From a bacterium (GTDB lineage: Bacteria > Pseudomonadota > Gammaproteobacteria > GCA-002705445 > GCA-002716945), in contig JAPOHH010000001.1 in NCBI GenBank assembly GCA_029979505.1, positions 119,034 through 183,033 on the forward strand: a stretch of DNA of 64,000 nt. The letters run 5' to 3'. Positions 1 to 64,000 of this stretch are shown here, one piece after another. Below the pieces are notes generated by a model. It made no database searches, was not told where the DNA came from, and saw nothing but the letters and a program-made list of their open reading frames with translations. The number at the start of each line of letters is the position of its first letter. The stretch's first letter is position 1. The translations under genes were made by a program, and so were the position numbers.

Positions 1-1382
1 GGTTCTCTTGTACCGTTTCCCGAGTCTCCAAATCCCCCGAATGGCATGTGAGGTTCACTTCCATAAGTTCCCATATTTATATTGACAGTCCCAGCATATA
101 CGGAATTAGAATACTTAAGAGCAATATTTAAATCTTTAGTGTGAATTGCAGATGTAAGCCCATAATCTGTAGCATTTGATATTTCTATAGCTTCATTAAT
201 ATTTTTGAAAGGCTCAATACTACACACAGGTGCAAATAACTCATTGTTTAAAAAATCAGTATCAGATGGTAAGTCTTCTATGACTGTTGGTTCAATATAA
301 TATCCTTTTTTATGCTCTTTCTTAGATGATGCTTTACCACCAATTAATATTTTGCAACTCATAGGTAAACTTTTTAAATAATTAATAATATTAGAAAACT
401 GCTTTTTATTTATGACTGGACCTAAGTCTGATTTAGAATCTATACCAAGTTTTAAAGTCTTAATGGATACTAGTAGTTTATTTTTAAATTTTTGATATAT
501 GTCTTTATGCACAATCACTCGACTAGCAGAAGCGCATCTTTGTCCTGCATTACTAAATGCTGATAAAAGAGTCCATTTTATTGCGTTTTCAATATCTGCA
601 TCTTTATAAATAACAATAGGATTTTTACCACCTAACTCTAAAGATATTCTTTTTAATGTGTCGGAAGATTTTTTAGCAATATATTTCCCAACTAGTGTGG
701 ATCCTGTAAAACTAATAATTTTAACTTTTTTGTTATCGATAAGAGCTTCGCCTGTAGTGTGTCCATTGCCATGTATCATATTTAGTACGCCATCGGGAAT
801 GCCGGCTTTTTTGCTAATTTTTACAAACAATTCAGCAGTTTCTGGCGCATCTTCTGATGATTTTAAAACCACGGTGTTTCCACAAATTAATGCTGGAAAT
901 ACTTTCCATGCAATATTAGCAATTGGTGTATTTGCAGGCACAATTAATGCTGCAACTCCTATAGGGCATCTAACGCTTTGAATAACTTTTCCTTGAACGT
1001 TTGACGATAATGTCTTGCCATACATTCTCATACCTTCTGATGCAAAATAATGTCCTTGAGTGATAGCAGCGCCTACTTCACCAGTCGCATCTTTTAATGA
1101 CTTGCCACACTCATTAGAAATGCATTTTGCAAGTTTTTCCTCATTCTTTTTTAGATGAGATACAAATTTATTTATAATAGCCCCTCTTTGAATCGAGGTT
1201 AAACTTGACCATGACTTAAATCTTTTAGATGCAATATTAATTACTTTATTTACTTCAGCTTTTGTAGTGCATGGAAATAATGATATTACTTTTTGATTAT
1301 GTGGATTAATTTTTTCTATCCATTCAGTTGTCGAAGATTTGACTAATTTTCCGTCAATCCAATTATTAAGTTTTTTTGTCAT
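1..1382 (-). CDS. Aldehyde dehydrogenase family protein (partial, runs off the window start)
   Basis: Not in the ORF track because it is open at the edge. Reverse-strand translation from ATG at 1382 gives MTKKLNNWIDGKLVKSST...ISFTGSTLVGKYIAKKSSDTLKRISLELGGKNPIVIYKDADIENAIKWTLLSAFSNAGQRCASASR..., with ALDH motifs ELGGKNP and the catalytic Cys region (GQRCASASR). Confidence 0.93.
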   Translation of the reverse strand, partial: MTKKLNNWIDGKLVKSSTTEWIEKINPHNQKVISLFPCTTKAEVNKVINIASKRFKSWSSLTSIQRGAIINKFVSHLKKNEEKLAKCISNECGKSLKDATGEVGAAITQGHYFASEGMRMYGKTLSSNVQGKVIQSVRCPIGVAALIVPANTPIANIAWKVFPALICGNTVVLKSSEDAPETAELFVKISKKAGIPDGVLNMIHGNGHTTGEALIDNKKVKIISFTGSTLVGKYIAKKSSDTLKRISLELGGKNPIVIYKDADIENAIKWTLLSAFSNAGQRCASASRVIVHKDIYQKFKNKLLVSIKTLKLGIDSKSDLGPVINKKQFSNIINYLKSLPMSCKILIGGKASSKKEHKKGYYIEPTVIEDLPSDTDFLNNELFAPVCSIEPFKNINEAIEISNATDYGLTSAIHTKDLNIALKYSNSVYAGTVNINMGTYGSEPHMPFGGFGDSGNGTRE

Positions 1383-2194
1383 TATATCGCTGTCCACCCG
1401 CCATCAATTATTAAATTAGAGCCTGTTGTATATTTTGATGCATCTGATGATAAATAAACAATCGCACCAATAAAGTCATCAGGATTTGCCATTCTTTTCA
1501 TTGGCACCCTATTCGTATAATTATTTAAAAATTCTTTATCCTGATTATTATAAACACCACCGAGCGTAAGAGTATTTACACGTATATTTTTACTTGCCCA
1601 ATATACAGATAAATATCTAGTTAAATTTAACATTCCAGATTTAGAAACAGAGTAAGCAACAGGCTTATAAAAATCATCACCATTTCTCCTTTTATACTCA
1701 TATAATGACTGATCTGGTGAGACTATTCCATAAATGGAAGAAATATTAATAATGCTTCCATTTTTATTCTTTGCCATTTCATTTCCAAAAACCTGACAAC
1801 ACATAAATGAACCTTTTATATCAGTATCTATTACATTATCCCATTGCTCTTCAGAATATTCTTCAAAAGAGCAGTTATCTTTTGATGAAGATTCTGGTGG
1901 ACTATCTTTGGCAGCATTATTAATTAAAACAGTTGGCGAATCTTTAAATTTATTTTTTATAGTAGTTAACGATTTATTTATAGAACTTTTATCTAAAATG
2001 TTTGTTTTAACATACAGAAAATTATCTGGATATTCTTTTTCAAGACTATCAAAAATCTCATGTTCTTTTATATCTAATGAAACTACTTTTGCTCCTAACA
2101 TGAGAAGTTTTTCTGTGTAGTAAATACCAAGTTGGCCAGATGCACCAGTAATAGCAATTATTTCTTTATCAATATTGAATAGATTAGATATCAT
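1382..2194 (-). CDS. Short-chain dehydrogenase/reductase (PtmA-like, glycan modification context)
   Basis: TGASGQLG nucleotide-binding motif, NNAA, YSVSK catalytic motif, C-terminal IDGGWTAI. Confidence 0.88.
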   Translation of the reverse strand: MISNLFNIDKEIIAITGASGQLGIYYTEKLLMLGAKVVSLDIKEHEIFDSLEKEYPDNFLYVKTNILDKSSINKSLTTIKNKFKDSPTVLINNAAKDSPPESSSKDNCSFEEYSEEQWDNVIDTDIKGSFMCCQVFGNEMAKNKNGSIINISSIYGIVSPDQSLYEYKRRNGDDFYKPVAYSVSKSGMLNLTRYLSVYWASKNIRVNTLTLGGVYNNQDKEFLNNYTNRVPMKRMANPDDFIGAIVYLSSDASKYTTGSNLIIDGGWTAI

Positions 2195-2211
2195 AAGTCT
2201 TATATTTTCAT

Positions 2212-2700
2212 TTATATATCTTTACAGATAATGTCACAAATTTCACGTACTGCTCCATTTCCGCCAGTACTAGTTGTCTTGAAAAGTATATGTTTTTCAA
2301 TGTCAACATGACAATCTTGCACACCGATTGGAACACCTACAATCTCTAATGCAGGTATATCATTTATATCATTTCCAATAAATGCGATCTCCTCAAGAGA
2401 GAAACCATATTTAGCAGCTAAGTCATTTAAAACAATTGATTTATCAGCTACTGATTGGATGCACGGTATACCAAGTTTATCTGCCCTATGTTTTACAACA
2501 GGATTTTTTTCAGATGAAACAATATAAATAAGAATATTTTTATCTTTTAAATTTTTTATACCAATACCATCAGATCTATCACATAGAACATATTCCCTTC
2601 CTTGATCCGAGACGGCGACTTTATTGTTTGTAAGTACTCCATCGAAATCAAGTACAAGCATCTTAATATTTAAAAGTTTTTTATATTCTTTTGGTAGCAT
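2212..2700 (-). CDS. HAD-family phosphatase, KdsC-like / NeuA C-terminal-like
   Basis: LDFDGVLTNNKV motif, IGNDINDIPAL motif, about 160 aa; next to neuB. Confidence 0.82.
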   Translation of the reverse strand: MLPKEYKKLLNIKMLVLDFDGVLTNNKVAVSDQGREYVLCDRSDGIGIKNLKDKNILIYIVSSEKNPVVKHRADKLGIPCIQSVADKSIVLNDLAAKYGFSLEEIAFIGNDINDIPALEIVGVPIGVQDCHVDIEKHILFKTTSTGGNGAVREICDIICKDI

Positions 2701-2703
2701 TAT

Positions 2704-3726
2704 TTATGTCAAATCTGATTTCTTTATAGGCTCACCTTTTTTGATGTCTCTTGAAATTTTTTTGCCTAATATTTCATTAGTTTCTCTTACTGGGATAAAA
2801 GTTTCTTTAAAAATTTTACCAGATAAATTTTCTAGATTTAAAATTTCTCCATTTTTAAGATCTTTAATAGGTACTAGCGATTTTCCAAGTTTTTGGAAAA
2901 CATATTCCTCACCAAGAGTTTCAGAATCTTTTATAGGCAACATTTTTGGAATACGCTTGATGTCTCTTACAAATTTCCTAAAACCTTCTGGTTCTAATGC
3001 AAAACTATGATCTGTTCCTTTTGATGCCCTATTTAAAGTAACGTGTTTTTCAAAAACTTTCGCACCCATCATAAATGCTATTGGTCCAGAAATAGTACCA
3101 TTGAAGTGATCTGACGAACCTATAGTAAAGTCTGGATATTTTTTTGTAAGAGTTTCTATATTGCTAAGTCCAAGCCTATCATACTCACATGGATATTCTG
3201 ACACACAATGAAGTATAGCAAGATTTTTATGATGATTACTGATTGTACTTATGCTAGATTTTATTTGTTCAATATTGCCTCCACCTATGCTCATTACTAA
3301 AGGTTTTTTTGTTTTAGCAATTCTATTAATAAAAGATAGATTTCCAAGATCAAAAGAAGATATTTTTATTACATCAACATCAATATCTATAAGATGATTA
3401 AGACTAGGCTCATCAAATGGAGTTGACATAAAGTCAACATTATATTTTCTACAATCCTCTTTTAAGATTAAAAAAGCTTCTTTATCAAGTTCAAGTTTCT
3501 CACGATGCTCACCATATGTTGGCGCAAAAGATGTAGGACTGTCATATGGTTTATTGTAGGCATCATCTGAAAAAAGGTATTTATTATCTCTATTTTGAAA
3601 TTTAATTGCATTGGCGCCTAACTGTGAAAAAATCTTAATAAATTCTCTAGCTGTGTCTAAATCACCCTGATGATTTTGACCTACTTCTGCAATTATATAC
3701 GGACCTGATATTCCTTTTGAAAACAT
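2704..3726 (-). CDS. neuB: N-acetylneuraminate synthase family protein (NeuB-like) with C-terminal SAF domain
   Basis: IIAEVGQNHQGDLDTA, DFMSTPFDEPSL, HCVSEYPC, GSSDHF and FEKHVTLNR motifs. Confidence 0.88.
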   Translation of the reverse strand: MFSKGISGPYIIAEVGQNHQGDLDTAREFIKIFSQLGANAIKFQNRDNKYLFSDDAYNKPYDSPTSFAPTYGEHREKLELDKEAFLILKEDCRKYNVDFMSTPFDEPSLNHLIDIDVDVIKISSFDLGNLSFINRIAKTKKPLVMSIGGGNIEQIKSSISTISNHHKNLAILHCVSEYPCEYDRLGLSNIETLTKKYPDFTIGSSDHFNGTISGPIAFMMGAKVFEKHVTLNRASKGTDHSFALEPEGFRKFVRDIKRIPKMLPIKDSETLGEEYVFQKLGKSLVPIKDLKNGEILNLENLSGKIFKETFIPVRETNEILGKKISRDIKKGEPIKKSDLT

Positions 3727-3769
3727 TGAATGATTGTACCACTATAAAAAAATTTACTGTATGAAATTT

Positions 3770-4462
3770 TTATTTTTTGGTGAATCTAAGGTATACAAAC
3801 GTATATTCCTCATCCATTCTATCCCATCTGACTACTGGTTTATCTATGTTATCGAATATATTTCCAATATTTGGTAAATCAAATCCTATCTGATTAGCAA
3901 TGCTTATTAATGCTTTTAATTCATCTCTAGAAAAAACATTCATAGGAGGTCTATCTTTCCCATAAGGAAATTTAGATTTTGTATCCATTTTGATAGGCCA
4001 GTAGTCTGTAGATATATGTAATGTACCATTTGGAATTAATATTCTATGCATTTCGGTAAAAAAATCATGTATATCAACACCATGCTCTATAACTGATATT
4101 GAATAAATTGAGTCGAAATAACAATCTGAGTAAGGAGTTTGTGATATATCACATTGTTTAAAATTAATATTATTTTCTATCATGTACGCTGACCCCTTCG
4201 CTTCATAGTCACATGCATATAGTTCAAAGTTTGACGTTTTATTAAGCCATCGCAGTATTACCGGTTTAGCGCCAGATCCTGCATCTAATATTCGTATATT
4301 TTTTTTTGATTCGTTTTCTGAAATTATACTTTTGTATGATTTGAGACAATCCCAACATTTATTAAGATCATGGTGAGTATCCAGACCAAGAATTTCAAGC
4401 TCTTCAACAGAAGATAGAACTTCATCTTTACTTACTAATAATGACGAGGGTTTATCAATCAC
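3770..4462 (-). CDS. Class I SAM-dependent methyltransferase
   Basis: ILDAGSGAKPVIL, SISVIEHG...MHRILIPNGTLHIS typical of Methyltransf_11. Confidence 0.8.
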   Translation of the reverse strand: MIDKPSSLLVSKDEVLSSVEELEILGLDTHHDLNKCWDCLKSYKSIISENESKKNIRILDAGSGAKPVILRWLNKTSNFELYACDYEAKGSAYMIENNINFKQCDISQTPYSDCYFDSIYSISVIEHGVDIHDFFTEMHRILIPNGTLHISTDYWPIKMDTKSKFPYGKDRPPMNVFSRDELKALISIANQIGFDLPNIGNIFDNIDKPVVRWDRMDEEYTFVYLRFTKK

Positions 4463-4486
4463 GAATGCTATGATAGCATATTTCCA

Positions 4487-6025
4487 TTACCAGAAAGGTT
4501 TATTGTTTATTATATTGCTACATATTTTCATTAAACCTTCGTCATCTTTCTCATTATAATCTTCATATTCAATTGTATTAATCTTTCTTATTAGTTTAGC
4601 AGAGTTTGATGATTCATTTTCATTGTAATCTACTAAAGAATTTATTCTGATTTGCCATTCATAATAAAACTCATAACAAAAAGCTAAAGCTAAATCTTTG
4701 AAATCATCAGGTAGTCGTGAAAATTTACCTGATAAACATTCGTTAATTGATTTAAAATAATCATCAATAGATATTGGATCAATTGTAAATCCTTTATTTT
4801 TTGCCCATGCATCACCAGAGACAATTACTTTAACACCCCTTGCAGATAGCTCATGTGTCATTTTAGAACCATAAACTAATGAAAAATCTGTTTCTTCAGC
4901 TAATTGATAGCTGTTGACCATATCAGTTGATTTGATGAGTATAATGTTCTCAGATAATAATTTATTTGATAACAAATAATCTGAAATCATATACCTAGAT
5001 GGCTGCTGTCCTTTAAATTCTCCTGGGTGCTCCCTTATAACTAAATATACATTTTCTTTAGTATTAATATATTTAATTGTCTCATCAATCCATGTAAGCA
5101 TATCTTTAAATAGATTATCTTTGAAATGGAGTTGTGCGTCCCAAAAAACATTAGTAAACATAGATACAATCTTTGCTGAGTCATTACTTTTTCTTATTTT
5201 ATCTATAACTTTGATAGGTAATCTTTTTGCCGCATGAAATTTAACCCAATCATTCTTACCAGTTTCACGAGATTCTAAATAATCAATGACTTTTATTTTT
5301 TTTTCTTCTGATATTTTATAGTTTTTAACTTTCCTTTTAGGAAACTCTTTATGGTAAGTATCATTATCACAAAAGAAGAGTCGATTTTTTTGTCCGCCTA
5401 TATTCCATGTAATTACACGTATATTTAAACTTTTAGCAATATCAACAAAGGGTCCTTGTGGAACATATATACCGTGGTGTGCACATACAACATCAATATT
5501 ATTTTCTTTTATAATATTGTATGCAAGTTCAGCTGATAGAACGGCAGACTTAAAGTAACTCTTAAAAACTTTTTTATATTGTATTTCATTAGCTGGACTA
5601 CCATTAGCAAAAAATCTTACTGTACCTGAAAATGTATGTTCAGTAATATTTATATCTCTAAACATTACATCTTTTCCATTTAGGCAATCAATATAATTTT
5701 CTTCGATGAAAGTTGAGATAGAATCCTGAACATTATAGCTATTAAGGTCTATTAGATTATAAGTATCATTAATATTACTCGTACGTGATATACATCTATC
5801 ACAACCAAGTTTTATTTTTTTCCAATGATGAAAATTTCTTAAATGATCAAAAATATTATTTTTATAAATGTAACTATATTTTGTATTTAAACAAGCTGGT
5901 AAAATTCCAGAGCATTTAGTAAAAAAAATCTTACCTCCAAGTTTTGATAAGTTCTCTGCTAATAAATCATCTATTACAAAAGTGTTGTTAAATGCTGCAA
6001 CATTATTTGCTATCAAAATATTCAT
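4487..6025 (-). CDS. Capsule/surface polysaccharide biosynthesis protein, glycosyltransferase-like
   Basis: About 512 aa within a glycan cluster; motifs such as VCAHHGIYVPQG, VYLVIREHPGEFKG, SLVYGSKMTHELSARGVKVIVSG resemble capsule-type transferases. Confidence 0.5.
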   Translation of the reverse strand: MNILIANNVAAFNNTFVIDDLLAENLSKLGGKIFFTKCSGILPACLNTKYSYIYKNNIFDHLRNFHHWKKIKLGCDRCISRTSNINDTYNLIDLNSYNVQDSISTFIEENYIDCLNGKDVMFRDINITEHTFSGTVRFFANGSPANEIQYKKVFKSYFKSAVLSAELAYNIIKENNIDVVCAHHGIYVPQGPFVDIAKSLNIRVITWNIGGQKNRLFFCDNDTYHKEFPKRKVKNYKISEEKKIKVIDYLESRETGKNDWVKFHAAKRLPIKVIDKIRKSNDSAKIVSMFTNVFWDAQLHFKDNLFKDMLTWIDETIKYINTKENVYLVIREHPGEFKGQQPSRYMISDYLLSNKLLSENIILIKSTDMVNSYQLAEETDFSLVYGSKMTHELSARGVKVIVSGDAWAKNKGFTIDPISIDDYFKSINECLSGKFSRLPDDFKDLALAFCYEFYYEWQIRINSLVDYNENESSNSAKLIRKINTIEYEDYNEKDDEGLMKICSNIINNKPFW

Positions 6026-7432
6026 TTATTTTTCATCAATTCTTTCAATATCATCTTCACCTAAGTATGATCCAATTTGAACTTCTATAATTTCTAATAA
6101 ACTGTCAGTTTCATTAATTAGCTGATGAAGATTTCCTTGTTCAATATAAGTAGATTGATTCTTTTCTAATTTTATTTTACTAGTGTTTTGTACTACTGTG
6201 GCAACTCCAGAAAGTACAACCCAATGTTCAGATCGATATTTATGTTTTTGAAGACTAATTTTCATACCTGGATAAAGCACAAGCTTTTTAACTTTGTAAT
6301 TGTCTTCTTCATGAAGTACTTCATAGTAACCCCATATTCTATCTTCACGTGATGATTTATTTAATGACTCTTTAATTTTATCTGGAATTAGATTAAGTAC
6401 ATCTTTAATATTACTAGAAGAAGATCTATCGCTTATACATAAAGAGTTATCTGTATCAATGACCATAAGGCTATCTAAATTTGATGTCAAAACCTTCTTT
6501 TTTGAGTAAATAATTGAATTCTTTGTAGAATGAGAAAAGACCTTACCATAAAATGCATTATTTTCAGATTTAGAAAAAAAATATTCTGAAAATGTTTCCC
6601 AACTTCCTAAATCATTCCAATTAGTGTTTATCGTTTGAACAATAATTTTCTCCTTTGTCACATCAATGTTTTCAATTACTGCATAGTCAATAGAATTTGA
6701 ATTAATTAAACTAAAATAGTTTTTATCAACACGTGAAAAATAACCATCATGATGTATATTCTCATATGATTTTTTGCACAAGTTAAAACTATTTAAGTCA
6801 TATTTACTAAATAATTTATTCCAATTATCTGGATAGGTAATAAATATCCCAACATTCCAGTGACAACCATTACTTATAAGTTTTTTTGATTTTGCTAGAG
6901 TTGGTTTTTCAATGAATTTTTCAACATATTTTATATTATTCTTTATACTTGTTTGAATATGTCCATAATGTTCACTAGGCGCCGATGGTTTTGCAGCTAA
7001 AATACACATTTCGTTATCACTTAGTTCTAATGATTGATGAATACTTTCTATAAATAACTTATCGTTATCATAAATATGGTCTGCAGGAACAGTGACACAA
7101 GGCGAATTAACGTTTTCACATGAAAGTATACCAAGAGTCATTGATGGTGCGGTATTTTTAGCTTCAGGTTCAAGTATGATATTAATCTTCGTAAAATCAC
7201 TTGTTAATTCTTTTAATTGGTTATGAAGAATTAGTCTATGTTTCTCATTTGTAATTATTGATATTTTTTCAATATTATCTATATCTGATAAAAATCTATT
7301 ATATGTTTTCTGAAATAGAGACTGCGAACTTCCTAGCTTGATAAACTGCTTAGGGTTATTGCTAGTTGATAGAGGCCATAATCTCTCACCTGAACCACCT
7401 GCCATTATTATCAAATTATATTTCTTAGGCAT
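6026..7432 (-). CDS. manC: Mannose-1-phosphate guanylyltransferase / mannose-6-phosphate isomerase
   Basis: MAGGSGERLWPLSTSNNPKQF N-terminal motif, VEKFIEKP, C-terminal cupin SLQKHKYRSEHWVVLSGVATV. Confidence 0.93.
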   Translation of the reverse strand: MPKKYNLIIMAGGSGERLWPLSTSNNPKQFIKLGSSQSLFQKTYNRFLSDIDNIEKISIITNEKHRLILHNQLKELTSDFTKINIILEPEAKNTAPSMTLGILSCENVNSPCVTVPADHIYDNDKLFIESIHQSLELSDNEMCILAAKPSAPSEHYGHIQTSIKNNIKYVEKFIEKPTLAKSKKLISNGCHWNVGIFITYPDNWNKLFSKYDLNSFNLCKKSYENIHHDGYFSRVDKNYFSLINSNSIDYAVIENIDVTKEKIIVQTINTNWNDLGSWETFSEYFFSKSENNAFYGKVFSHSTKNSIIYSKKKVLTSNLDSLMVIDTDNSLCISDRSSSSNIKDVLNLIPDKIKESLNKSSREDRIWGYYEVLHEEDNYKVKKLVLYPGMKISLQKHKYRSEHWVVLSGVATVVQNTSKIKLEKNQSTYIEQGNLHQLINETDSLLEIIEVQIGSYLGEDDIERIDEK

Positions 7433-7434
7433 AT

Positions 7435-8268
7435 TTATATTTCCGCTACAATTCTTTGGATATCAGAATTATTTTTATTATCGTTAAGTATCAACCTACC
7501 CGTACTACCCCATTTTTTCCACCAATATAATGCAAAGTTTCCAACAGTTTGTCCTTTACCTGTTGCAATATGTGTAATGTTTACCTCTCCTTTGTTGTCT
7601 ATATTTTTATCAATATAACTAACTAATTTTTGTGCAACATCATGTACATTAATAAAATCTCTTATTAGAGATGCAGAGGATATTGTATAGTCTTTTTTTT
7701 CTAAGGAGGCAACTTTTAGTGATGGCCAAAGTCTACTTATGTATTCACCCTCTCCAAAAACTTGAAAAATTCTTGGATAGATAATTTGCACTTTTTTCTC
7801 TAAAGCAATACTTGAACATACAGCGTAGAATGCTGCTTTTGATTTAGCGTACGAGTTCATAGGTTCAAGTGATGCATGTGTGGGAATTCGATTATACAAA
7901 GTAGATGATTTACCATACTCGAAACACGTACCTGCAACAATAAATTTTTTTATACCAGCATCTATAGCATTATACATAAATAATGTACTCTCAAAAAAGT
8001 TATGATGCATACATTTAAGGTAACTATCATATGGTTTATTAGCAGAGTGTGATGCTAAATGTACAACAACATCGCATTTGCTTAGGTGAGATTTTAATTT
8101 TGGATTATCTAATCTTGATTGTACCCACGTAGGATTTTTTTTAAGTTCTACTCGTGGCAAACTATCTTTAGAACGTAAAACAGCTATTATTTCATGCCCA
8201 CAATCATGTGCATAATTAATAAAGTGAGACCCAATAAAGCCTGTACCTCCTGTTAAAAAAATTTTCAT
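7435..8268 (-). CDS. NAD-dependent epimerase/dehydratase family protein
   Basis: MKIFLTGGTGFIGSHFINYA Rossmann motif; SYAKSK active site. Confidence 0.85.
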   Translation of the reverse strand: MKIFLTGGTGFIGSHFINYAHDCGHEIIAVLRSKDSLPRVELKKNPTWVQSRLDNPKLKSHLSKCDVVVHLASHSANKPYDSYLKCMHHNFFESTLFMYNAIDAGIKKFIVAGTCFEYGKSSTLYNRIPTHASLEPMNSYAKSKAAFYAVCSSIALEKKVQIIYPRIFQVFGEGEYISRLWPSLKVASLEKKDYTISSASLIRDFINVHDVAQKLVSYIDKNIDNKGEVNITHIATGKGQTVGNFALYWWKKWGSTGRLILNDNKNNSDIQRIVAEI

Positions 8269-8271
8269 GAA

Positions 8272-8820
8272 TTAAAATGGCGAATCAAATGATTGAATAG
8301 TTGGATGATTAGTATCTCTAGTAGAGATAATCGGATCTTTATCAAGTTTCCAATCAAAGTCAAATGAATTCCATAAAATACCCCTATCATACTCAGCCAT
8401 ATGTGTACTTGATGTTTTATAGACTAATTCAGAATTGTCTTGAAGTGATTTAAAGCCATGTGCTATACCTGAAGGTATATAGATTATTAAATTGTCGTCC
8501 TCTGTTAACGTTATTGATTTTGAATGTCCATAATAGTTTCCTTTTCTGATATCTAACAAAACATCCGTTACAGAACCTCTAGAACACCAAACCATTTTAT
8601 CATGACTGTATGGTGGAATTTGAAAATGCATACCCCTAATTACATTTTTTTTTGATCTAGATACATATTCTTCTTTATAATCGAACGCTAGGCCTAATTC
8701 TTTAAATGCGTTCTCATTGTATAGTTTTAAAAAAGACCCTCTTTCATCAACATGCATATTTGATTCCAATAAAAATGTATTTGGAAAGATTTCTTGTTTT
8801 ATTCTAAATTGTGAAGACAT
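8272..8820 (-). CDS. dTDP-4-dehydrorhamnose 3,5-epimerase family protein
   Basis: DERGSFLKLYN, SRSKKNVIRGMHFQIPP, DVLLDIRKGNYYGHSKSITL, YIPSGIAHGF motifs of RfbC family. Confidence 0.88.
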   Translation of the reverse strand: MSSQFRIKQEIFPNTFLLESNMHVDERGSFLKLYNENAFKELGLAFDYKEEYVSRSKKNVIRGMHFQIPPYSHDKMVWCSRGSVTDVLLDIRKGNYYGHSKSITLTEDDNLIIYIPSGIAHGFKSLQDNSELVYKTSSTHMAEYDRGILWNSFDFDWKLDKDPIISTRDTNHPTIQSFDSPF

Positions 8821-8838
8821 AAGTATAGAATATATTAT

Positions 8839-10032
8839 TTAAGCGTATTCTTTTACAAATGAATCAATTGTTTCATGCATATAATCAAACATTTCAGGTG
8901 TCATACCATGATGACAGGCGAGTAAAACTGCATTTTGCATAACATTATCAGCATTCTCAAAATTGATTTTTGCTTTTTTCATATTAATGTTCTTGAAACC
9001 TGGCTGTCTAGTTATATTTCCGGTAAATACAGTTCTCGTTTGAATATCATTTTTTTCTAGATATACCTGAAAGTCTTTTCTAGAAAATTTAGCATTAGCT
9101 GAGATAATTACTGGATATGCTAGCCATGCAGTTTCAACGCTTTTATCTTGATATGGAGTAATAAATAAATCAGGGTACTTATTAAAAAAACTAGTTTGAA
9201 TCTGAAAATTTTTCTCTCTTTGATTAATATTCTTATGAAGATCTTCAAGTTGAGCTAGGCCAAATGCAGCGCCAATTTCCGAACCTTCAAGATTATAACC
9301 AATTTCCTCGAAAACAAACTTTGCATCATAGTCTATATCATCGATTTTCATATTAAACCTATTTTCAATAGATTCACTATCTTCTCCAAAAATTGATGAT
9401 GATCTGCCCCATGACCTTAGAAGTTTAGCTTTTATTTGAAGCTTGTCATCATTTACACAAAGCATTCCTCCATTACCTGCGCAGTTTATGATATGAGATC
9501 CATAGAAGCTCGTGATAGACCAATCACTATAGTGTCCGCTATACTTTCCATTCAATTTTGCGCCTAACGTATCAGCGGAATCTTCAATCACAATTAAATT
9601 ATGTTTGTCTGCTATTGTTCTTATTGATTCCCAATCACATAGATTTCCCATAAGGTTAGGAGCTAATATAGCAACTGTATCTTTTGAAATTGCTGATTCT
9701 ATTTGATTGACGTCAATACAATAATCATTCTTACCTACATCTACAAATACTGGTACTAGATTGTTTTTAACAATACAACCTACCGTAGTTGAAAAAGTCA
9801 ATGCAGGAGTAATAATTTCACCACCCTCTCTGAAAGATGAGGCTTCCATTCCTATATATAATGCAGATGAACCAGAATTAACAAATAATCCGTACTTTTT
9901 TGAAAATAATTTTGATATTTCAGTCTCAAATTTTGTTGTTCTCTTACCCATTTGAGTACCTTCTTTAAGACACTCTACAACAGCATTTATTTCTTTTTGG
10001 CCATAAACTGTTTTAGCATATGAAATCTTCAT
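8839..10032 (-). CDS. DegT/DnrJ/EryC1-fold protein with PLP-Lys replaced by His: probable NDP-4-keto-6-deoxyhexose 3-dehydrase (RfbH/ColD-like)
   Basis: Overall DegT fold motifs (FVNSGSSALYIGM, ITPALTFSTTVG, VIEDSADTLGA); SFYGSHIINCAGNGGM aligns His where ArnB-type aminotransferases have SFHxxK. Confidence 0.75.
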   Translation of the reverse strand: MKISYAKTVYGQKEINAVVECLKEGTQMGKRTTKFETEISKLFSKKYGLFVNSGSSALYIGMEASSFREGGEIITPALTFSTTVGCIVKNNLVPVFVDVGKNDYCIDVNQIESAISKDTVAILAPNLMGNLCDWESIRTIADKHNLIVIEDSADTLGAKLNGKYSGHYSDWSITSFYGSHIINCAGNGGMLCVNDDKLQIKAKLLRSWGRSSSIFGEDSESIENRFNMKIDDIDYDAKFVFEEIGYNLEGSEIGAAFGLAQLEDLHKNINQREKNFQIQTSFFNKYPDLFITPYQDKSVETAWLAYPVIISANAKFSRKDFQVYLEKNDIQTRTVFTGNITRQPGFKNINMKKAKINFENADNVMQNAVLLACHHGMTPEMFDYMHETIDSFVKEYA

Positions 10033-10047
10033 AACGTAATCCTTGTT

Positions 10048-10638
10048 TTATTTTGAGTTTTCAAATAATTTTTCTTCAACACATTCACATAAAATATGTC
10101 CAACAATAGCATGTATTTCTTGAATTCTTGTTGTCTTTTTTGAATCTACTGAAATTACAACATCAGAATATTTTTGTAATTGTTGCGTATTATGCCCGGT
10201 AAGAGAAATTATATATTTTAATTTTTTTCTTGCTTGCTCAATGAGTGAGAGTATATTTTTAGATGTACCGGATGTTGTGTAAACAATTAAACTATCATGA
10301 CTTAGTGCTAAAGCTTCCATCTGTCTAACGAAAACATGATCATAACCATAATCATTAGAAATACACGTTAAGTTCGATGAGTTAGTCGTTAACGCAATAG
10401 CAGACAAAGGCTTTCTGTCAAAATTTAATCTGCCTACAAGTTCTGCGCAGATATGTTGACAATCAGCTGCGCTTCCACCATTTCCTGCTAACAAAATTTT
10501 TCCATTAGATTTATATGTATCAATTAGACATTCTGAAGCTTTCTCAATGGATGATATAAACTGATCATTATTATAAATTTTCTCAAGAGTAGACTGTGAC
10601 TCTTTTAAAGATGCTGTAATTATTTCATTAATATTCAT
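10048..10638 (-). CDS. gmhA: SIS-domain phosphoheptose isomerase (sedoheptulose-7-phosphate isomerase family)
   Basis: KILLAGNGGSAADCQHICAELVGRL motif, YTTSGTSKNIL. Confidence 0.85.
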   Translation of the reverse strand: MNINEIITASLKESQSTLEKIYNNDQFISSIEKASECLIDTYKSNGKILLAGNGGSAADCQHICAELVGRLNFDRKPLSAIALTTNSSNLTCISNDYGYDHVFVRQMEALALSHDSLIVYTTSGTSKNILSLIEQARKKLKYIISLTGHNTQQLQKYSDVVISVDSKKTTRIQEIHAIVGHILCECVEEKLFENSK

Positions 10639-10640
10639 TT

Positions 10641-11408
10641 TTAAAATTTTGTTTTGTTAAGTAGTTCACACATGCCATTATTATCATTTTTAGTAATTAT
10701 ACCCGTTACTCTATTTATTTTAATTATTTCATTTTCATTTTCTGCAACAATAAATGCTTCGCTGAATTTGAAATTATAGTCAATTCGAACAGTGTCAATA
10801 TCTTTATAAAAAATATTATCTGTTTCAGAAAATATATAAGTAGTTTCTTCATTATTAAATTTACATAAGATATATGTCCTATCGGAATTTAATTCTTGTT
10901 TAACATTCGGTTGAATCTTATCCATATTCTCTATAGTCTCACTATTGCCTTCAGTTATCTCTGAGGATTTAATATCATCAATAAACATTGTTCTATTCTC
11001 ATTTCTTGTAACACAATATTCAAATGGAATTGCTAGCAAACCAGAGTCGTATAGATGCAACTCAATATTATCATTCTTGATTAATATCAAATGATTACGA
11101 AAACCTTTGTAGTATTCATCAACTTTCTCATTTATAGAGAGACAGACACGATAACCAGTATATGTATCTCCGAGATGATCTATACTAATCTTTTGAGGTT
11201 TATTAATAAATTCAACTTTAGATTCTTTATGATTACTAACTTTTGTCATTAGATATTCTTTTAATATTATTTGATAGTTATCTGGATATTTTCCAAAATC
11301 TGTATTTCTGGAAGTTCTATTTTCTTCTGGTGTAAGAATAGAAGGTGTAGGTATAGAAGAGCAAGATGATATTAATAATAACAGTAATGATGCATATAGA
11401 TTTTTCAT
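10641..11408 (-). CDS. Putative lipoprotein of unknown function
   Basis: MKNLYASLLLLLISSCSS: signal peptide with lipobox LISSC; no recognised domain. Confidence 0.6.
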   Translation of the reverse strand: MKNLYASLLLLLISSCSSIPTPSILTPEENRTSRNTDFGKYPDNYQIILKEYLMTKVSNHKESKVEFINKPQKISIDHLGDTYTGYRVCLSINEKVDEYYKGFRNHLILIKNDNIELHLYDSGLLAIPFEYCVTRNENRTMFIDDIKSSEITEGNSETIENMDKIQPNVKQELNSDRTYILCKFNNEETTYIFSETDNIFYKDIDTVRIDYNFKFSEAFIVAENENEIIKINRVTGIITKNDNNGMCELLNKTKF

Positions 11409-11409
11409 A

Positions 11410-11493
11410 TGCCCAGGGCCGGAGTCGAACCGGCACGAGATTGCTCTCGAGGGATTTTAAGTCCCTTGCGTCTACCAATTCCGCCACCCGGGC
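11410..11493 (-). tRNA. tRNA-Leu (anticodon TAA)
   Basis: GCCCGGGTGGCGGAATTGGTAGACGCAAGGGACTTAAAATCCCTCGAGAGCAATCTCGTGCCGGTTCGACTCCGGCCCTGGGCA; 7-bp acceptor stem, long variable arm, CCA not encoded. Confidence 0.96.
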
Positions 11494-11622
11494 TTGCACT
11501 ATTTGTACAAGAATATTGGTAATTTTTATCTAACTCTTTTTGACACATCCTTTTAAGTATTTTGAAACAAAATTATTCATAGAAGATAACATATTGCGAA
11601 AGCCATTAGAATTATTTTCTAT

Positions 11623-12882
11623 TCAGATACCTTGTTTTCTCAAAACAACGAGCAATGTTCTCAAACCTATTTCTAGTTCAAGCCAAAAAGTCCAATTTTT
11701 TATATAATAAAGGTCATACATAAGTTTTTGTTTTGCATCTATTAAATCATAGCCATATCTAAACATTACTTGTGCCCAACCTGTTATACCTGACTTTACG
11801 GTATATCTTAACTGATAATATGGTATATCTCTCAAATATGCCTTATTAAGTTTATGCCACTCTGCCCTGGGCCCAGATATATGCATATCTCCAAGTATGA
11901 CATTAAATATTTGTGGAATTTCATCAAGTTTATATTTCCTTAGAAACTTGCCAAATGGAAAAATTTTTTTATTATCCATTTGATAATCATTTTTATTATG
12001 CATTGTTCTAAATTTATACATTTCAAATTTTTTATTATCTATTGTGACTCTCGATTGCTTAAAAAGAACCTTACCAAATGACTGAATTTTTATAATTGGC
12101 GTAAAAAGCAGGATGAAGATAAAAAATAATGGTAAAACTAAAAGACATATCAAATAATCCACAGAACGTTTTATGAAGTATTGGTTCCATGAATATGGTT
12201 TTACTTGTAACAACATATTAATATTTGAATCTGAAATATATAATTTCCTAAGATATTTTTCCAAGAAAATAGGAATTGTAAGTATATTTACATACTTATG
12301 TTTATTCTCTATTTTTATTTTATCATCCACAGAAAAGTCTTGTTTATTGATAACTAGATAGTTAACTTCATTTTCATTTATAACTTCTTGAGTTGTATTT
12401 AGTTCCCTCAGTAAAAAGTTTTGCGCAATTAATCTATTAGTTTCATATGATGTAAATTTATAATCATTGCCTAAGATTAGTATTTCAATTTTATTATGCT
12501 CATTCATAAAAAATATCTGTTTAATAAAATATTTAGATGATAATAATATGATTGGTATTATTATCCAGCTATATAATAAATTCAGCGTTATTGATGTTTG
12601 GTTGCTTATACCAAAGTACTCAAAATAGAAAAATTGAATAAGAATAGCAAAAATTGTTGATGAAAATGCTATTTCTAATTTTTCATCCATATGTGAAAAA
12701 AAATAATTATCGTATTTATTAAGAATTGCTGTATAGAGCACAATAGAAATACTAAAAATTAATGATATAGTAAAAAGAAATGTCTTAGTATATTTCTCTT
12801 GAAAATCTCCAAATATATTTATTAATAGAAATGGAATAATTAAATCTGTAAGTAATATTAAAATAGATAAAGGTAGTTTCAT
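11623..12882 (-). CDS. Polyprenyl glycosylphosphotransferase / initiating sugar transferase (WbaP-like)
   Basis: N-terminal TM region and C-terminal bacterial sugar transferase domain: KRSVDYLICLLVLPLFFI, FKQSRVTIDNKKFEMYKFRTM, KYKLDEIPQIFNVILGDMHISGPRAE, VKSGITGWAQV. Confidence 0.92.
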   Translation of the reverse strand: MKLPLSILILLTDLIIPFLLINIFGDFQEKYTKTFLFTISLIFSISIVLYTAILNKYDNYFFSHMDEKLEIAFSSTIFAILIQFFYFEYFGISNQTSITLNLLYSWIIIPIILLSSKYFIKQIFFMNEHNKIEILILGNDYKFTSYETNRLIAQNFLLRELNTTQEVINENEVNYLVINKQDFSVDDKIKIENKHKYVNILTIPIFLEKYLRKLYISDSNINMLLQVKPYSWNQYFIKRSVDYLICLLVLPLFFIFILLFTPIIKIQSFGKVLFKQSRVTIDNKKFEMYKFRTMHNKNDYQMDNKKIFPFGKFLRKYKLDEIPQIFNVILGDMHISGPRAEWHKLNKAYLRDIPYYQLRYTVKSGITGWAQVMFRYGYDLIDAKQKLMYDLYYIKNWTFWLELEIGLRTLLVVLRKQGI

Positions 12883-12935
12883 AAGTATTATTATATGTTT
12901 TTTTCGGTTGAAGTTATATCAACATAACATAAAAC

Positions 12936-13006
12936 AGGCTAAGGTCGGAATCGAACCGGCGTTGACGGCTTTGCAGGCCGCTGCATTACCACTCTGCCAC
13001 TTAGCC
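12936..13006 (-). tRNA. tRNA-Cys (anticodon GCA)
   Basis: GGCTAAGTGGCAGAGTGGTAATGCAGCGGCCTGCAAAGCCGTCAACGCCGGTTCGATTCCGACCTTAGCCT cloverleaf; CCA not encoded. Confidence 0.95.
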
Positions 13007-13012
13007 AGAATA

Positions 13013-13088
13013 TGGAGCGGGAAACGGGGCTCAAACCCGCGACCTCAACCTTGGCAAGGTTGCGCTCTATCAACTGAGCTATTCCCGC
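13013..13088 (-). tRNA. tRNA-Gly (anticodon GCC), CCA encoded
   Basis: GCGGGAATAGCTCAGTTGATAGAGCGCAACCTTGCCAAGGTTGAGGTCGCGGGTTTGAGCCCCGTTTCCCGCTCCA. Confidence 0.96.
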
Positions 13089-13094
13089 ATGAAA

Positions 13095-13652
13095 TCATCT
13101 TATTATATCATTCCATGAGTTTCTCACATAATAAATGAATGATATTACTGTTAGAACTGCCGCTATGAATAATAGCAATAAGCCAAGTGTATGTAAATTT
13201 AATACACTAAAAAATATATTTGTATGAAGGAGAAAAAATAAAGATACCATTTGAAATGCAGTTTTGACTTTACCTAGTGAATTTACTCTCATAGGTATAG
13301 ATCCTTTTATTTCAGCAAGTCTTTGCCTTATTGCTATTACCAAGAACTCTCTTGATACTATAATTAATGCTGGTACCAGAAATAATAACGAATTGTTTGA
13401 ACTAGATAAAAGAATTACTGTGACTACAACTAAAAGCTTATCTGCTATAGGATCAAGAAATGTGCCAAAAGCAGTTATTTGATTGAATCTTCTTGCCACA
13501 ACCCCATCAAGATAATCTGTTATTAGAGCTAATAAGAATATGTATGCCGCAATATCTCTATATTCGCCATCATTGAAAACATAACATATCACAATAATTG
13601 GAATAAAAGTTATTCTCAATAATGTTAATATTGTTGCAATATTTAATCTCAT
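13095..13652 (-). CDS. pgsA: CDP-diacylglycerol-glycerol-3-phosphate 3-phosphatidyltransferase
   Basis: CDP-alcohol phosphatidyltransferase motif DYLDGVVARRFNQITAFGTFLDPIADKLL; downstream of uvrC. Confidence 0.93.
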   Translation of the reverse strand: MRLNIATILTLLRITFIPIIVICYVFNDGEYRDIAAYIFLLALITDYLDGVVARRFNQITAFGTFLDPIADKLLVVVTVILLSSSNNSLLFLVPALIIVSREFLVIAIRQRLAEIKGSIPMRVNSLGKVKTAFQMVSLFFLLHTNIFFSVLNLHTLGLLLLFIAAVLTVISFIYYVRNSWNDIIR

Positions 13653-15430
13653 TTATGAATATGAGTGTATATTATGTCAGCTAATTTTTCATTGATGCCA
13701 TCAATACATTTAAGTTCTCTTATAGATGCCTTTAGAACACCCTGGATGCCACCAAAATGATTAATAATTAATTTCTTCCTCATATCACCAACGCCCGGGA
13801 TTCCATCTAGTTTGGAATTGAATAAGAGCTTATTATGTCTTTTTCTCTGATTAAGTATGGCAAATCGATGAGCTTCATCTCTAATTAACTGTATTAATTT
13901 AAGCGCATCTTTGTTAATTGTATTCGAGATATCTTTATAAGATGAATTAAGAACTTTATCATTTTTAGTTAGTCTGTTTAATCCTTTATGTATTCCAATT
14001 ATAGTTGTATTTTTTATACCCAATTCATCTATAACATTTTTTGCTTGAGTAATTTGGCCTTTACCGCCGTCAACGATAAGTAATATATTTTTTAAAGAGT
14101 AGTTATCTATCTTTAATAATCTTCTTTTAATCATTAATTTTAAAGCACCATAATCATCTGATTTTTTTATATTTTTTATATTATATTTTCTATAATTTGA
14201 TTTTATAAATCCCTCTTTATTAAAATAAACTGCAGAACCTACTGTCGATGAACCGCTAATATGACTTACATCAAAGCAGAGTATAAATTCAGATGTAATA
14301 TTAAGTTGTAAATTGATATTATCAAGAGAGTTATTTTCTTGCTTAATAGATTTAAGAGATCTGTTGTGTAAATTCATTAAACATATATTTATGAATTCAG
14401 AGTATTTTTTATCAATTCTATTTAGAATTTTAGAATTTTGATTAAATTTTTTATTTATTACTGTTTCAATATTACTCTTATCAAGGATTTTATCCTTGGA
14501 TATTATTATATTCGGTGGTATATGTGTTAAATAATATTGTTTAAAAAAGGAAGTTAAAGTCTCATCTATGTTTATATGATCTGTCTTAGGAAAGGTAAAA
14601 TTTTTACATCCCATATTAACGCCACTTCTAATTATATTAATGTCTACCAAAACTTTAGAATCAGTTTTTAAACATAGAACAAAATCAATACTTTTATCTT
14701 CAGGAAAGATAGAATAATGGCTCGTTATATCTCTAATAAGTTTAATATTATCTCTATACTTTGCTGCAACTTCAAAGTTTTTATTATTAGAAGCTGATAT
14801 CATTTCTTTTTCTAGTTTATTAAAAAGAGACTTCGTTTCACCTCTCAGAAACATTTGTGCACTTTCAACTGTTTTAGAATAATCCTCTTTTTTAATTAGA
14901 CCTACACATGGTCCTGAACATCTCTTGATTTGATATTGTAAACATGGTTTAGTACGAGATTTATAGTAACTGTCTTCGCAAAGTCTAATTTGAAATGTTT
15001 TTTGTAAAATTGCTAATATCTTTCTGACATTTACAACGTGCGTATATGGACCAAAGAAATTTCCATTTTTAGAGGGTTTGCCTCTGAAGAATTTAAATCC
15101 TGGAAAAGGATGATTCTTATTCATAATAATATATGGATATGACTTGTCATCTCTCAGTAGAATATTATATTTTGGCTTATACTCTTTTATTAAATTATTT
15201 TCTAATAGCAAGGCATCTTGTTCGTTTGATGTAATCTGAAAATCAATATCTTGTATCTTTGCCACAAGACGTTGCGTCTTTATAGGCTGACTTGATCTCG
15301 TAAAATAAGATGATACTCTTTTTTTTAGATTACCTGCTTTCCCAACATAAAGTATATCTTTTGTAGCATCTAACATTTTATATACACCTGGTGCAGTAGG
15401 TAAATTTTCTAAAAATGTTTTATCTATCAT
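13649..15430 (-). CDS. uvrC: Excinuclease ABC subunit C
   Basis: N-terminal GIY-YIG (LPTAPGVYKMLDATKDILYVGKAGNLKKRVSSYF), UvrC endonuclease domain FDVSHISGSSTVGSAV, C-terminal HhH. Confidence 0.96.
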   Translation of the reverse strand: MIDKTFLENLPTAPGVYKMLDATKDILYVGKAGNLKKRVSSYFTRSSQPIKTQRLVAKIQDIDFQITSNEQDALLLENNLIKEYKPKYNILLRDDKSYPYIIMNKNHPFPGFKFFRGKPSKNGNFFGPYTHVVNVRKILAILQKTFQIRLCEDSYYKSRTKPCLQYQIKRCSGPCVGLIKKEDYSKTVESAQMFLRGETKSLFNKLEKEMISASNNKNFEVAAKYRDNIKLIRDITSHYSIFPEDKSIDFVLCLKTDSKVLVDINIIRSGVNMGCKNFTFPKTDHINIDETLTSFFKQYYLTHIPPNIIISKDKILDKSNIETVINKKFNQNSKILNRIDKKYSEFINICLMNLHNRSLKSIKQENNSLDNINLQLNITSEFILCFDVSHISGSSTVGSAVYFNKEGFIKSNYRKYNIKNIKKSDDYGALKLMIKRRLLKIDNYSLKNILLIVDGGKGQITQAKNVIDELGIKNTTIIGIHKGLNRLTKNDKVLNSSYKDISNTINKDALKLIQLIRDEAHRFAILNQRKRHNKLLFNSKLDGIPGVGDMRKKLIINHFGGIQGVLKASIRELKCIDGINEKLADIIYTHIHK

Positions 15431-16010
15431 TAGCTATCTCTTTTGCTTTTATAAACAAGTCACGTAACATGTCATAATTAATTTTTTTTGTATTAATATT
15501 TAATTTACTACAATGATACGAAGAAATTAATAAGATTTTGCTACTTAAGCTAATAACATTAGAATGGAAAAATTTATGGTTTTTTCTAGATAATTTGTAC
15601 AACTTAAGTATTTGGTAATAAGCTATAGACCCTAAGGTAATAATTACTCTAAGATGTGAAAGTTGTTTAACTTCTCTTTCAGAATGAACAAGACAGTTGT
15701 TAATTGCCTTAACTGATGGTTTGTTGTTATATGGATAGCATCTAACTGCGTTAGAAATAAATATATCATCCATGTTAAGGTCGTTTAATAGTTTTCTTAT
15801 TAAATCACCAGAAAAATCAGAGGTAAATGGTATCCCTGTTTTATTTGCGCCATGAAGACCTGGCGCTAATCCAAAAAGTGCTATTTTTGAATTAATATTT
15901 CCATAGCCACTGACAGGTTTACAGTGATAAGTAGGATATTTTTTTTGAAGTTTTTGTAGATAAGAATGAATATCATTACATTTGTTACATTTAATAAAAT
16001 TAGAATACAT
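15420..16010 (-). CDS. Uracil-DNA glycosylase superfamily protein, family 5 (UDGb)-like
   Basis: GLAPGLHGANKTGIPFTSDFSGD and SYHCSKLNINT motifs. Confidence 0.78.
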   Translation of the reverse strand: MYSNFIKCNKCNDIHSYLQKLQKKYPTYHCKPVSGYGNINSKIALFGLAPGLHGANKTGIPFTSDFSGDLIRKLLNDLNMDDIFISNAVRCYPYNNKPSVKAINNCLVHSEREVKQLSHLRVIITLGSIAYYQILKLYKLSRKNHKFFHSNVISLSSKILLISSYHCSKLNINTKKINYDMLRDLFIKAKEIANDR

Positions 16011-16949
16011 TTAGTATTTTAATAAAATTGAACCCCATGTAAATCCTGCGCCAAATGCTTCGAGCATTATCATATCACCCGGTTTAAAAGTGTTCCTAGA
16101 GTTTGCCTCATCAAAAGCAAGGGGTATAGATGCTGCTGATGTATTTCCGTGTTTATTAACAGTTATGATTATCTTATCTTTGGGTAAATTAATTTTCTTA
16201 GCTATTGCTAGTATAATACGTTCATTTGCTTGATGTGGCACAAGCCAATCTAAGCTTCCCTGTTCTATATTATTTATTTCAAGAGTATGTTTAGCAAGTT
16301 TACCTAGTGTATTAACAGCAGTTTTAAAAACGTCACTACCTTTCATCTCTATATACTCTAAATCAGTATTTACAGTTAATAAATCTTTAAAAGAACCATC
16401 TGATCCAATTGTACTAGAAATAATTCCTGGTTCATCTGAGGCAGCAACAATCATTGCTCCTGAGCCATCACCAAATAGAACGCATGTGTTTCTGTCAGTC
16501 CAATCTAGTAGTGATGTAATCTTTTCTGTTCCAACAACGAGAGCATATTTTATCTGACCAGATTCAACATATTTTTTTGCAACATCTAAAGCATAAACAA
16601 AACCTGTACAAGCAGCATTAATATCGAATGAAAAAGCATCTTTAATGTTTAATTTATTTTGAAGAAGAACTGCTGAACTTGGAAACTTTCTTTCCGGAGT
16701 GCACGTTGCTAGAAAAATAGCCCCAATATCTTTTTTATCTATATTTGATTTAGAAATTGCATCTATTGAGGCTTTATATGCTAAATCTACAGAGGTTTCA
16801 CTTTCATCAGCAACTCTTCTTTCCTTGATACCTGTTCTTTCTGTAATCCATTCATCACTAGTATCTACCCTTCCTTCAAGTTCCTTATTAGTAAGTATTT
16901 TCTCAGGCAGATAACTACCACTTGAGATTATTTTTGCGTATTTAGTCAT
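16011..16949 (-). CDS. fabH: 3-oxoacyl-ACP synthase III
   Basis: DTSDEWITERTGIKERR, DINAACTGFVYAL catalytic Cys, VPHQAN, GNTSAASIPLA. Confidence 0.96.
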   Translation of the reverse strand: MTKYAKIISSGSYLPEKILTNKELEGRVDTSDEWITERTGIKERRVADESETSVDLAYKASIDAISKSNIDKKDIGAIFLATCTPERKFPSSAVLLQNKLNIKDAFSFDINAACTGFVYALDVAKKYVESGQIKYALVVGTEKITSLLDWTDRNTCVLFGDGSGAMIVAASDEPGIISSTIGSDGSFKDLLTVNTDLEYIEMKGSDVFKTAVNTLGKLAKHTLEINNIEQGSLDWLVPHQANERIILAIAKKINLPKDKIIITVNKHGNTSAASIPLAFDEANSRNTFKPGDMIMLEAFGAGFTWGSILLKY

Positions 16950-17958
16950 TTAATTCTCTATTTATATGCTTTTTAATATTTTCTAGTAAGTTATTTTTAC
17001 ATTCATAGTAAGCAGTTTGAATTGCATTGTAATATGAAAAACTATCTGCGCTTCCATGGCTTTTTACTACAATACCATTTAATCCAAGAAAAGATGCGCC
17101 ATTGTATACTCTTGGATCCATTTTATTTTTAACTCCTTTCAGGACAGGAAAACTAACTAATGCAGATATTTTATTATAAATATTTTTTTCAAATTCTGTT
17201 TTAATGAAATGTTTTATCATTCCCGCTACACCTTCAATACTTTTAAGAGCTATGTTTCCTGTAAATCCATCTGTTACTATTACGTCATAATCTCCACTGA
17301 ACATACCGCTGCCTTCTGCAAAACCTACATAATTAATATTAGAATGATGCAGTAAATCTGCAGCTAACCTGATTTCTTCTTTTCCTTTAAATTCTTCAGA
17401 GCCAATATTTAATAATCCTACTCTTGGATTATTTGAAATTTCTAAACTTTTTACAACAGAAGAACCCATAACTGCAAATTGATATAGGTTTTGAGCATCA
17501 CAATCTATGTTTGCCCCTAAATCAAGAACTTGCATAAATTTTTTCTTAGTTGGTAAGGATGTGCAAATTGCAGGTCTATCAATTCCATTAATTGTTTTAA
17601 GAATTATTTTTGATAATGACATTAGAGCTCCGGTGTTACCTGCGCTAACACATGCATGAGCTTTTCCTTCTTTCACTCGATTAATGGATAATCTCATCGA
17701 TGATTTTTTTTTACTTCTTATTGCACTGACAATATCATCATTCATTTTAATAAATTCATCAGTATGAATAATATTTATGCGATCTAATATATTATTTTTT
17801 GAAGTTGTTAAAGCTTCATTTATAAGAGATTTATCGCCAATCAAATCAATCCTGAGGTCTTTAATATCATTAAGAGATTTTAGAGCACCAGTTATTGCTG
17901 GAGCAGATCCTTTGTCTCCACTCATTACATCCAATGCTATCGTAACAGTACCTGGCAT
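16942..17958 (-). CDS. plsX: Phosphate acyltransferase
   Basis: IALDVMSGDKGSAPAITGA, VSAGNTGALM, DLGANIDC, DGFTGNIALKS; rpmF-plsX-fabH order. Confidence 0.95.
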   Translation of the reverse strand: MPGTVTIALDVMSGDKGSAPAITGALKSLNDIKDLRIDLIGDKSLINEALTTSKNNILDRINIIHTDEFIKMNDDIVSAIRSKKKSSMRLSINRVKEGKAHACVSAGNTGALMSLSKIILKTINGIDRPAICTSLPTKKKFMQVLDLGANIDCDAQNLYQFAVMGSSVVKSLEISNNPRVGLLNIGSEEFKGKEEIRLAADLLHHSNINYVGFAEGSGMFSGDYDVIVTDGFTGNIALKSIEGVAGMIKHFIKTEFEKNIYNKISALVSFPVLKGVKNKMDPRVYNGASFLGLNGIVVKSHGSADSFSYYNAIQTAYYECKNNLLENIKKHINRELND

Positions 17959-17970
17959 TATATGGATATT

Positions 17971-18180
17971 CTACTGTTCTTGAGCTGATTCTTCTTTAGG
18001 TTTTTTTACTTTTGGTGTAAAAATTTCTTTTCCACGATAAAAACCATCTTTTGATATATGATGTCTTAAGTGTTTTGAGCCAGTAGTTGTATCAGATGAA
18101 ACTGATGATGCAGACAACGAGTCATGAGATCTTCTCATATCACGTCTTGATCTTGATTTTTTACTCTTTTGAACTGCCAT
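17971..18180 (-). CDS. rpmF: 50S ribosomal protein L32
   Basis: [54 protein letters not shown]; start trimmed from the longer ORF. Confidence 0.93.
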
Positions 18181-18298
18181 TTCGTTATTCCGTATCGTTG
18201 AGATAACGTATTCTAAGCAATAATAACCTGACAAGCAATTATTAATACCAAAATTAACAATTTTATGTATTTTATTGGTATTATCTTCTATTAAAATT

Positions 18299-18880
18299 AT
18301 GACATTAATACTAGCATCAAGCTCAAAATTTAGAAAACAGCTTTTATCTAAGCTAAACACACCTTTTAAGTGCGTTAGTCCTGATATTGATGAAAGAAAG
18401 CTAACAACAGAGACTGTTACACAGTATGTAAAACGTTTATCTATAGAAAAAGCTAGAAAAGTAGGTAGAAATCATCATAACTCAATAATTATTGGGTCTG
18501 ATGAAGTAGCTGATTTAGATGGTAAAATACTTGGTAAGCCGCACACCAAAGAGGTAGCTAAGAAACAACTGAAAATGTTATCCAATAAAGAAGTAATTTT
18601 TAGAACAGGATTATGTGTACTCAATTCAAAAACAGGAAAACATTATGCATCAGTGAGTAATTATAATATATTTTTCAAGAGTTTAACTAATAAAGTTATT
18701 AATAAATATCTTAATAATGATGATGTATTAAAATGTGCGGCAAGTATAAGGATAGAGGGTTTAGCGATCAATCTGGTGAAAAGTATGAAAGGTAATGACC
18801 CGTCATCAATAATGGGGCTACCTTTGTTGAAATTAATAAGTTATCTAGAAAAGTTTAATGTAGAAATTATGTCAAAATAA
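18299..18880 (+). CDS. maf: Maf family nucleotide pyrophosphatase
   Basis: [43 protein letters not shown]; start trimmed to the ATG before LILASSS. Confidence 0.9.
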
Positions 18881-19849
18881 TTACTTGTTGCGAAAATGGT
18901 CATAACCTTTCGTTTTAACTTTATAAGCCTTGCCATCTTTATAATAATTATATCCTTCAGAGGTAATGCATCCGATTTTAGTAATTTTTATTTTAAGTCT
19001 ATTAGATATATCATTGATATTATTAATATTTTTTTTACTAGCTGTAAAGCAAAGCTCATAATCTTCTCCTCCACCTAAAATACACTCCTCTATATTTTTA
19101 TTTGAGATATATTGATTAAACTTAGTTCGTAAAGGAATTTTATCAATATCCACTTTAAAGCCTTTATTTGATGATGTTACGATGTTTTTTAAATCTTTTG
19201 CTAGTCCATCTGATATATCTATACAAGATGATGCAAATTTAGAGATCTCTAATCCCAGATTAACTCTTGGCGTTGGGTTAATAAGATATTTTTTGAAATA
19301 ATTAAAAGATGTAGGATTTTTTCTTGATAATAAGGCAGCTCTCGCATTTCCAATGGTGCCAGATACATATATATCATCTCCAAGTTTAGCGCCACTCCGC
19401 ATAAGAATCCGATGCTTCTGAATACCTATCATTTGTATCGTTATGCTTAAAGGCCCTTTTGTAGTATCTCCGCCAACAATAGATATTTTGTGTTTTTTTA
19501 ATAATCTTTGTGAGCCTTTATAGAATCTCTTTAACCATGATTCTGACATTTTGGGGAGTGTTAATGCATACATTGCATATAACGGTTCACATCCCATAGC
19601 AGCTATATCACTAATATTTGTTGCTAAACACTTATAGCCAATATCTTCGGGAGAGTAATCTCTAGTAAAATGTGGACCTAACAGAGATGTATCTGTGGTG
19701 AAAACATATTTACTTTTATTTGAAAATTTGAGGACTGAACAGTCATCGCCGATTCCTTTAATAATGCTGCTATTATAAGACTTTAACTTTTCTAAGAAAT
19801 TTACAAAATCTTGTTCACATTTCATTCTATTTTTAGAGTGCTGTATCAA
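18881..19849 (-). CDS. thiL: Thiamine-monophosphate kinase
   Basis: GIGDDCSVL, TTDTSLLGPHF, DISDGLAKDL, GGEDYELCF motifs. Confidence 0.94.
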   Translation of the reverse strand: MIQHSKNRMKCEQDFVNFLEKLKSYNSSIIKGIGDDCSVLKFSNKSKYVFTTDTSLLGPHFTRDYSPEDIGYKCLATNISDIAAMGCEPLYAMYALTLPKMSESWLKRFYKGSQRLLKKHKISIVGGDTTKGPLSITIQMIGIQKHRILMRSGAKLGDDIYVSGTIGNARAALLSRKNPTSFNYFKKYLINPTPRVNLGLEISKFASSCIDISDGLAKDLKNIVTSSNKGFKVDIDKIPLRTKFNQYISNKNIEECILGGGEDYELCFTASKKNINNINDISNRLKIKITKIGCITSEGYNYYKDGKAYKVKTKGYDHFRNK

Positions 19850-20228
19850 GTGCTTTGTTTAGAAATGTATACATTTTTGGTGACGAGTATTTTTTTGCAA
19901 TATTTAGATACTCATTAATAACAATATTCTTTGAATTATTGATAAACATAAACTCGCAAACACCTAGATGCATAATACAAAGATCTAGTATAGGCATATT
20001 TTCATAAGAAACATTAAATTTAGACTTTAAAAGCTCTATAATCGTTTCTGTATTAGCAACATAATTACTAAGTATGTCATTAAGAAGCTTTTGATCATAT
20101 GGACGCTTTTCTATAAAGCTGAACATTACATCTTCTAATGAATCATCTTTAATTTTCATCTGATAGAGTATTTTAACTGCAGATTCTCGTGCAATTAATT
20201 GTGGCTTATATTTCTTATTAGTTGTCAT
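19833..20228 (-). CDS. nusB: Transcription antitermination factor NusB
   Basis: RESAVKILYQMKI N-terminus, C-terminal VINEYLNIAKKYSSPKMYTFLNKALD; between ribH and thiL. Confidence 0.88.
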   Translation of the reverse strand: MTTNKKYKPQLIARESAVKILYQMKIKDDSLEDVMFSFIEKRPYDQKLLNDILSNYVANTETIIELLKSKFNVSYENMPILDLCIMHLGVCEFMFINNSKNIVINEYLNIAKKYSSPKMYTFLNKALDTAL

Positions 20229-20751
20229 GTTTATTCAAAAATCTCAAAGTATCAAGTGTTACCATTGCATATTCAAAACCTTTATTTAGTTTTATGCCAG
20301 CCCTATCTACCGCTTGCTCTTGTTTTTCAACAGTTAATATTCCATTTAAAATTGGTATTTTTGTTTCTGTTGATAACTTGCATATAGCATTAGTTACTGT
20401 AGTAGACAAAAATTCATAATGTTGTGTCTCACCCTTCACTATGCAACCAATGACTAAACAAATTTTAGGCTTATACTTTGTAATTATCTTTTCGGTACAT
20501 AAAGGCAACTCAAAGGCGCCACCAGGAATTTTTATTTCAGCTATATTTCCGTGAAAATTATTATTCCCAAGTGCATTAAGATATCCATTTAGCAGACTTT
20601 CATTTATCTCATCATTATAACTAGAGTGAGTAATAATAATATCAAAATCAATATCGTTATCATTTAATGAATCAAGATTGTATAGTTTATATTCTCCTAT
20701 CGTTTTATCGTGTTTGATAAGATCTTTTATATTTTTATTAATAGATGTCAT
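20218..20751 (-). CDS. ribH: 6,7-dimethyl-8-ribityllumazine synthase
   Basis: EIKIPGGAFELPL, GCIVKGETQHYEF, GILTVEKQEQAVDRAG. Confidence 0.93.
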   Translation of the reverse strand: MTSINKNIKDLIKHDKTIGEYKLYNLDSLNDNDIDFDIIITHSSYNDEINESLLNGYLNALGNNNFHGNIAEIKIPGGAFELPLCTEKIITKYKPKICLVIGCIVKGETQHYEFLSTTVTNAICKLSTETKIPILNGILTVEKQEQAVDRAGIKLNKGFEYAMVTLDTLRFLNKHDN

Positions 20752-20752
20752 A

Positions 20753-21841
20753 TTATTTAGTTATGTATTTCACTACTTGCAACCCAAATGCATTAATTCC
20801 ATGATATTTTTTAGGTGCACTCATAAGGTTCATTTTTCTTACACCAATATCATTGAGTATTTGTGCGCCTATACCAACAGTTCTGTAGTCTTCATATACC
20901 CCTTTGTTTGATTTCTTTTGTTGAATAGTCTCAATATTTGATGTGTCTGCTTCAGACATAGTATTTGTTATAAATACTAATGCTCCTTGCTTAGATTTAC
21001 TTATTTTTTTTAAAGCATCATCGAGAGGCCAACTACTAGGAGAAATTAGCCCAATAGTATCTGTTAGTGTATTTTGAACATGAACTCTAGTAAGAGTTGC
21101 TTTTTCTGGAGATATTTTATTCTTAATTAAAACAAAATGTATATTTTCTGTAAGAATATCTTTATAAAAAACAGAAGTGAAAGCTCCATATTTTGTTTTA
21201 ATAATCTGTTGACTGACTCTTTGAATTGTTTTTTCATTGGATATTCTATATTTTATAAGCTCTTCTATTGTTCCAATCTTAAGCTTATGTTTCGTTGCAA
21301 ACTTAATAAGATCTTTTTTTCGAGCCATCGTTCCATCTTCATTTAGAATTTCTACAATTACCGATGATGGTTCTAATCCAGCTAATCTTGCTAAATCACA
21401 GCCAGCCTCAGTATGGCCTGCTCTTGTTAGGACTCCGCCATTTTTTGCCATTATAGGAAAGATATGACCAGGCTGGGCAAAGTCAGAGGGCTTTGCATTT
21501 TTTTTAACAGCAGCCTGGATAGTCTTAGCTCTATCAGATGCTGATATACCAGTAGTCACTCCTTTGATTGCGTCGATAGAAACAGTAAAGTTTGTTTCTT
21601 TAGATGATTCACTGCCTTTTTGTTTCAGTAGTGACAGACTTAGCAATTTACATCTAGATTCTGTCAAAGTTAAACAAATTAAACCTCTTCCTTTTGATGC
21701 CATGAAATTAATATCTGCAGCATTAACAAATTGTGATGCCATTACAAGGTCGCCTTCATTCTCTCGGTTTTCATCATCCATAATGATTACCATTTCACCT
21801 TTCTTAATCGATTCTATAATTTCATCTGTAGAATTAATCAC
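20753..21841 (-). CDS. ribB: 3,4-dihydroxy-2-butanone-4-phosphate synthase with degenerate GTP-cyclohydrolase-II-like domain (RibBX type)
   Basis: DHBP synthase motifs MDDENRENEGDLVMA, RAGHTEAGCDLARLAGL; C-terminal RibA-like domain lacks the Zn-binding Cys motif (RVHVQNTLTDTIGL...). Confidence 0.9.
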   Translation of the reverse strand: MINSTDEIIESIKKGEMVIIMDDENRENEGDLVMASQFVNAADINFMASKGRGLICLTLTESRCKLLSLSLLKQKGSESSKETNFTVSIDAIKGVTTGISASDRAKTIQAAVKKNAKPSDFAQPGHIFPIMAKNGGVLTRAGHTEAGCDLARLAGLEPSSVIVEILNEDGTMARKKDLIKFATKHKLKIGTIEELIKYRISNEKTIQRVSQQIIKTKYGAFTSVFYKDILTENIHFVLIKNKISPEKATLTRVHVQNTLTDTIGLISPSSWPLDDALKKISKSKQGALVFITNTMSEADTSNIETIQQKKSNKGVYEDYRTVGIGAQILNDIGVRKMNLMSAPKKYHGINAFGLQVVKYITK

Positions 21842-22421
21842 TATAGCTCCCTAACTTTTCTATATATTTCGCTAACATATCAAGCTCTATATTAACTTCA
21901 CTGCCAACAGTGTAAGACTTAAAAATAGTGTTTTGATATGTATGAGGGATAATCATAACACTAAACTCTGAATTAGATACATCATTAACTGTCAGACTTA
22001 CCCCATCAAGTGTAACTGAACCTTTTTTAATTATATATCTTGATAAACTTGGATTTATTGAAAATGTAATATCCCAAGAGTCATCTACTCTTGTAATCTT
22101 AATTAATTTCACAATACCATCAACATGGCCTTGAACAAGGTGGCCGCTTATTAATTTATTTATTGTTAATGAGGTTTCAATGTTGACTTCATTATTATTA
22201 GCAAGATATTTTAAATTAGTTTTTTGATTAGTTTCAGGAGATAATGTAAACGAGTATGTACTATTATCAATATCATCAACTGTCAAACAAGCTCCATTCA
22301 CACAAACGCTGTCACCAAGCGAATAACTAGTATTCTCAATTATAATATCAATACGTGATGACTCTCCATTATTTTTAACTGAAGAGACCTTACCTATTCT
22401 TTCAATAATGCCTGTAAACAT
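21834..22421 (-). CDS. ribE: Riboflavin synthase alpha chain
   Basis: MFTGIIERIGKV, VNGACLTVDD, SGHLVQGHVDG, VTLDGVSLTVND. Confidence 0.96.
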   Translation of the reverse strand: MFTGIIERIGKVSSVKNNGESSRIDIIIENTSYSLGDSVCVNGACLTVDDIDNSTYSFTLSPETNQKTNLKYLANNNEVNIETSLTINKLISGHLVQGHVDGIVKLIKITRVDDSWDITFSINPSLSRYIIKKGSVTLDGVSLTVNDVSNSEFSVMIIPHTYQNTIFKSYTVGSEVNIELDMLAKYIEKLGSYSD

Positions 22422-23527
22422 TAGCCTCTTCTCATATCTATATAAAGATCATTTTCATATGATTTAATGTTTTTAATTTTATAAGTTTTTTTATCTTTTA
22501 ATTTTTTTATCGGATTTATCCCTGAAAAAGATATTGATTTATTACCAAGAATCTTTGGTGCAACAAAATATAACAATTCATCAACAGCATTCTCACTCAA
22601 TAATGTTCCTGAAAATCTAGATCCACACTCAACAAGTATGTCATCTAAACCATACATTTTTGCAATACTATAAATATCTTGTAATGCAATTTTATTATCA
22701 ATCGTATTTACATACTTTATAACAACATTATTATTATATATCTTGACCGGAATATTACTTGAATTATTCATACTAGTAATAATAATTACCAGGCGATTTG
22801 TTTTAAAGATATTTGAGGAGGGAGGCACAATAAGGTTTCTATCAAGAATTATTAGTGCTGGCTGACTGGGTAATTGTCTTAGCAAACTATCATCCCGAAT
22901 ATTCATTTTTGGATTGTCATGAAGCACAGTGTTGCTCGTAGTGAGTATTGCATTAACTTCTGCTCTTAATTCTTGTACAAATTTACGAGATTTACTGGAT
23001 GTAATCCACTTACTTTCTTTTTTCATATTTGCTATTTTTCCATCAATAGAAACACCTAACTTTAATCTGATATACGGTTTGTTAAACTTATATTTATAGT
23101 AAAATGATTTATTTAATTCAATTGCCTCTTGTTCGCAAACGCCAATCGTAACATCTATTAGATTATCTCTCAGTTTATTTATACTTTTTCCATTTACGAG
23201 AGGATTAGGATCCGATGAAGCAATTACAACACGTGATATTTTATTTTTGATGATTGCATCAACGCATGGAGGTGTGTTTCCATGATGATGACATGGTTCA
23301 AGTGTAACATAGAGAGTCGCATCTGTTAGTTTCTGATTGGCTTTATCTATTGCATCTTGCTCTGCGTGCTTATCTCTAAATTTTCTATGATAACCCGTGC
23401 TAATTATTTTATTATTTTTTACTAATATCGCGCCGACCAGAGGATTGGGATGTGTTCGATATCTACCTCTTTTAGCTTGCTCTATTGCAATTTTCATATA
23501 CTTTATATCTTGTTCTTTATTCATCAA
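22421..23527 (-). CDS. ribD: Bifunctional diaminohydroxyphosphoribosylaminopyrimidine deaminase / 5-amino-6-(5-phosphoribosylamino)uracil reductase
   Basis: GRYRTHPNPLVGAILV, HAEQDAI, TLYVTLEPCHHHGNTPPCVDAI; reductase domain RLKLGVSIDGKIA. Confidence 0.96.
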   Translation of the reverse strand: MMNKEQDIKYMKIAIEQAKRGRYRTHPNPLVGAILVKNNKIISTGYHRKFRDKHAEQDAIDKANQKLTDATLYVTLEPCHHHGNTPPCVDAIIKNKISRVVIASSDPNPLVNGKSINKLRDNLIDVTIGVCEQEAIELNKSFYYKYKFNKPYIRLKLGVSIDGKIANMKKESKWITSSKSRKFVQELRAEVNAILTTSNTVLHDNPKMNIRDDSLLRQLPSQPALIILDRNLIVPPSSNIFKTNRLVIIITSMNNSSNIPVKIYNNNVVIKYVNTIDNKIALQDIYSIAKMYGLDDILVECGSRFSGTLLSENAVDELLYFVAPKILGNKSISFSGINPIKKLKDKKTYKIKNIKSYENDLYIDMRRG

Positions 23528-24017
23528 TTTTTATTTTTTTCTGATTTTTAATCATTTCTGGTGAAGGTTGTTTTTCTAAATTCTCGATAATTTTTGTAAA
23601 AGAATCAACATTATCAAATCTTAAATAAACAGACGCAAATCTCAAGTAAGCAACTTGATCAATCATAATAGTTTCATTCATTATAGTCTCGCCAATTATT
23701 TTTGATGATATTTCCTTATTTGGATACTGTGAGCATTTAGTGAGAACTTTTTGAATAAGTTCATCTATTTCATCTGTTGTAATCTTTCTTTTTTCGAATG
23801 CACGATTTATTCCTCTTCGTATCTTAGTTTCATTGAATAATTCGCTAGACCCATCAGACTTAATTACCCTAGGATAATTAAGTTCTGATGTCTCTAAAGT
23901 ATTGAACCTAGCTTGACAATTTAGACACTCTCTTCTTCTTTTTATAGAATAAGAGTCTTCGTTAAAACGCGAGTCTATGACTTTTGTTTCTGCTGAACCA
24001 CAAAATGGGCAGCGCAT
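23517..24017 (-). CDS. nrdR: Transcriptional repressor NrdR
   Basis: MRCPFCGSAETKVIDSR...RRRECLNCQARFNTLE Zn-ribbon, ATP-cone, YLRFASVYLRFD. Confidence 0.96.
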   Translation of the reverse strand: MRCPFCGSAETKVIDSRFNEDSYSIKRRRECLNCQARFNTLETSELNYPRVIKSDGSSELFNETKIRRGINRAFEKRKITTDEIDELIQKVLTKCSQYPNKEISSKIIGETIMNETIMIDQVAYLRFASVYLRFDNVDSFTKIIENLEKQPSPEMIKNQKKIKIDE

Positions 24018-24025
24018 AAATTTCT

Positions 24026-25309
24026 CTAAGCTACAGCTTGTTTGCTAGATGAATATACTGGAAATTGAGAACATAAATTAAGAACTTTCTCTTTTATTTT
24101 TTTTATCTCAGCTTCATTTTCCATGTTTTCCAATACATCGCAAATTAAGTTACCTAGTATTTTAGTTTCATTCTCCTTAAAACCACGAGTTGTAATCGCT
24201 GGTGTTCCAAGTCTAATGCCGCTTGTTACAAAAGGTGACTGCGGATCATTTGGCACAGAGTTCTTATTAACAGTAATATTAGCACTATGCAATGCAGCGT
24301 CTGCTGCTTTACCAGTTAATCCTTGTTTAACTAGACTTACTAGCATAAGGTGATTTTTAGTTCCGCCAGAAACTACTTCAAATCCTCGATCAATCATAGT
24401 TTGAGCAAGAACATTAGCATTATTTACGACTTGTTGCTGATATTCTTTGAATTCAGGCTGCAAAGCTTCTTTAAATGCTACAGCTTTAGCAGCAATAACA
24501 TGCATTAAAGGCCCACCTTGAGTTCCTGGAAACACTAGTGAATTAAATTTTTTCTCTAAGTCTTCATTTGATTTACAAATAATTATTCCACCTCTAGGTC
24601 CTCTCAAAGTTTTATGAGTTGTAGATGTTACTACATCAGCATGAGGAACAGGATTCGGATATAAACCAGCAGCTACTAAACCAGAAACGTGTGCCATATC
24701 TACATGAAAATATGCTCCCACAGATTTAGCAATATTAGCCATTCTCTCCCAATCTATGACTTGAGAGTATGCTGAAAAACCACCAATAAGCATTTTTGGT
24801 TTGTGTTCTTTTGCAAGCTTTTCAACTTCATCGTAATCGATTAAGCCATCCTCATTAATACCATACTGAACTGCATTAAATATTTTTCCTGAGAAATTCA
24901 CTTTTGCACCATGTGTTAGATGTCCACCCGCATCAAGTGACATTCCTAAAATTGTATCACCAGGGTTAAGTAGAGCTAAATAAACAGCTGCATTAGCTTG
25001 TGAGCCAGAATGAGGCTGCACATTAGCATAATCAGCTCCATATAATTCTTTTAATCTATCGATAGCTAGTTGTTCTGCAACGTCAACATTTTCACAACCG
25101 CCATAGTATCTTTTTCTTGGATATCCTTCAGCATATTTATTAGTCATTAGAGATCCTTGTGCCTCAAGAACCCTAGGGCTTGCATAATTTTCAGAAGCAA
25201 TTAATTCAACATGCTCTTCTTGTCTTTTAATTTCATTTTTCATCGCCTCATTTAGCTCATCGTCAAATCCGGCAATTTTCATATCCATACTAAACATAGT
25301 GTTCTCCAT
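24026..25309 (-). CDS. glyA: Serine hydroxymethyltransferase
   Basis: [45 protein letters not shown]. Confidence 0.97.
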
Positions 25310-25355
25310 TAATGTATTTCAGCAACAAAATTTTACCACCATCAGTGTTTTTTGT

Positions 25356-27080
25356 CTAAGTTTCAATGCCAATATTGCCATCTTCATTCATGATTTTTAC
25401 TTTCTCTCGTTTATCGATTTTATAGGTGCCAATAGATTTTAAATACTCTTTTGTGATTTCCCAGATTGGTTTACCTTCCTCTACATTATTCACGCTTGCC
25501 CATCCACTAACTTTATATTGTACATTTGGTTTAATCTCTATATTATTGTTTAATCTCAAATTTTTTATTCTATTATTCATAGTATTCCCAGGATTAATAG
25601 AATATTTTATGCCTCTAGTTCTAACCATGTCCCCACCCTGCTGCAAATATGGATCAGTATTAAATATATTATCAGCAACATCTTCCAATATATTCTTGAT
25701 AGTTTCTCCTGACATAGAGCGTGTATAAGTATTAGGGTAAGTTATAGCAGTATGATTATATATATCTGACATTGTTATAGGTTGATTTGGTATAATTGAT
25801 GGGCCCCACCGGAAGCCTGGACTTAGTGAAATCTCTGTATCTAGGACAGAATTCATTGAATCACACAAAAGATCATCGAATGTGCCATTAAAATTACTTC
25901 TTCTATACAATGTATCGTCTGCATAACCAACTATCTCTGATAGAAGATTGGTGTACGGTTTAGATACCTTATCAATGAAAGACTGCATTTTTTTATCTGG
26001 TTTGATATTATTAGATAATATTGGTAGTAGTTTATAGTTATATATATATGATTTTCCTGAAAATTTTATATCTATCATTGATAAAAACTTACCATTACAT
26101 CCGGAATTAAGCACCAGTGTTTTACCATTATTGTTTTTGATTATAATTGGCCTTGGAACAGCATCATGAGTATGACCACCAAAAATAATATCGATTCCGG
26201 TTACTCTGCTGGCTAATTTCTTATCAACATCAATTCCGTTATGAGACAAAACCACTACTAATGAGGGGTCATATTTTACTTTAATTCTCTCAATTGTATC
26301 TTGAAGTTCTTGTTCTCTTATACCAAATGTTAAATTGGAAACATATCTAGATGGATTAGCTATTGGAGTATAGGGGAACGCTTGACCAATTATAGCTATG
26401 CGATTACCTTTAATTTCTCTTATCGTATAAGGCTTTTCAAAATGATTTTCGTCATCATATGACGGTATATCGTTAAATATTGCTTCGTCATTGAGAAAAA
26501 TATTATTTGCAACAAATTCACCATTAAAATTTTTAATATTTTTCTTAAATTGCTCCTCTCCAAACGTGAATTCCCAATGGCCTGTCATGACATCCACACC
26601 AAGTATGTTTGATGCTTCTACCATGTCCATACCAGACTCAAATAAAGAGATTGCAGAACCTTGCCAAGTATCCCCTCCATCTAATAGCAAAGATTTACCG
26701 TTCGCCTCTCCTCTTAGTTTATCGATAATAGTTTTAAGGTAAGAATAACCACCAAATTTACCAAATCTTTCAGCAAGTTCATTAAATCGCATATATGAAT
26801 ATATGTATTTATTAAAGTCACCATCTAAAGAATAGTATTGGAGGAATTTATCTCCAACAATATGTGGAGGTACATTCCTATTTTTTCCTGTACCGAGGTT
26901 AATATTTGGTTCTCTGAAATATGTTGGAGCAAGTTGGGCATGAGTATCAGTTATGTGTAATAAGCGAAGATCTGAAGAAAATGGGATATTATAATTTATT
27001 AAGTTATTTGATAATGATTTATCGGAAAAGCCAACAAGATATGCAGCTGCCATCATTTGTAAAAATTCTCTTCTGTTCAT
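25356..27080 (-). CDS. soxB: Thiosulfohydrolase SoxB (Tat-exported sulfur oxidation enzyme)
   Basis: Twin-arginine N-terminus MNRREFLQMMAAAYLVG; HITDTHAQLAPTYFREPN, LDGGDTWQGSA, TGHWEFTFGEEQF, VVLSHNGIDVDKKLA, IIFGGHTHDAVP typical of SoxB rather than generic 5'-nucleotidase. Confidence 0.9.
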   Translation of the reverse strand: MNRREFLQMMAAAYLVGFSDKSLSNNLINYNIPFSSDLRLLHITDTHAQLAPTYFREPNINLGTGKNRNVPPHIVGDKFLQYYSLDGDFNKYIYSYMRFNELAERFGKFGGYSYLKTIIDKLRGEANGKSLLLDGGDTWQGSAISLFESGMDMVEASNILGVDVMTGHWEFTFGEEQFKKNIKNFNGEFVANNIFLNDEAIFNDIPSYDDENHFEKPYTIREIKGNRIAIIGQAFPYTPIANPSRYVSNLTFGIREQELQDTIERIKVKYDPSLVVVLSHNGIDVDKKLASRVTGIDIIFGGHTHDAVPRPIIIKNNNGKTLVLNSGCNGKFLSMIDIKFSGKSYIYNYKLLPILSNNIKPDKKMQSFIDKVSKPYTNLLSEIVGYADDTLYRRSNFNGTFDDLLCDSMNSVLDTEISLSPGFRWGPSIIPNQPITMSDIYNHTAITYPNTYTRSMSGETIKNILEDVADNIFNTDPYLQQGGDMVRTRGIKYSINPGNTMNNRIKNLRLNNNIEIKPNVQYKVSGWASVNNVEEGKPIWEITKEYLKSIGTYKIDKREKVKIMNEDGNIGIET

Positions 27081-27604
27081 ATTTTTTTATTTAAGAATAC
27101 TTTAAATATAACTATTGTTAAGAATAGCATTATAAAAATGAATAAATATAAATAATCTGCTTTGATGATAAAATATATATGTAATAAAGTTATCAAATAA
27201 ATAGCATAAATAATTTTGTGAATCTTTTTCCAGTTTGGTATTTTTTCTTTTATAAAATTAAATGATGTTAAGTACATAGGTATAAACAACAATAAAGCAA
27301 TATACCCTGATAGAATATAATTTCTCAATATAAGATCATCCAAAAGAATAGATAAATCATTATTATCAATTATATAAATTAAAAAATGTAATAGTGAAAA
27401 ATAAAATGATGCTAGACCTATCGAACGAGCATTTATTACTACGTTTCTAATTTTAAGAAGAGGTATGAATAGTGCTAGTGTTAGATAAATTAAAGCTAAA
27501 TATCCTGTTGATGATATGAAATAGTTTGTTTTATTAAAAATTTCATTATTAAAATAGATGTATGATATTAAAAAAACTAATGGTGTTATAAAGAATGCTA
27601 TCAC
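27077..27604 (-). CDS. msrQ: MsrQ (YedZ)-like heme-binding membrane subunit
   Basis: Multi-TM ferric-reductase-like: STGYLALIYLTLALFIPLL..RSIGLASFYFSLLHFLIYI..NWKKIHKIIYAIYLITLLHIY; adjacent to msrP. Confidence 0.8.
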   Translation of the reverse strand: MIAFFITPLVFLISYIYFNNEIFNKTNYFISSTGYLALIYLTLALFIPLLKIRNVVINARSIGLASFYFSLLHFLIYIIDNNDLSILLDDLILRNYILSGYIALLLFIPMYLTSFNFIKEKIPNWKKIHKIIYAIYLITLLHIYFIIKADYLYLFIFIMLFLTIVIFKVFLNKKI

Positions 27605-27608
27605 AATG

Positions 27609-28532
27609 TTAAAAGTATTTTTTCAAGTCCATACCTTCATATAAATGGGCAACATGTTCTGCATAACCATTGTACATTAGTGTGTCTCTTTTTCTAAACT
27701 CGCCGATTCTTCTCTCTCTTTTTTGACTCCATCTTGGATGAGAGACATTAGGATTTACATTAGAGTAAAAGCCATACTCATTTGGTGCTTCAATATTCCA
27801 GGATGTTTCTGGCATTTTTTCAACGAAGCTAATTCTTTTAATTGATTTAATACTCTTAAATCCATATTTCCAAGGAACAACTAATCGTATTGGGCTGCCA
27901 TTTTGGTTTGGTAGAATACGACCATATAAACCAACCGATAGTATTGTTAGTGGATTCCTAGCTTCATCTAGCCTTAATCCTTCTCGATAAGGCCATGCTA
28001 AAATATCTCTTTTTTGACCAGGGAGATTCTCAGGATCATAAACTGACTCAAATGAAATATATTTTGCTTTATGAGTAGGTTTAGCTAATTTTATCAGATG
28101 ATTTAATTCGAAACCAATCCAAGGTATTACCATAGACCATGCTTCAACACATCTTAAGCGGTATATGCGTTCTTCAAGAGGAAATTTATTTAAAATATCC
28201 TCAGTCTCTAATATAAATTTATTTTCTACTTCTCCATCAATAGTTACTTTCCAATTTTTTGTATTGAGTTTATCCGCATTAATCATCGGGTCTCTTTTAC
28301 CGCTCCCAAGTTCGTAAAAGTTGTTATATGAAGTAATTTGTTTGATTGTGTTAGTTTGTTCATTTGTACTATATTTCAAATCTTTAGAAAAAGATAAGGT
28401 TCTTGAATTTGAATAAAGTAGATTAGAAAATGTTAAAAACGTAAAGGCAATTGATGACTTTATTATAGCTCTTCTTTGTTTAAAGAGTTTTTCATCAGTT
28501 ACATTATTTTCTTTAAGACAATATTTAGACAT
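27609..28532 (-). CDS. msrP: Periplasmic methionine-sulfoxide reductase catalytic subunit MsrP (YedY, molybdopterin)
   Basis: [65 protein letters not shown]; Tat-like QRRAIIK N-terminus. Confidence 0.92.
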
Positions 28533-31500
28533 GATCTACCCATTCTCTTGCATTTATGAAAAGTTTTAACCATGGAGATATTTTCCAATTAGATGGTGCC
28601 CATGAAAAATTATTGATATGTAACAGACGTTCTGGATGAGGCATCATAATATTGATTCTACCATCAATATTACAAAATCCAGTAACACCATCTATCGATC
28701 CATTTGGATTAGAAGGATAGCTTTTTGTTTTGTTACCATGATTATCAACATAGGACATTGTAATTTTTTTTAGATTCTCAGCATTTGTCTGAGATATCTT
28801 ACCTTCACCATGCGAAACAATTATTGGAATAATTGAATTATGCATATCTTTAAATAAAATTGAATTACTCTTAGGAATCTTTACTATCACCTGTCTAGCT
28901 TCAAATTGATTAGAATCATTACTGATAAACTCAGGCCAATGAGTTGATCCAGGAATTATTTCTTTAAGGTTTGATAGCATTTGACAGCCATTACAAACAC
29001 CAAGAGTGAATTTATCTTTAGCTTTAAAAAATTTAGATAATGTTTTATATGCATCTTTATTGTATATAATTTTATTAGCCCAACCACGTCCAGCTCCTAA
29101 TACATCACCGTAGGAGAATCCACCGCATGCAACTAGACCACGATAATCATCAAGAATCTCAGGATTGTTGATAATATCATTTGTATTTATATCATACGCA
29201 TCAAAGCCTACATATTTAAATGCATTAGCCATTTCTTTGTGTCCATTAACTCCCTGCTCTCTAAAAATTGCAATTTTAGGTTTAGATTTTCTATTCAAAT
29301 ACTTCTTATTCACATCTTTTAATTTAAAAGTTAATTTTGGATGAATATTTCTTGAGATATTTTGATGTGATTGAATTTTTGATTTATATTCTTGCAATGC
29401 TGTGTTCTTATTATCTCTGTTTGATTGAATTAGATATGATAGCTCACTCCATGATTTTCGAAGATTACATAATGACTCAACATAATTATATTCGGAAATA
29501 TCCAATAATGGATTTTCTTCTTTTTCAATAATTCCAAGATTATAAACAAATTGATGTAGTTTATGCTTCTTAACTATATTAAAAAATTTCTTTTTATCGC
29601 TTCTTGAAACTGCATAAACACCGCCTAATTCCTCATTAAAAAGATATTTAATAGCATCAGCATTTTTAAGATTACATTTTTTTAACTTGATAGACATATT
29701 TGATGCAAATCCCATCTCAATAACAGTTGTTATTAGTCCTCCATCAGATTTATCATGATATGCATTGAGTAAATCATCCTTTAATAACTCTTGAGTACAT
29801 TTGAAAAAATTAATTACATTATCTAAATTGTTAATTTTTGGTGGCTCATTTTGAGTAATATTACATACCTGATCAAGAGCAGAACCTCCCATTCTGTTAT
29901 GATTATCTCCAAGATCAATCAAATATAAATCAGAATTCAATTCTGTTCTTGGAGTAACATATGTATTTACATTATCAATTGATGCAAATGCTGACAAAAC
30001 TAAGCTTACTGGGCTTTTAACTTCCTTGTGTTTTCTTTCTTTCCATTTAGTAGACATAGATAACGAATCTTTGCCAACAGGAATAATCATTCCAGATTGT
30101 CTACAAAGAGAGCTCAATCTTTTAACTGATTGATAAAGTTGAGACAATTCATTTTTATCGGATGAGTTAGCCATCCAATTAGCTGATAATTTAATTCTCT
30201 TTATGTCTTTTATATACGCTGATGCTATATTTGTTATTACTTCACCAAAAGCCATGTCAATTGACGCTTCAGCGTCTAAAGCTGCTACATTTGGCTTTTC
30301 TCCTACTGTTAAAACTTGACCATAATTTGAATTAATATCTGATTTTGTAATTGCAATGTTTGATACTGGAACTTGTTCAGGCCCAATCAACTGATCTCTT
30401 GAAACTAACCCAGTTACTGATCTATCGCCTATGGTAATTAAAAAACCTTTGTCAGATACGCAAGGTAGCTGGAGAACATGCTTGATAGACTCCTTAATAG
30501 ATGGATATGAAAAATCATTATTATGTTTTATGTTCTTACTTTTTTTAATCTCAATCGGGACTATCGGCGGTTTGCCAAGAAGAAAGTTCATAGGTAGATC
30601 AATAGGTGTATCATTTTGATGAGAAACTTTCAGATGCTTTTTAGCTGTGACATTTCCTATAATGTAAGTTGGACAATTTTCACGTATACATATATTTTTA
30701 TATTCATCTAAATTTTCTTTACTAATTATTAAAACATAACGCTCTTGAGATTCGTTACACCATATCTCAAGTGAAGACATATTAGATTCTGCAACATCTA
30801 CATCATCAAGATAAACCCTAGCTCCCATTTTTGAATCATTTACAATCTCAGGGACAGCATTACATAAACCGCCAGCTCCAATATCATGAATACTTACAAT
30901 TGGGTTATTTTTTTTGTACGTACATGTATTGATTACTTCTTGGCATCTTCTCTCAATTTCTGCATTATCACGTTGAACAGAAGCATAATCTAGATCGATA
31001 TCACTGGTTCCAGATTGCATTGAAGATGCTGCTCCCCCACCTATACCAATTCTAAAGGAAGGTCCTCCTAGGATAGCTATGATATCTCCGTCTTTAAGTT
31101 TATTCTTGTGTGTATATTTATTATTTATATATCCTATACCTCCGGCTATCATTATGGGTTTGTGATAACCATAGACAGAATCTTTGTTTTGATCTATTCC
31201 TTTTTGTTCATAGGTTCTGAAATAACCAAATATATTTGGGCGGCCAAATTCATTATTATATCTTGCGGCTCCAATTGGAGCTTCAATAATTATTTCAAAA
31301 GAATTTTTTATTCTTGTTGGATATTTAAATGAATTTTTTTCCCATATTTTTGAAGCTTTCGGAATATTTAAATTTGATAATGTATATCCACAAAAACCAA
31401 CTTTAGGAGTTGACCCCCTTCCTGTTGCTCCTTCGTCTCTAATTTCTCCACCCGAGCCCGTTGCAGCACCTGAGTAAGGAGAAATAGCAGTTGGATGATT

Positions 31501-32265
31501 ATGCGTTTCAGCTTTAATTATGTAATTTTCTGGAGATTTTTTTATTTGATATTTTCTTCCATTATTAATGATTAATGCATTGCACGTTTTACCTTTTATA
31601 ATCGATGAGTTATCACTGTATGCAGATACAATATCTTTATTAATATTTGTATTTGTATGCTTAATCATTTGGAACAATGTTTTATTCATTTTTTTATTAT
31701 TTATGTAAAATATAGAATTGAATATTTTATGTCTACAGTGTTCTGAATTAATTTGCGAGAACATCATTAACTCTACATCTGTTGGATTTCTTTTCAAATT
31801 TTTATAGATTTTTTCAAGATATAAAATTTCTGGATGACTCATAGCTAATCCCATTTTTTTGTTAGCTAGAGATAATTGTTTTATTGGGATATATTTAAAT
31901 CTCTTTTTAATTATTTTTTCATTTTGATTAAAATATTTATTAATCAAACTTTTAGATGAGATTAATATTTCAGTCATAGGGTCATAATCAGGAAATATTT
32001 TCTTTTTATATTTTTTCTCGATCTTAAAAAAAGAAAATCTCTCAATTTCATAAGATGAAAAATCTATACATGAATCTAAAATATCTTTTGTTTTACTAGA
32101 CCATGGAGAGTTAGTGCCTGATCTATAAAAGACTGCAGTGTAATTAAAATTAGGTTCAAATATCTCATTCAATGGTTTTGCATCAAGTATTGATGATATT
32201 TTCGTTAAAGTTTCATGATTTATTTGAGTGTCAGACGAAATTTTAAATAAATATGACTTACGCAT
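28525..32265 (-). CDS. purL: Phosphoribosylformylglycinamidine synthase (large fused PurL type)
   Basis: [46 protein letters not shown]-terminal glutaminase [35 protein letters not shown] opens at 32310; ATG at 32265 chosen. Confidence 0.95.
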
Positions 32266-32379
32266 ATATTTAATTTTTTCTGTACTATTTTTTTTAAAGA
32301 AATACTGCATTTTGCTGTATGAATATAGTAATACAATTTGATTGTTTTTTGTAAATTATGTATAAAGAACATATCTAAA

Positions 32380-32723
32380 GGGGGCGACCGGCTTCGACGT
32401 GGGTTGCGACACCTTAGGTGCATGTCGAGCTGATAGTAACTCGTAAAACTGCTGTAAAATATATAAACGCTGAAAATAAACCTTTAGCTCTAGCAGCCTA
32501 ACTGCCGCTAGCCTCTCTTGAAGTAGGCTTATATGCTTCAAAAAGAGGTCATAATGATAAGATCGTAGTTCATAAGCTTGTTGTTGAACTATTAAATTTA
32601 AACAAGCTAGTTTTTATGTAGGTTGTCTTTAACCAGCATAACGATGAAATTTAATTAAAGACTAAACATGTAGTACCGACGGCTTAGTTCTTGCGGACGG
32701 GGGTTCGATTCCCCCCGCCTCCA
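32380..32723 (+). ncRNA. ssrA: tmRNA
   Basis: GGGGGCGACCGGCTTCGACGTGG 5' end, tag reading frame ending GCTCTAGCAGCCTAA, 3' tRNA-like GGACGGGGGTTCGATTCCCCCCGCCTCCA; 7-bp acceptor GGGGGCG/CGCCTCC pairs. Confidence 0.96.
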
Positions 32724-32762
32724 ACATAATAAAAAAGATTTAGGAATTATTGCTAGCTAATC

Positions 32763-32875
32763 TTAAAAGTTGAATTTCAATCCTATCGTCAAGGTTTCAA
32801 TATCCCCTTCAAGAGCTCTAGATTGCGTACTATTTGCTGAGACCGTATTAGTTAGCATAAAATTGCCTCCACTAT
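32763..32875 (-). pseudogene. C-terminal remnant of an outer-membrane beta-barrel (porin-like) gene
   Basis: Minus-strand reading frame ...FIFYSGGNFMLTNTVSANSTQSRALEGDIETLTIGLKFNF*; alternating-residue final strand with terminal Phe, but no N-terminal portion upstream. Confidence 0.5.
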
Positions 32876-32894
32876 AAAAAATAAAATTTAATAT

Positions 32895-33146
32895 TTAAAT
32901 TGATAAAAAATAATTAAGTATTTCAATCCAAATTAAAATACCAAAGTAACTTGAGACAACAAATGAAACTAAAAATAATAAATAGCCTAATCCTTCAGAA
33001 TTATATTTTTGATCATAATTGTGATCAGTAAACTCACCAGTCGGATGTCCTCTAGTTTTAAGATAAAAAAATTTTCCAATAAACATTGAGCCGATGAGGA
33101 TTGATATTATCCCTATCCAGGTTATAACAGATAAAATAATAGTCAT
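32895..33146 (-). CDS. Small membrane protein (83 aa), unknown
   Basis: Two predicted TM segments MTIILSVITWIGIISILIGSMFIGKFF and GYLLFLVSFVVSSYFGILIWIEIL. Confidence 0.55.
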   Translation of the reverse strand: MTIILSVITWIGIISILIGSMFIGKFFYLKTRGHPTGEFTDHNYDQKYNSEGLGYLLFLVSFVVSSYFGILIWIEILNYFLSI

Positions 33147-33165
33147 TTTGTTTTACTTTTTGATT

Positions 33166-33294
33166 TTAGTCATCATCTTTGAGCTTTGGGTATTCATCTT
33201 CTGACAACTCTTCATCGCATTCTGGTTTAAGAATATCTTTAACTATTTTATCAACTTTTTCTTTCTCTCTTTTTTTTCTTTCAATGTCATTCAT
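33166..33294 (-). CDS. Small acidic/charged protein (42 aa), unknown
   Basis: Below track cut-off; MNDIERKKREKEKVDKIVKDILKPECDEELSEDEYPKLKDDD. Confidence 0.4.
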   Translation of the reverse strand: MNDIERKKREKEKVDKIVKDILKPECDEELSEDEYPKLKDDD

Positions 33295-33316
33295 AAATTA
33301 GATGATACTCTAGAAT

Positions 33317-33403
33317 TTATATATCACAGTGCCAAGAAGTAAAACCACATTTTAATGCAACAGCGACGTAAATAAGGAAAATAACTATGACAACTAAATT
33401 CAT
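33317..33403 (-). CDS. Single-TM microprotein (28 aa), unknown
   Basis: Below track cut-off; MNLVVIVIFLIYVAVALKCGFTSWHCDI. Confidence 0.35.
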   Translation of the reverse strand: MNLVVIVIFLIYVAVALKCGFTSWHCDI

Positions 33404-33420
33404 GGTTTTATAGTAACTTT

Positions 33421-33894
33421 TCATAAGTTTTTTTCATTCCATTCTTTTAATATTTTTTTTGGATTAGCATTAATTGTTTCTTTATATGAAGCATTCTTTG
33501 CTGTTAGTTCAACAACATATCCATTAGGGTCCCTAAAATAAATAGATGATATAAATCCGTGATCAGATATTCCTCTTGTTTCGATGTTATCTTTTTTTCC
33601 TTTTTCAAACATTTTTAATAAGTTTTCATAATTTACTTCAAGCGCAATATGCAAATCAAAATCATGTTGATCTATAAATTCAAATGGTTGATCTGGTGCT
33701 TCAAAAAAAGCAATACATGATTTATCCTCCATTTCATAAAAACTATGTAAAACAGATGTTTTTCTACCTGTTTTTGTTTCATTAATCTCAAAGGCGCTAA
33801 CTAGTCTTAGCCCTAGAAAATCTTCATAAAATTTTCTAGTTTCTTCAGAGTTTTTACATCTATATGCAGCATGATGTAACTTTTTAATCATCAT
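33421..33894 (-). CDS. VOC/glyoxalase family protein
   Basis: KLHHAAYRCKNSEETRKFYEDFLGLRLV..., IYFRDPNGYVVELTA. Confidence 0.85.
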   Translation of the reverse strand: MMIKKLHHAAYRCKNSEETRKFYEDFLGLRLVSAFEINETKTGRKTSVLHSFYEMEDKSCIAFFEAPDQPFEFIDQHDFDLHIALEVNYENLLKMFEKGKKDNIETRGISDHGFISSIYFRDPNGYVVELTAKNASYKETINANPKKILKEWNEKNL

Positions 33895-35307
33895 TTAGTT
33901 ATTTAAAGTTAAAAGTTGAGAGAGTGTTTCTTTTGCATCACCAAAGAGCATTCTTGTGTTGTCTTTAAAAAATAATGGATTTTCAACCCCTGCATAACCT
34001 GTAGACATCCCTCTTTTCATAACAACCGTATGAGTACCTTTCCAACATTCTATTACTGGCATTCCAGCGATTGGGCTATTGGGATCTTCAAGTGCTGATG
34101 GATTTACTATATCATTCGCTCCTATAACAATTGAAAGATCTATATTGCCAAAATCATCGTTTACTTCCTCCATTTCAAAAACTATATCATAAGGAATTTG
34201 CGCTTCTGCAAGTAATACATTCATATGTCCAGGCATACGTCCTGCTACAGGGTGAATAACAAAAATTACTTTAATATCTTTTTTATTAAGAATATTGATT
34301 ATTTCATTTACTACGAATTGAGCTTGAGCAACAGCCATGCCGTATCCAGGTATGATGGCGATTTTCTTTGATGATGTAATCATTGTTTTAAATTCTTCTA
34401 TCTCTATAGCTTGAACTTCTCCTTGCTCTGCATTACTTAAACTAACTTCACTAGATTCTGTTCCAAAGCCTCCAGCGATAACAGATATGAAGCTTCTATT
34501 CATAGCTTTACACATTATATAACTTAAAATAGCACCACTACTGCCAACTAAAGCTCCAACAACAATTAAAAGGTCGTTGCTAAGCATAAATCCAGTAGCG
34601 GAAGCTGCCCATCCGGAATATGAATTTAACATTGATACAACTACAGGCATATCTGCACCACCAATAGCTGCGACAAGATGCACTCCAAAAATAAATGATA
34701 CAATTAACATCACTTTAAGAGATGTGGTCGCGCTATTTATATTTGATGCAGAGACAAATTCATAGCCAAAGTATATGACGACTAAAAGCATGATTAGATT
34801 TAAGTAATGTTTTGCCGGCAGTGTTAATGGATTGCCAGAAATCTTTCCACTTAATTTACCAAAAGCAATAATAGATCCAGCAAATGTTACCATGCCAATA
34901 AAAATCCCTAGATATATTTCTATAGAATGTATAGTTTTTTCTATTCCAAAATATTCCTGAATAGGGTTGATAAAGTTAACTATACCAACTAAAACAGCGG
35001 CTAAGCCAACAAGGCTATGCAAAATGGCAACCAGTTCGGGCATTTCGGTCATTTGTACTTTTTTTGAAAGTATTAATCCTAATGATCCTCCAAGCAATAA
35101 AAGTAAGATTAATAAGCCATAATTACTAGTTACCTGTGGACCAAGTACTGTCGCAATAATTGCAATACTCATTGCAGTTATTCCATACATATTCCCTTTT
35201 CTTGATGATTCCTGGTTACTAAGTCCTCCAAGTGTGAGAATGAATAAAACTGCTGCTACTATATATAATGCACGAACAGATTCTAGATTTAATAATTCAA
35301 GATTCAT
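33895..35307 (-). CDS. pntB: NAD(P) transhydrogenase subunit beta
   Basis: [57 protein letters not shown]. Confidence 0.96.
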
Positions 35308-36827
35308 TTTTTAAACATACCTAACATTCTTTTTGTTACAGCAAAACCGCCAAATATATTTATACTTGCAATAAATATTGCTAATCCAGATAAAATAAGA
35401 GATAAAGTGTCGTTAGTTGATACTTGTGTAATTGCACCGATTATAATTATACTACTTACGGCATTTGTAACAGACATCAAAGGTGTATGAAGAGATGCTG
35501 TGACGTTCCATATGACCATGTATCCAATAAAACATGACAGCACAAATACGGTAAAATGATTCATAAATGATGCAGGTGCAAATGCACCAACCAAAAACAA
35601 TAAAGATAAAGCTAAAACTCCAGGAATGATAGATGATTTTCTTTTAGAAGGTATTTTTGGCGACTCTTTAACTTTTTTATCCTCTTTAGGTTTCGAAGTA
35701 ACTGATACCTCAACTTTTGGAGGTGGATAAGTAATTTCACCATCTTTTACTATGGTCATTCCTCTAATTACATCGTCGTTCATATCAATCATAATTTTGC
35801 CATCTTTATGTGGTGTTAACTCATCAAGAATATGAAAGAGATTGTTCGCGTATAATTCACTCGATTGAGACGGTAATCTAGATGGTAAATCCGTAAAGCC
35901 GATAATTTTTACTCCGTTATGATCTACTATTTGATCTTTTTTACATAATTCACAATTTCCACCCTGCTGTGAAGCAAGGTCAACAATTACAGAACCTGGT
36001 TTCATCATTTCAACCATCTCTCGAGTAATAAGTTTCGGGGCTTCTTTACCTGGAATAAGTGCTGTGGTTATTATTACATCGACATCCTTAGCTTGTTCAG
36101 CAAAAAGTTTCATTTCAGCGTCAATGAACTCCTTACTCATGACTTTAGCATATCCATCTTTACTCGAACCATCTTCATCAATGCTAACTGTTAAAAATTG
36201 GGCGCCAAGACTTTCAACTTGCTCTTTAACTTCTGGTCTTGTGTCAAATGCTTTGACAATTGCTCCTAGACTGGATGCTGTACCAATGGCAGATAGACCA
36301 GCAACGCCTGCTCCAATAATTAATATTTTTGCCGGGTTAATTTTTCCTGCTGCAGTAATCTGACCACCAAAAAATCTACCATAACAGTGTGCGGCTTCAA
36401 TTACTGCTCTAGAGCCTGCCACGTTTGCCATAGATGACAATGCATCCATTTTTTGTGCACGCGATATCCGAGGCACAGAGTCCATTGATAAAATATTGAT
36501 ATTATCTCTTTTACATAATTCTAATAATTCAGGATTAAGAGATGGAGAAAAAAAAGAAATAAGCGTTTGACTATTTCTAAGTTTATTTATCTCTTCGGAC
36601 GTAGGTTTATTTATCTTGAGTAATAAATCACAATTATAAATTTCTTCCTTAGAGCAAATCTCAGCGCCGCTTGTTGAATACAGTTCGTCATATAAACTTG
36701 CTTCAATGCCTAAATCTTTCTCGACATAGATTTCAAAACCAAGTTTTTTTATTTTAGAGATGACACTGGGTGTAATAGCTACCCGTTTTTCATTATCCTT
36801 AATTTCTTTGAGTACACCAATTTTCAT
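35304..36827 (-). CDS. pntA: NAD(P) transhydrogenase subunit alpha
   Basis: [65 protein letters not shown]-terminal TM region. Confidence 0.96.
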
Positions 36828-37001
36828 AAACTATTATAATTCATTAACACTAACATGATGATGCATGATTATCTAAACAAATCTCGCATGGATGCCAAAA
36901 TTATAAATAAATATAATCTTAATCTTAACAAGATACTATCCTTAGATTTAATTTTAAGTTCATGGTACTTTTCAAGACCACACTGCGTTTTAATATATTT
37001 T

Positions 37002-38009
37002 CTAATATTCATTATTGAAAATCATGTTTAAAAGTATTGGATATCTATTAATATTTTTTTTTCTATTCGTAATATATGTAATATGCTCATCTTTTGATTT
37101 ATTCCTATCTAATTGAACTCCCCATAGACCTGTAGTTTCATTTGGAATAGCAGAAAAACGTATATCATATATTATATTTTTATTATTCTTATCTACACCA
37201 AGATAGCCATTAGAAAACCATCTAAACCTTTTTAAATCTTTAGCTTGTTGCGATTTTGAATCCAGCCATGGGTAATCATTTTTAATATCAATTTTTTTGA
37301 TTGACTCACCCTCAAATATAGTATGGGTTTTACCCAGTCTTATGGCATTTACATAATAGTTATTGTTATCCGTGTAAATAACTTTCCATACAATTATATT
37401 TGCAAAACTTGGTTTTGCCTCAATGCTTTTAACATTATGACCTTGCTTCATTGCATGCTGTAAAATGATACTTTCTGCTCTTTGTTTTTGATTGAAAGCC
37501 ATGAATTGATAAATCAATATCCATGCAATAGCATAAAATGCAATTTTTTTATTTTTTTTAATTAAAGTTAATATACATAGAAAAATAATAGGAATGGTAA
37601 ATAAAGGATCAATAACAGATACTGTATTCCATGCTAGTCTTTCATCAGAAAAAGGCCAATATAATTGAGTACCGTATGTAGTAAAAGTGTCTACAATGCC
37701 ATGGGTAGCATAACCTACAGTTGAAAATATGTAAGTGTCCTTAAAACTTAAATTACTTTTTTTTGCAAATAGAGCATAAAAAACTATCGCACATATAAAA
37801 CCACCTACAGGTATAAATAGTAATGAATGTGTGAATTGTCTATGAAATTCAAGAAATAATAATGGATCATGATTTGATCTTATAAAAATATCTATATCGG
37901 GTGCTAAACCGGCCAGTAATCCAATAAAACTAGCAAGTATAAGATTCTTTTTTTTTGAAAAAGACTGTGCTGCAGTTGTACCAACAATTCCTTGTGTTAA
38001 CGGATCCAT
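37002..38009 (-). CDS. Inner-membrane metal-dependent hydrolase-like protein (DUF457/YdjM family)
   Basis: MDPLTQGIVGTTAAQ, LLAGLAPDIDIFIR, FHRQFTHSLLFIP. Confidence 0.8.
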   Translation of the reverse strand: MDPLTQGIVGTTAAQSFSKKKNLILASFIGLLAGLAPDIDIFIRSNHDPLLFLEFHRQFTHSLLFIPVGGFICAIVFYALFAKKSNLSFKDTYIFSTVGYATHGIVDTFTTYGTQLYWPFSDERLAWNTVSVIDPLFTIPIIFLCILTLIKKNKKIAFYAIAWILIYQFMAFNQKQRAESIILQHAMKQGHNVKSIEAKPSFANIIVWKVIYTDNNNYYVNAIRLGKTHTIFEGESIKKIDIKNDYPWLDSKSQQAKDLKRFRWFSNGYLGVDKNNKNIIYDIRFSAIPNETTGLWGVQLDRNKSKDEHITYITNRKKNINRYPILLNMIFNNEY

Positions 38010-38018
38010 GTTTAATTT

Positions 38019-38153
38019 TTATCTCATTGCATAGAAAAGAACTAATGTAACAATTAATGGAACTGTGAACATCATAACTATTATTGCCATGATCCATGTA
38101 AATGGCTTATCTCTATCAATAAATTTAAGTAAGTTTTTACTTTTCTTGGACAT
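38019..38153 (-). CDS. Small single-TM protein (44 aa), unknown
   Basis: Below track cut-off; MSKKSKNLLKFIDRDKPFTWIMAIIVMMFTVPLIVTLVLFYAMR. Confidence 0.45.
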   Translation of the reverse strand: MSKKSKNLLKFIDRDKPFTWIMAIIVMMFTVPLIVTLVLFYAMR

Positions 38154-38190
38154 AAAATTACTTAATCATAAGTGAAATAAAAGTTTTTGA

Positions 38191-38661
38191 TTAAGACTCA
38201 GCAAAATCTTTTAACATTTTTGTTACTTCTATTGCATGCATTTCTTCAGCTTTAATCATACCTCTAGCATACTCTTCAATGTATATACTCTCATCTTTAA
38301 CTATATCCAATAGTAATTTGTAAAGAGCAACAGCTTCTTTTTCATGATTAGAACTCTCATTTAAAAGATCTATCGTAGAATGTTTGTTAGACTCTTCAAT
38401 AATTGATATTTTTACTGATGGATGTCCTTCTAATCCAGTAACTATTTCTCCTGCTTCTTGGGCATGAAGTAATGATTCACTAGCTTGATCTTTAAAAAAT
38501 TGAGCAAGACTAATTCTATCTCTTCCAGTAATCATAAGAGCATAATGCGTATAACGCACAACTCCAGAGAGTTCATATTCCATAATTTTATTGAGTACTT
38601 CTATAACTTCATTTGTTTTGTTCTTATCCATATTAATAATCTCCTTAACAAATTCTAGCAT
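38191..38661 (-). CDS. Bacterioferritin/ferritin-like protein
   Basis: Ferritin-like four-helix pattern MEYELSGVVRYTHYALM...ASESLLHAQEAGEIV...HEKEAVALYKLLLD...EEMHAIEVTKMLKD; true start probably MDKNKTNEV. Confidence 0.85.
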   Translation of the reverse strand: MLEFVKEIINMDKNKTNEVIEVLNKIMEYELSGVVRYTHYALMITGRDRISLAQFFKDQASESLLHAQEAGEIVTGLEGHPSVKISIIEESNKHSTIDLLNESSNHEKEAVALYKLLLDIVKDESIYIEEYARGMIKAEEMHAIEVTKMLKDFAES

Positions 38662-38694
38662 ATAAAAAAAACTATATTTAACGATAACAGAAAA

Positions 38695-39240
38695 TTAATA
38701 TCTTTTTGAAATAACCTCATAATTAAGGTGTGATATCTTATTTAGGATATTGCCATGATCGACTACAAAAATTCTCCTTGCTGACTCCCATATTGGTAGA
38801 TCCTTAATACTATCTCCAATATAGTCATATACTGGATTATTAAAATGATAATTCAAATACTTAACTTTATTCATACTTATCATATTTACATCAAGATTTG
38901 TTCCTGCATATGAATCAAATATTTTAAGATGGTTACATATAGTCTCTAAATATTTATGATATGATCCTGATATAAGTATTATATGATCATACTTACTCTT
39001 TTCTTTTGATATATATTCAATTAAATCATTATTAAAGGGAAGTTTTTGTACATCAAAATAAGTTTTTTTATAGAGAAATTTTTTAGCATAAGGTTTGCCT
39101 TTGAAAAATCTCAGGTAGAGTAAATATGGTATAAGGTAGACTTTTTTATAAATCATCTGCCTTAACCCAAAGTGGACCATATCTGTATCTATTAAAGAAT
39201 GATCTAAATCAACAGCTAAAACTGTTTGTCTTTTTTGCAT
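38695..39240 (-). CDS. HAD-superfamily phosphatase
   Basis: LAVDLDHSLIDTD, IILISGSYHKYLETI, YIGDSIKDLPIWESA. Confidence 0.75.
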   Translation of the reverse strand: MQKRQTVLAVDLDHSLIDTDMVHFGLRQMIYKKVYLIPYLLYLRFFKGKPYAKKFLYKKTYFDVQKLPFNNDLIEYISKEKSKYDHIILISGSYHKYLETICNHLKIFDSYAGTNLDVNMISMNKVKYLNYHFNNPVYDYIGDSIKDLPIWESARRIFVVDHGNILNKISHLNYEVISKRY

Positions 39241-39250
39241 TTATTTAATG

Positions 39251-39526
39251 TTAATTTTCTTCTTCATTTTTTTTAAAAGCTTTGTACTTACCATCACTTA
39301 AGTTTTGAAGAAATTCTATTGCATCAGGTCCTGATAGGTATTTAAGCTCATCATAATCTTTTTGAGATTCGACTATTTGAATCTTGAATCCTTCGATAGT
39401 GTGTCGAATATATTCTTGATCCGCTTTAGGTAAGTGAATGATACATTTTTTAAGATTGCTCTCTAAAATATAGCCCTCTTTTTTACCGGTTCTTATCAAA
39501 TCTTTAATTTGATCTGATGAGCTCAT
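39251..39526 (-). CDS. Stand-alone sigma-70 region-1.1-like domain protein
   Basis: DQIKDLIRTGKKEGYILESNLKK...LP...EYIRHTIEGFKIQIVE resembles RpoD region 1.1 (QLKLLVTRGKEQGYLTYAEVNDHLP...IEDIIQMINDMGIQVME). Confidence 0.5.
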   Translation of the reverse strand: MSSSDQIKDLIRTGKKEGYILESNLKKCIIHLPKADQEYIRHTIEGFKIQIVESQKDYDELKYLSGPDAIEFLQNLSDGKYKAFKKNEEEN

Positions 39527-39538
39527 TTTATCGAGTTT

Positions 39539-39733
39539 TTAGATAGTTTTGACTTGGACGGCTCTAATTCCTTTTGGCCCATCTTCTGTTTCAAATTCAA
39601 CTTTATCGTCTTCTCTGATTGTACCGTCAACTAAATCAGACTGATGTACAAAGATGTCTTTATCGCCTTCATCAGGTTTGATGAAACCGAACGCTTTGGT
39701 TGTATCAAACCATTTTACTGTTCCTGTTTTCAA
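39539..39733 (-). CDS. Cold-shock-domain protein (CspA family)
   Basis: MKTGTVKWFDTTKAFGFIKPDEGDKDIFVHQSDL. Confidence 0.96.
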   Translation of the reverse strand: MKTGTVKWFDTTKAFGFIKPDEGDKDIFVHQSDLVDGTIREDDKVEFETEDGPKGIRAVQVKTI

Positions 39734-39853
39734 GATATTCTCCTTAGTTAATTAATAATTAAGAAGGTTTACAAATCAAATAATTCACGAACTACAGCTT
39801 AATTACACTGCTATTATATATGTAAATAAGTAAAAGAAAAGGTTTAAAAAAAA

Positions 39854-40735
39854 CTATGTTTTTGCTTTTTCTATCACACTACTATATAGCTTTGGCAAAA
39901 TATTCTTAAGTTTAATTATAGTATCTTTTTTTATATCCTTTAACGGCGTGACTATAGATTTATGTATATCAAGTTTATTTTCAATTTTCTGATTGGAGTA
40001 ATGGTTAATGAACATCCTTATCATTTTTTTTGATTGTTTGGTGTTGCTTTCAAGAATTTCTAATACGTTATTTACCTCTACGTTAGAATAACCTTCATTC
40101 CAGCAATCATAATCTGTAACCATACCTATAGAAACATATCTAATGTCTGCCTCTCGACATAATTTAGCTTCTGGCATATTTGTCATTCCAATAACATCAC
40201 AATTCCATGACTTATATAACATTGACTCAGCAAGTGAAGAAAATTGCGGCCCTTCCATACATAGATATGTCCCACCTTTTTGATAGTCTATATTTGAATC
40301 AATGAGAGAATTTTCAGCTATTATCATTAGCTCTGGATCAGTAGGATATGCCATAGATACATGCACAACAATTCCATCATCAAAGAATGAAGAGTGTCTC
40401 ATTTTTGTCTGATCTATGTATTGATCAATAATTACAAATTTACCAGGATTTATCTCTTTTTTTAGTGACCCTACCGCAGATAATGATAAAACATCAGTAA
40501 TATTTAGTTGTCTAAATGCATCAATATTTGCTCTGTAATTGACTTTTGATGGAGAAATTGAATGAGACGAAGAATGTCTGGGTAGAAAATAAAATTTTAA
40601 TGATTCATATGATAGCTCAAAAATTTTATCTGATGGCATTCCCCATGGAGTTGTTATTTCATGAGTATTTATTATTTCAAAATTAGCTAAATCAGATAGA
40701 CCGCTTCCACCAACTATCGCAAGAGTTTGAGTCAT
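39854..40735 (-). CDS. S-methyl-5'-thioadenosine/thioinosine phosphorylase family
   Basis: AIVGGSGLSDL, RANIDAFRQL, CMEGPQFSSLAES, IGMTNMPEAKLCREADIRY. Confidence 0.88.
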   Translation of the reverse strand: MTQTLAIVGGSGLSDLANFEIINTHEITTPWGMPSDKIFELSYESLKFYFLPRHSSSHSISPSKVNYRANIDAFRQLNITDVLSLSAVGSLKKEINPGKFVIIDQYIDQTKMRHSSFFDDGIVVHVSMAYPTDPELMIIAENSLIDSNIDYQKGGTYLCMEGPQFSSLAESMLYKSWNCDVIGMTNMPEAKLCREADIRYVSIGMVTDYDCWNEGYSNVEVNNVLEILESNTKQSKKMIRMFINHYSNQKIENKLDIHKSIVTPLKDIKKDTIIKLKNILPKLYSSVIEKAKT

Positions 40736-41568
40736 AATTTACTTTTTATATATTCTTCAAGTCGTCTTTTTGGCTTCCATCCAAGATTAATAGTTTTTTC
40801 TGATATTACTGAAGATGATAATCTGTTGGCAGGATTTTCACTTACATATTCAACATCTTTTGAAATAAAATTTGCAACTTCATTAATAGAATAACTTTTT
40901 GGATTGGCAATACCATACTCATCGCCACTCCCATTAGCTGCAATTAGTTTAAGCGCATCAACTGTGTCCTCTATATGTGTGAAATTTCTAACTTGTGTAC
41001 CTGGCCTTGTAATTCTTAGTTTTTTATTAAGTCTTTTCCTTTTTAGAAATTTAGCTATTACTGTTGCAAATTCACCTTCAGAATTTTCTCTGCCTCCATA
41101 TACATTATAAAAATATGTTATTGCATATTTAATGTTACATGTCTCACAATAATATTTTACTAACTCTGAATTTTGCCATTTTGAAAATGCATAAGGACTT
41201 TTAAATTTATTTTCTCCATTATCTGCAAACTTAGTACTACTTCCAGCATATATTAATTTTGCATTTGATTTTTTTGCAAAATTTAGAATATCTAAAATTG
41301 GACGTAAGTTATTATTTAAAACATAATCTGTTTTTTGAAGGGAGTTTTCAACTCGAGAGTACTCTCCTAAATGAAATATTAAATCATAGTCCTCTTGTAA
41401 AGTTTGTATATTTTTTACATCCATATCGAGATACTTAACATTATCAATATGATTATCTGTTTTTCCAGAAATATAGTTATCTATAGAGGTGACGCTATGA
41501 TCACTCGCATAAGATTCACATAAATGTGATCCTATAAAACCGGCTCCACCTATAATTAATATTCTCAT
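40732..41568 (-). CDS. NAD-dependent epimerase/dehydratase (GalE-like SDR)
   Basis: MRILIIGGAGFIGSHLCESYA, YAFSKWQNSELVKYY, YFYNVYGGREN. Confidence 0.87.
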   Translation of the reverse strand: MRILIIGGAGFIGSHLCESYASDHSVTSIDNYISGKTDNHIDNVKYLDMDVKNIQTLQEDYDLIFHLGEYSRVENSLQKTDYVLNNNLRPILDILNFAKKSNAKLIYAGSSTKFADNGENKFKSPYAFSKWQNSELVKYYCETCNIKYAITYFYNVYGGRENSEGEFATVIAKFLKRKRLNKKLRITRPGTQVRNFTHIEDTVDALKLIAANGSGDEYGIANPKSYSINEVANFISKDVEYVSENPANRLSSSVISEKTINLGWKPKRRLEEYIKSKL

Positions 41569-41593
41569 AATGTTTATAATGAATTACTTTTTT

Positions 41594-42232
41594 TCAGTAT
41601 TGTACAGTATCTTCATCTATATCTCTCCATAAATACCAAGTTGCAACTGTACAGTATGGATGCCATATCTTCTTGTAATTAAATACTTCAGTTAAAAATT
41701 CTTTTTTATCTATATGATAATTCTTACAAAAGCTATTTATTAAACCAATATCCCCAACAGGTAATATATTTTGCCTATTTAGTTGAAATATTAAAAACAT
41801 TTCAGCCGACCATGGTCCTATTCCGTAAATAGTAGATAATTTTCTTATAGCCTCAGTATCAGATAAATCATTTAGGTCTGCAAAAAATTTTAAATTATTT
41901 GTACATATGTTTGCAATTCCTTTTATGTATTTAATTTTTCTAAAAGAAAGACCAAACTTTCTCAAATCGCTATCAGTAACATTTATGAGATTTTTAGGAG
42001 TTATAGATTTAATGTTTTGTTTAATTTTATTTTCTATTGAGCTCGCGGCTTCTATTGATATTTGTTGGCCGATGATTATTTTAAAAAAAGTTTGAAAAGC
42101 TGTGTATTTTGATGTTAAGTATGTTTTGTCTTTATGCTTATCAATTATTTTTGATAAAACTGGATCAACATCTCTAAGAAATTTCTTTGACTTGTCCCAG
42201 TAATGGGGTTTAGCTTTTTTTATAACTTTCAT
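41594..42232 (-). CDS. alkA: DNA-3-methyladenine glycosylase II (AlkA-like HhH-GPD)
   Basis: FQTFFKIIIGQQISIEAASSI, LSTIYGIGPWSAEMFLIFQL, WHPYCTVATWYLWR. Confidence 0.85.
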   Translation of the reverse strand: MKVIKKAKPHYWDKSKKFLRDVDPVLSKIIDKHKDKTYLTSKYTAFQTFFKIIIGQQISIEAASSIENKIKQNIKSITPKNLINVTDSDLRKFGLSFRKIKYIKGIANICTNNLKFFADLNDLSDTEAIRKLSTIYGIGPWSAEMFLIFQLNRQNILPVGDIGLINSFCKNYHIDKKEFLTEVFNYKKIWHPYCTVATWYLWRDIDEDTVQY

Positions 42233-42262
42233 AATAGGCGTATTAGATTATACGCCTATTAT
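42231..42262. promoter_or_regulatory. 12-bp perfect inverted repeat at the alkA start codon
   Basis: ATAATAGGCGTA-TTAGATTA-TACGCCTATTAT, both arms exactly complementary; alkA ATG begins inside the stem. Confidence 0.7.
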
Positions 42263-42274
42263 GTTTTTTGTTTA

Positions 42275-42484
42275 TTATTGACTTTTGTATGTGCTGATAC
42301 CAAATGGTATGTAAAGTGGACACCATCCAAGTGAACCTGTTAGTATTGGAATTATGCCAATAAGTGACCACATTCCTAGTCCAAGACCTGGTCCCATATA
42401 AAGTATTGCTATACCTGCTATTACTCTTAACATTCTTTCCATGCCACCAACGTTTGTAGACATTGTTTTAGGTGTAGTTGCCAT
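42275..42484 (-). CDS. DUF2892 (YgaP-like) membrane protein
   Basis: NVGGMERMLRVIAGIAILYMGPGL...GIIPILTGSLGWCPLYIPFGIST. Confidence 0.8.
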   Translation of the reverse strand: MATTPKTMSTNVGGMERMLRVIAGIAILYMGPGLGLGMWSLIGIIPILTGSLGWCPLYIPFGISTYKSQ

Positions 42485-42547
42485 ATCATTTACTCCTTAA
42501 TATATTGCTTGTATATATACTATTAAAATATATCTACGTCCGCAATG

Positions 42548-42925
42548 TTATTTTTTTTTGCTTTTATAATCTTCAATAGCTGCACTGATTGCATCTTCTG
42601 CTAATACAGAACAGTGTATTTTAACAGGAGGTAATGCAAGCTCCTCAGCAATATCAGTATTTTTGATTAAAGATGCTTCTGTAAGTGTCTTACCTTTTAC
42701 CCACTCTGTAAGTAAAGAGCTAGAAGCAATTGCAGATCCGCATCCATAAGTCTTAAATTTAGCATCTTCAATAACACCATCATCGTTAACTTTTATCTGT
42801 AGTTTCATAACATCACCACAAGCCGGCGCTCCAACCATGCCTGTTCCTACGTTATTTTCACCATCAAAAGTCCCAACATTTCTTGGATTTTCATAATGAT
42901 CCAAAACTTTATCACTGTATGCCAT
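42548..42925 (-). CDS. iscU: Iron-sulfur cluster scaffold IscU
   Basis: MAYSDKVLDHYENPRNVGTFD, GAPACGDVMKLQI, KTYGCGSAIASSS, LPPVKIHCSVLAEDAI. Confidence 0.96.
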   Translation of the reverse strand: MAYSDKVLDHYENPRNVGTFDGENNVGTGMVGAPACGDVMKLQIKVNDDGVIEDAKFKTYGCGSAIASSSLLTEWVKGKTLTEASLIKNTDIAEELALPPVKIHCSVLAEDAISAAIEDYKSKKK

Positions 42926-42956
42926 TTTATCTCCCTGATTATCTAATAATAAAAAA

Positions 42957-43388
42957 CTAATTTTGACGATAATAGTCTGTCAACTCATCTAAATCAATCT
43001 CATTATTGCTGGTTTTTGTTTCATCAATCAAACTTCCTAATGTTACTGTATCAAGATAATTTGTAAGTTTATTACTAAACTTCTCCCAAACTGCATCATC
43101 CGTCTTCTCAGAATCAACCTGGCTTATATTTTCTGGGTTAATAGCCTTGATAATACTAGCAATAGTTATATTGTCTGGATTATCCTTGAGTCTATACCCT
43201 CCGCCTGGACCACGTACACCGCTCACAAGATTATGTTTCCTTAGTAAGGAAAATAATTGCTCTAAGTATGACAATGAGATTCCTTGGTATTTTGATATCT
43301 CTAATAGTGTTTTTGGTGTTTTTGAGTCATTTGTCGCAATATTAACCAATGCTTTAATTGCATATCTTCCTTTTGCTGATAATTTCAT
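42957..43388 (-). CDS. iscR: Rrf2-family regulator IscR
   Basis: MKLSAKGRYAIKALVNIA, ISLSYLEQLFSLLRKHNLVSGVRGPGGGYRL; upstream of iscU. The three Fe-S-ligand Cys residues typical of IscR are not evident in the translation. Confidence 0.85.
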   Translation of the reverse strand: MKLSAKGRYAIKALVNIATNDSKTPKTLLEISKYQGISLSYLEQLFSLLRKHNLVSGVRGPGGGYRLKDNPDNITIASIIKAINPENISQVDSEKTDDAVWEKFSNKLTNYLDTVTLGSLIDETKTSNNEIDLDELTDYYRQN

Positions 43389-43522
43389 TTTATGTCCTCC
43401 TTTAAAATGATATTCCTTAATTCCTGACTATTATTGTAAGGTTTAATATTGTTTTTTCAACCTAATGAGATAACTTTGTTAGGGATATGTAAGTGATATC
43501 TAATAGAGAATTTATCTATATA

Positions 43523-43969
43523 TTATTGATTAATAAGAGTTTTTAACCAATAAAATAAATTCAAGTTTAATTTAATTTTATTATCTATAGTGCTTTGAAA
43601 GTTCTGATTGTCTTTTAACGACTTAACCTCCAACAGCTGAGCATCCTCATACATGTAAAAAATCAAATGAGGTTTAATAGAGAAAGTCTTGCTGTACTGT
43701 ACTTGATCATCATAACTAAATTTATGATACATCTTAAAAATACGTGTGAATTTATCGTGGAAAATGTCTTCGATAATTAAATTTTTAGAGTGTTTTCTAT
43801 TATGTTTATTAGCAAATTTTGAGTTTATTGCTTGCTTAAAATTATGATAGTTTAGTTCATAAATAGACATAAGGTGATTGAAATTAATTTCCTTATATCC
43901 TGCTCTTTTGTTTTCTTTATCGTTTCTAAACATGTGTGTTATAAATATTATTATTTTGCTACAATACAC
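43523..43969 (-). CDS. DUF1249 (YqiB-like) family protein
   Basis: [19 protein letters not shown]..., [19 protein letters not shown]-terminal [16 protein letters not shown]. Confidence 0.6.
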
Positions 43970-43984
43970 CTCAATATATTACAT

Positions 43985-44203
43985 ATGGCAAAAAAAGAAC
44001 AGATTGAAATGTCAGGGAAGGTTATTGAAACACTTCCCAATACAATGTTTAGAGTTGAACTAGAGAATGGTCATATTGTGACTGCACATATCTCCGGCAA
44101 AATAAGAAAGCACTATATCAGGATATTAAGAGGTGATAACGTAATGGTTGCTCTAACTCCATATGATTTAAGCAAAGGAAGAATAATTTTTAGAGATAAA
44201 TAA
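43985..44203 (+). CDS. infA: Translation initiation factor IF-1
   Basis: [67 protein letters not shown]; start trimmed from longer ORF. Confidence 0.96.
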
Positions 44204-44205
44204 TT

Positions 44206-45525
44206 TTACTTAAGATTGTTTATCACGGCGTCACCAAACCCACTAGTTGAAACCAATGTTGCGCCAGGAACTAGCTTTGTTATTTCCTCTTTTACATCAA
44301 CTGTTTTATGCTTCTCAGATGATTTAACTCTTATCAATCTCTTGCCGGCTCGGGCTCTTGCCAAATCATAAGTAAGCTGTTTGTTTTGAATAGCACCTTT
44401 TACACCTTTGAGAACTAAATCCGCTGCCTCAGTCCACCCTAAGTATCTAAGCATCATTTCTCCAGATAGAATAATTGAACCAGGATTGACTCTATTTTTT
44501 CCAGCAAATGGCTCTGCTGATCCATGAGTTGCCTCAAATACAGCGCATCCATCACCAATGTTCCCACCTGGCGCCATTCCTATACCGCCAACTTGTGCAG
44601 CTAGTGCATCTGAAATATAGTCACCATTAAGATTTAGAGTAGCTATAACGTCATGTTGTTCTGGAGCAAGAATAATTTGTTGAAGAAAATTATCTGCTAT
44701 ACAATCTTTGATGATAATTTCAGAATTAAATTTAGAATTTTCAATGATATATGTATTATCCTTCTGAATAGTTCCGTTATATTCTTGAGTTACAACATCA
44801 TATGCCCAATCACGAAATGCACCTTCTGTATACTTCATGATATTTCCCTTATGCACTATCGTTATGCTTGATTTATTCAGGGCCAGAGAATAGTCAATAG
44901 CCATCCTTATCAGCCGCTTTGTGCCTTCTTCTGATACAGGCTTAATTCCTATGCCACAGTTTTCCTCAAACCTAAATGGAGAATGTCCTAATTCTTTATT
45001 AATAAATTCTATAATTCTTTTTGCTCCATCAGAATCAGGTTCCCATTCAATTCCCGAATATAAATCTTCGGTATTTTCTCTAAAAACAACCATATCTGTA
45101 AGACCAGATTCAAGCATTGGCGTGCTAGTACCAGGAAAATATTTAATAGGCCTCACGCAAGCGAAAAGGTCCAGCTTCTGCCTTATCATTACATTAATAG
45201 ACTTGTGGCCTGTGCCGATTGGTGTAGTTAATGGACCCTTTATTGATATCCTATAGTCTTTCATAGCATCAATAGTTTCTTCTGGAAGAATAGATCCATA
45301 TAAATCTTTAGAATTAGAACCTGCATAAAGCTCTAACCATTTGATTTCTCTGGAATTTCCATAGGCTTTATTTACAGCATAATCTAATACTCTTTTCATA
45401 ACTGGCGTAACATCAATACCTATGCCATCGCCTATGATGTATGGGATTATTGGATTATTGGGCACGATAAGTTTTTCACCGTCATGCCCAATTTTTGTTC
45501 CATCTGATGGAATATTAAGCTTCAA
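44206..45525 (-). CDS. icd: Isocitrate dehydrogenase (NADP-type, E. coli Icd-like)
   Basis: IPYIIGDGIGIDVTPVM, FRENTEDLYSGIEW, VHKGNIMKYTEGAFRDW, GDYISDALAAQVGGIGMAPGGN. Confidence 0.95.
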   Translation of the reverse strand: MKLNIPSDGTKIGHDGEKLIVPNNPIIPYIIGDGIGIDVTPVMKRVLDYAVNKAYGNSREIKWLELYAGSNSKDLYGSILPEETIDAMKDYRISIKGPLTTPIGTGHKSINVMIRQKLDLFACVRPIKYFPGTSTPMLESGLTDMVVFRENTEDLYSGIEWEPDSDGAKRIIEFINKELGHSPFRFEENCGIGIKPVSEEGTKRLIRMAIDYSLALNKSSITIVHKGNIMKYTEGAFRDWAYDVVTQEYNGTIQKDNTYIIENSKFNSEIIIKDCIADNFLQQIILAPEQHDVIATLNLNGDYISDALAAQVGGIGMAPGGNIGDGCAVFEATHGSAEPFAGKNRVNPGSIILSGEMMLRYLGWTEAADLVLKGVKGAIQNKQLTYDLARARAGKRLIRVKSSEKHKTVDVKEEITKLVPGATLVSTSGFGDAVINNLK

Positions 45526-45536
45526 TCAATAAGCTC

Positions 45537-46835
45537 CTACTTATCAAATTGTTCCTCTTCGGTAGAGCCAGTTAATGCTGTAACCGATGAAGAACCGCCA
45601 GTAATTACTTGTGTTACTGAGTCAAAATAACCAGTACCAACTTCTCTCTGATGTTTGGTAGCTGTATATCCATCCTTCTCAGCAGCAAATTCTGCTTCTT
45701 GAAGTTTGACATAAGCAGTCATTTGCTCAGCATTATAGCCTTTTGAAAGCTCAAACATACTGTAATTCAAGGCATGGAAGCCAGCTAACGTTATAAACTG
45801 GAACTTATAACCCATCGCTCCTAGTTCTTTTTGAAATTTAGCAATCTGAGCATCATCTAAATTTTTCTTCCAGTTAAAAGAGGGTGAGCAGTTATATGCT
45901 AAAAGCTGCTCTGGATGTTCTTTTTTCAACGCTTCAGCAAACTTTCTTGCAAAATCAAGGTCTGGTACCCCAGTTTCACACCAGACTAAATCAGCGTAAG
46001 GAGCATAAGCTAAACCTCTGGATATTGCTTGATCTATACCATTTTTCACTCTGTAAAAGCCTTCAGCAGTCCTTTCACCAGTAGTAAACTCTCTGTCTCG
46101 TTCATCTACGTCACTAGTTAGTAAATTTGCCGCTTCAGCATCTGTTCGAGCTAGCAATACAGTTGGAGTATTATATATATCTGCAGCTAATCTTGCAGCT
46201 GCAAGTTTTTGAACCGCTTCTTGTGTAGGGACAAGTACCTTTCCGCCCATGTGACCACATTTTTTAGCTGATGCTAATTGATCTTCAAAATGAACTCCTG
46301 CAGCTCCTGCTTCAATCATAGCTTTCATAAGCTCATGAGCATTCAAAACACCGCCAAATCCTGCTTCAGCATCAGCAACGATTGGTAGCATGTAGTCTAC
46401 TGGTTCATTTCCTTCTGCTATATTTAGCTGATCTGCTCTTCTTAATGAATTATTAATACGTTTCACGACTGAAGGAACACTATCCACTGGGTATAATGAT
46501 TGATCTGGATACATTTGCATACCTGTATTAGCATCACCAGCTACTTGCCAACCAGATAGGTAAACAGCTCTAAGGCCAGCTTTTGCTTGTTGCATCGCTT
46601 GGTTTCCAGTTAGAGCACCTAAAGCATTCACAAAATCGCTGTTATTTATCTCATTCCAGAGTTTCTCAGCGCCTTGTTTAGCAAGACTATACTCAATATT
46701 TACACTACCACTTAATTTAGCAACTTCTTCGGCTGAATAGTCACGTTTTACATTTTTCCATCTAGGATTACTATCCCAGTCTTTTTGAATATCTTGTGCA
46801 GATCTCATTTTGTTCATTATTACCTCATTAGTCAT
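45537..46835 (-). CDS. aceA: Isocitrate lyase
   Basis: [45 protein letters not shown] (KKCGH), [16 protein letters not shown]. Confidence 0.97.
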
Positions 46836-46947
46836 AAAAATAATTGGCTAGATGATACTACTTGTTTGATAAATTGACAAATCAAATAGCCTGATTATTA
46901 TGATGATTTGTAATTTCAATTATAATATTGCTATTAAATGGATATAT

Positions 46948-48036
46948 ATGACTAAATCAAGACAAAAAGTTGCAGTGGGAATGTCAGGTGGCGTTGATTC
47001 ATCTGTGGCTGCATATAAGCTTATTCAGGAAGGTTATGACGTAGAAGGTATCTTTATGAAAAATTGGGAAGAGGATGATGATGATGAATGTAATTCTAAA
47101 GACGACTATAAAGATGCTGCTAGAGTCTCAAAGCTACTCAATATTAAATTAAATCTTGTTAATTTTTCAGATAAATATTGGACAAACGTATTTGAAGTAT
47201 TTGTAGATGACTTGAAGAAAGGATTTACCCCTAATCCTGATGTATTTTGTAATAGGGAGATAAAATTTAATCAATTTTATAAGTATGCGAAGACATTAGG
47301 GTTTGATTTAATTGCTACAGGACATTATGCAAAAAAGCAAACAGGTGAACGTATTGAATTACACATGCCTAAAGATAAAAGTAAAGATCAAACTTATTTT
47401 TTGTATACACTTAAAGAAAAAGTTTTGAAAGATATACTATTCCCTCTTGAGGATCTGTATAAAGATGAAGTAAAAAAGATTGCAAACGAATTAGATTTAG
47501 GTCTTGATAACAAAAAAGAAAGTATGGGTATATGCTTCATAGGTAAGAGAAAATTTTCTACATTTATTGATTCTTATGTTCAGCCAGTCTGTGGCCCTAT
47601 TATTAACTATGAAAATAAAGAAAAAATAGGTATTCACAATGGATTGAGTAAATACACAATTGGCCAAAGGAAAGGTATAAATATAGGCGGTATGAAAGAT
47701 AGTGAAGATTCGCCTTGGTATGTTATAGATAAAGATATAGAAAATAACTCACTTACAGTAAGTCAAAATCAATCCCCGCTTTTTTATTCAGGAGAAATAG
47801 AATTAAGTAATTTCAGTTCAATTAACAAAGCGTATGATAATCAAGACATTAAAGTAAGATTTAGACATGGAGGTGCATTAAAAAAGGGTAAGTTGAATAT
47901 AAAAGATAATGTATACACAATTACACTATATGAGAAAGAGAGAGGTATTGCTAAAGGCCAAGCTGCTGTTATATATAGTGGAACTGAATGTATTGGCGGA
48001 GGAACGGTTATATCAAAATGTTTAAGCGTGAATTAA
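46948..48036 (+). CDS. mnmA: tRNA-specific 2-thiouridylase MnmA
   Basis: VAVGMSGGVDSSVAAYKL, GFTPNPDVFCNREIKF, DLIATGHYA, KDQTYFLYTL, SMGICFIGKRKF. Confidence 0.96.
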   Translation: MTKSRQKVAVGMSGGVDSSVAAYKLIQEGYDVEGIFMKNWEEDDDDECNSKDDYKDAARVSKLLNIKLNLVNFSDKYWTNVFEVFVDDLKKGFTPNPDVFCNREIKFNQFYKYAKTLGFDLIATGHYAKKQTGERIELHMPKDKSKDQTYFLYTLKEKVLKDILFPLEDLYKDEVKKIANELDLGLDNKKESMGICFIGKRKFSTFIDSYVQPVCGPIINYENKEKIGIHNGLSKYTIGQRKGINIGGMKDSEDSPWYVIDKDIENNSLTVSQNQSPLFYSGEIELSNFSSINKAYDNQDIKVRFRHGGALKKGKLNIKDNVYTITLYEKERGIAKGQAAVIYSGTECIGGGTVISKCLSVN

Positions 48037-48626
48037 AAAATGAAACTATTGCATTAGGTGCAATCTATCAGGCTAGTAATGAGATAAAAAAAATAGCATG
48101 GGAAGGTATAATAACAAAAAATATTGTCCAGCCGCTTATTTATAGTATTTATCAAACAACATCAGAAGATATTGAAGATATTTATATAAATACAAAACGA
48201 CTTAATCCTGGACTAGATTTCTTACGAAAACAACTTGTTGGTGATGCATTTTCAAAAGATGCTGAAGTTACTAGATACTTTGAAGCTATTGGAATATTAG
48301 TTAAGAATATGAAAAAAAACGAGAAAGTTATTCTAAGTTTACGTGATGAACTGTCAAACAGTTCAAAAGAAGTTAGAGAGGATAATCTTGATGATCACGC
48401 AGAAACATTATCAAAACTTTACCTAAGGACAGTGAGTAAAGTGGAACCACGAATCATCGTTAACGGTGACAATAAACATCTCACAGATAGTAAGAATGCA
48501 TCAATGATACGTGCATTGTTGATGTCAGCAATTAGATCATATATATTATGGCAACAGTCAGGTGGATCCAAACTTAGAATCTTCCTATTTCGAAAAAAAA
48601 TTGCCGAATTAGCCCTCAGAGTCTAG
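48018..48626 (+). CDS. hflD: High-frequency lysogenization protein HflD homolog
   Basis: TIALGAIYQASNEIKKIAWEG, GRDFLRKQL-like region, C-terminal IRALLMSAIRSYILWQQSGGSKLRIFLFRKKI; directly follows mnmA. Confidence 0.88.
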   Translation: MFKRELKNETIALGAIYQASNEIKKIAWEGIITKNIVQPLIYSIYQTTSEDIEDIYINTKRLNPGLDFLRKQLVGDAFSKDAEVTRYFEAIGILVKNMKKNEKVILSLRDELSNSSKEVREDNLDDHAETLSKLYLRTVSKVEPRIIVNGDNKHLTDSKNASMIRALLMSAIRSYILWQQSGGSKLRIFLFRKKIAELALRV

Positions 48627-51208
48627 TTCGCAAGCTTTTTAAGTACATAGTTTAAAATGCCATCGCTGACAAAATAATCCCACTCTTTAGCAGTATCAAT
48701 TCTCACCTTAACTTCAAAAGACTTTCCGGTCTCTTTTTCTGAAATAAGTACAGAATTTGCATCTTTATTAATCTCTGCAATATCAAACGATGAAGTCATT
48801 GATAAACCAAGTAATTCAAAATTTTCATTGTCTTTAAATTGAAGCGGCATAATACCCATACCAACCAGATTTGATCTGTGTATCCTCTCAAAACTTTCTG
48901 CTATAACTGCTTTAACTCCAAGAAGTTTTGTGCCTTTCGCAGCCCAATCACGTGATGAACCGCAACCATAATCCTTACCAGCAAATATAATAAGATTAGT
49001 GTTATTCTTCTTGTATTCTTGAGCAGCATCATATATCGACATCTCAGTACCCTTAGGCAAAAGTTTTGTGTAGCCACCAGTCTTTTCTGGAACTAGCTTA
49101 TTAGATAAACGTATATTGGCAAAAGTACCTCTTTGCATAATTTTAAAATTACCTCTTCTAGATCCGTAAGAATTAAAGTCTTTTATTTTTACAGAATTAT
49201 CTATTAAATGTCTACCAGCTGGTGTTGTATCTTTAAAAGAACCCGCAGGTGAAATATGATCAGTAGTAACACTATCACCTAAAATTACAAGTGGGTATGC
49301 GGATTCAATTGCTGGTAATTTTTCTTGATTATCTTTTTCTTTACCAAAAAATGGTGAAGGTTGTATATAAGTAGATTTTTCGTCCCAATCAAAATGATCT
49401 GAGTCTGAGGTTGGAATAGACTTCCAATTACTATCCCCATCAAAAAGATTTTTATAAGAATTATTGAACATATCACCATCAATTGTCTTATTCATTATTT
49501 CATTGATTTCATCATTCGAAGGCCATATATCTTTTAGAAAAATATCATTACCTTCTTTATCCTGTCCTAGAGGAGTATGGTTAATGTCAATATTGATTTT
49601 CCCGATGAGAGAATATGCAACTACTAGCATTGGACTAGCAAGAAAATTCATTTTAATTTCAGGGTGAATCCTTCCTTCAAAGTTTCTATTTCCTGATAAT
49701 ATAGAGCTTACAACCAAATCCCTATCATTAATTTCTTTTACATATTTATCATCCAAAGGTCCAGAATTACCTATACATGTTGTACATCCGTACCCTACAA
49801 TATTAAAACCTAATTTATTAAGCGGGTCTAATAGCTCTGCTTTTTTTAAATAATTTTCTACAACTCTTGAACCAGGAGCCAGAGAAGTCTTTACCCATTC
49901 TTTGGTTGAAAGACCTTTTTCAATAGCTTTTTTAGCCAATAAGCCAGCTCCCAAAATTACACTTGGATTTGATGTATTAGTACAACTTGTGATAGCAGCA
50001 ATGAGAATGCTGCCATCATTAATCGTCCCTTCAGATTTAGATTGTTTTTTTAATTTATGTATTTCATCTTCTGAAATCTTTTTTACATCTGATAAAAGAA
50101 CTCTGTCTTGTGGGCGCTTTGGACCCGAAAGACATGCCTGTACCTGACTCATATCTAGAGATAGCGTATCTGTATACTTTATATCTTGGTTGTCATCTCT
50201 AAAGAATCCACACTCCTTGCTATAATCTTCAACTATTTGTAAATGATTATCATCCTTACCAGTCATTTTTAAATAATCAATTGTTAAAGCGTCAATTGGA
50301 AAAAATCCACATGTAGCCCCATATTCTGGTGCCATATTAGAAATTGTACATCTATCAGCAATACTCAAATTATCTAAACCTGATCCATAAAATTCCACGA
50401 ATTTTCCAACAACATTTTTTTCTCTTAACATTTGAACAATAGTTAAAACTAAATCTGTTGCAGTCGTGGTTTGACCTAATTTACCGGTTAATTCAAAACC
50501 AATAACTTCTGGAAGTAACATCGGTATTGGCTGACCAAGCATAGCAGCCTCTGCTTCTATACCGCCGACTCCCCACCCTAGTACACCTAAGCCATTGACC
50601 ATCGTAGTGTGAAAGTCTGTACCTACAACAGTATCAGGGTACAATTTACCTTCTTTTTCATATATGACTCTTGCAATATATTCGATATTAATTTGATGGA
50701 TTATTCCATTATTAGGCGGTACAATTCTGAGATTTTTAAATGCCTGCTGCCCCCATTTTAATAACTTATATCTTTCAGTGTTTCTCTCGTACTCTAGTTT
50801 AGTATTTAAATCTTTAGAATCAGAGGTACCAAAATGATCTACCATCACAGAATGATCTATGACTAAATCAGTTTGGCATTGAGGGTTTACTGCATCTGCT
50901 TTTGAAGCATCTAGTGATGTCATGGCATCTCTCATTGATGCTAAGTCGACAACTGCTGGTACGCCTGTGAAATCTTGCATTATTACTCTGCTAGGATAAA
51001 ATGTTAACTCCGTATTAGAGTCTGTACTGCCATTCCATTTAGTAAATTTCTCTACAATAGAGTCGAAATTATCATTGTCTGATTCGTTTCTCAGATAATT
51101 CTCCATTAAAACTCTCAATGAATAAGGAAGATGATTGATATTATATTTTTTGATATTAAAGACATTGAAGTTATTATTATTTATGGATATTTTTGTTTTT
51201 TCTGACAT
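48623..51208 (-). CDS. acnA: Aconitate hydratase (AcnA/IRP type)
   Basis: RVIMQDFTGVPAVVDLASMRDAM, AAITSCTNTSNPSVILGAGLLAKKA, GYGCTTCIGNSGPL, GSSRDWAAKGTKLLGVKAVIAESFERIHRSNLVGMGIMPLQF. Confidence 0.97.
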   Translation of the reverse strand: MSEKTKISINNNNFNVFNIKKYNINHLPYSLRVLMENYLRNESDNDNFDSIVEKFTKWNGSTDSNTELTFYPSRVIMQDFTGVPAVVDLASMRDAMTSLDASKADAVNPQCQTDLVIDHSVMVDHFGTSDSKDLNTKLEYERNTERYKLLKWGQQAFKNLRIVPPNNGIIHQINIEYIARVIYEKEGKLYPDTVVGTDFHTTMVNGLGVLGWGVGGIEAEAAMLGQPIPMLLPEVIGFELTGKLGQTTTATDLVLTIVQMLREKNVVGKFVEFYGSGLDNLSIADRCTISNMAPEYGATCGFFPIDALTIDYLKMTGKDDNHLQIVEDYSKECGFFRDDNQDIKYTDTLSLDMSQVQACLSGPKRPQDRVLLSDVKKISEDEIHKLKKQSKSEGTINDGSILIAAITSCTNTSNPSVILGAGLLAKKAIEKGLSTKEWVKTSLAPGSRVVENYLKKAELLDPLNKLGFNIVGYGCTTCIGNSGPLDDKYVKEINDRDLVVSSILSGNRNFEGRIHPEIKMNFLASPMLVVAYSLIGKINIDINHTPLGQDKEGNDIFLKDIWPSNDEINEIMNKTIDGDMFNNSYKNLFDGDSNWKSIPTSDSDHFDWDEKSTYIQPSPFFGKEKDNQEKLPAIESAYPLVILGDSVTTDHISPAGSFKDTTPAGRHLIDNSVKIKDFNSYGSRRGNFKIMQRGTFANIRLSNKLVPEKTGGYTKLLPKGTEMSIYDAAQEYKKNNTNLIIFAGKDYGCGSSRDWAAKGTKLLGVKAVIAESFERIHRSNLVGMGIMPLQFKDNENFELLGLSMTSSFDIAEINKDANSVLISEKETGKSFEVKVRIDTAKEWDYFVSDGILNYVLKKLAN

Positions 51209-51274
51209 TATTATATTTCCCTCTTGAGTAGAATCTGCCGTATTCTAACAAATAAAATGATCTAATTCTATGTC

Positions 51275-51703
51275 TTACTTTAGAGGTAACTTCTTTTGCA
51301 CGCTCTCGATGTACATACCAAGAGAATCCTTGTTGTTTCGTGTATCTTTTTTTACAACAACATCCTGACCGTCATTTTTCAAACCTTTATATTTTTTCAG
51401 GAATTTATTTAATTTAAGTGATTTGTGAATCTTATATAGTCTGGGATTAGCATTTTTTTCTTTTATAAGCATTAAAACACTATCTTCATACACATGAGTA
51501 TTTAATATATAAAAGCTTTTAGGAAGGTCTGCTGTTGTTGCATAACCTTGGTTATCTCTAATACTTTGATATAAAACACTAAAAAATATTGAAATACTTA
51601 ATACTATAAATAATTTAGTTTTATATTTTTTATTTTTAATAAAATAATTAATTAGAAAAATATATATTAGTAAAAGTATCAATAAGTATAAATACATAAT
51701 CAT
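51275..51703 (-). CDS. Unknown small membrane protein, third gene of TolQR-like cassette
   Basis: Two N-terminal TM segments then soluble domain DNQGYATTADLPKSFYILNTHVYEDSVLMLIKEKNANPRLYKIHKSLK; 1-nt gap to upstream gene. Confidence 0.65.
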   Translation of the reverse strand: MIMYLYLLILLLIYIFLINYFIKNKKYKTKLFIVLSISIFFSVLYQSIRDNQGYATTADLPKSFYILNTHVYEDSVLMLIKEKNANPRLYKIHKSLKLNKFLKKYKGLKNDGQDVVVKKDTRNNKDSLGMYIESVQKKLPLK

Positions 51704-51704
51704 T

Positions 51705-52310
51705 TCAAAATCCTTTTAGGTTATATGGAGTAAGAATTTTTTTTTGTGAATCTCCAGATGAATACTCTCCTTTTGAGTCTAAAAAAAACCTTGTTACAGT
51801 TACTTCAGAATCTTTTTTTTCAAGTGTTATGTTATTGGCATAAACTAACTTTAATGTAGGATTTACTTTTTCAATAATTACCTTTACATCAATAGGATGA
51901 TTACTTTTATGTTCATAGAGATAAAGGTTTAAGATATATTCACCTGGTATAATTCCTCTAAGAGTAACAACTTCCCTATTTATAGGATAAATTATTTCCT
52001 CACCATCGATTGTGACTACATCATTGATTATACCTTGGTCATCTCTGTCGAGATGTAACCAGCCTGCATCTTTTTTTAGGTATGAGACTGTTTCGCCATT
52101 GGGATCTTGGACCCAAATATCAACATCATCTGGCAAACTATCTTTCCAATCAACTGTAATAATATACTCAGCTTTCATATTAACGTTGCCTATTTTCGAG
52201 ATAGGGTTTATAAAAAGGACTGTTATAAAAAAAAGGAAGGTAAAACCAAGTAGTGTATTGAATAATAAATCGGTGAAGGGTTCAGTTCTAGTTCTATTCT
52301 TTCTTCTCAT
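51705..52310 (-). CDS. TolR/ExbD-like single-TM protein with atypical periplasmic domain
   Basis: RRKNRTRTEPFTDLLFNTLLGFTFLFFITVLFINP (PF-x-D at TM start as in ExbD/TolR) followed by DVDIWVQDPNGETVSYLKKDAGWLHLDRDD...LRGIIPGEYILNLYLY. ORF opens at 52361; start at MRRKN (52310) chosen. Confidence 0.7.
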   Translation of the reverse strand: MRRKNRTRTEPFTDLLFNTLLGFTFLFFITVLFINPISKIGNVNMKAEYIITVDWKDSLPDDVDIWVQDPNGETVSYLKKDAGWLHLDRDDQGIINDVVTIDGEEIIYPINREVVTLRGIIPGEYILNLYLYEHKSNHPIDVKVIIEKVNPTLKLVYANNITLEKKDSEVTVTRFFLDSKGEYSSGDSQKKILTPYNLKGF

Positions 52311-52935
52311 GTCTCTCAGAGTTAAAAACTTTACTAATAAATATATTAATTTTAGTTTCAAAGAAATTATATTGTATCGTTAGAAGGATTGATGCAACTA
52401 ATCCAGTTAATGTTGTATAGAGAGCTACTTTCATCCCTGCACTCATGCTCAACAAAAGATTATTCATCTTTGACAAATTCATTTCATCAATAGCAGATAA
52501 TGAGCTTAGCATTATAATGAACCCTATAACTGTACCTATGATACCTAACTTGAGTAAAAGATCAGATATAAAAAAGCCGTTGTCTACAAATTCATATAGT
52601 TTTGATTTAAAATCATCTTTAAGATTCTCTTGGTTATCATTATTATCGCTTAGCTTTAGATACTCAGAGCTTATATCTAGAAATATATTATTCGATATAG
52701 AAGAATTGTTAGTATCTATTGTAAATACAGCATCTCTTAACTTATATAAGTAATATCCACACTGAATTAGATAAAAGTTAAAAATAATAAAAATTAATGA
52801 GGATATATAACTTATATCTGCCTCAAATATATTAGATATATATCCAATTGATTCTACAACGAATAAAGCTATAAAAATCAGAGATACGAAATAAATCCAA
52901 TAGATGAATATATTATCAATATCCGATTGTTTCAT
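52294..52935 (-). CDS. MotA/TolQ/ExbB proton-channel family protein
   Basis: C-terminal LGIIGTVIGFIIMLSSLSA...MSAGMKVALYTTLTGLVASILLTIQYNFFE matches TolQ/ExbB/MotA channel signature; 3 or more TM segments. Confidence 0.82.
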   Translation of the reverse strand: MKQSDIDNIFIYWIYFVSLIFIALFVVESIGYISNIFEADISYISSLIFIIFNFYLIQCGYYLYKLRDAVFTIDTNNSSISNNIFLDISSEYLKLSDNNDNQENLKDDFKSKLYEFVDNGFFISDLLLKLGIIGTVIGFIIMLSSLSAIDEMNLSKMNNLLLSMSAGMKVALYTTLTGLVASILLTIQYNFFETKINIFISKVFNSERHEKKE

Positions 52936-54315
52936 TTATATAAGTTTTTTTGGATCTAATATTTTTATTAACTCTGCTTTTGTAAGCGAGGTCATCTTCT
53001 CTGCTATGTCAAAAATTGAGCTGTTAGTCTTGTAAGCTTCTTTTACAATTTTAGAGGCCATATCATAACCAATAACTTGATTAAGCTTTGTAGCAATTAT
53101 TGGATTTTTGAATAAGCTATCTTCTACAGATTCAATATTTACAGAAAAGCTGTCAATTAAATCAATCATGCTAAACGAGCAATTAATCATTAAATATAAC
53201 GACTCAATTACATTGTGCGCAATCACAGGAAGCATAGTATTTAACTGGAAGTTACCACTACTACTAGCTTGCATGACAGTAGCATGATTACCGTTTACAT
53301 GCACAGCTGCCATCATAATAGATTCAGAAATAACAGGATTAATTTTTCCTGGCATGATACTGCTTCCAGGCTGAAGTGCTTTTAAGGTAATCTCCGATAA
53401 TCCTGATATAGGACCACTATTCATCCAGCGGATATCATTAGCAATCTTTAATAATGTAGATGAATATCTAGTTAAAGCAGAACTTAACGAAAGAATATGA
53501 TTTTGTGAGCTCATCATTTCTCCTTTAACTGATAAAGGCTTAAATTTTATTTTTAATTCACGATATATTTTATTAAGTTCAATGCAAACATTTTTAGAAA
53601 ATGATTTTGGAGCATTGATACCTGTCCCTATTGCAGTTCCACCAATTGGCAAATAAGATATCTCTTCACAAGATAAATCTATTTGTGCTTGAGATGCTCT
53701 AACTTGCTCTTCCCAGACATTAAGTTCTTGTTCAAACGAAATAGGTACAGCATCCATTAGATGTGTTCTCCCTGACTTAATAATATTTTTTAAATTTTTT
53801 GATTTTTTATTTAATGAATCACACAAGAAATCAAGAGATGTAGATAATGTCTTACTCATAGTCAAACAAGATATATTAATAGTGGTAGGAATTACATCAT
53901 TTGAACTTTGCGACATATTCACATCATCATTTGGATGTATCGTCCGCTTAAGTGTTCTCTTGGCAACTTCAGATATAACTTCATTCATATTCATGTTTGT
54001 ACTTGTACCTGAACCTGTCTGGAAAATATCAATTGGAAAATGATCGATAAAATCTATTGGATGAGATGAGATTTTTTTACTAATATTTGATATTGCTGTT
54101 CCTTTAGCTTTTGTAAGTGTTTTACATGCAACATTAGCAGATGCGCAAGCATTCTTAAGACTAGCTAGTGCTTGTATGAATGCTGGATCAAATGTGATTC
54201 CACTAATTTTAAAATTATCTACAGCACGCTGTGTTTGAGCTCCATAAAGTGCATCTTTTGGAACTTTAATTTTTCCTAATGAATCCTCTTCAATTCTATA
54301 ATTATTTTTTGTCAT
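52936..54315 (-). CDS. fumC: Fumarate hydratase class II
   Basis: DSLGKIKVPKDALYGAQTQRAVDNF, GSGTSTNMNMNEVI, GSSIMPGKINPV. Confidence 0.96.
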   Translation of the reverse strand: MTKNNYRIEEDSLGKIKVPKDALYGAQTQRAVDNFKISGITFDPAFIQALASLKNACASANVACKTLTKAKGTAISNISKKISSHPIDFIDHFPIDIFQTGSGTSTNMNMNEVISEVAKRTLKRTIHPNDDVNMSQSSNDVIPTTINISCLTMSKTLSTSLDFLCDSLNKKSKNLKNIIKSGRTHLMDAVPISFEQELNVWEEQVRASQAQIDLSCEEISYLPIGGTAIGTGINAPKSFSKNVCIELNKIYRELKIKFKPLSVKGEMMSSQNHILSLSSALTRYSSTLLKIANDIRWMNSGPISGLSEITLKALQPGSSIMPGKINPVISESIMMAAVHVNGNHATVMQASSSGNFQLNTMLPVIAHNVIESLYLMINCSFSMIDLIDSFSVNIESVEDSLFKNPIIATKLNQVIGYDMASKIVKEAYKTNSSIFDIAEKMTSLTKAELIKILDPKKLI

Positions 54316-54380
54316 TTTAGTTGCTTATTATTATTCAGATTAATTATGTGCTATAATAACATTTTAAAAACTGGTTTAAT

Positions 54381-55742
54381 ATGAAAAAATATAACCTTGA
54401 TGTTTCAGCTCCTACTGATGGTAGATATAAAAACCTATGTAGTGATATCAATGAAATTTTCTCAGAACATAATTTAATCAAAACTCGAGTTCAAGTAGAG
54501 ATAGAATGGTTCATATTTCTCTCAAAATTGAAAAATCTAAAATCCTTACCAAACTTTACAAATAATCAAGTAAGTTTCTTAAGGTCAATCTATCTAAACT
54601 TTAATTATACGGACTCAGCTAAAGTTAAAAAAATTGAAGATGTTACCAAGCATGACGTTAAGGCTGTCGAGTACTTTATTAAAGATAAGATTAAATCTAA
54701 TAAATCAATATATAAATATAAAGAACATATCCATATTTGTTGTACATCTGAAGATATTAATAATGTTGCATATGCACTAATGATTAAGAGTGCGAGAGAT
54801 AGTATGCTTATAGAGACTGATAAACTACAAAAAAAAATTAAAAGCTTAGGTAAGAAATATAAAAAAATTCCAATTTTATCTCATACACATGGACAGCCTG
54901 CTTCACCCTCAACGATGGGGAAAGAGTTAATTAATTTCCAGAAAAGATTATCAAGTCAGATACATGATCTTAAAAATATAAAAATACAAGGAAAATTCAA
55001 TGGAGCTACAGGTAATTATTCAGCACATAGTGTCACTTACCCAAACATTGATTGGCCAAAATCTATTAGAAGATATCTATCCAACTTAAAAATAGATATT
55101 AATAGCCATACTACACAGATTGAGCCACATGATTATATTGCAGATATATGCAATAAAATAAATCATATAAATTCTATATTGATTGGATTCTCTCAAGATA
55201 TATGGTCGTATATCTCTAAAAATTATTTTACTCAAAAAAATATTACAGGTGAGATTGGATCTTCGACAATGCCTCATAAAATAAATCCTATCAATTTTGA
55301 AAATGCAGAAGGAAATTTAGGAATGAGTAATGCGTTGAATCACTTTTTTTCAAATAAACTAACTATATCTAGATTACAAAGAGATTTATCTGACTCAACC
55401 GTTCTAAGAAATATTGGTCTAACATTTTCATACTCAATTATTGCTTACAAAAATATATTAATTGGTTTAGATAAACTTCAAATAAATAAGGACAAAATTA
55501 ATTCTGATATAAATGATAGTTGGGAAATTTTAGCAGAGCCTATACAAATGGTCGCAAGGAAGTATCATATTTCTGATTCATATGAATATCTAAAAAAACA
55601 TACACGTGGCAAAAAAGTAAATAAAGAAGTAATACATAAAATTATACAAGAACTTCAAATACCGGAGTCTGAAAAACATTGTCTTTTAGAACTGACGCCA
55701 AAGAAATATATTGGTTATGCTACAAAACTGTGTGATGAATAA
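54381..55742 (+). CDS. purB: Adenylosuccinate lyase
   Basis: APTDGRYKNL, TSEDINNVAYALM, HTHGQPASPSTMGKE, GSSTMPHKINPINFENAEGNLG. Confidence 0.96.
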   Translation: MKKYNLDVSAPTDGRYKNLCSDINEIFSEHNLIKTRVQVEIEWFIFLSKLKNLKSLPNFTNNQVSFLRSIYLNFNYTDSAKVKKIEDVTKHDVKAVEYFIKDKIKSNKSIYKYKEHIHICCTSEDINNVAYALMIKSARDSMLIETDKLQKKIKSLGKKYKKIPILSHTHGQPASPSTMGKELINFQKRLSSQIHDLKNIKIQGKFNGATGNYSAHSVTYPNIDWPKSIRRYLSNLKIDINSHTTQIEPHDYIADICNKINHINSILIGFSQDIWSYISKNYFTQKNITGEIGSSTMPHKINPINFENAEGNLGMSNALNHFFSNKLTISRLQRDLSDSTVLRNIGLTFSYSIIAYKNILIGLDKLQINKDKINSDINDSWEILAEPIQMVARKYHISDSYEYLKKHTRGKKVNKEVIHKIIQELQIPESEKHCLLELTPKKYIGYATKLCDE

Positions 55743-55959
55743 TCATCATGAAATCATTTCTATAGTTGAACAATATCTAGATATAAATAATATTGAATAT
55801 CAGTCATTTGAAAATAATATTGAGATTTATCCTTTAGATAAAGATTTGATTTCCATAAATATTACTGATGAAAACATAATTATTTCATGTAGAGATGAAA
55901 AATATTTTTATAATTCTACCGATAATTATTTCGAGCAAATAAAAAAACTAGTAGTTTAG
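55735..55959 (+). CDS. Hypothetical small protein (74 aa)
   Basis: ORF overlaps purB stop by 8 nt; MNNHHEIISIVEQYLDINNIEYQSFENNIEIYPLDKD...; no family recognised. Confidence 0.5.
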   Translation: MNNHHEIISIVEQYLDINNIEYQSFENNIEIYPLDKDLISINITDENIIISCRDEKYFYNSTDNYFEQIKKLVV

Positions 55960-57425
55960 CTTTTTGGTTTCATTAATGGAAAAAACAAGACATCACGTAT
56001 AGATGTAGAATTTGTCAGTAGCATCACGAGTCTATCGATTCCAATACCAGCGCCAGCGGTTGGAGGCATACCATATTCCATGGCGGTAATAAAATCTTCA
56101 TCATAATTCATTTGTTCATCATCTTTCTCAAGCTGTTCACTAAATCTCTGAGCTTGGTCTCTAGGATCATTAAGTTCAGAAAATCCATTAGCTATCTCTC
56201 TTCCTGCAATAAACAATTCAAATCTCTCTACAACTTCAGGATTACTGTCAAACCTTCTTGATAATGGCGAAACTGCAGTGGGATATTCTGTTATGAATGT
56301 TGGATTAATAAGGTTGCCTTCAACTATTTTTTCAAAGATATCTAATTGAGTTTTAGCCAAAGATTCTTTGATAGTAATTTCAATATTATTTGTCTTGCAG
56401 TATTTCTCGAGAGTCGAATAATCATTTATATTCTTTTCGTCTATACCATCGCAATACTTTACTATTGAGTCATGAAAATTAAGCTTTTCAAAAGGTTTAT
56501 CTGTAGCAATTTTATAGTCCTGATAATTAAATTTTTCATCTAGATTTAAAGCTTTTATTAAAGATTTAATTAATTTCTCAATTACAGCCATGAGATAGTT
56601 ATAATCTTCATAAGCCGCATAGAATTCAATCATAGTAAATTCAGGATTATGTTTTACAGACAGACCTTCATTTCTAAAACTTCTATTTATTTCAAATACT
56701 TTTTCGAAGCCTCCTATAATTAGTCTTTTTAGATACAATTCAGGTGCAATTCTTAAAAATAAATTCATATCAAGACTATTGTGATGTGTAATAAATGGCT
56801 TTGCTGCAGCACCTCCAGCTATAGGGTGCATCATAGGAGTTTCTACTTCTAGATAATTTTCATTTTCAAAATACTTCCTAATATGTGAGACAATTTTTAT
56901 TCTATCTGTGAATACTTTTCTTGATTCTTCAGAAGTCATTAGGTCCACGTACCTTTGCCTATATTTTATTTCTACATCTGACAGGCCATGAAATTTCTCT
57001 GGAAGCGGTCTAAGTGATTTAGATAAAATTATATATTCAGATACGTTTAATGATAGTTCTCCAGTTTTTGTTTTAAAAATTGTCCCTTTAACTCCGACTA
57101 TATCTCCTAAATCAGTATGGTTAAGAAGTTTGTATGTATCTATACCTGTAGAATTTTTTGATAAAAAAAGCTGGAGTTTTCCAGACTCATCATGGAGATT
57201 AGCAAATGTTGAATTTCCCATTTTTCTTATTGTTAATAGCCTTCCACATAAAGCATATGTGTCTTTCTCAAACTCGAGATCTTCTTTGCTTTTTTCACCA
57301 AATTTTTTTCGTAACTCTTGTGTACTTTTATTTCTTTTGAAGGTGTTGGGATAAAGCTGAGATAACTTTGATAGCTCATCAAGCTTCTTTTTTCTTTCCA
57401 CGACTAGTTTGTTATCATCTGACAT
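55956..57425 (-). CDS. lysS: Lysyl-tRNA synthetase (class II)
   Basis: GRLLTIRKMGNSTFANLHDESGKLQLF, FRNEGLSVKHNPEFTMIEFYAAY, GIGIDRLVMLLTNSTSIRDVLFFP. Confidence 0.97.
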   Translation of the reverse strand: MSDDNKLVVERKKKLDELSKLSQLYPNTFKRNKSTQELRKKFGEKSKEDLEFEKDTYALCGRLLTIRKMGNSTFANLHDESGKLQLFLSKNSTGIDTYKLLNHTDLGDIVGVKGTIFKTKTGELSLNVSEYIILSKSLRPLPEKFHGLSDVEIKYRQRYVDLMTSEESRKVFTDRIKIVSHIRKYFENENYLEVETPMMHPIAGGAAAKPFITHHNSLDMNLFLRIAPELYLKRLIIGGFEKVFEINRSFRNEGLSVKHNPEFTMIEFYAAYEDYNYLMAVIEKLIKSLIKALNLDEKFNYQDYKIATDKPFEKLNFHDSIVKYCDGIDEKNINDYSTLEKYCKTNNIEITIKESLAKTQLDIFEKIVEGNLINPTFITEYPTAVSPLSRRFDSNPEVVERFELFIAGREIANGFSELNDPRDQAQRFSEQLEKDDEQMNYDEDFITAMEYGMPPTAGAGIGIDRLVMLLTNSTSIRDVLFFPLMKPKS

Positions 57426-58548
57426 TTATAATCCTCTTTTCAAACTCTCTTGAATAAAATCATCTAAGTTGCCGTCTAGCACCGACTGTGTATTACCAGT
57501 CTCATAATTAGTCCTTAAATCTTTTATTCTAGAGTCATCTAGAACATATGATCTAATTTGATTGCCCCAGCTAATATCAGACTTCTCAGATTCAACTTGA
57601 TTCTTTATTTCGTTTTTTTTATTTAATTCGTGTGCATATAGTTTAGCACGTAACTGCTTCATTGCTGATTCTTTATTTTTATGTTGAGATCTTCCATTTT
57701 GACACTGAACAACTAATTTAGTTGGTAGGTGCGTTATTCTAACAGCTGACTCTGTAGTATTGACATGCTGACCACCTGCTCCACTTGCTCTAAATACATC
57801 TATTCTCAAATCAGAGGGATTTATATCAATTTCAAATGAATCATCTACCTGAGGATATATAAAAACTGATGCGAAAGATGTATGTCTTCGATTACCTGAG
57901 TCAAAAGGTGACTTTCTTACTAAGCGATGTACTCCAGTTTCAGTTCTCAACCATCCATAAGCGTAATCACCATTAACTTTTATGGTCACGTTTTTAAATC
58001 CTGCCACCTCGCCTTCACTTGATTCAGTAATTTCTGTAGAGAAAGCGTGTTTCTCAGTCCACTTTAGATACATTCTCATAATCATAGCAACCCAATCTTG
58101 AGCTTCGGTTCCACCAGATCCAGATTGAATATCAATATAGGCATCAGATTGATCGTTATCACCCTTAAACAGCTGTCTAAATGAGAGATTATCTAACTCT
58201 TTTGATGTTTTCTTGTGGAGTTGTAGTATCTCAGAAACCAAGGTATCGTCATAGGTATTATCCGCATCCACTACTATGCTATCAAGGGTATATGATATTA
58301 ACTCAATGTCTGAACTGATATTGTCGATCATGCCTTTTAAAGTTGAGTAAGATTTTAACTTTTTATTTAGCTCAGTTGATAAATCTCTATTTTCCCAAAC
58401 GTCTGGATTATTCAGCTGATTATTAATATTACTAATGTGTTCATCAATGGAGTCATAGTCAAACTAACCCCCTTAACTCATCAAACTTGAGCTTATTTAT
58501 TTTTAGTTCCTCTAGGACATCAGTTATCTGCTCTCTTATTTTTGTCAT
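57426..58548 (-). CDS. prfB: Peptide chain release factor 2 with programmed +1 frameshift
   Basis: Downstream ORF 57426-58331 has [13 protein letters not shown] and [21 protein letters not shown]. Upstream frame ATG at 58548 encodes [29 protein letters not shown] then UGA at 58459-58461; the +1 frame continues [11 protein letters not shown]... into the ORF. Confidence 0.95.
58459..58473 (-). promoter_or_regulatory. prfB programmed +1 frameshift site
   Basis: AGGGGG-TTA-GTT-TGA-C on the minus strand: internal SD, 3-nt spacer, GTT slip codon, in-frame UGA. Confidence 0.9.
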
Positions 58549-59210
58549 ACAGATATCTCCCTGTAGTATTCAAGCTTTTCTTTCCACATCATCTTATACT
58601 GATTTAATAGAGATAAGTCGGCTGTAAGTATATCATATTTATAAGTTTCTTTATAAACCACAAATATCATAGCTTGTTCTATTTTTGTATTGTGCATTTT
58701 ATCATGAGCTGAGGCATATGCAGCTAATTGCTGAAAATGTTCATCAATCATAAATGCACTTTTCTTTCTATATGTCGATTTATAATCAATAACAGTTAGC
58801 TTGTCATTTATTATTCCTAATAAGTCAAGGGTACCTGCATAACTATGATTGTCATGTACAGTAGCCTCAGATGCTATGAATTTATCAATTTTTGGAAATA
58901 TATTTTCAATTATCACGTGACTTAATTTTAGTGCAATTTTCTCATTCTTATTGTCTTGGCAATCAATATCCTTCTGTGTTACGAAACAATCAAGATAATG
59001 GTGCATGAGATTACCAATTTCAAAAGAGTCAGTCTGTTTTGCTGAAAAATTATCGCCTTGTTTGTATCTGGATAGTCTTAGAATAGATGTAACACTCGGA
59101 ACCAATATATTATTTATTTTATAATATCGAAAGTTGTTACGCTTTATTACCTGATTAACACTATAGTGATATCCAGGCGTGAATTTTACTCCGTTATTTA
59201 TCAAGGACAT
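58545..59210 (-). CDS. PD-(D/E)XK nuclease-superfamily protein (RecB/MGME1-like)
   Basis: VPSVTSILRLS, GNLMHHYLDCF, YAGTLDLLGIINDKLTVIDYKST (D...DYK core), HFQQLAAYASA. Confidence 0.75.
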   Translation of the reverse strand: MSLINNGVKFTPGYHYSVNQVIKRNNFRYYKINNILVPSVTSILRLSRYKQGDNFSAKQTDSFEIGNLMHHYLDCFVTQKDIDCQDNKNEKIALKLSHVIIENIFPKIDKFIASEATVHDNHSYAGTLDLLGIINDKLTVIDYKSTYRKKSAFMIDEHFQQLAAYASAHDKMHNTKIEQAMIFVVYKETYKYDILTADLSLLNQYKMMWKEKLEYYREISV

Positions 59211-59535
59211 CGAGAATTTTTTGTATGTCTTTTTTCAATAGAGAATAAGTAGGGTCCTCATTAGTGGTCGTATCTGAGACAGATTCAAGTTTCTGCTTAG
59301 CTCCCTCTATTGTGAATCCTTGGGATGATATTAGTTCGTTTATTTTAAAAATAGTGAGAATATCATTTTGGGTGTAGTATCTTCTGTTTCCTCTCCTTTT
59401 AGTTGGCTCGAGCATATTGAATTCTTTTTCCCAATATCTCAAAATATGTGTTTTAATATGAGTGATTTTTGAAACCTCTCCTATTGTAAAATATCTTTTA
59501 TTAGGTATCTCTATAGAGTTACTCAACTCCATCAT
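59194..59535 (-). CDS. MerR-family transcriptional regulator
   Basis: [45 protein letters not shown]; next to ihfA. Confidence 0.92.
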
Positions 59536-59815
59536 ATGCCTCTAATTTAGATTTTAATTTTAAACCAGATTTGAAAGTTACAACCCTTCTCTCTGAGATA
59601 GTTACTTCTTCACCTGTTTTTGGATTTCTTCCTGGCCTTGGTGACTTATTTCTGAGTATAAAGTTACCAAATCCGGATAGTTTAATATCATTTCCATTTT
59701 CAAGTGATTTTTTAATTTGTTCAAAAAAACACTCTATTAATTCCTTAGCTTCTCTTTTGTTAAGCCCCACTTCACTGTGGACCATTTCAACGAGAGAATC
59801 TTTTGTAATTGTCAT
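59519..59815 (-). CDS. ihfA: Integration host factor subunit alpha
   Basis: [70 protein letters not shown]; pheT-ihfA order. Confidence 0.95.
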
Positions 59816-59817
59816 AC

Positions 59818-61803
59818 CTATATTTCTTGTATTTTTATCTTATGCTTATTATCTAGATTACTAATAACTTTATTGATATCTTCTATAATGTCTTTGTCCT
59901 CTAAAGTTTTACGATTAGATTGAAGACAGATCTCTAAAGTCACATTTCTATTATTTGATTGTAGTTTATCTTTATTGATAAATATATCTTTAATTCTTAT
60001 ATTTTTCATGTATTTATAGCTTTCTTCTCTAAGTTCATCAATGATATTCAATACATTAGTTTCAATATTTGTAATTATCGTAATGTCTTTATATACAGCT
60101 GGAAATTGTGATAATTCTTTGAAAATAAGCTTATCTTTAAATGAAATGTTATTTATACAAAGCTCGAACGCATAAACTGATGCCTTAAGGTTAAAGTCAT
60201 CGACAACACTCGGAGAGACTAATCCGCATTCACCTATAACTTTATTGTCAATTAGGACTTCGAGAGAGTTATCTTTATCGAAATAGACCGAATTATTGTT
60301 TTGTTGAAATATAGCATCAGGAAAGATGGATAGAATATGCGATTTTAAATCTGCAATACCAAATAGATAACTATTTGCAACAAGATCGACAGATGACTTA
60401 TTGCCATATACTACAGCTGACAAAACTTTCGGTTCAATAATTTTGGCTTTGTCTTTAAGGTAGGTTTTTCCTATTTCAAATAATTGAATACTTTTCTGCT
60501 GTCTATTAGAATTATAAACTATATTACTTAATAATCCTGGCAACAAAGATTCTCTCATAACAGACTTTTCTACTGAAATCGGATTTTCCAATCTGAGACT
60601 TCTTGACTTGTCTGAATAATTTTTTGAGATAAATGTGAAATTTATTACTTCTTTATATCCAAGAGTTACTAACTTCTCATCAAAATTATAAGAATGATTC
60701 CTATTAGCAGGAGGAATACATAAAGGTGCTTCCTTAATGTTATCAAATCCAAATATTCTGCTGACCTCCTCAACCAAATCATAATTATTTGTGATATCAA
60801 AACGGTAGCTAGGTATTATTGCTTTCTTAGCTTTCAAAGTTATACCTAGATTACGCAGTATTGATTTAATATTTTTTGTACCGATATCTACGCCGAGGAT
60901 TCTTTTAAAGAGATTTGAATCATAATTAAAAGTCTTTTCTTTTGTTAATAAGCTTTTTTTACTAATTTTAGTAACTATGCACTTATCAATAATTAGAAGA
61001 TCAGATAATAAAAAATGTATTCTTGATAATGCATAGTCTACTAAATTATAATCTACTCCTCTTTCAAATCTATAAGACGAATCAGTCTGAATTCTAAGCT
61101 TCCTTGAGAGCAATCGTACAATATCAGGTACAAAAAATGCACTCTCAAAAAGAATGTTCTTGGTTGTTATGCTTACTGCTGATTTTTTGCTTCCAATCAC
61201 ACCGGGTAATGCATGAATGACATTTTTTTCATCTACAATTACTGCAGTACCTTTGTCAATTATATGTTCTTTGTTGTCGATACCTATGAATTTATTTTTT
61301 TTCTTAAGTTTTGTAATTGATAATTTGCCATTAATTTTATCTAAATCAAATGCATGCGTTGGTTGACCAATCTCAAGCATTACATAATTTGATATATCTA
61401 CAATAATATTTACAGTTGCTATATCAGCCTGTTTAAGCTTTCTGACTATTTGATTAGGAGTTTTAGTATTAATATTAATATTGTCCAAAATCATATACCT
61501 ATATTCAGGTGAAATCATAGGATCAACGTCTTTAATTTTGATATTTTTATTTGTCGAAAATATTTTAGAGCTAGATGGCTTATTAATTTTTTTTCCTTTG
61601 TATGCACTAAGATCTCTAGCGGTCCCATAAACAGACAGACAATCACCTCTGTTCGGTGTAAATTCGATATCAATCACATAATCATCTTTATCTTTTACAA
61701 TTGTATCGACTTCAAGGCCAAGCTTAGTAAGATCGTTTTCTAGATTAATATTTGACTTAGATATTGGCACGAATTCAGAAAGCCAGTTTTTACTTATTTT
61801 CAT
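59818..61803 (-). CDS. pheT: Phenylalanyl-tRNA synthetase beta subunit lacking the N-terminal OB-fold tRNA-binding domain
   Basis: [14 protein letters not shown]...[14 protein letters not shown] then directly [27 protein letters not shown]3/B4, B5 and FDX-ACB regions present; 661 aa versus about 795 in E. coli. Confidence 0.94.
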
Positions 61804-62789
61804 GATAGTCTAATATTTTTAAATTGTTCTAAGAAATTAATATCGTTTTCGAAGAAAACTCTTAAATCTTTTATTTGATATGCCAGCATGGCAAATCTCT
61901 CAATACCTAAACCAAATGCAAACCCTGAATATTTTTTTGAATCTATATTTACATTTTTTAAAACGTTAGGATGTACCATACCGCAACCTAAAACTTCCAA
62001 CCATTTATTATTGAACATAATATCCATCTCTGCAGACGGTTCAGTAAATGGAAAATAAGAAGGTCTGAATCTTGTTTTAATATTCTTATTATCAAAAAAA
62101 TCACTTATAAAATTATTCAATATCCATTTCAAATTACTGAAAGTAATGTCAGTATCTACACATAAGCCCTCTATTTGATGGAACATTGGTGAGTGTGTAG
62201 GGTCAGAATCACATCTGTATACTCTCCCTGGAGCAAGCACCCTAAAAGGTGGGGCAGAATTTTCCATTGCATGAATTTGCACTGAAGAAGTATGTGTTCT
62301 TAATAATAATTTGTTGTTTAAATAAAAAGTATCATGCATATCTCTAGCAGGATGATTATCTCCAATATTTAGTGACTCAAAATTATAATGTTCCGTCTCA
62401 ATTTCAGGACCATCATGAATATCAAATCCATATTTTAAAAAAATATTCTCTATTCTTTTTATAACTAGAGAAATAGGATGATGAGATCCATTATTGTGAT
62501 GTCTAGGAGGTACATCTAGATCTATTTTTATGGTCGATTGATTTGTTACTTTCAGACTATCAAGCTTTTTATCCAACAATAATAAAAGAGTATTTTTGAC
62601 ATTATTTAGCTCAACACCAAATTTTTTTCTTTCTTCTTGATTTAGTTTTTTGATTGAAGCAAATAAGGAAGTCAGTAAACCTTTTTTGCCAAGATATTTT
62701 GATTTGACTTGTAATAAATCATGTTCTTTATTACATGATTTTAAATCTTCTTTAAGTAAATATTCTAAATCAGTATGGTTTATATCCAT
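61800..62789 (-). CDS. pheS: Phenylalanyl-tRNA synthetase alpha subunit
   Basis: KSKYLGKKGLLTSLF, DGPEIETEHYNFESLNIGDNHPARDMHDTFYL, LLRTHTSSVQIHAM, GFAFGLGIERFAML. Confidence 0.96.
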   Translation of the reverse strand: MDINHTDLEYLLKEDLKSCNKEHDLLQVKSKYLGKKGLLTSLFASIKKLNQEERKKFGVELNNVKNTLLLLLDKKLDSLKVTNQSTIKIDLDVPPRHHNNGSHHPISLVIKRIENIFLKYGFDIHDGPEIETEHYNFESLNIGDNHPARDMHDTFYLNNKLLLRTHTSSVQIHAMENSAPPFRVLAPGRVYRCDSDPTHSPMFHQIEGLCVDTDITFSNLKWILNNFISDFFDNKNIKTRFRPSYFPFTEPSAEMDIMFNNKWLEVLGCGMVHPNVLKNVNIDSKKYSGFAFGLGIERFAMLAYQIKDLRVFFENDINFLEQFKNIRLS

Positions 62790-62803
62790 AACATAAAGAA
62801 GTC

Positions 62804-63154
62804 TTAATTTGGAAGTACAGTCTTAACTATGTTTGTAAATTTTTCTGGATTATTGGATGCAATATCAGCTAAGATTTTTCTGTCTATTTCTAATTCAGAT
62901 TTATGTAAGTAATTCATAAATTGACTATATGAGAGATTATTGAGTCTAGCTGCGGCATTAATTTTTGTAATCCAAAGTGATCTAAACTGTCTTTTCTTTT
63001 GTCTTCTATCACGATAGGCATATTGACCAGCCTTAATCACGGCTTGTTTTGCTACCCTATAAACACGACTTCTAGCACCTTTGTATCCTTTTGCAAGTTT
63101 AAGAATTTTTTTATGCCTAGCGCCTGCAATTACACCTCTTTTAACTCTTGCCAT
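62804..63154 (-). CDS. rplT: 50S ribosomal protein L20
   Basis: [62 protein letters not shown]. Confidence 0.97.
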
Positions 63155-63168
63155 GTTTTAAAATCTCC

Positions 63169-63363
63169 CTAATAAGGTAACATGCGATTAATCGCCGCTT
63201 TGTCTGCTGCGCTTATCACTACGTCGTCTCTTAAATGTCTCTTTCTTTTAGTGCTTTTCTTAGTAAGAATATGACTACGATGAGACTGACCTCTCTTTAC
63301 ATTGCCTGTAGGTGTTTTCTTAAACCTTTTTGCGGCACCGCTATGTGATTTCATTTTTGGCAT
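63169..63363 (-). CDS. rpmI: 50S ribosomal protein L35
   Basis: [45 protein letters not shown]. Confidence 0.97.
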
Positions 63364-63402
63364 AACTTACTCTTACTAAATATTTTGGGTAGTATATCCT
63401 AT

Positions 63403-63921
63403 TTATTTCTTCGGTGCTATAACCATTACAATTTGTCTTCCTTCAAATGCAGGTTTTTGCTCGATTAGACCGTAATCAAATAAATCTTTTTCAACTCTTT
63501 CAAGGAATTCACGCCCAATTACCTGATGCGCAGCCTCTCTGCCTCTGAATCTCATAGTAATTTTAGCTTTGTCTCCTCCTTGAAGAAACTTAATGAGATT
63601 TTTAAGTTTAACCTGATAATCTGCCTCTTCTGTTCCAGGTCTAAATTTAATCTCTTTTACTTGAATTTGCTTTTGCTTTTTTTTGGCTGCGTGAGCTTTT
63701 TTGGATTGTTCAAACTTATATTTCCCAAAATCCATAACTCTACAAACTGGCGGTACTTGGTTTGCAACAATTTCAACTAAATCTAAATCCTCATTTTTAG
63801 CTATTTCTAGTGCTTTAGCTTTAGTTACTACACCCACTTGGTCACCTGAAGATGATATTAAGCGAACTTCGGTAGCATTAATGCGCTCATTAATTCGCAT
63901 TCTTTTAATGTTCGATATGAT
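63403..63921 (-). CDS. infC: Translation initiation factor IF-3; probable non-AUG start (ATC 63919-63921 or ATA 63916-63918)
   Basis: [54 protein letters not shown] at 63926-63930 sits 4 nt from ATC and 7 nt from ATA, but far from ATG at 63900. Confidence 0.93.
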
Positions 63922-63936
63922 TGTTCTCCTATATAG

Positions 63937-64000
63937 TTAATTTATCTCGTTTTTTAGTAATTCGCAAAATTGCTCAAGGTTCATACTGCCTAAATCTTTG
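63937..64000 (-). CDS. thrS: Threonyl-tRNA synthetase, C-terminal end (partial)
   Basis: Reverse strand reads KDLGSMNLEQFCELLKNEIN*, typical ThrRS C-terminus; thrS-infC-rpmI-rplT-pheST order. Confidence 0.85.
   Translation of the reverse strand, partial: KDLGSMNLEQFCELLKNEIN

Follow-up and report, generated by a model that had tools for sequence, protein, structure and literature searches.

Three co-directional and nearly touching genes, hereafter the trio, occupy positions 51275-52935 on the minus strand of the window (the whole stretch of 64,000 nucleotides that was analysed), where they are situated between fumC and acnA. Gene 1 (52294..52935) encodes a channel subunit of 213 amino acids with four transmembrane (TM) segments and a short cytoplasmic loop, assigned to the MotA/TolQ/ExbB superfamily; gene 2 (51705..52310) a subunit of 201 amino acids with a single TM helix and a predicted periplasmic beta domain; and gene 3 (51275..51703) a protein of 142 amino acids with two TM helices, a small domain and a C-terminal P-x-K that is conserved in the alignment. 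Genes 1 and 2 overlap by 17 bases and a single base separates genes 2 and 3. The upstream neighbour fumC (52936..54315, minus strand) abuts gene 1, its end at 52936 lying directly beside the gene 1 start at 52935, and the downstream neighbour acnA (48623..51208, minus strand) follows gene 3 at a distance of 66 bases. Both retain their position in the family, and in the lineage of the window these TCA-cycle genes are the trio's only neighbours. All three open reading frames described in the original prediction exist, and, as it had stated, no tol, pal or tonB gene lies near them. A TTG at 52361 was rejected as the start of gene 2: because most relatives have stop codons between this TTG and the ATG at 52310, the latter is almost certainly the true start, giving the 201 amino acids. 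Elsewhere in the window, a tmRNA gene (Rfam RF00023, 203 bits) accounts for a gap without long open reading frames (32380-32726).

The trio is a real, widespread and strictly conserved three-gene unit. Within the family, 24 genomes other than that of the window were sampled; 20 of them have the trio, and the loci fetched from these relatives, which have genomes of about 1 Mb and whose reading frames were called mechanically, show the order fumC-gene 1-gene 2-gene 3-acnA wherever the contig reaches. From this conserved position and the low dN/dS of gene 2 we conclude that the trio genes are not chance open reading frames. A gene 2 profile matched 41 of 369 gammaproteobacterial genomes (29 of 270 genera) and also some alphaproteobacteria, and at least 511 relatives of gene 2 were confirmed; bacterial and viral samples were picked by similarity to the query, which biases prevalence and tree shape accordingly. 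Among the named alphaproteobacterial records with relatives are marine single cells and a metagenome-assembled genome (MAG) titled HIMB59-MED-G10; other named records comprise MAGs titled Legionellales, Thiotrichaceae, Chromatiales and Candidatus Thioglobus, and the Olavius algarvensis Gamma 3 symbiont. In one MAG titled Flavobacteriaceae (L109, PBJZ01000005.1) gene 2 is 95% identical to that of the window, and the record looks mislabelled or mixed. Of 140 bacterial copies of gene 2, 136 have gene 1 and 131 have gene 3 in their locus; the copies that miss a partner are mostly at contig ends or divergent relatives. The order is unchanged in essentially every bacterial locus uncut by a contig end, a few divergent relatives excepted. 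The genome-neighbourhood check proposed in the original prediction thus recovered the trio in other bacteria and, as described below, in phages; a plasmid search gave no match.

Gene 1 possesses the TolQ/ExbB/MotA channel signature that had been claimed for it. It matches PF01618 over the Pfam cut-off (E=1.3e-11; 44.8 bits, cut-off 22.9), hydropathy indicates four TM segments, and it shares G131, G134, T135, G138, G167, A171, L172, T175, G178 and L179 with TolQ and ExbB. The motif GIIGTVIG in TM3 (52522..52545, minus strand), which includes the channel threonine T135, aligns with GTVWG/GTVFG of TolQ/ExbB; T175 likewise aligns, and an alignment of bacterial gene 1 proteins shows both threonines conserved. 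By profile and signature residues gene 1 is a member of the MotA/TolQ/ExbB superfamily.

The only TM helix of gene 2 (residues 11-34; 52209..52280, minus strand) is indicated by the AlphaFold2 model and by hydropathy, and contains the PFTD motif (52269..52280, minus strand), so that the TolR/ExbD-like segment with PFxD of the original prediction is confirmed. Copy by copy, the proposed ion-binding aspartate D14 of this motif is kept in 291 of 300 sequences, namely all 164 phage and 127 of 136 bacterial copies. The nine exceptions, from alpha- and gammaproteobacteria, have A or V instead, and all nine also have K in place of N18, a charge swap one helix turn apart (L071, L073, L078, L086, L189-L192 and L196). 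Judged from the alignment, these substitutions are a coupled change, and since the nine copies lack the aspartate, ion coupling may be different or absent there.

Behind the helix, the model of gene 2 (mean pLDDT 87.5) is all-beta, with a predicted periplasmic domain of 11 strands (51756..52172, minus strand) in which conserved columns are found, among them the acidic residues D62, D64, D90, D91, D97 and E113 that bacteria and viruses share. As had been supposed, this is not the TolR/ExbD fold: hhalign pairs just 12 TM-motif columns with ExbD (probability 0.6%), a full-length TolR/ExbD (PF02472) relationship is rejected, and a Pfam search with gene 2 of the window gave no match, OmpA and DUF2135 included. 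The suggested likeness to DUF2135 (PF09906) fared less clearly. For one gene 2 relative the score was 22.3 bits when its genome was scanned, against a cut-off of 22, and 19.8 bits when the protein was searched, and hhalign of the periplasmic domain gave E=1.8e-4 but a probability of 48%; a relationship is plausible but borderline. The structural search recommended for this domain returned no solved structure at E<=0.001, and sequence profiles of gene 2 found chance-level matches alone in the PDB. Four viral fold matches at E<=0.001 have modest TM-scores of about 0.4, which we take as loose beta-sandwich similarity and not as homology. Gene 2 identity is 91-97% despite saturated or near-saturated synonymous change, and its dN/dS (0.013-0.018), a sign of strong purifying selection, is similar to the value for the neighbouring aconitase (0.021-0.025); compared with 0.11-0.17 for gene 1, it marks gene 2 as the most constrained part. 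For gene 3, model (AlphaFold2 pLDDT 88.5) and hydropathy agree with the two TM helices originally claimed, to which a small mixed domain is added; a fold search of the PDB yielded nothing at E<=0.001.

The trio resembles TolQ-TolR(-TolA) in its channel protein with GTVxG and ALxTxxGL motifs, in a partner with one TM helix and a PxxD-type aspartate, and in the gene order channel, helix protein, third membrane protein. In contrast to that system, however, the periplasmic part of gene 2 is a beta domain, gene 3 has two TM helices and neither a TolA-like linker nor a TolA-like domain, gene 1 has four TM segments and a short loop, and the TolB and Pal partners of Tol-Pal are missing. ExbB-ExbD(-TonB) belongs to the same superfamily and likewise features an aspartate-bearing helix, but the genome of the window holds a separate ExbB beside TonB-dependent receptors, where relatives have ExbD genes, and the ExbDs of these relatives align with gene 2 over 12 TM columns alone. 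Like MotA-MotB and PomA-PomB, the trio has a four-TM channel protein, for which MotA/PomA were the best, though weak, profile matches among motor structures; it lacks the torque-generating cytoplasmic domain and the OmpA-like peptidoglycan domain. A MotAB flagellar stator was rejected, gene 2 being all-beta without an OmpA match. The original prediction had named Zorya as a system to which the channel might belong, and gene 1 resembles ZorA at the superfamily level. It is not ZorA: in PADLOC it matched only parts of profiles that are 460-700 positions long, scoring about 25 bits, genes 2 and 3 gave no match and fit no defence family there, and the long ZorA tail, a ZorB match and ZorC/D/E are all absent. 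That a TolQ-like ring can enclose a helix with a periplasmic domain other than that of TolR has a precedent in the pairs of TolQ and TPH-vWA (Mol Biol Evol 2025, PMC12204202). Those proteins, however, carry von Willebrand domains, occur usually in pairs and are not accompanied by a third gene like gene 3, while beside some trios the VWA protein is encoded separately and has an FHA domain. According to a survey of stator homologues (PMC12505986), those outside the flagellum are heterogeneous. A search of the open-access literature turned up no description of the trio, nor anything relevant on DUF2135, on TolQ with xoxF, or on TolQ or a proton channel with Rhizobium phage.

Bacterial copies occur in three settings. 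In setting (a), genes for a YkuD L,D-transpeptidase and a DUF302 protein (with a lipobox in L064) precede gene 1, and a VWA/TM/FHA protein follows gene 3; two-component and cytochrome b561 genes flank this group on one side and tilS-accA-dnaE on the other. In setting (b), a lipoprotein whose N-terminal cysteine is invariant comes after the trio, and a PQQ methanol/ethanol dehydrogenase is often close by. In setting (c), which includes the window, the trio stands alone. Two genomes (G143 and G258) each hold one (a) and one (b) copy, which points to distinct uses of these settings. The linked lipoprotein family also adjoins dehydrogenases away from the trio (e.g. G143:C3, G090:C75), and no unlinked copy of it was found in the window's family. 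A SoxYZ-like carrier and a quinoprotein-relay hydrolase adjoin the trio in a gammaproteobacterium and in an alphaproteobacterium (L074:516-8873, L189:7175-14963). We found no fixed fourth partner, neither in bacteria without the partners named above nor in viral loci; as no partner beyond the trio is conserved, its task cannot be read from context.

Phages carry the trio as well. By tblastn, gene 2 was found in 27 phage records, every one from Rhizobium or Sinorhizobium phages, and in each of the five records that were read all three genes are present in the usual order, their products annotated as hypothetical. In two of them (L235:4800-7235 and L237:5221-7502, Rhizobium phages) homing endonuclease genes separate members of the trio, Seg-like in one and HNH in the other; in both, a gene for a trypsin-like protease is directly upstream of gene 1. 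Alignments confirm all three phage proteins as relatives. Among the phage gene 1 proteins, one of 148 amino acids (23.0 bits) and one of 113 (27.3 bits) narrowly pass the PF01618 cut-off of 22.9 bits, and a third remains just under it at 22.5; no PHROG covers the phage trio proteins tested. At least 308 viral stretches in IMG/VR encode a gene 2 relative, some on contigs of 300-527 kb. Both partners are present in 157 of the 159 viral loci fetched and in all 142 away from contig ends, the independent contigs being fewer since a few loci are overlapping fetches of the same contig. The neighbour families (phage DNA polymerase, primase, SbcC-like, late sigma factor, terminase) identify these stretches as phage contigs. 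A tree was built from 111 gene 2 sequences after dereplication. It places the 32 bacterial copies of the main type on a single branch (SH-aLRT 99), compared with which the viral set is more diverse, and a second deep group unites five divergent bacterial copies with two Rhizobium phages. Forcing the main viruses into one clade is not rejected (p-AU 0.89); on these sequences the direction of transfer between phages and bacteria is left unfixed, and transfer from phages to bacteria is neither supported nor excluded.

The family to which the window belongs is unusual in its envelope genes. TolB and Pal profiles detected nothing in the whole genome of the window or in any of 14 family genomes, two of which are rated 99-100% complete, and the Pal profile found no OmpA-domain match in the family either, whereas TolB was present in all 12 other genomes tested and Pal was likewise found in comparison genomes. 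Membership of the trio in a Tol-Pal system is rejected for this family. In none of the 14 genomes does the number of PF01618 genes exceed two, namely an ExbB and gene 1, and some incomplete genomes show one. Three of the ExbB loci were read; TonB-dependent receptors adjoin ExbB in all three, and two of the loci also have a pair of ExbD genes close by. The family appears to have kept ExbBD and the trio and to have lost Tol-Pal.

We consider it rather probable that the trio represents one inner-membrane complex, a subfamily of its own among ion-driven 5:2 motors, which acts in the periplasm. Gene 1 would form a ring-shaped channel and a gene 2 dimer would place its helices inside this ring, where D14 may take up and release an ion beside the channel threonines T135 and T175. 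The resulting movement would act on the periplasmic beta domain of gene 2, which would replace the TolR/ExbD fold. As a third membrane subunit, gene 3 would take the place of TolA/TonB in coupling or regulation. The work is likely done on the cell envelope (peptidoglycan or outer membrane), and some lineages do have a YkuD L,D-transpeptidase, a DUF302 lipoprotein and a VWA-TM-FHA protein by the trio; bacterial lineages would have added such partners, whereas the trio found in phages is bare and compact. The original prediction spoke of an ion-driven envelope complex of unknown function. As far as superfamily and motifs go, this is well supported; beyond it, we infer complex formation, stoichiometry, ion flow and a periplasmic task, and thereby a mode of working like that of the TolQR/ExbBD-type motors.

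Other explanations deserve attention. The trio could serve periplasmic quinoprotein (PQQ/lanthanide) metabolism, as an energised factor by which methanol dehydrogenase or its metal is loaded, trafficked or matured. Eleven trio genomes have a PQQ methanol/ethanol dehydrogenase no more than about 20 kb from the trio on its contig (G098, G226, G372, G049, G213, G131, G602, G258, G143, G657 and G364, the match in the last just below the family cut-off), against about 1.4 expected from a rough Poisson estimate that assumes genome size and gene number and ignores relatedness. The enzyme is over the cut-off in 30 of 53 trio genomes and in none of 14 controls, and the trio of L074 has the SoxYZ-like carrier, the quinoprotein-relay hydrolase and a CXXCW protein beside it. 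Yet the window's family and three further families (f43, f94, f127) have the trio and no such enzyme over the cut-off, phage trios lack a dehydrogenase, and the second trio of G143 and G258 sits in the L,D-transpeptidase setting, which makes this explanation improbable. We think it equally doubtful that the trio is a phage-related module that controls the envelope of the infected cell (by superinfection exclusion, or by delaying or aiding lysis) and was kept by some bacteria. In its favour speak the presence of all three genes in viral contigs and in Rhizobium phage isolates of several sizes, the diversity of the viral set, and the position of the trio in RHph_N34, where it has gyrase A on one side and late sigma factor and exonuclease genes on the other, outside the annotated virion genes. 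On the other hand, the tree does not fix the direction, bacterial copies reside in conserved core-gene settings under strong selection, and genes 2 and 3 resemble no PADLOC defence family.

In the window's family, the missing TolB and Pal and the small number of PF01618 genes raise the question whether the trio has taken over the role of Tol-Pal. We regard this as unlikely: the absence may be a by-product of genome reduction, and most other trio genomes tested, including marine alphaproteobacterial single cells, retain Tol-Pal, so that the trio did not simply originate as a replacement for Tol-Pal, whose role was not its ancestral task. Least probable of all is a membrane scaffold of motor ancestry that does not conduct ions. 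The nine copies in which the aspartate is lost, always with N18K, would agree with it, whereas the invariance of this residue in phages, its retention in the great majority of bacterial copies and the conserved channel threonines argue against it.

If the trio is such a motor, it adds to those of MotAB, TolQR and ExbBD a subfamily that has a third subunit and whose working part in the periplasm is of another kind. The phage gene 1 proteins, at 113-148 amino acids, may rank among the smallest members of the channel superfamily and are attractive for structural work. The hundreds of phage contigs with the trio lead to the question of what use its own proton-type motor is to a lytic phage. It is conceivable, and we propose it tentatively, that many phages carry their own three-protein ion-driven motor, working on the host envelope while infection proceeds and exchanged with proteobacteria, and that in a genome-reduced marine family without Tol-Pal it is the sole motor besides the TonB energiser. 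The trio may thus bear on how bacteria live without Tol-Pal.
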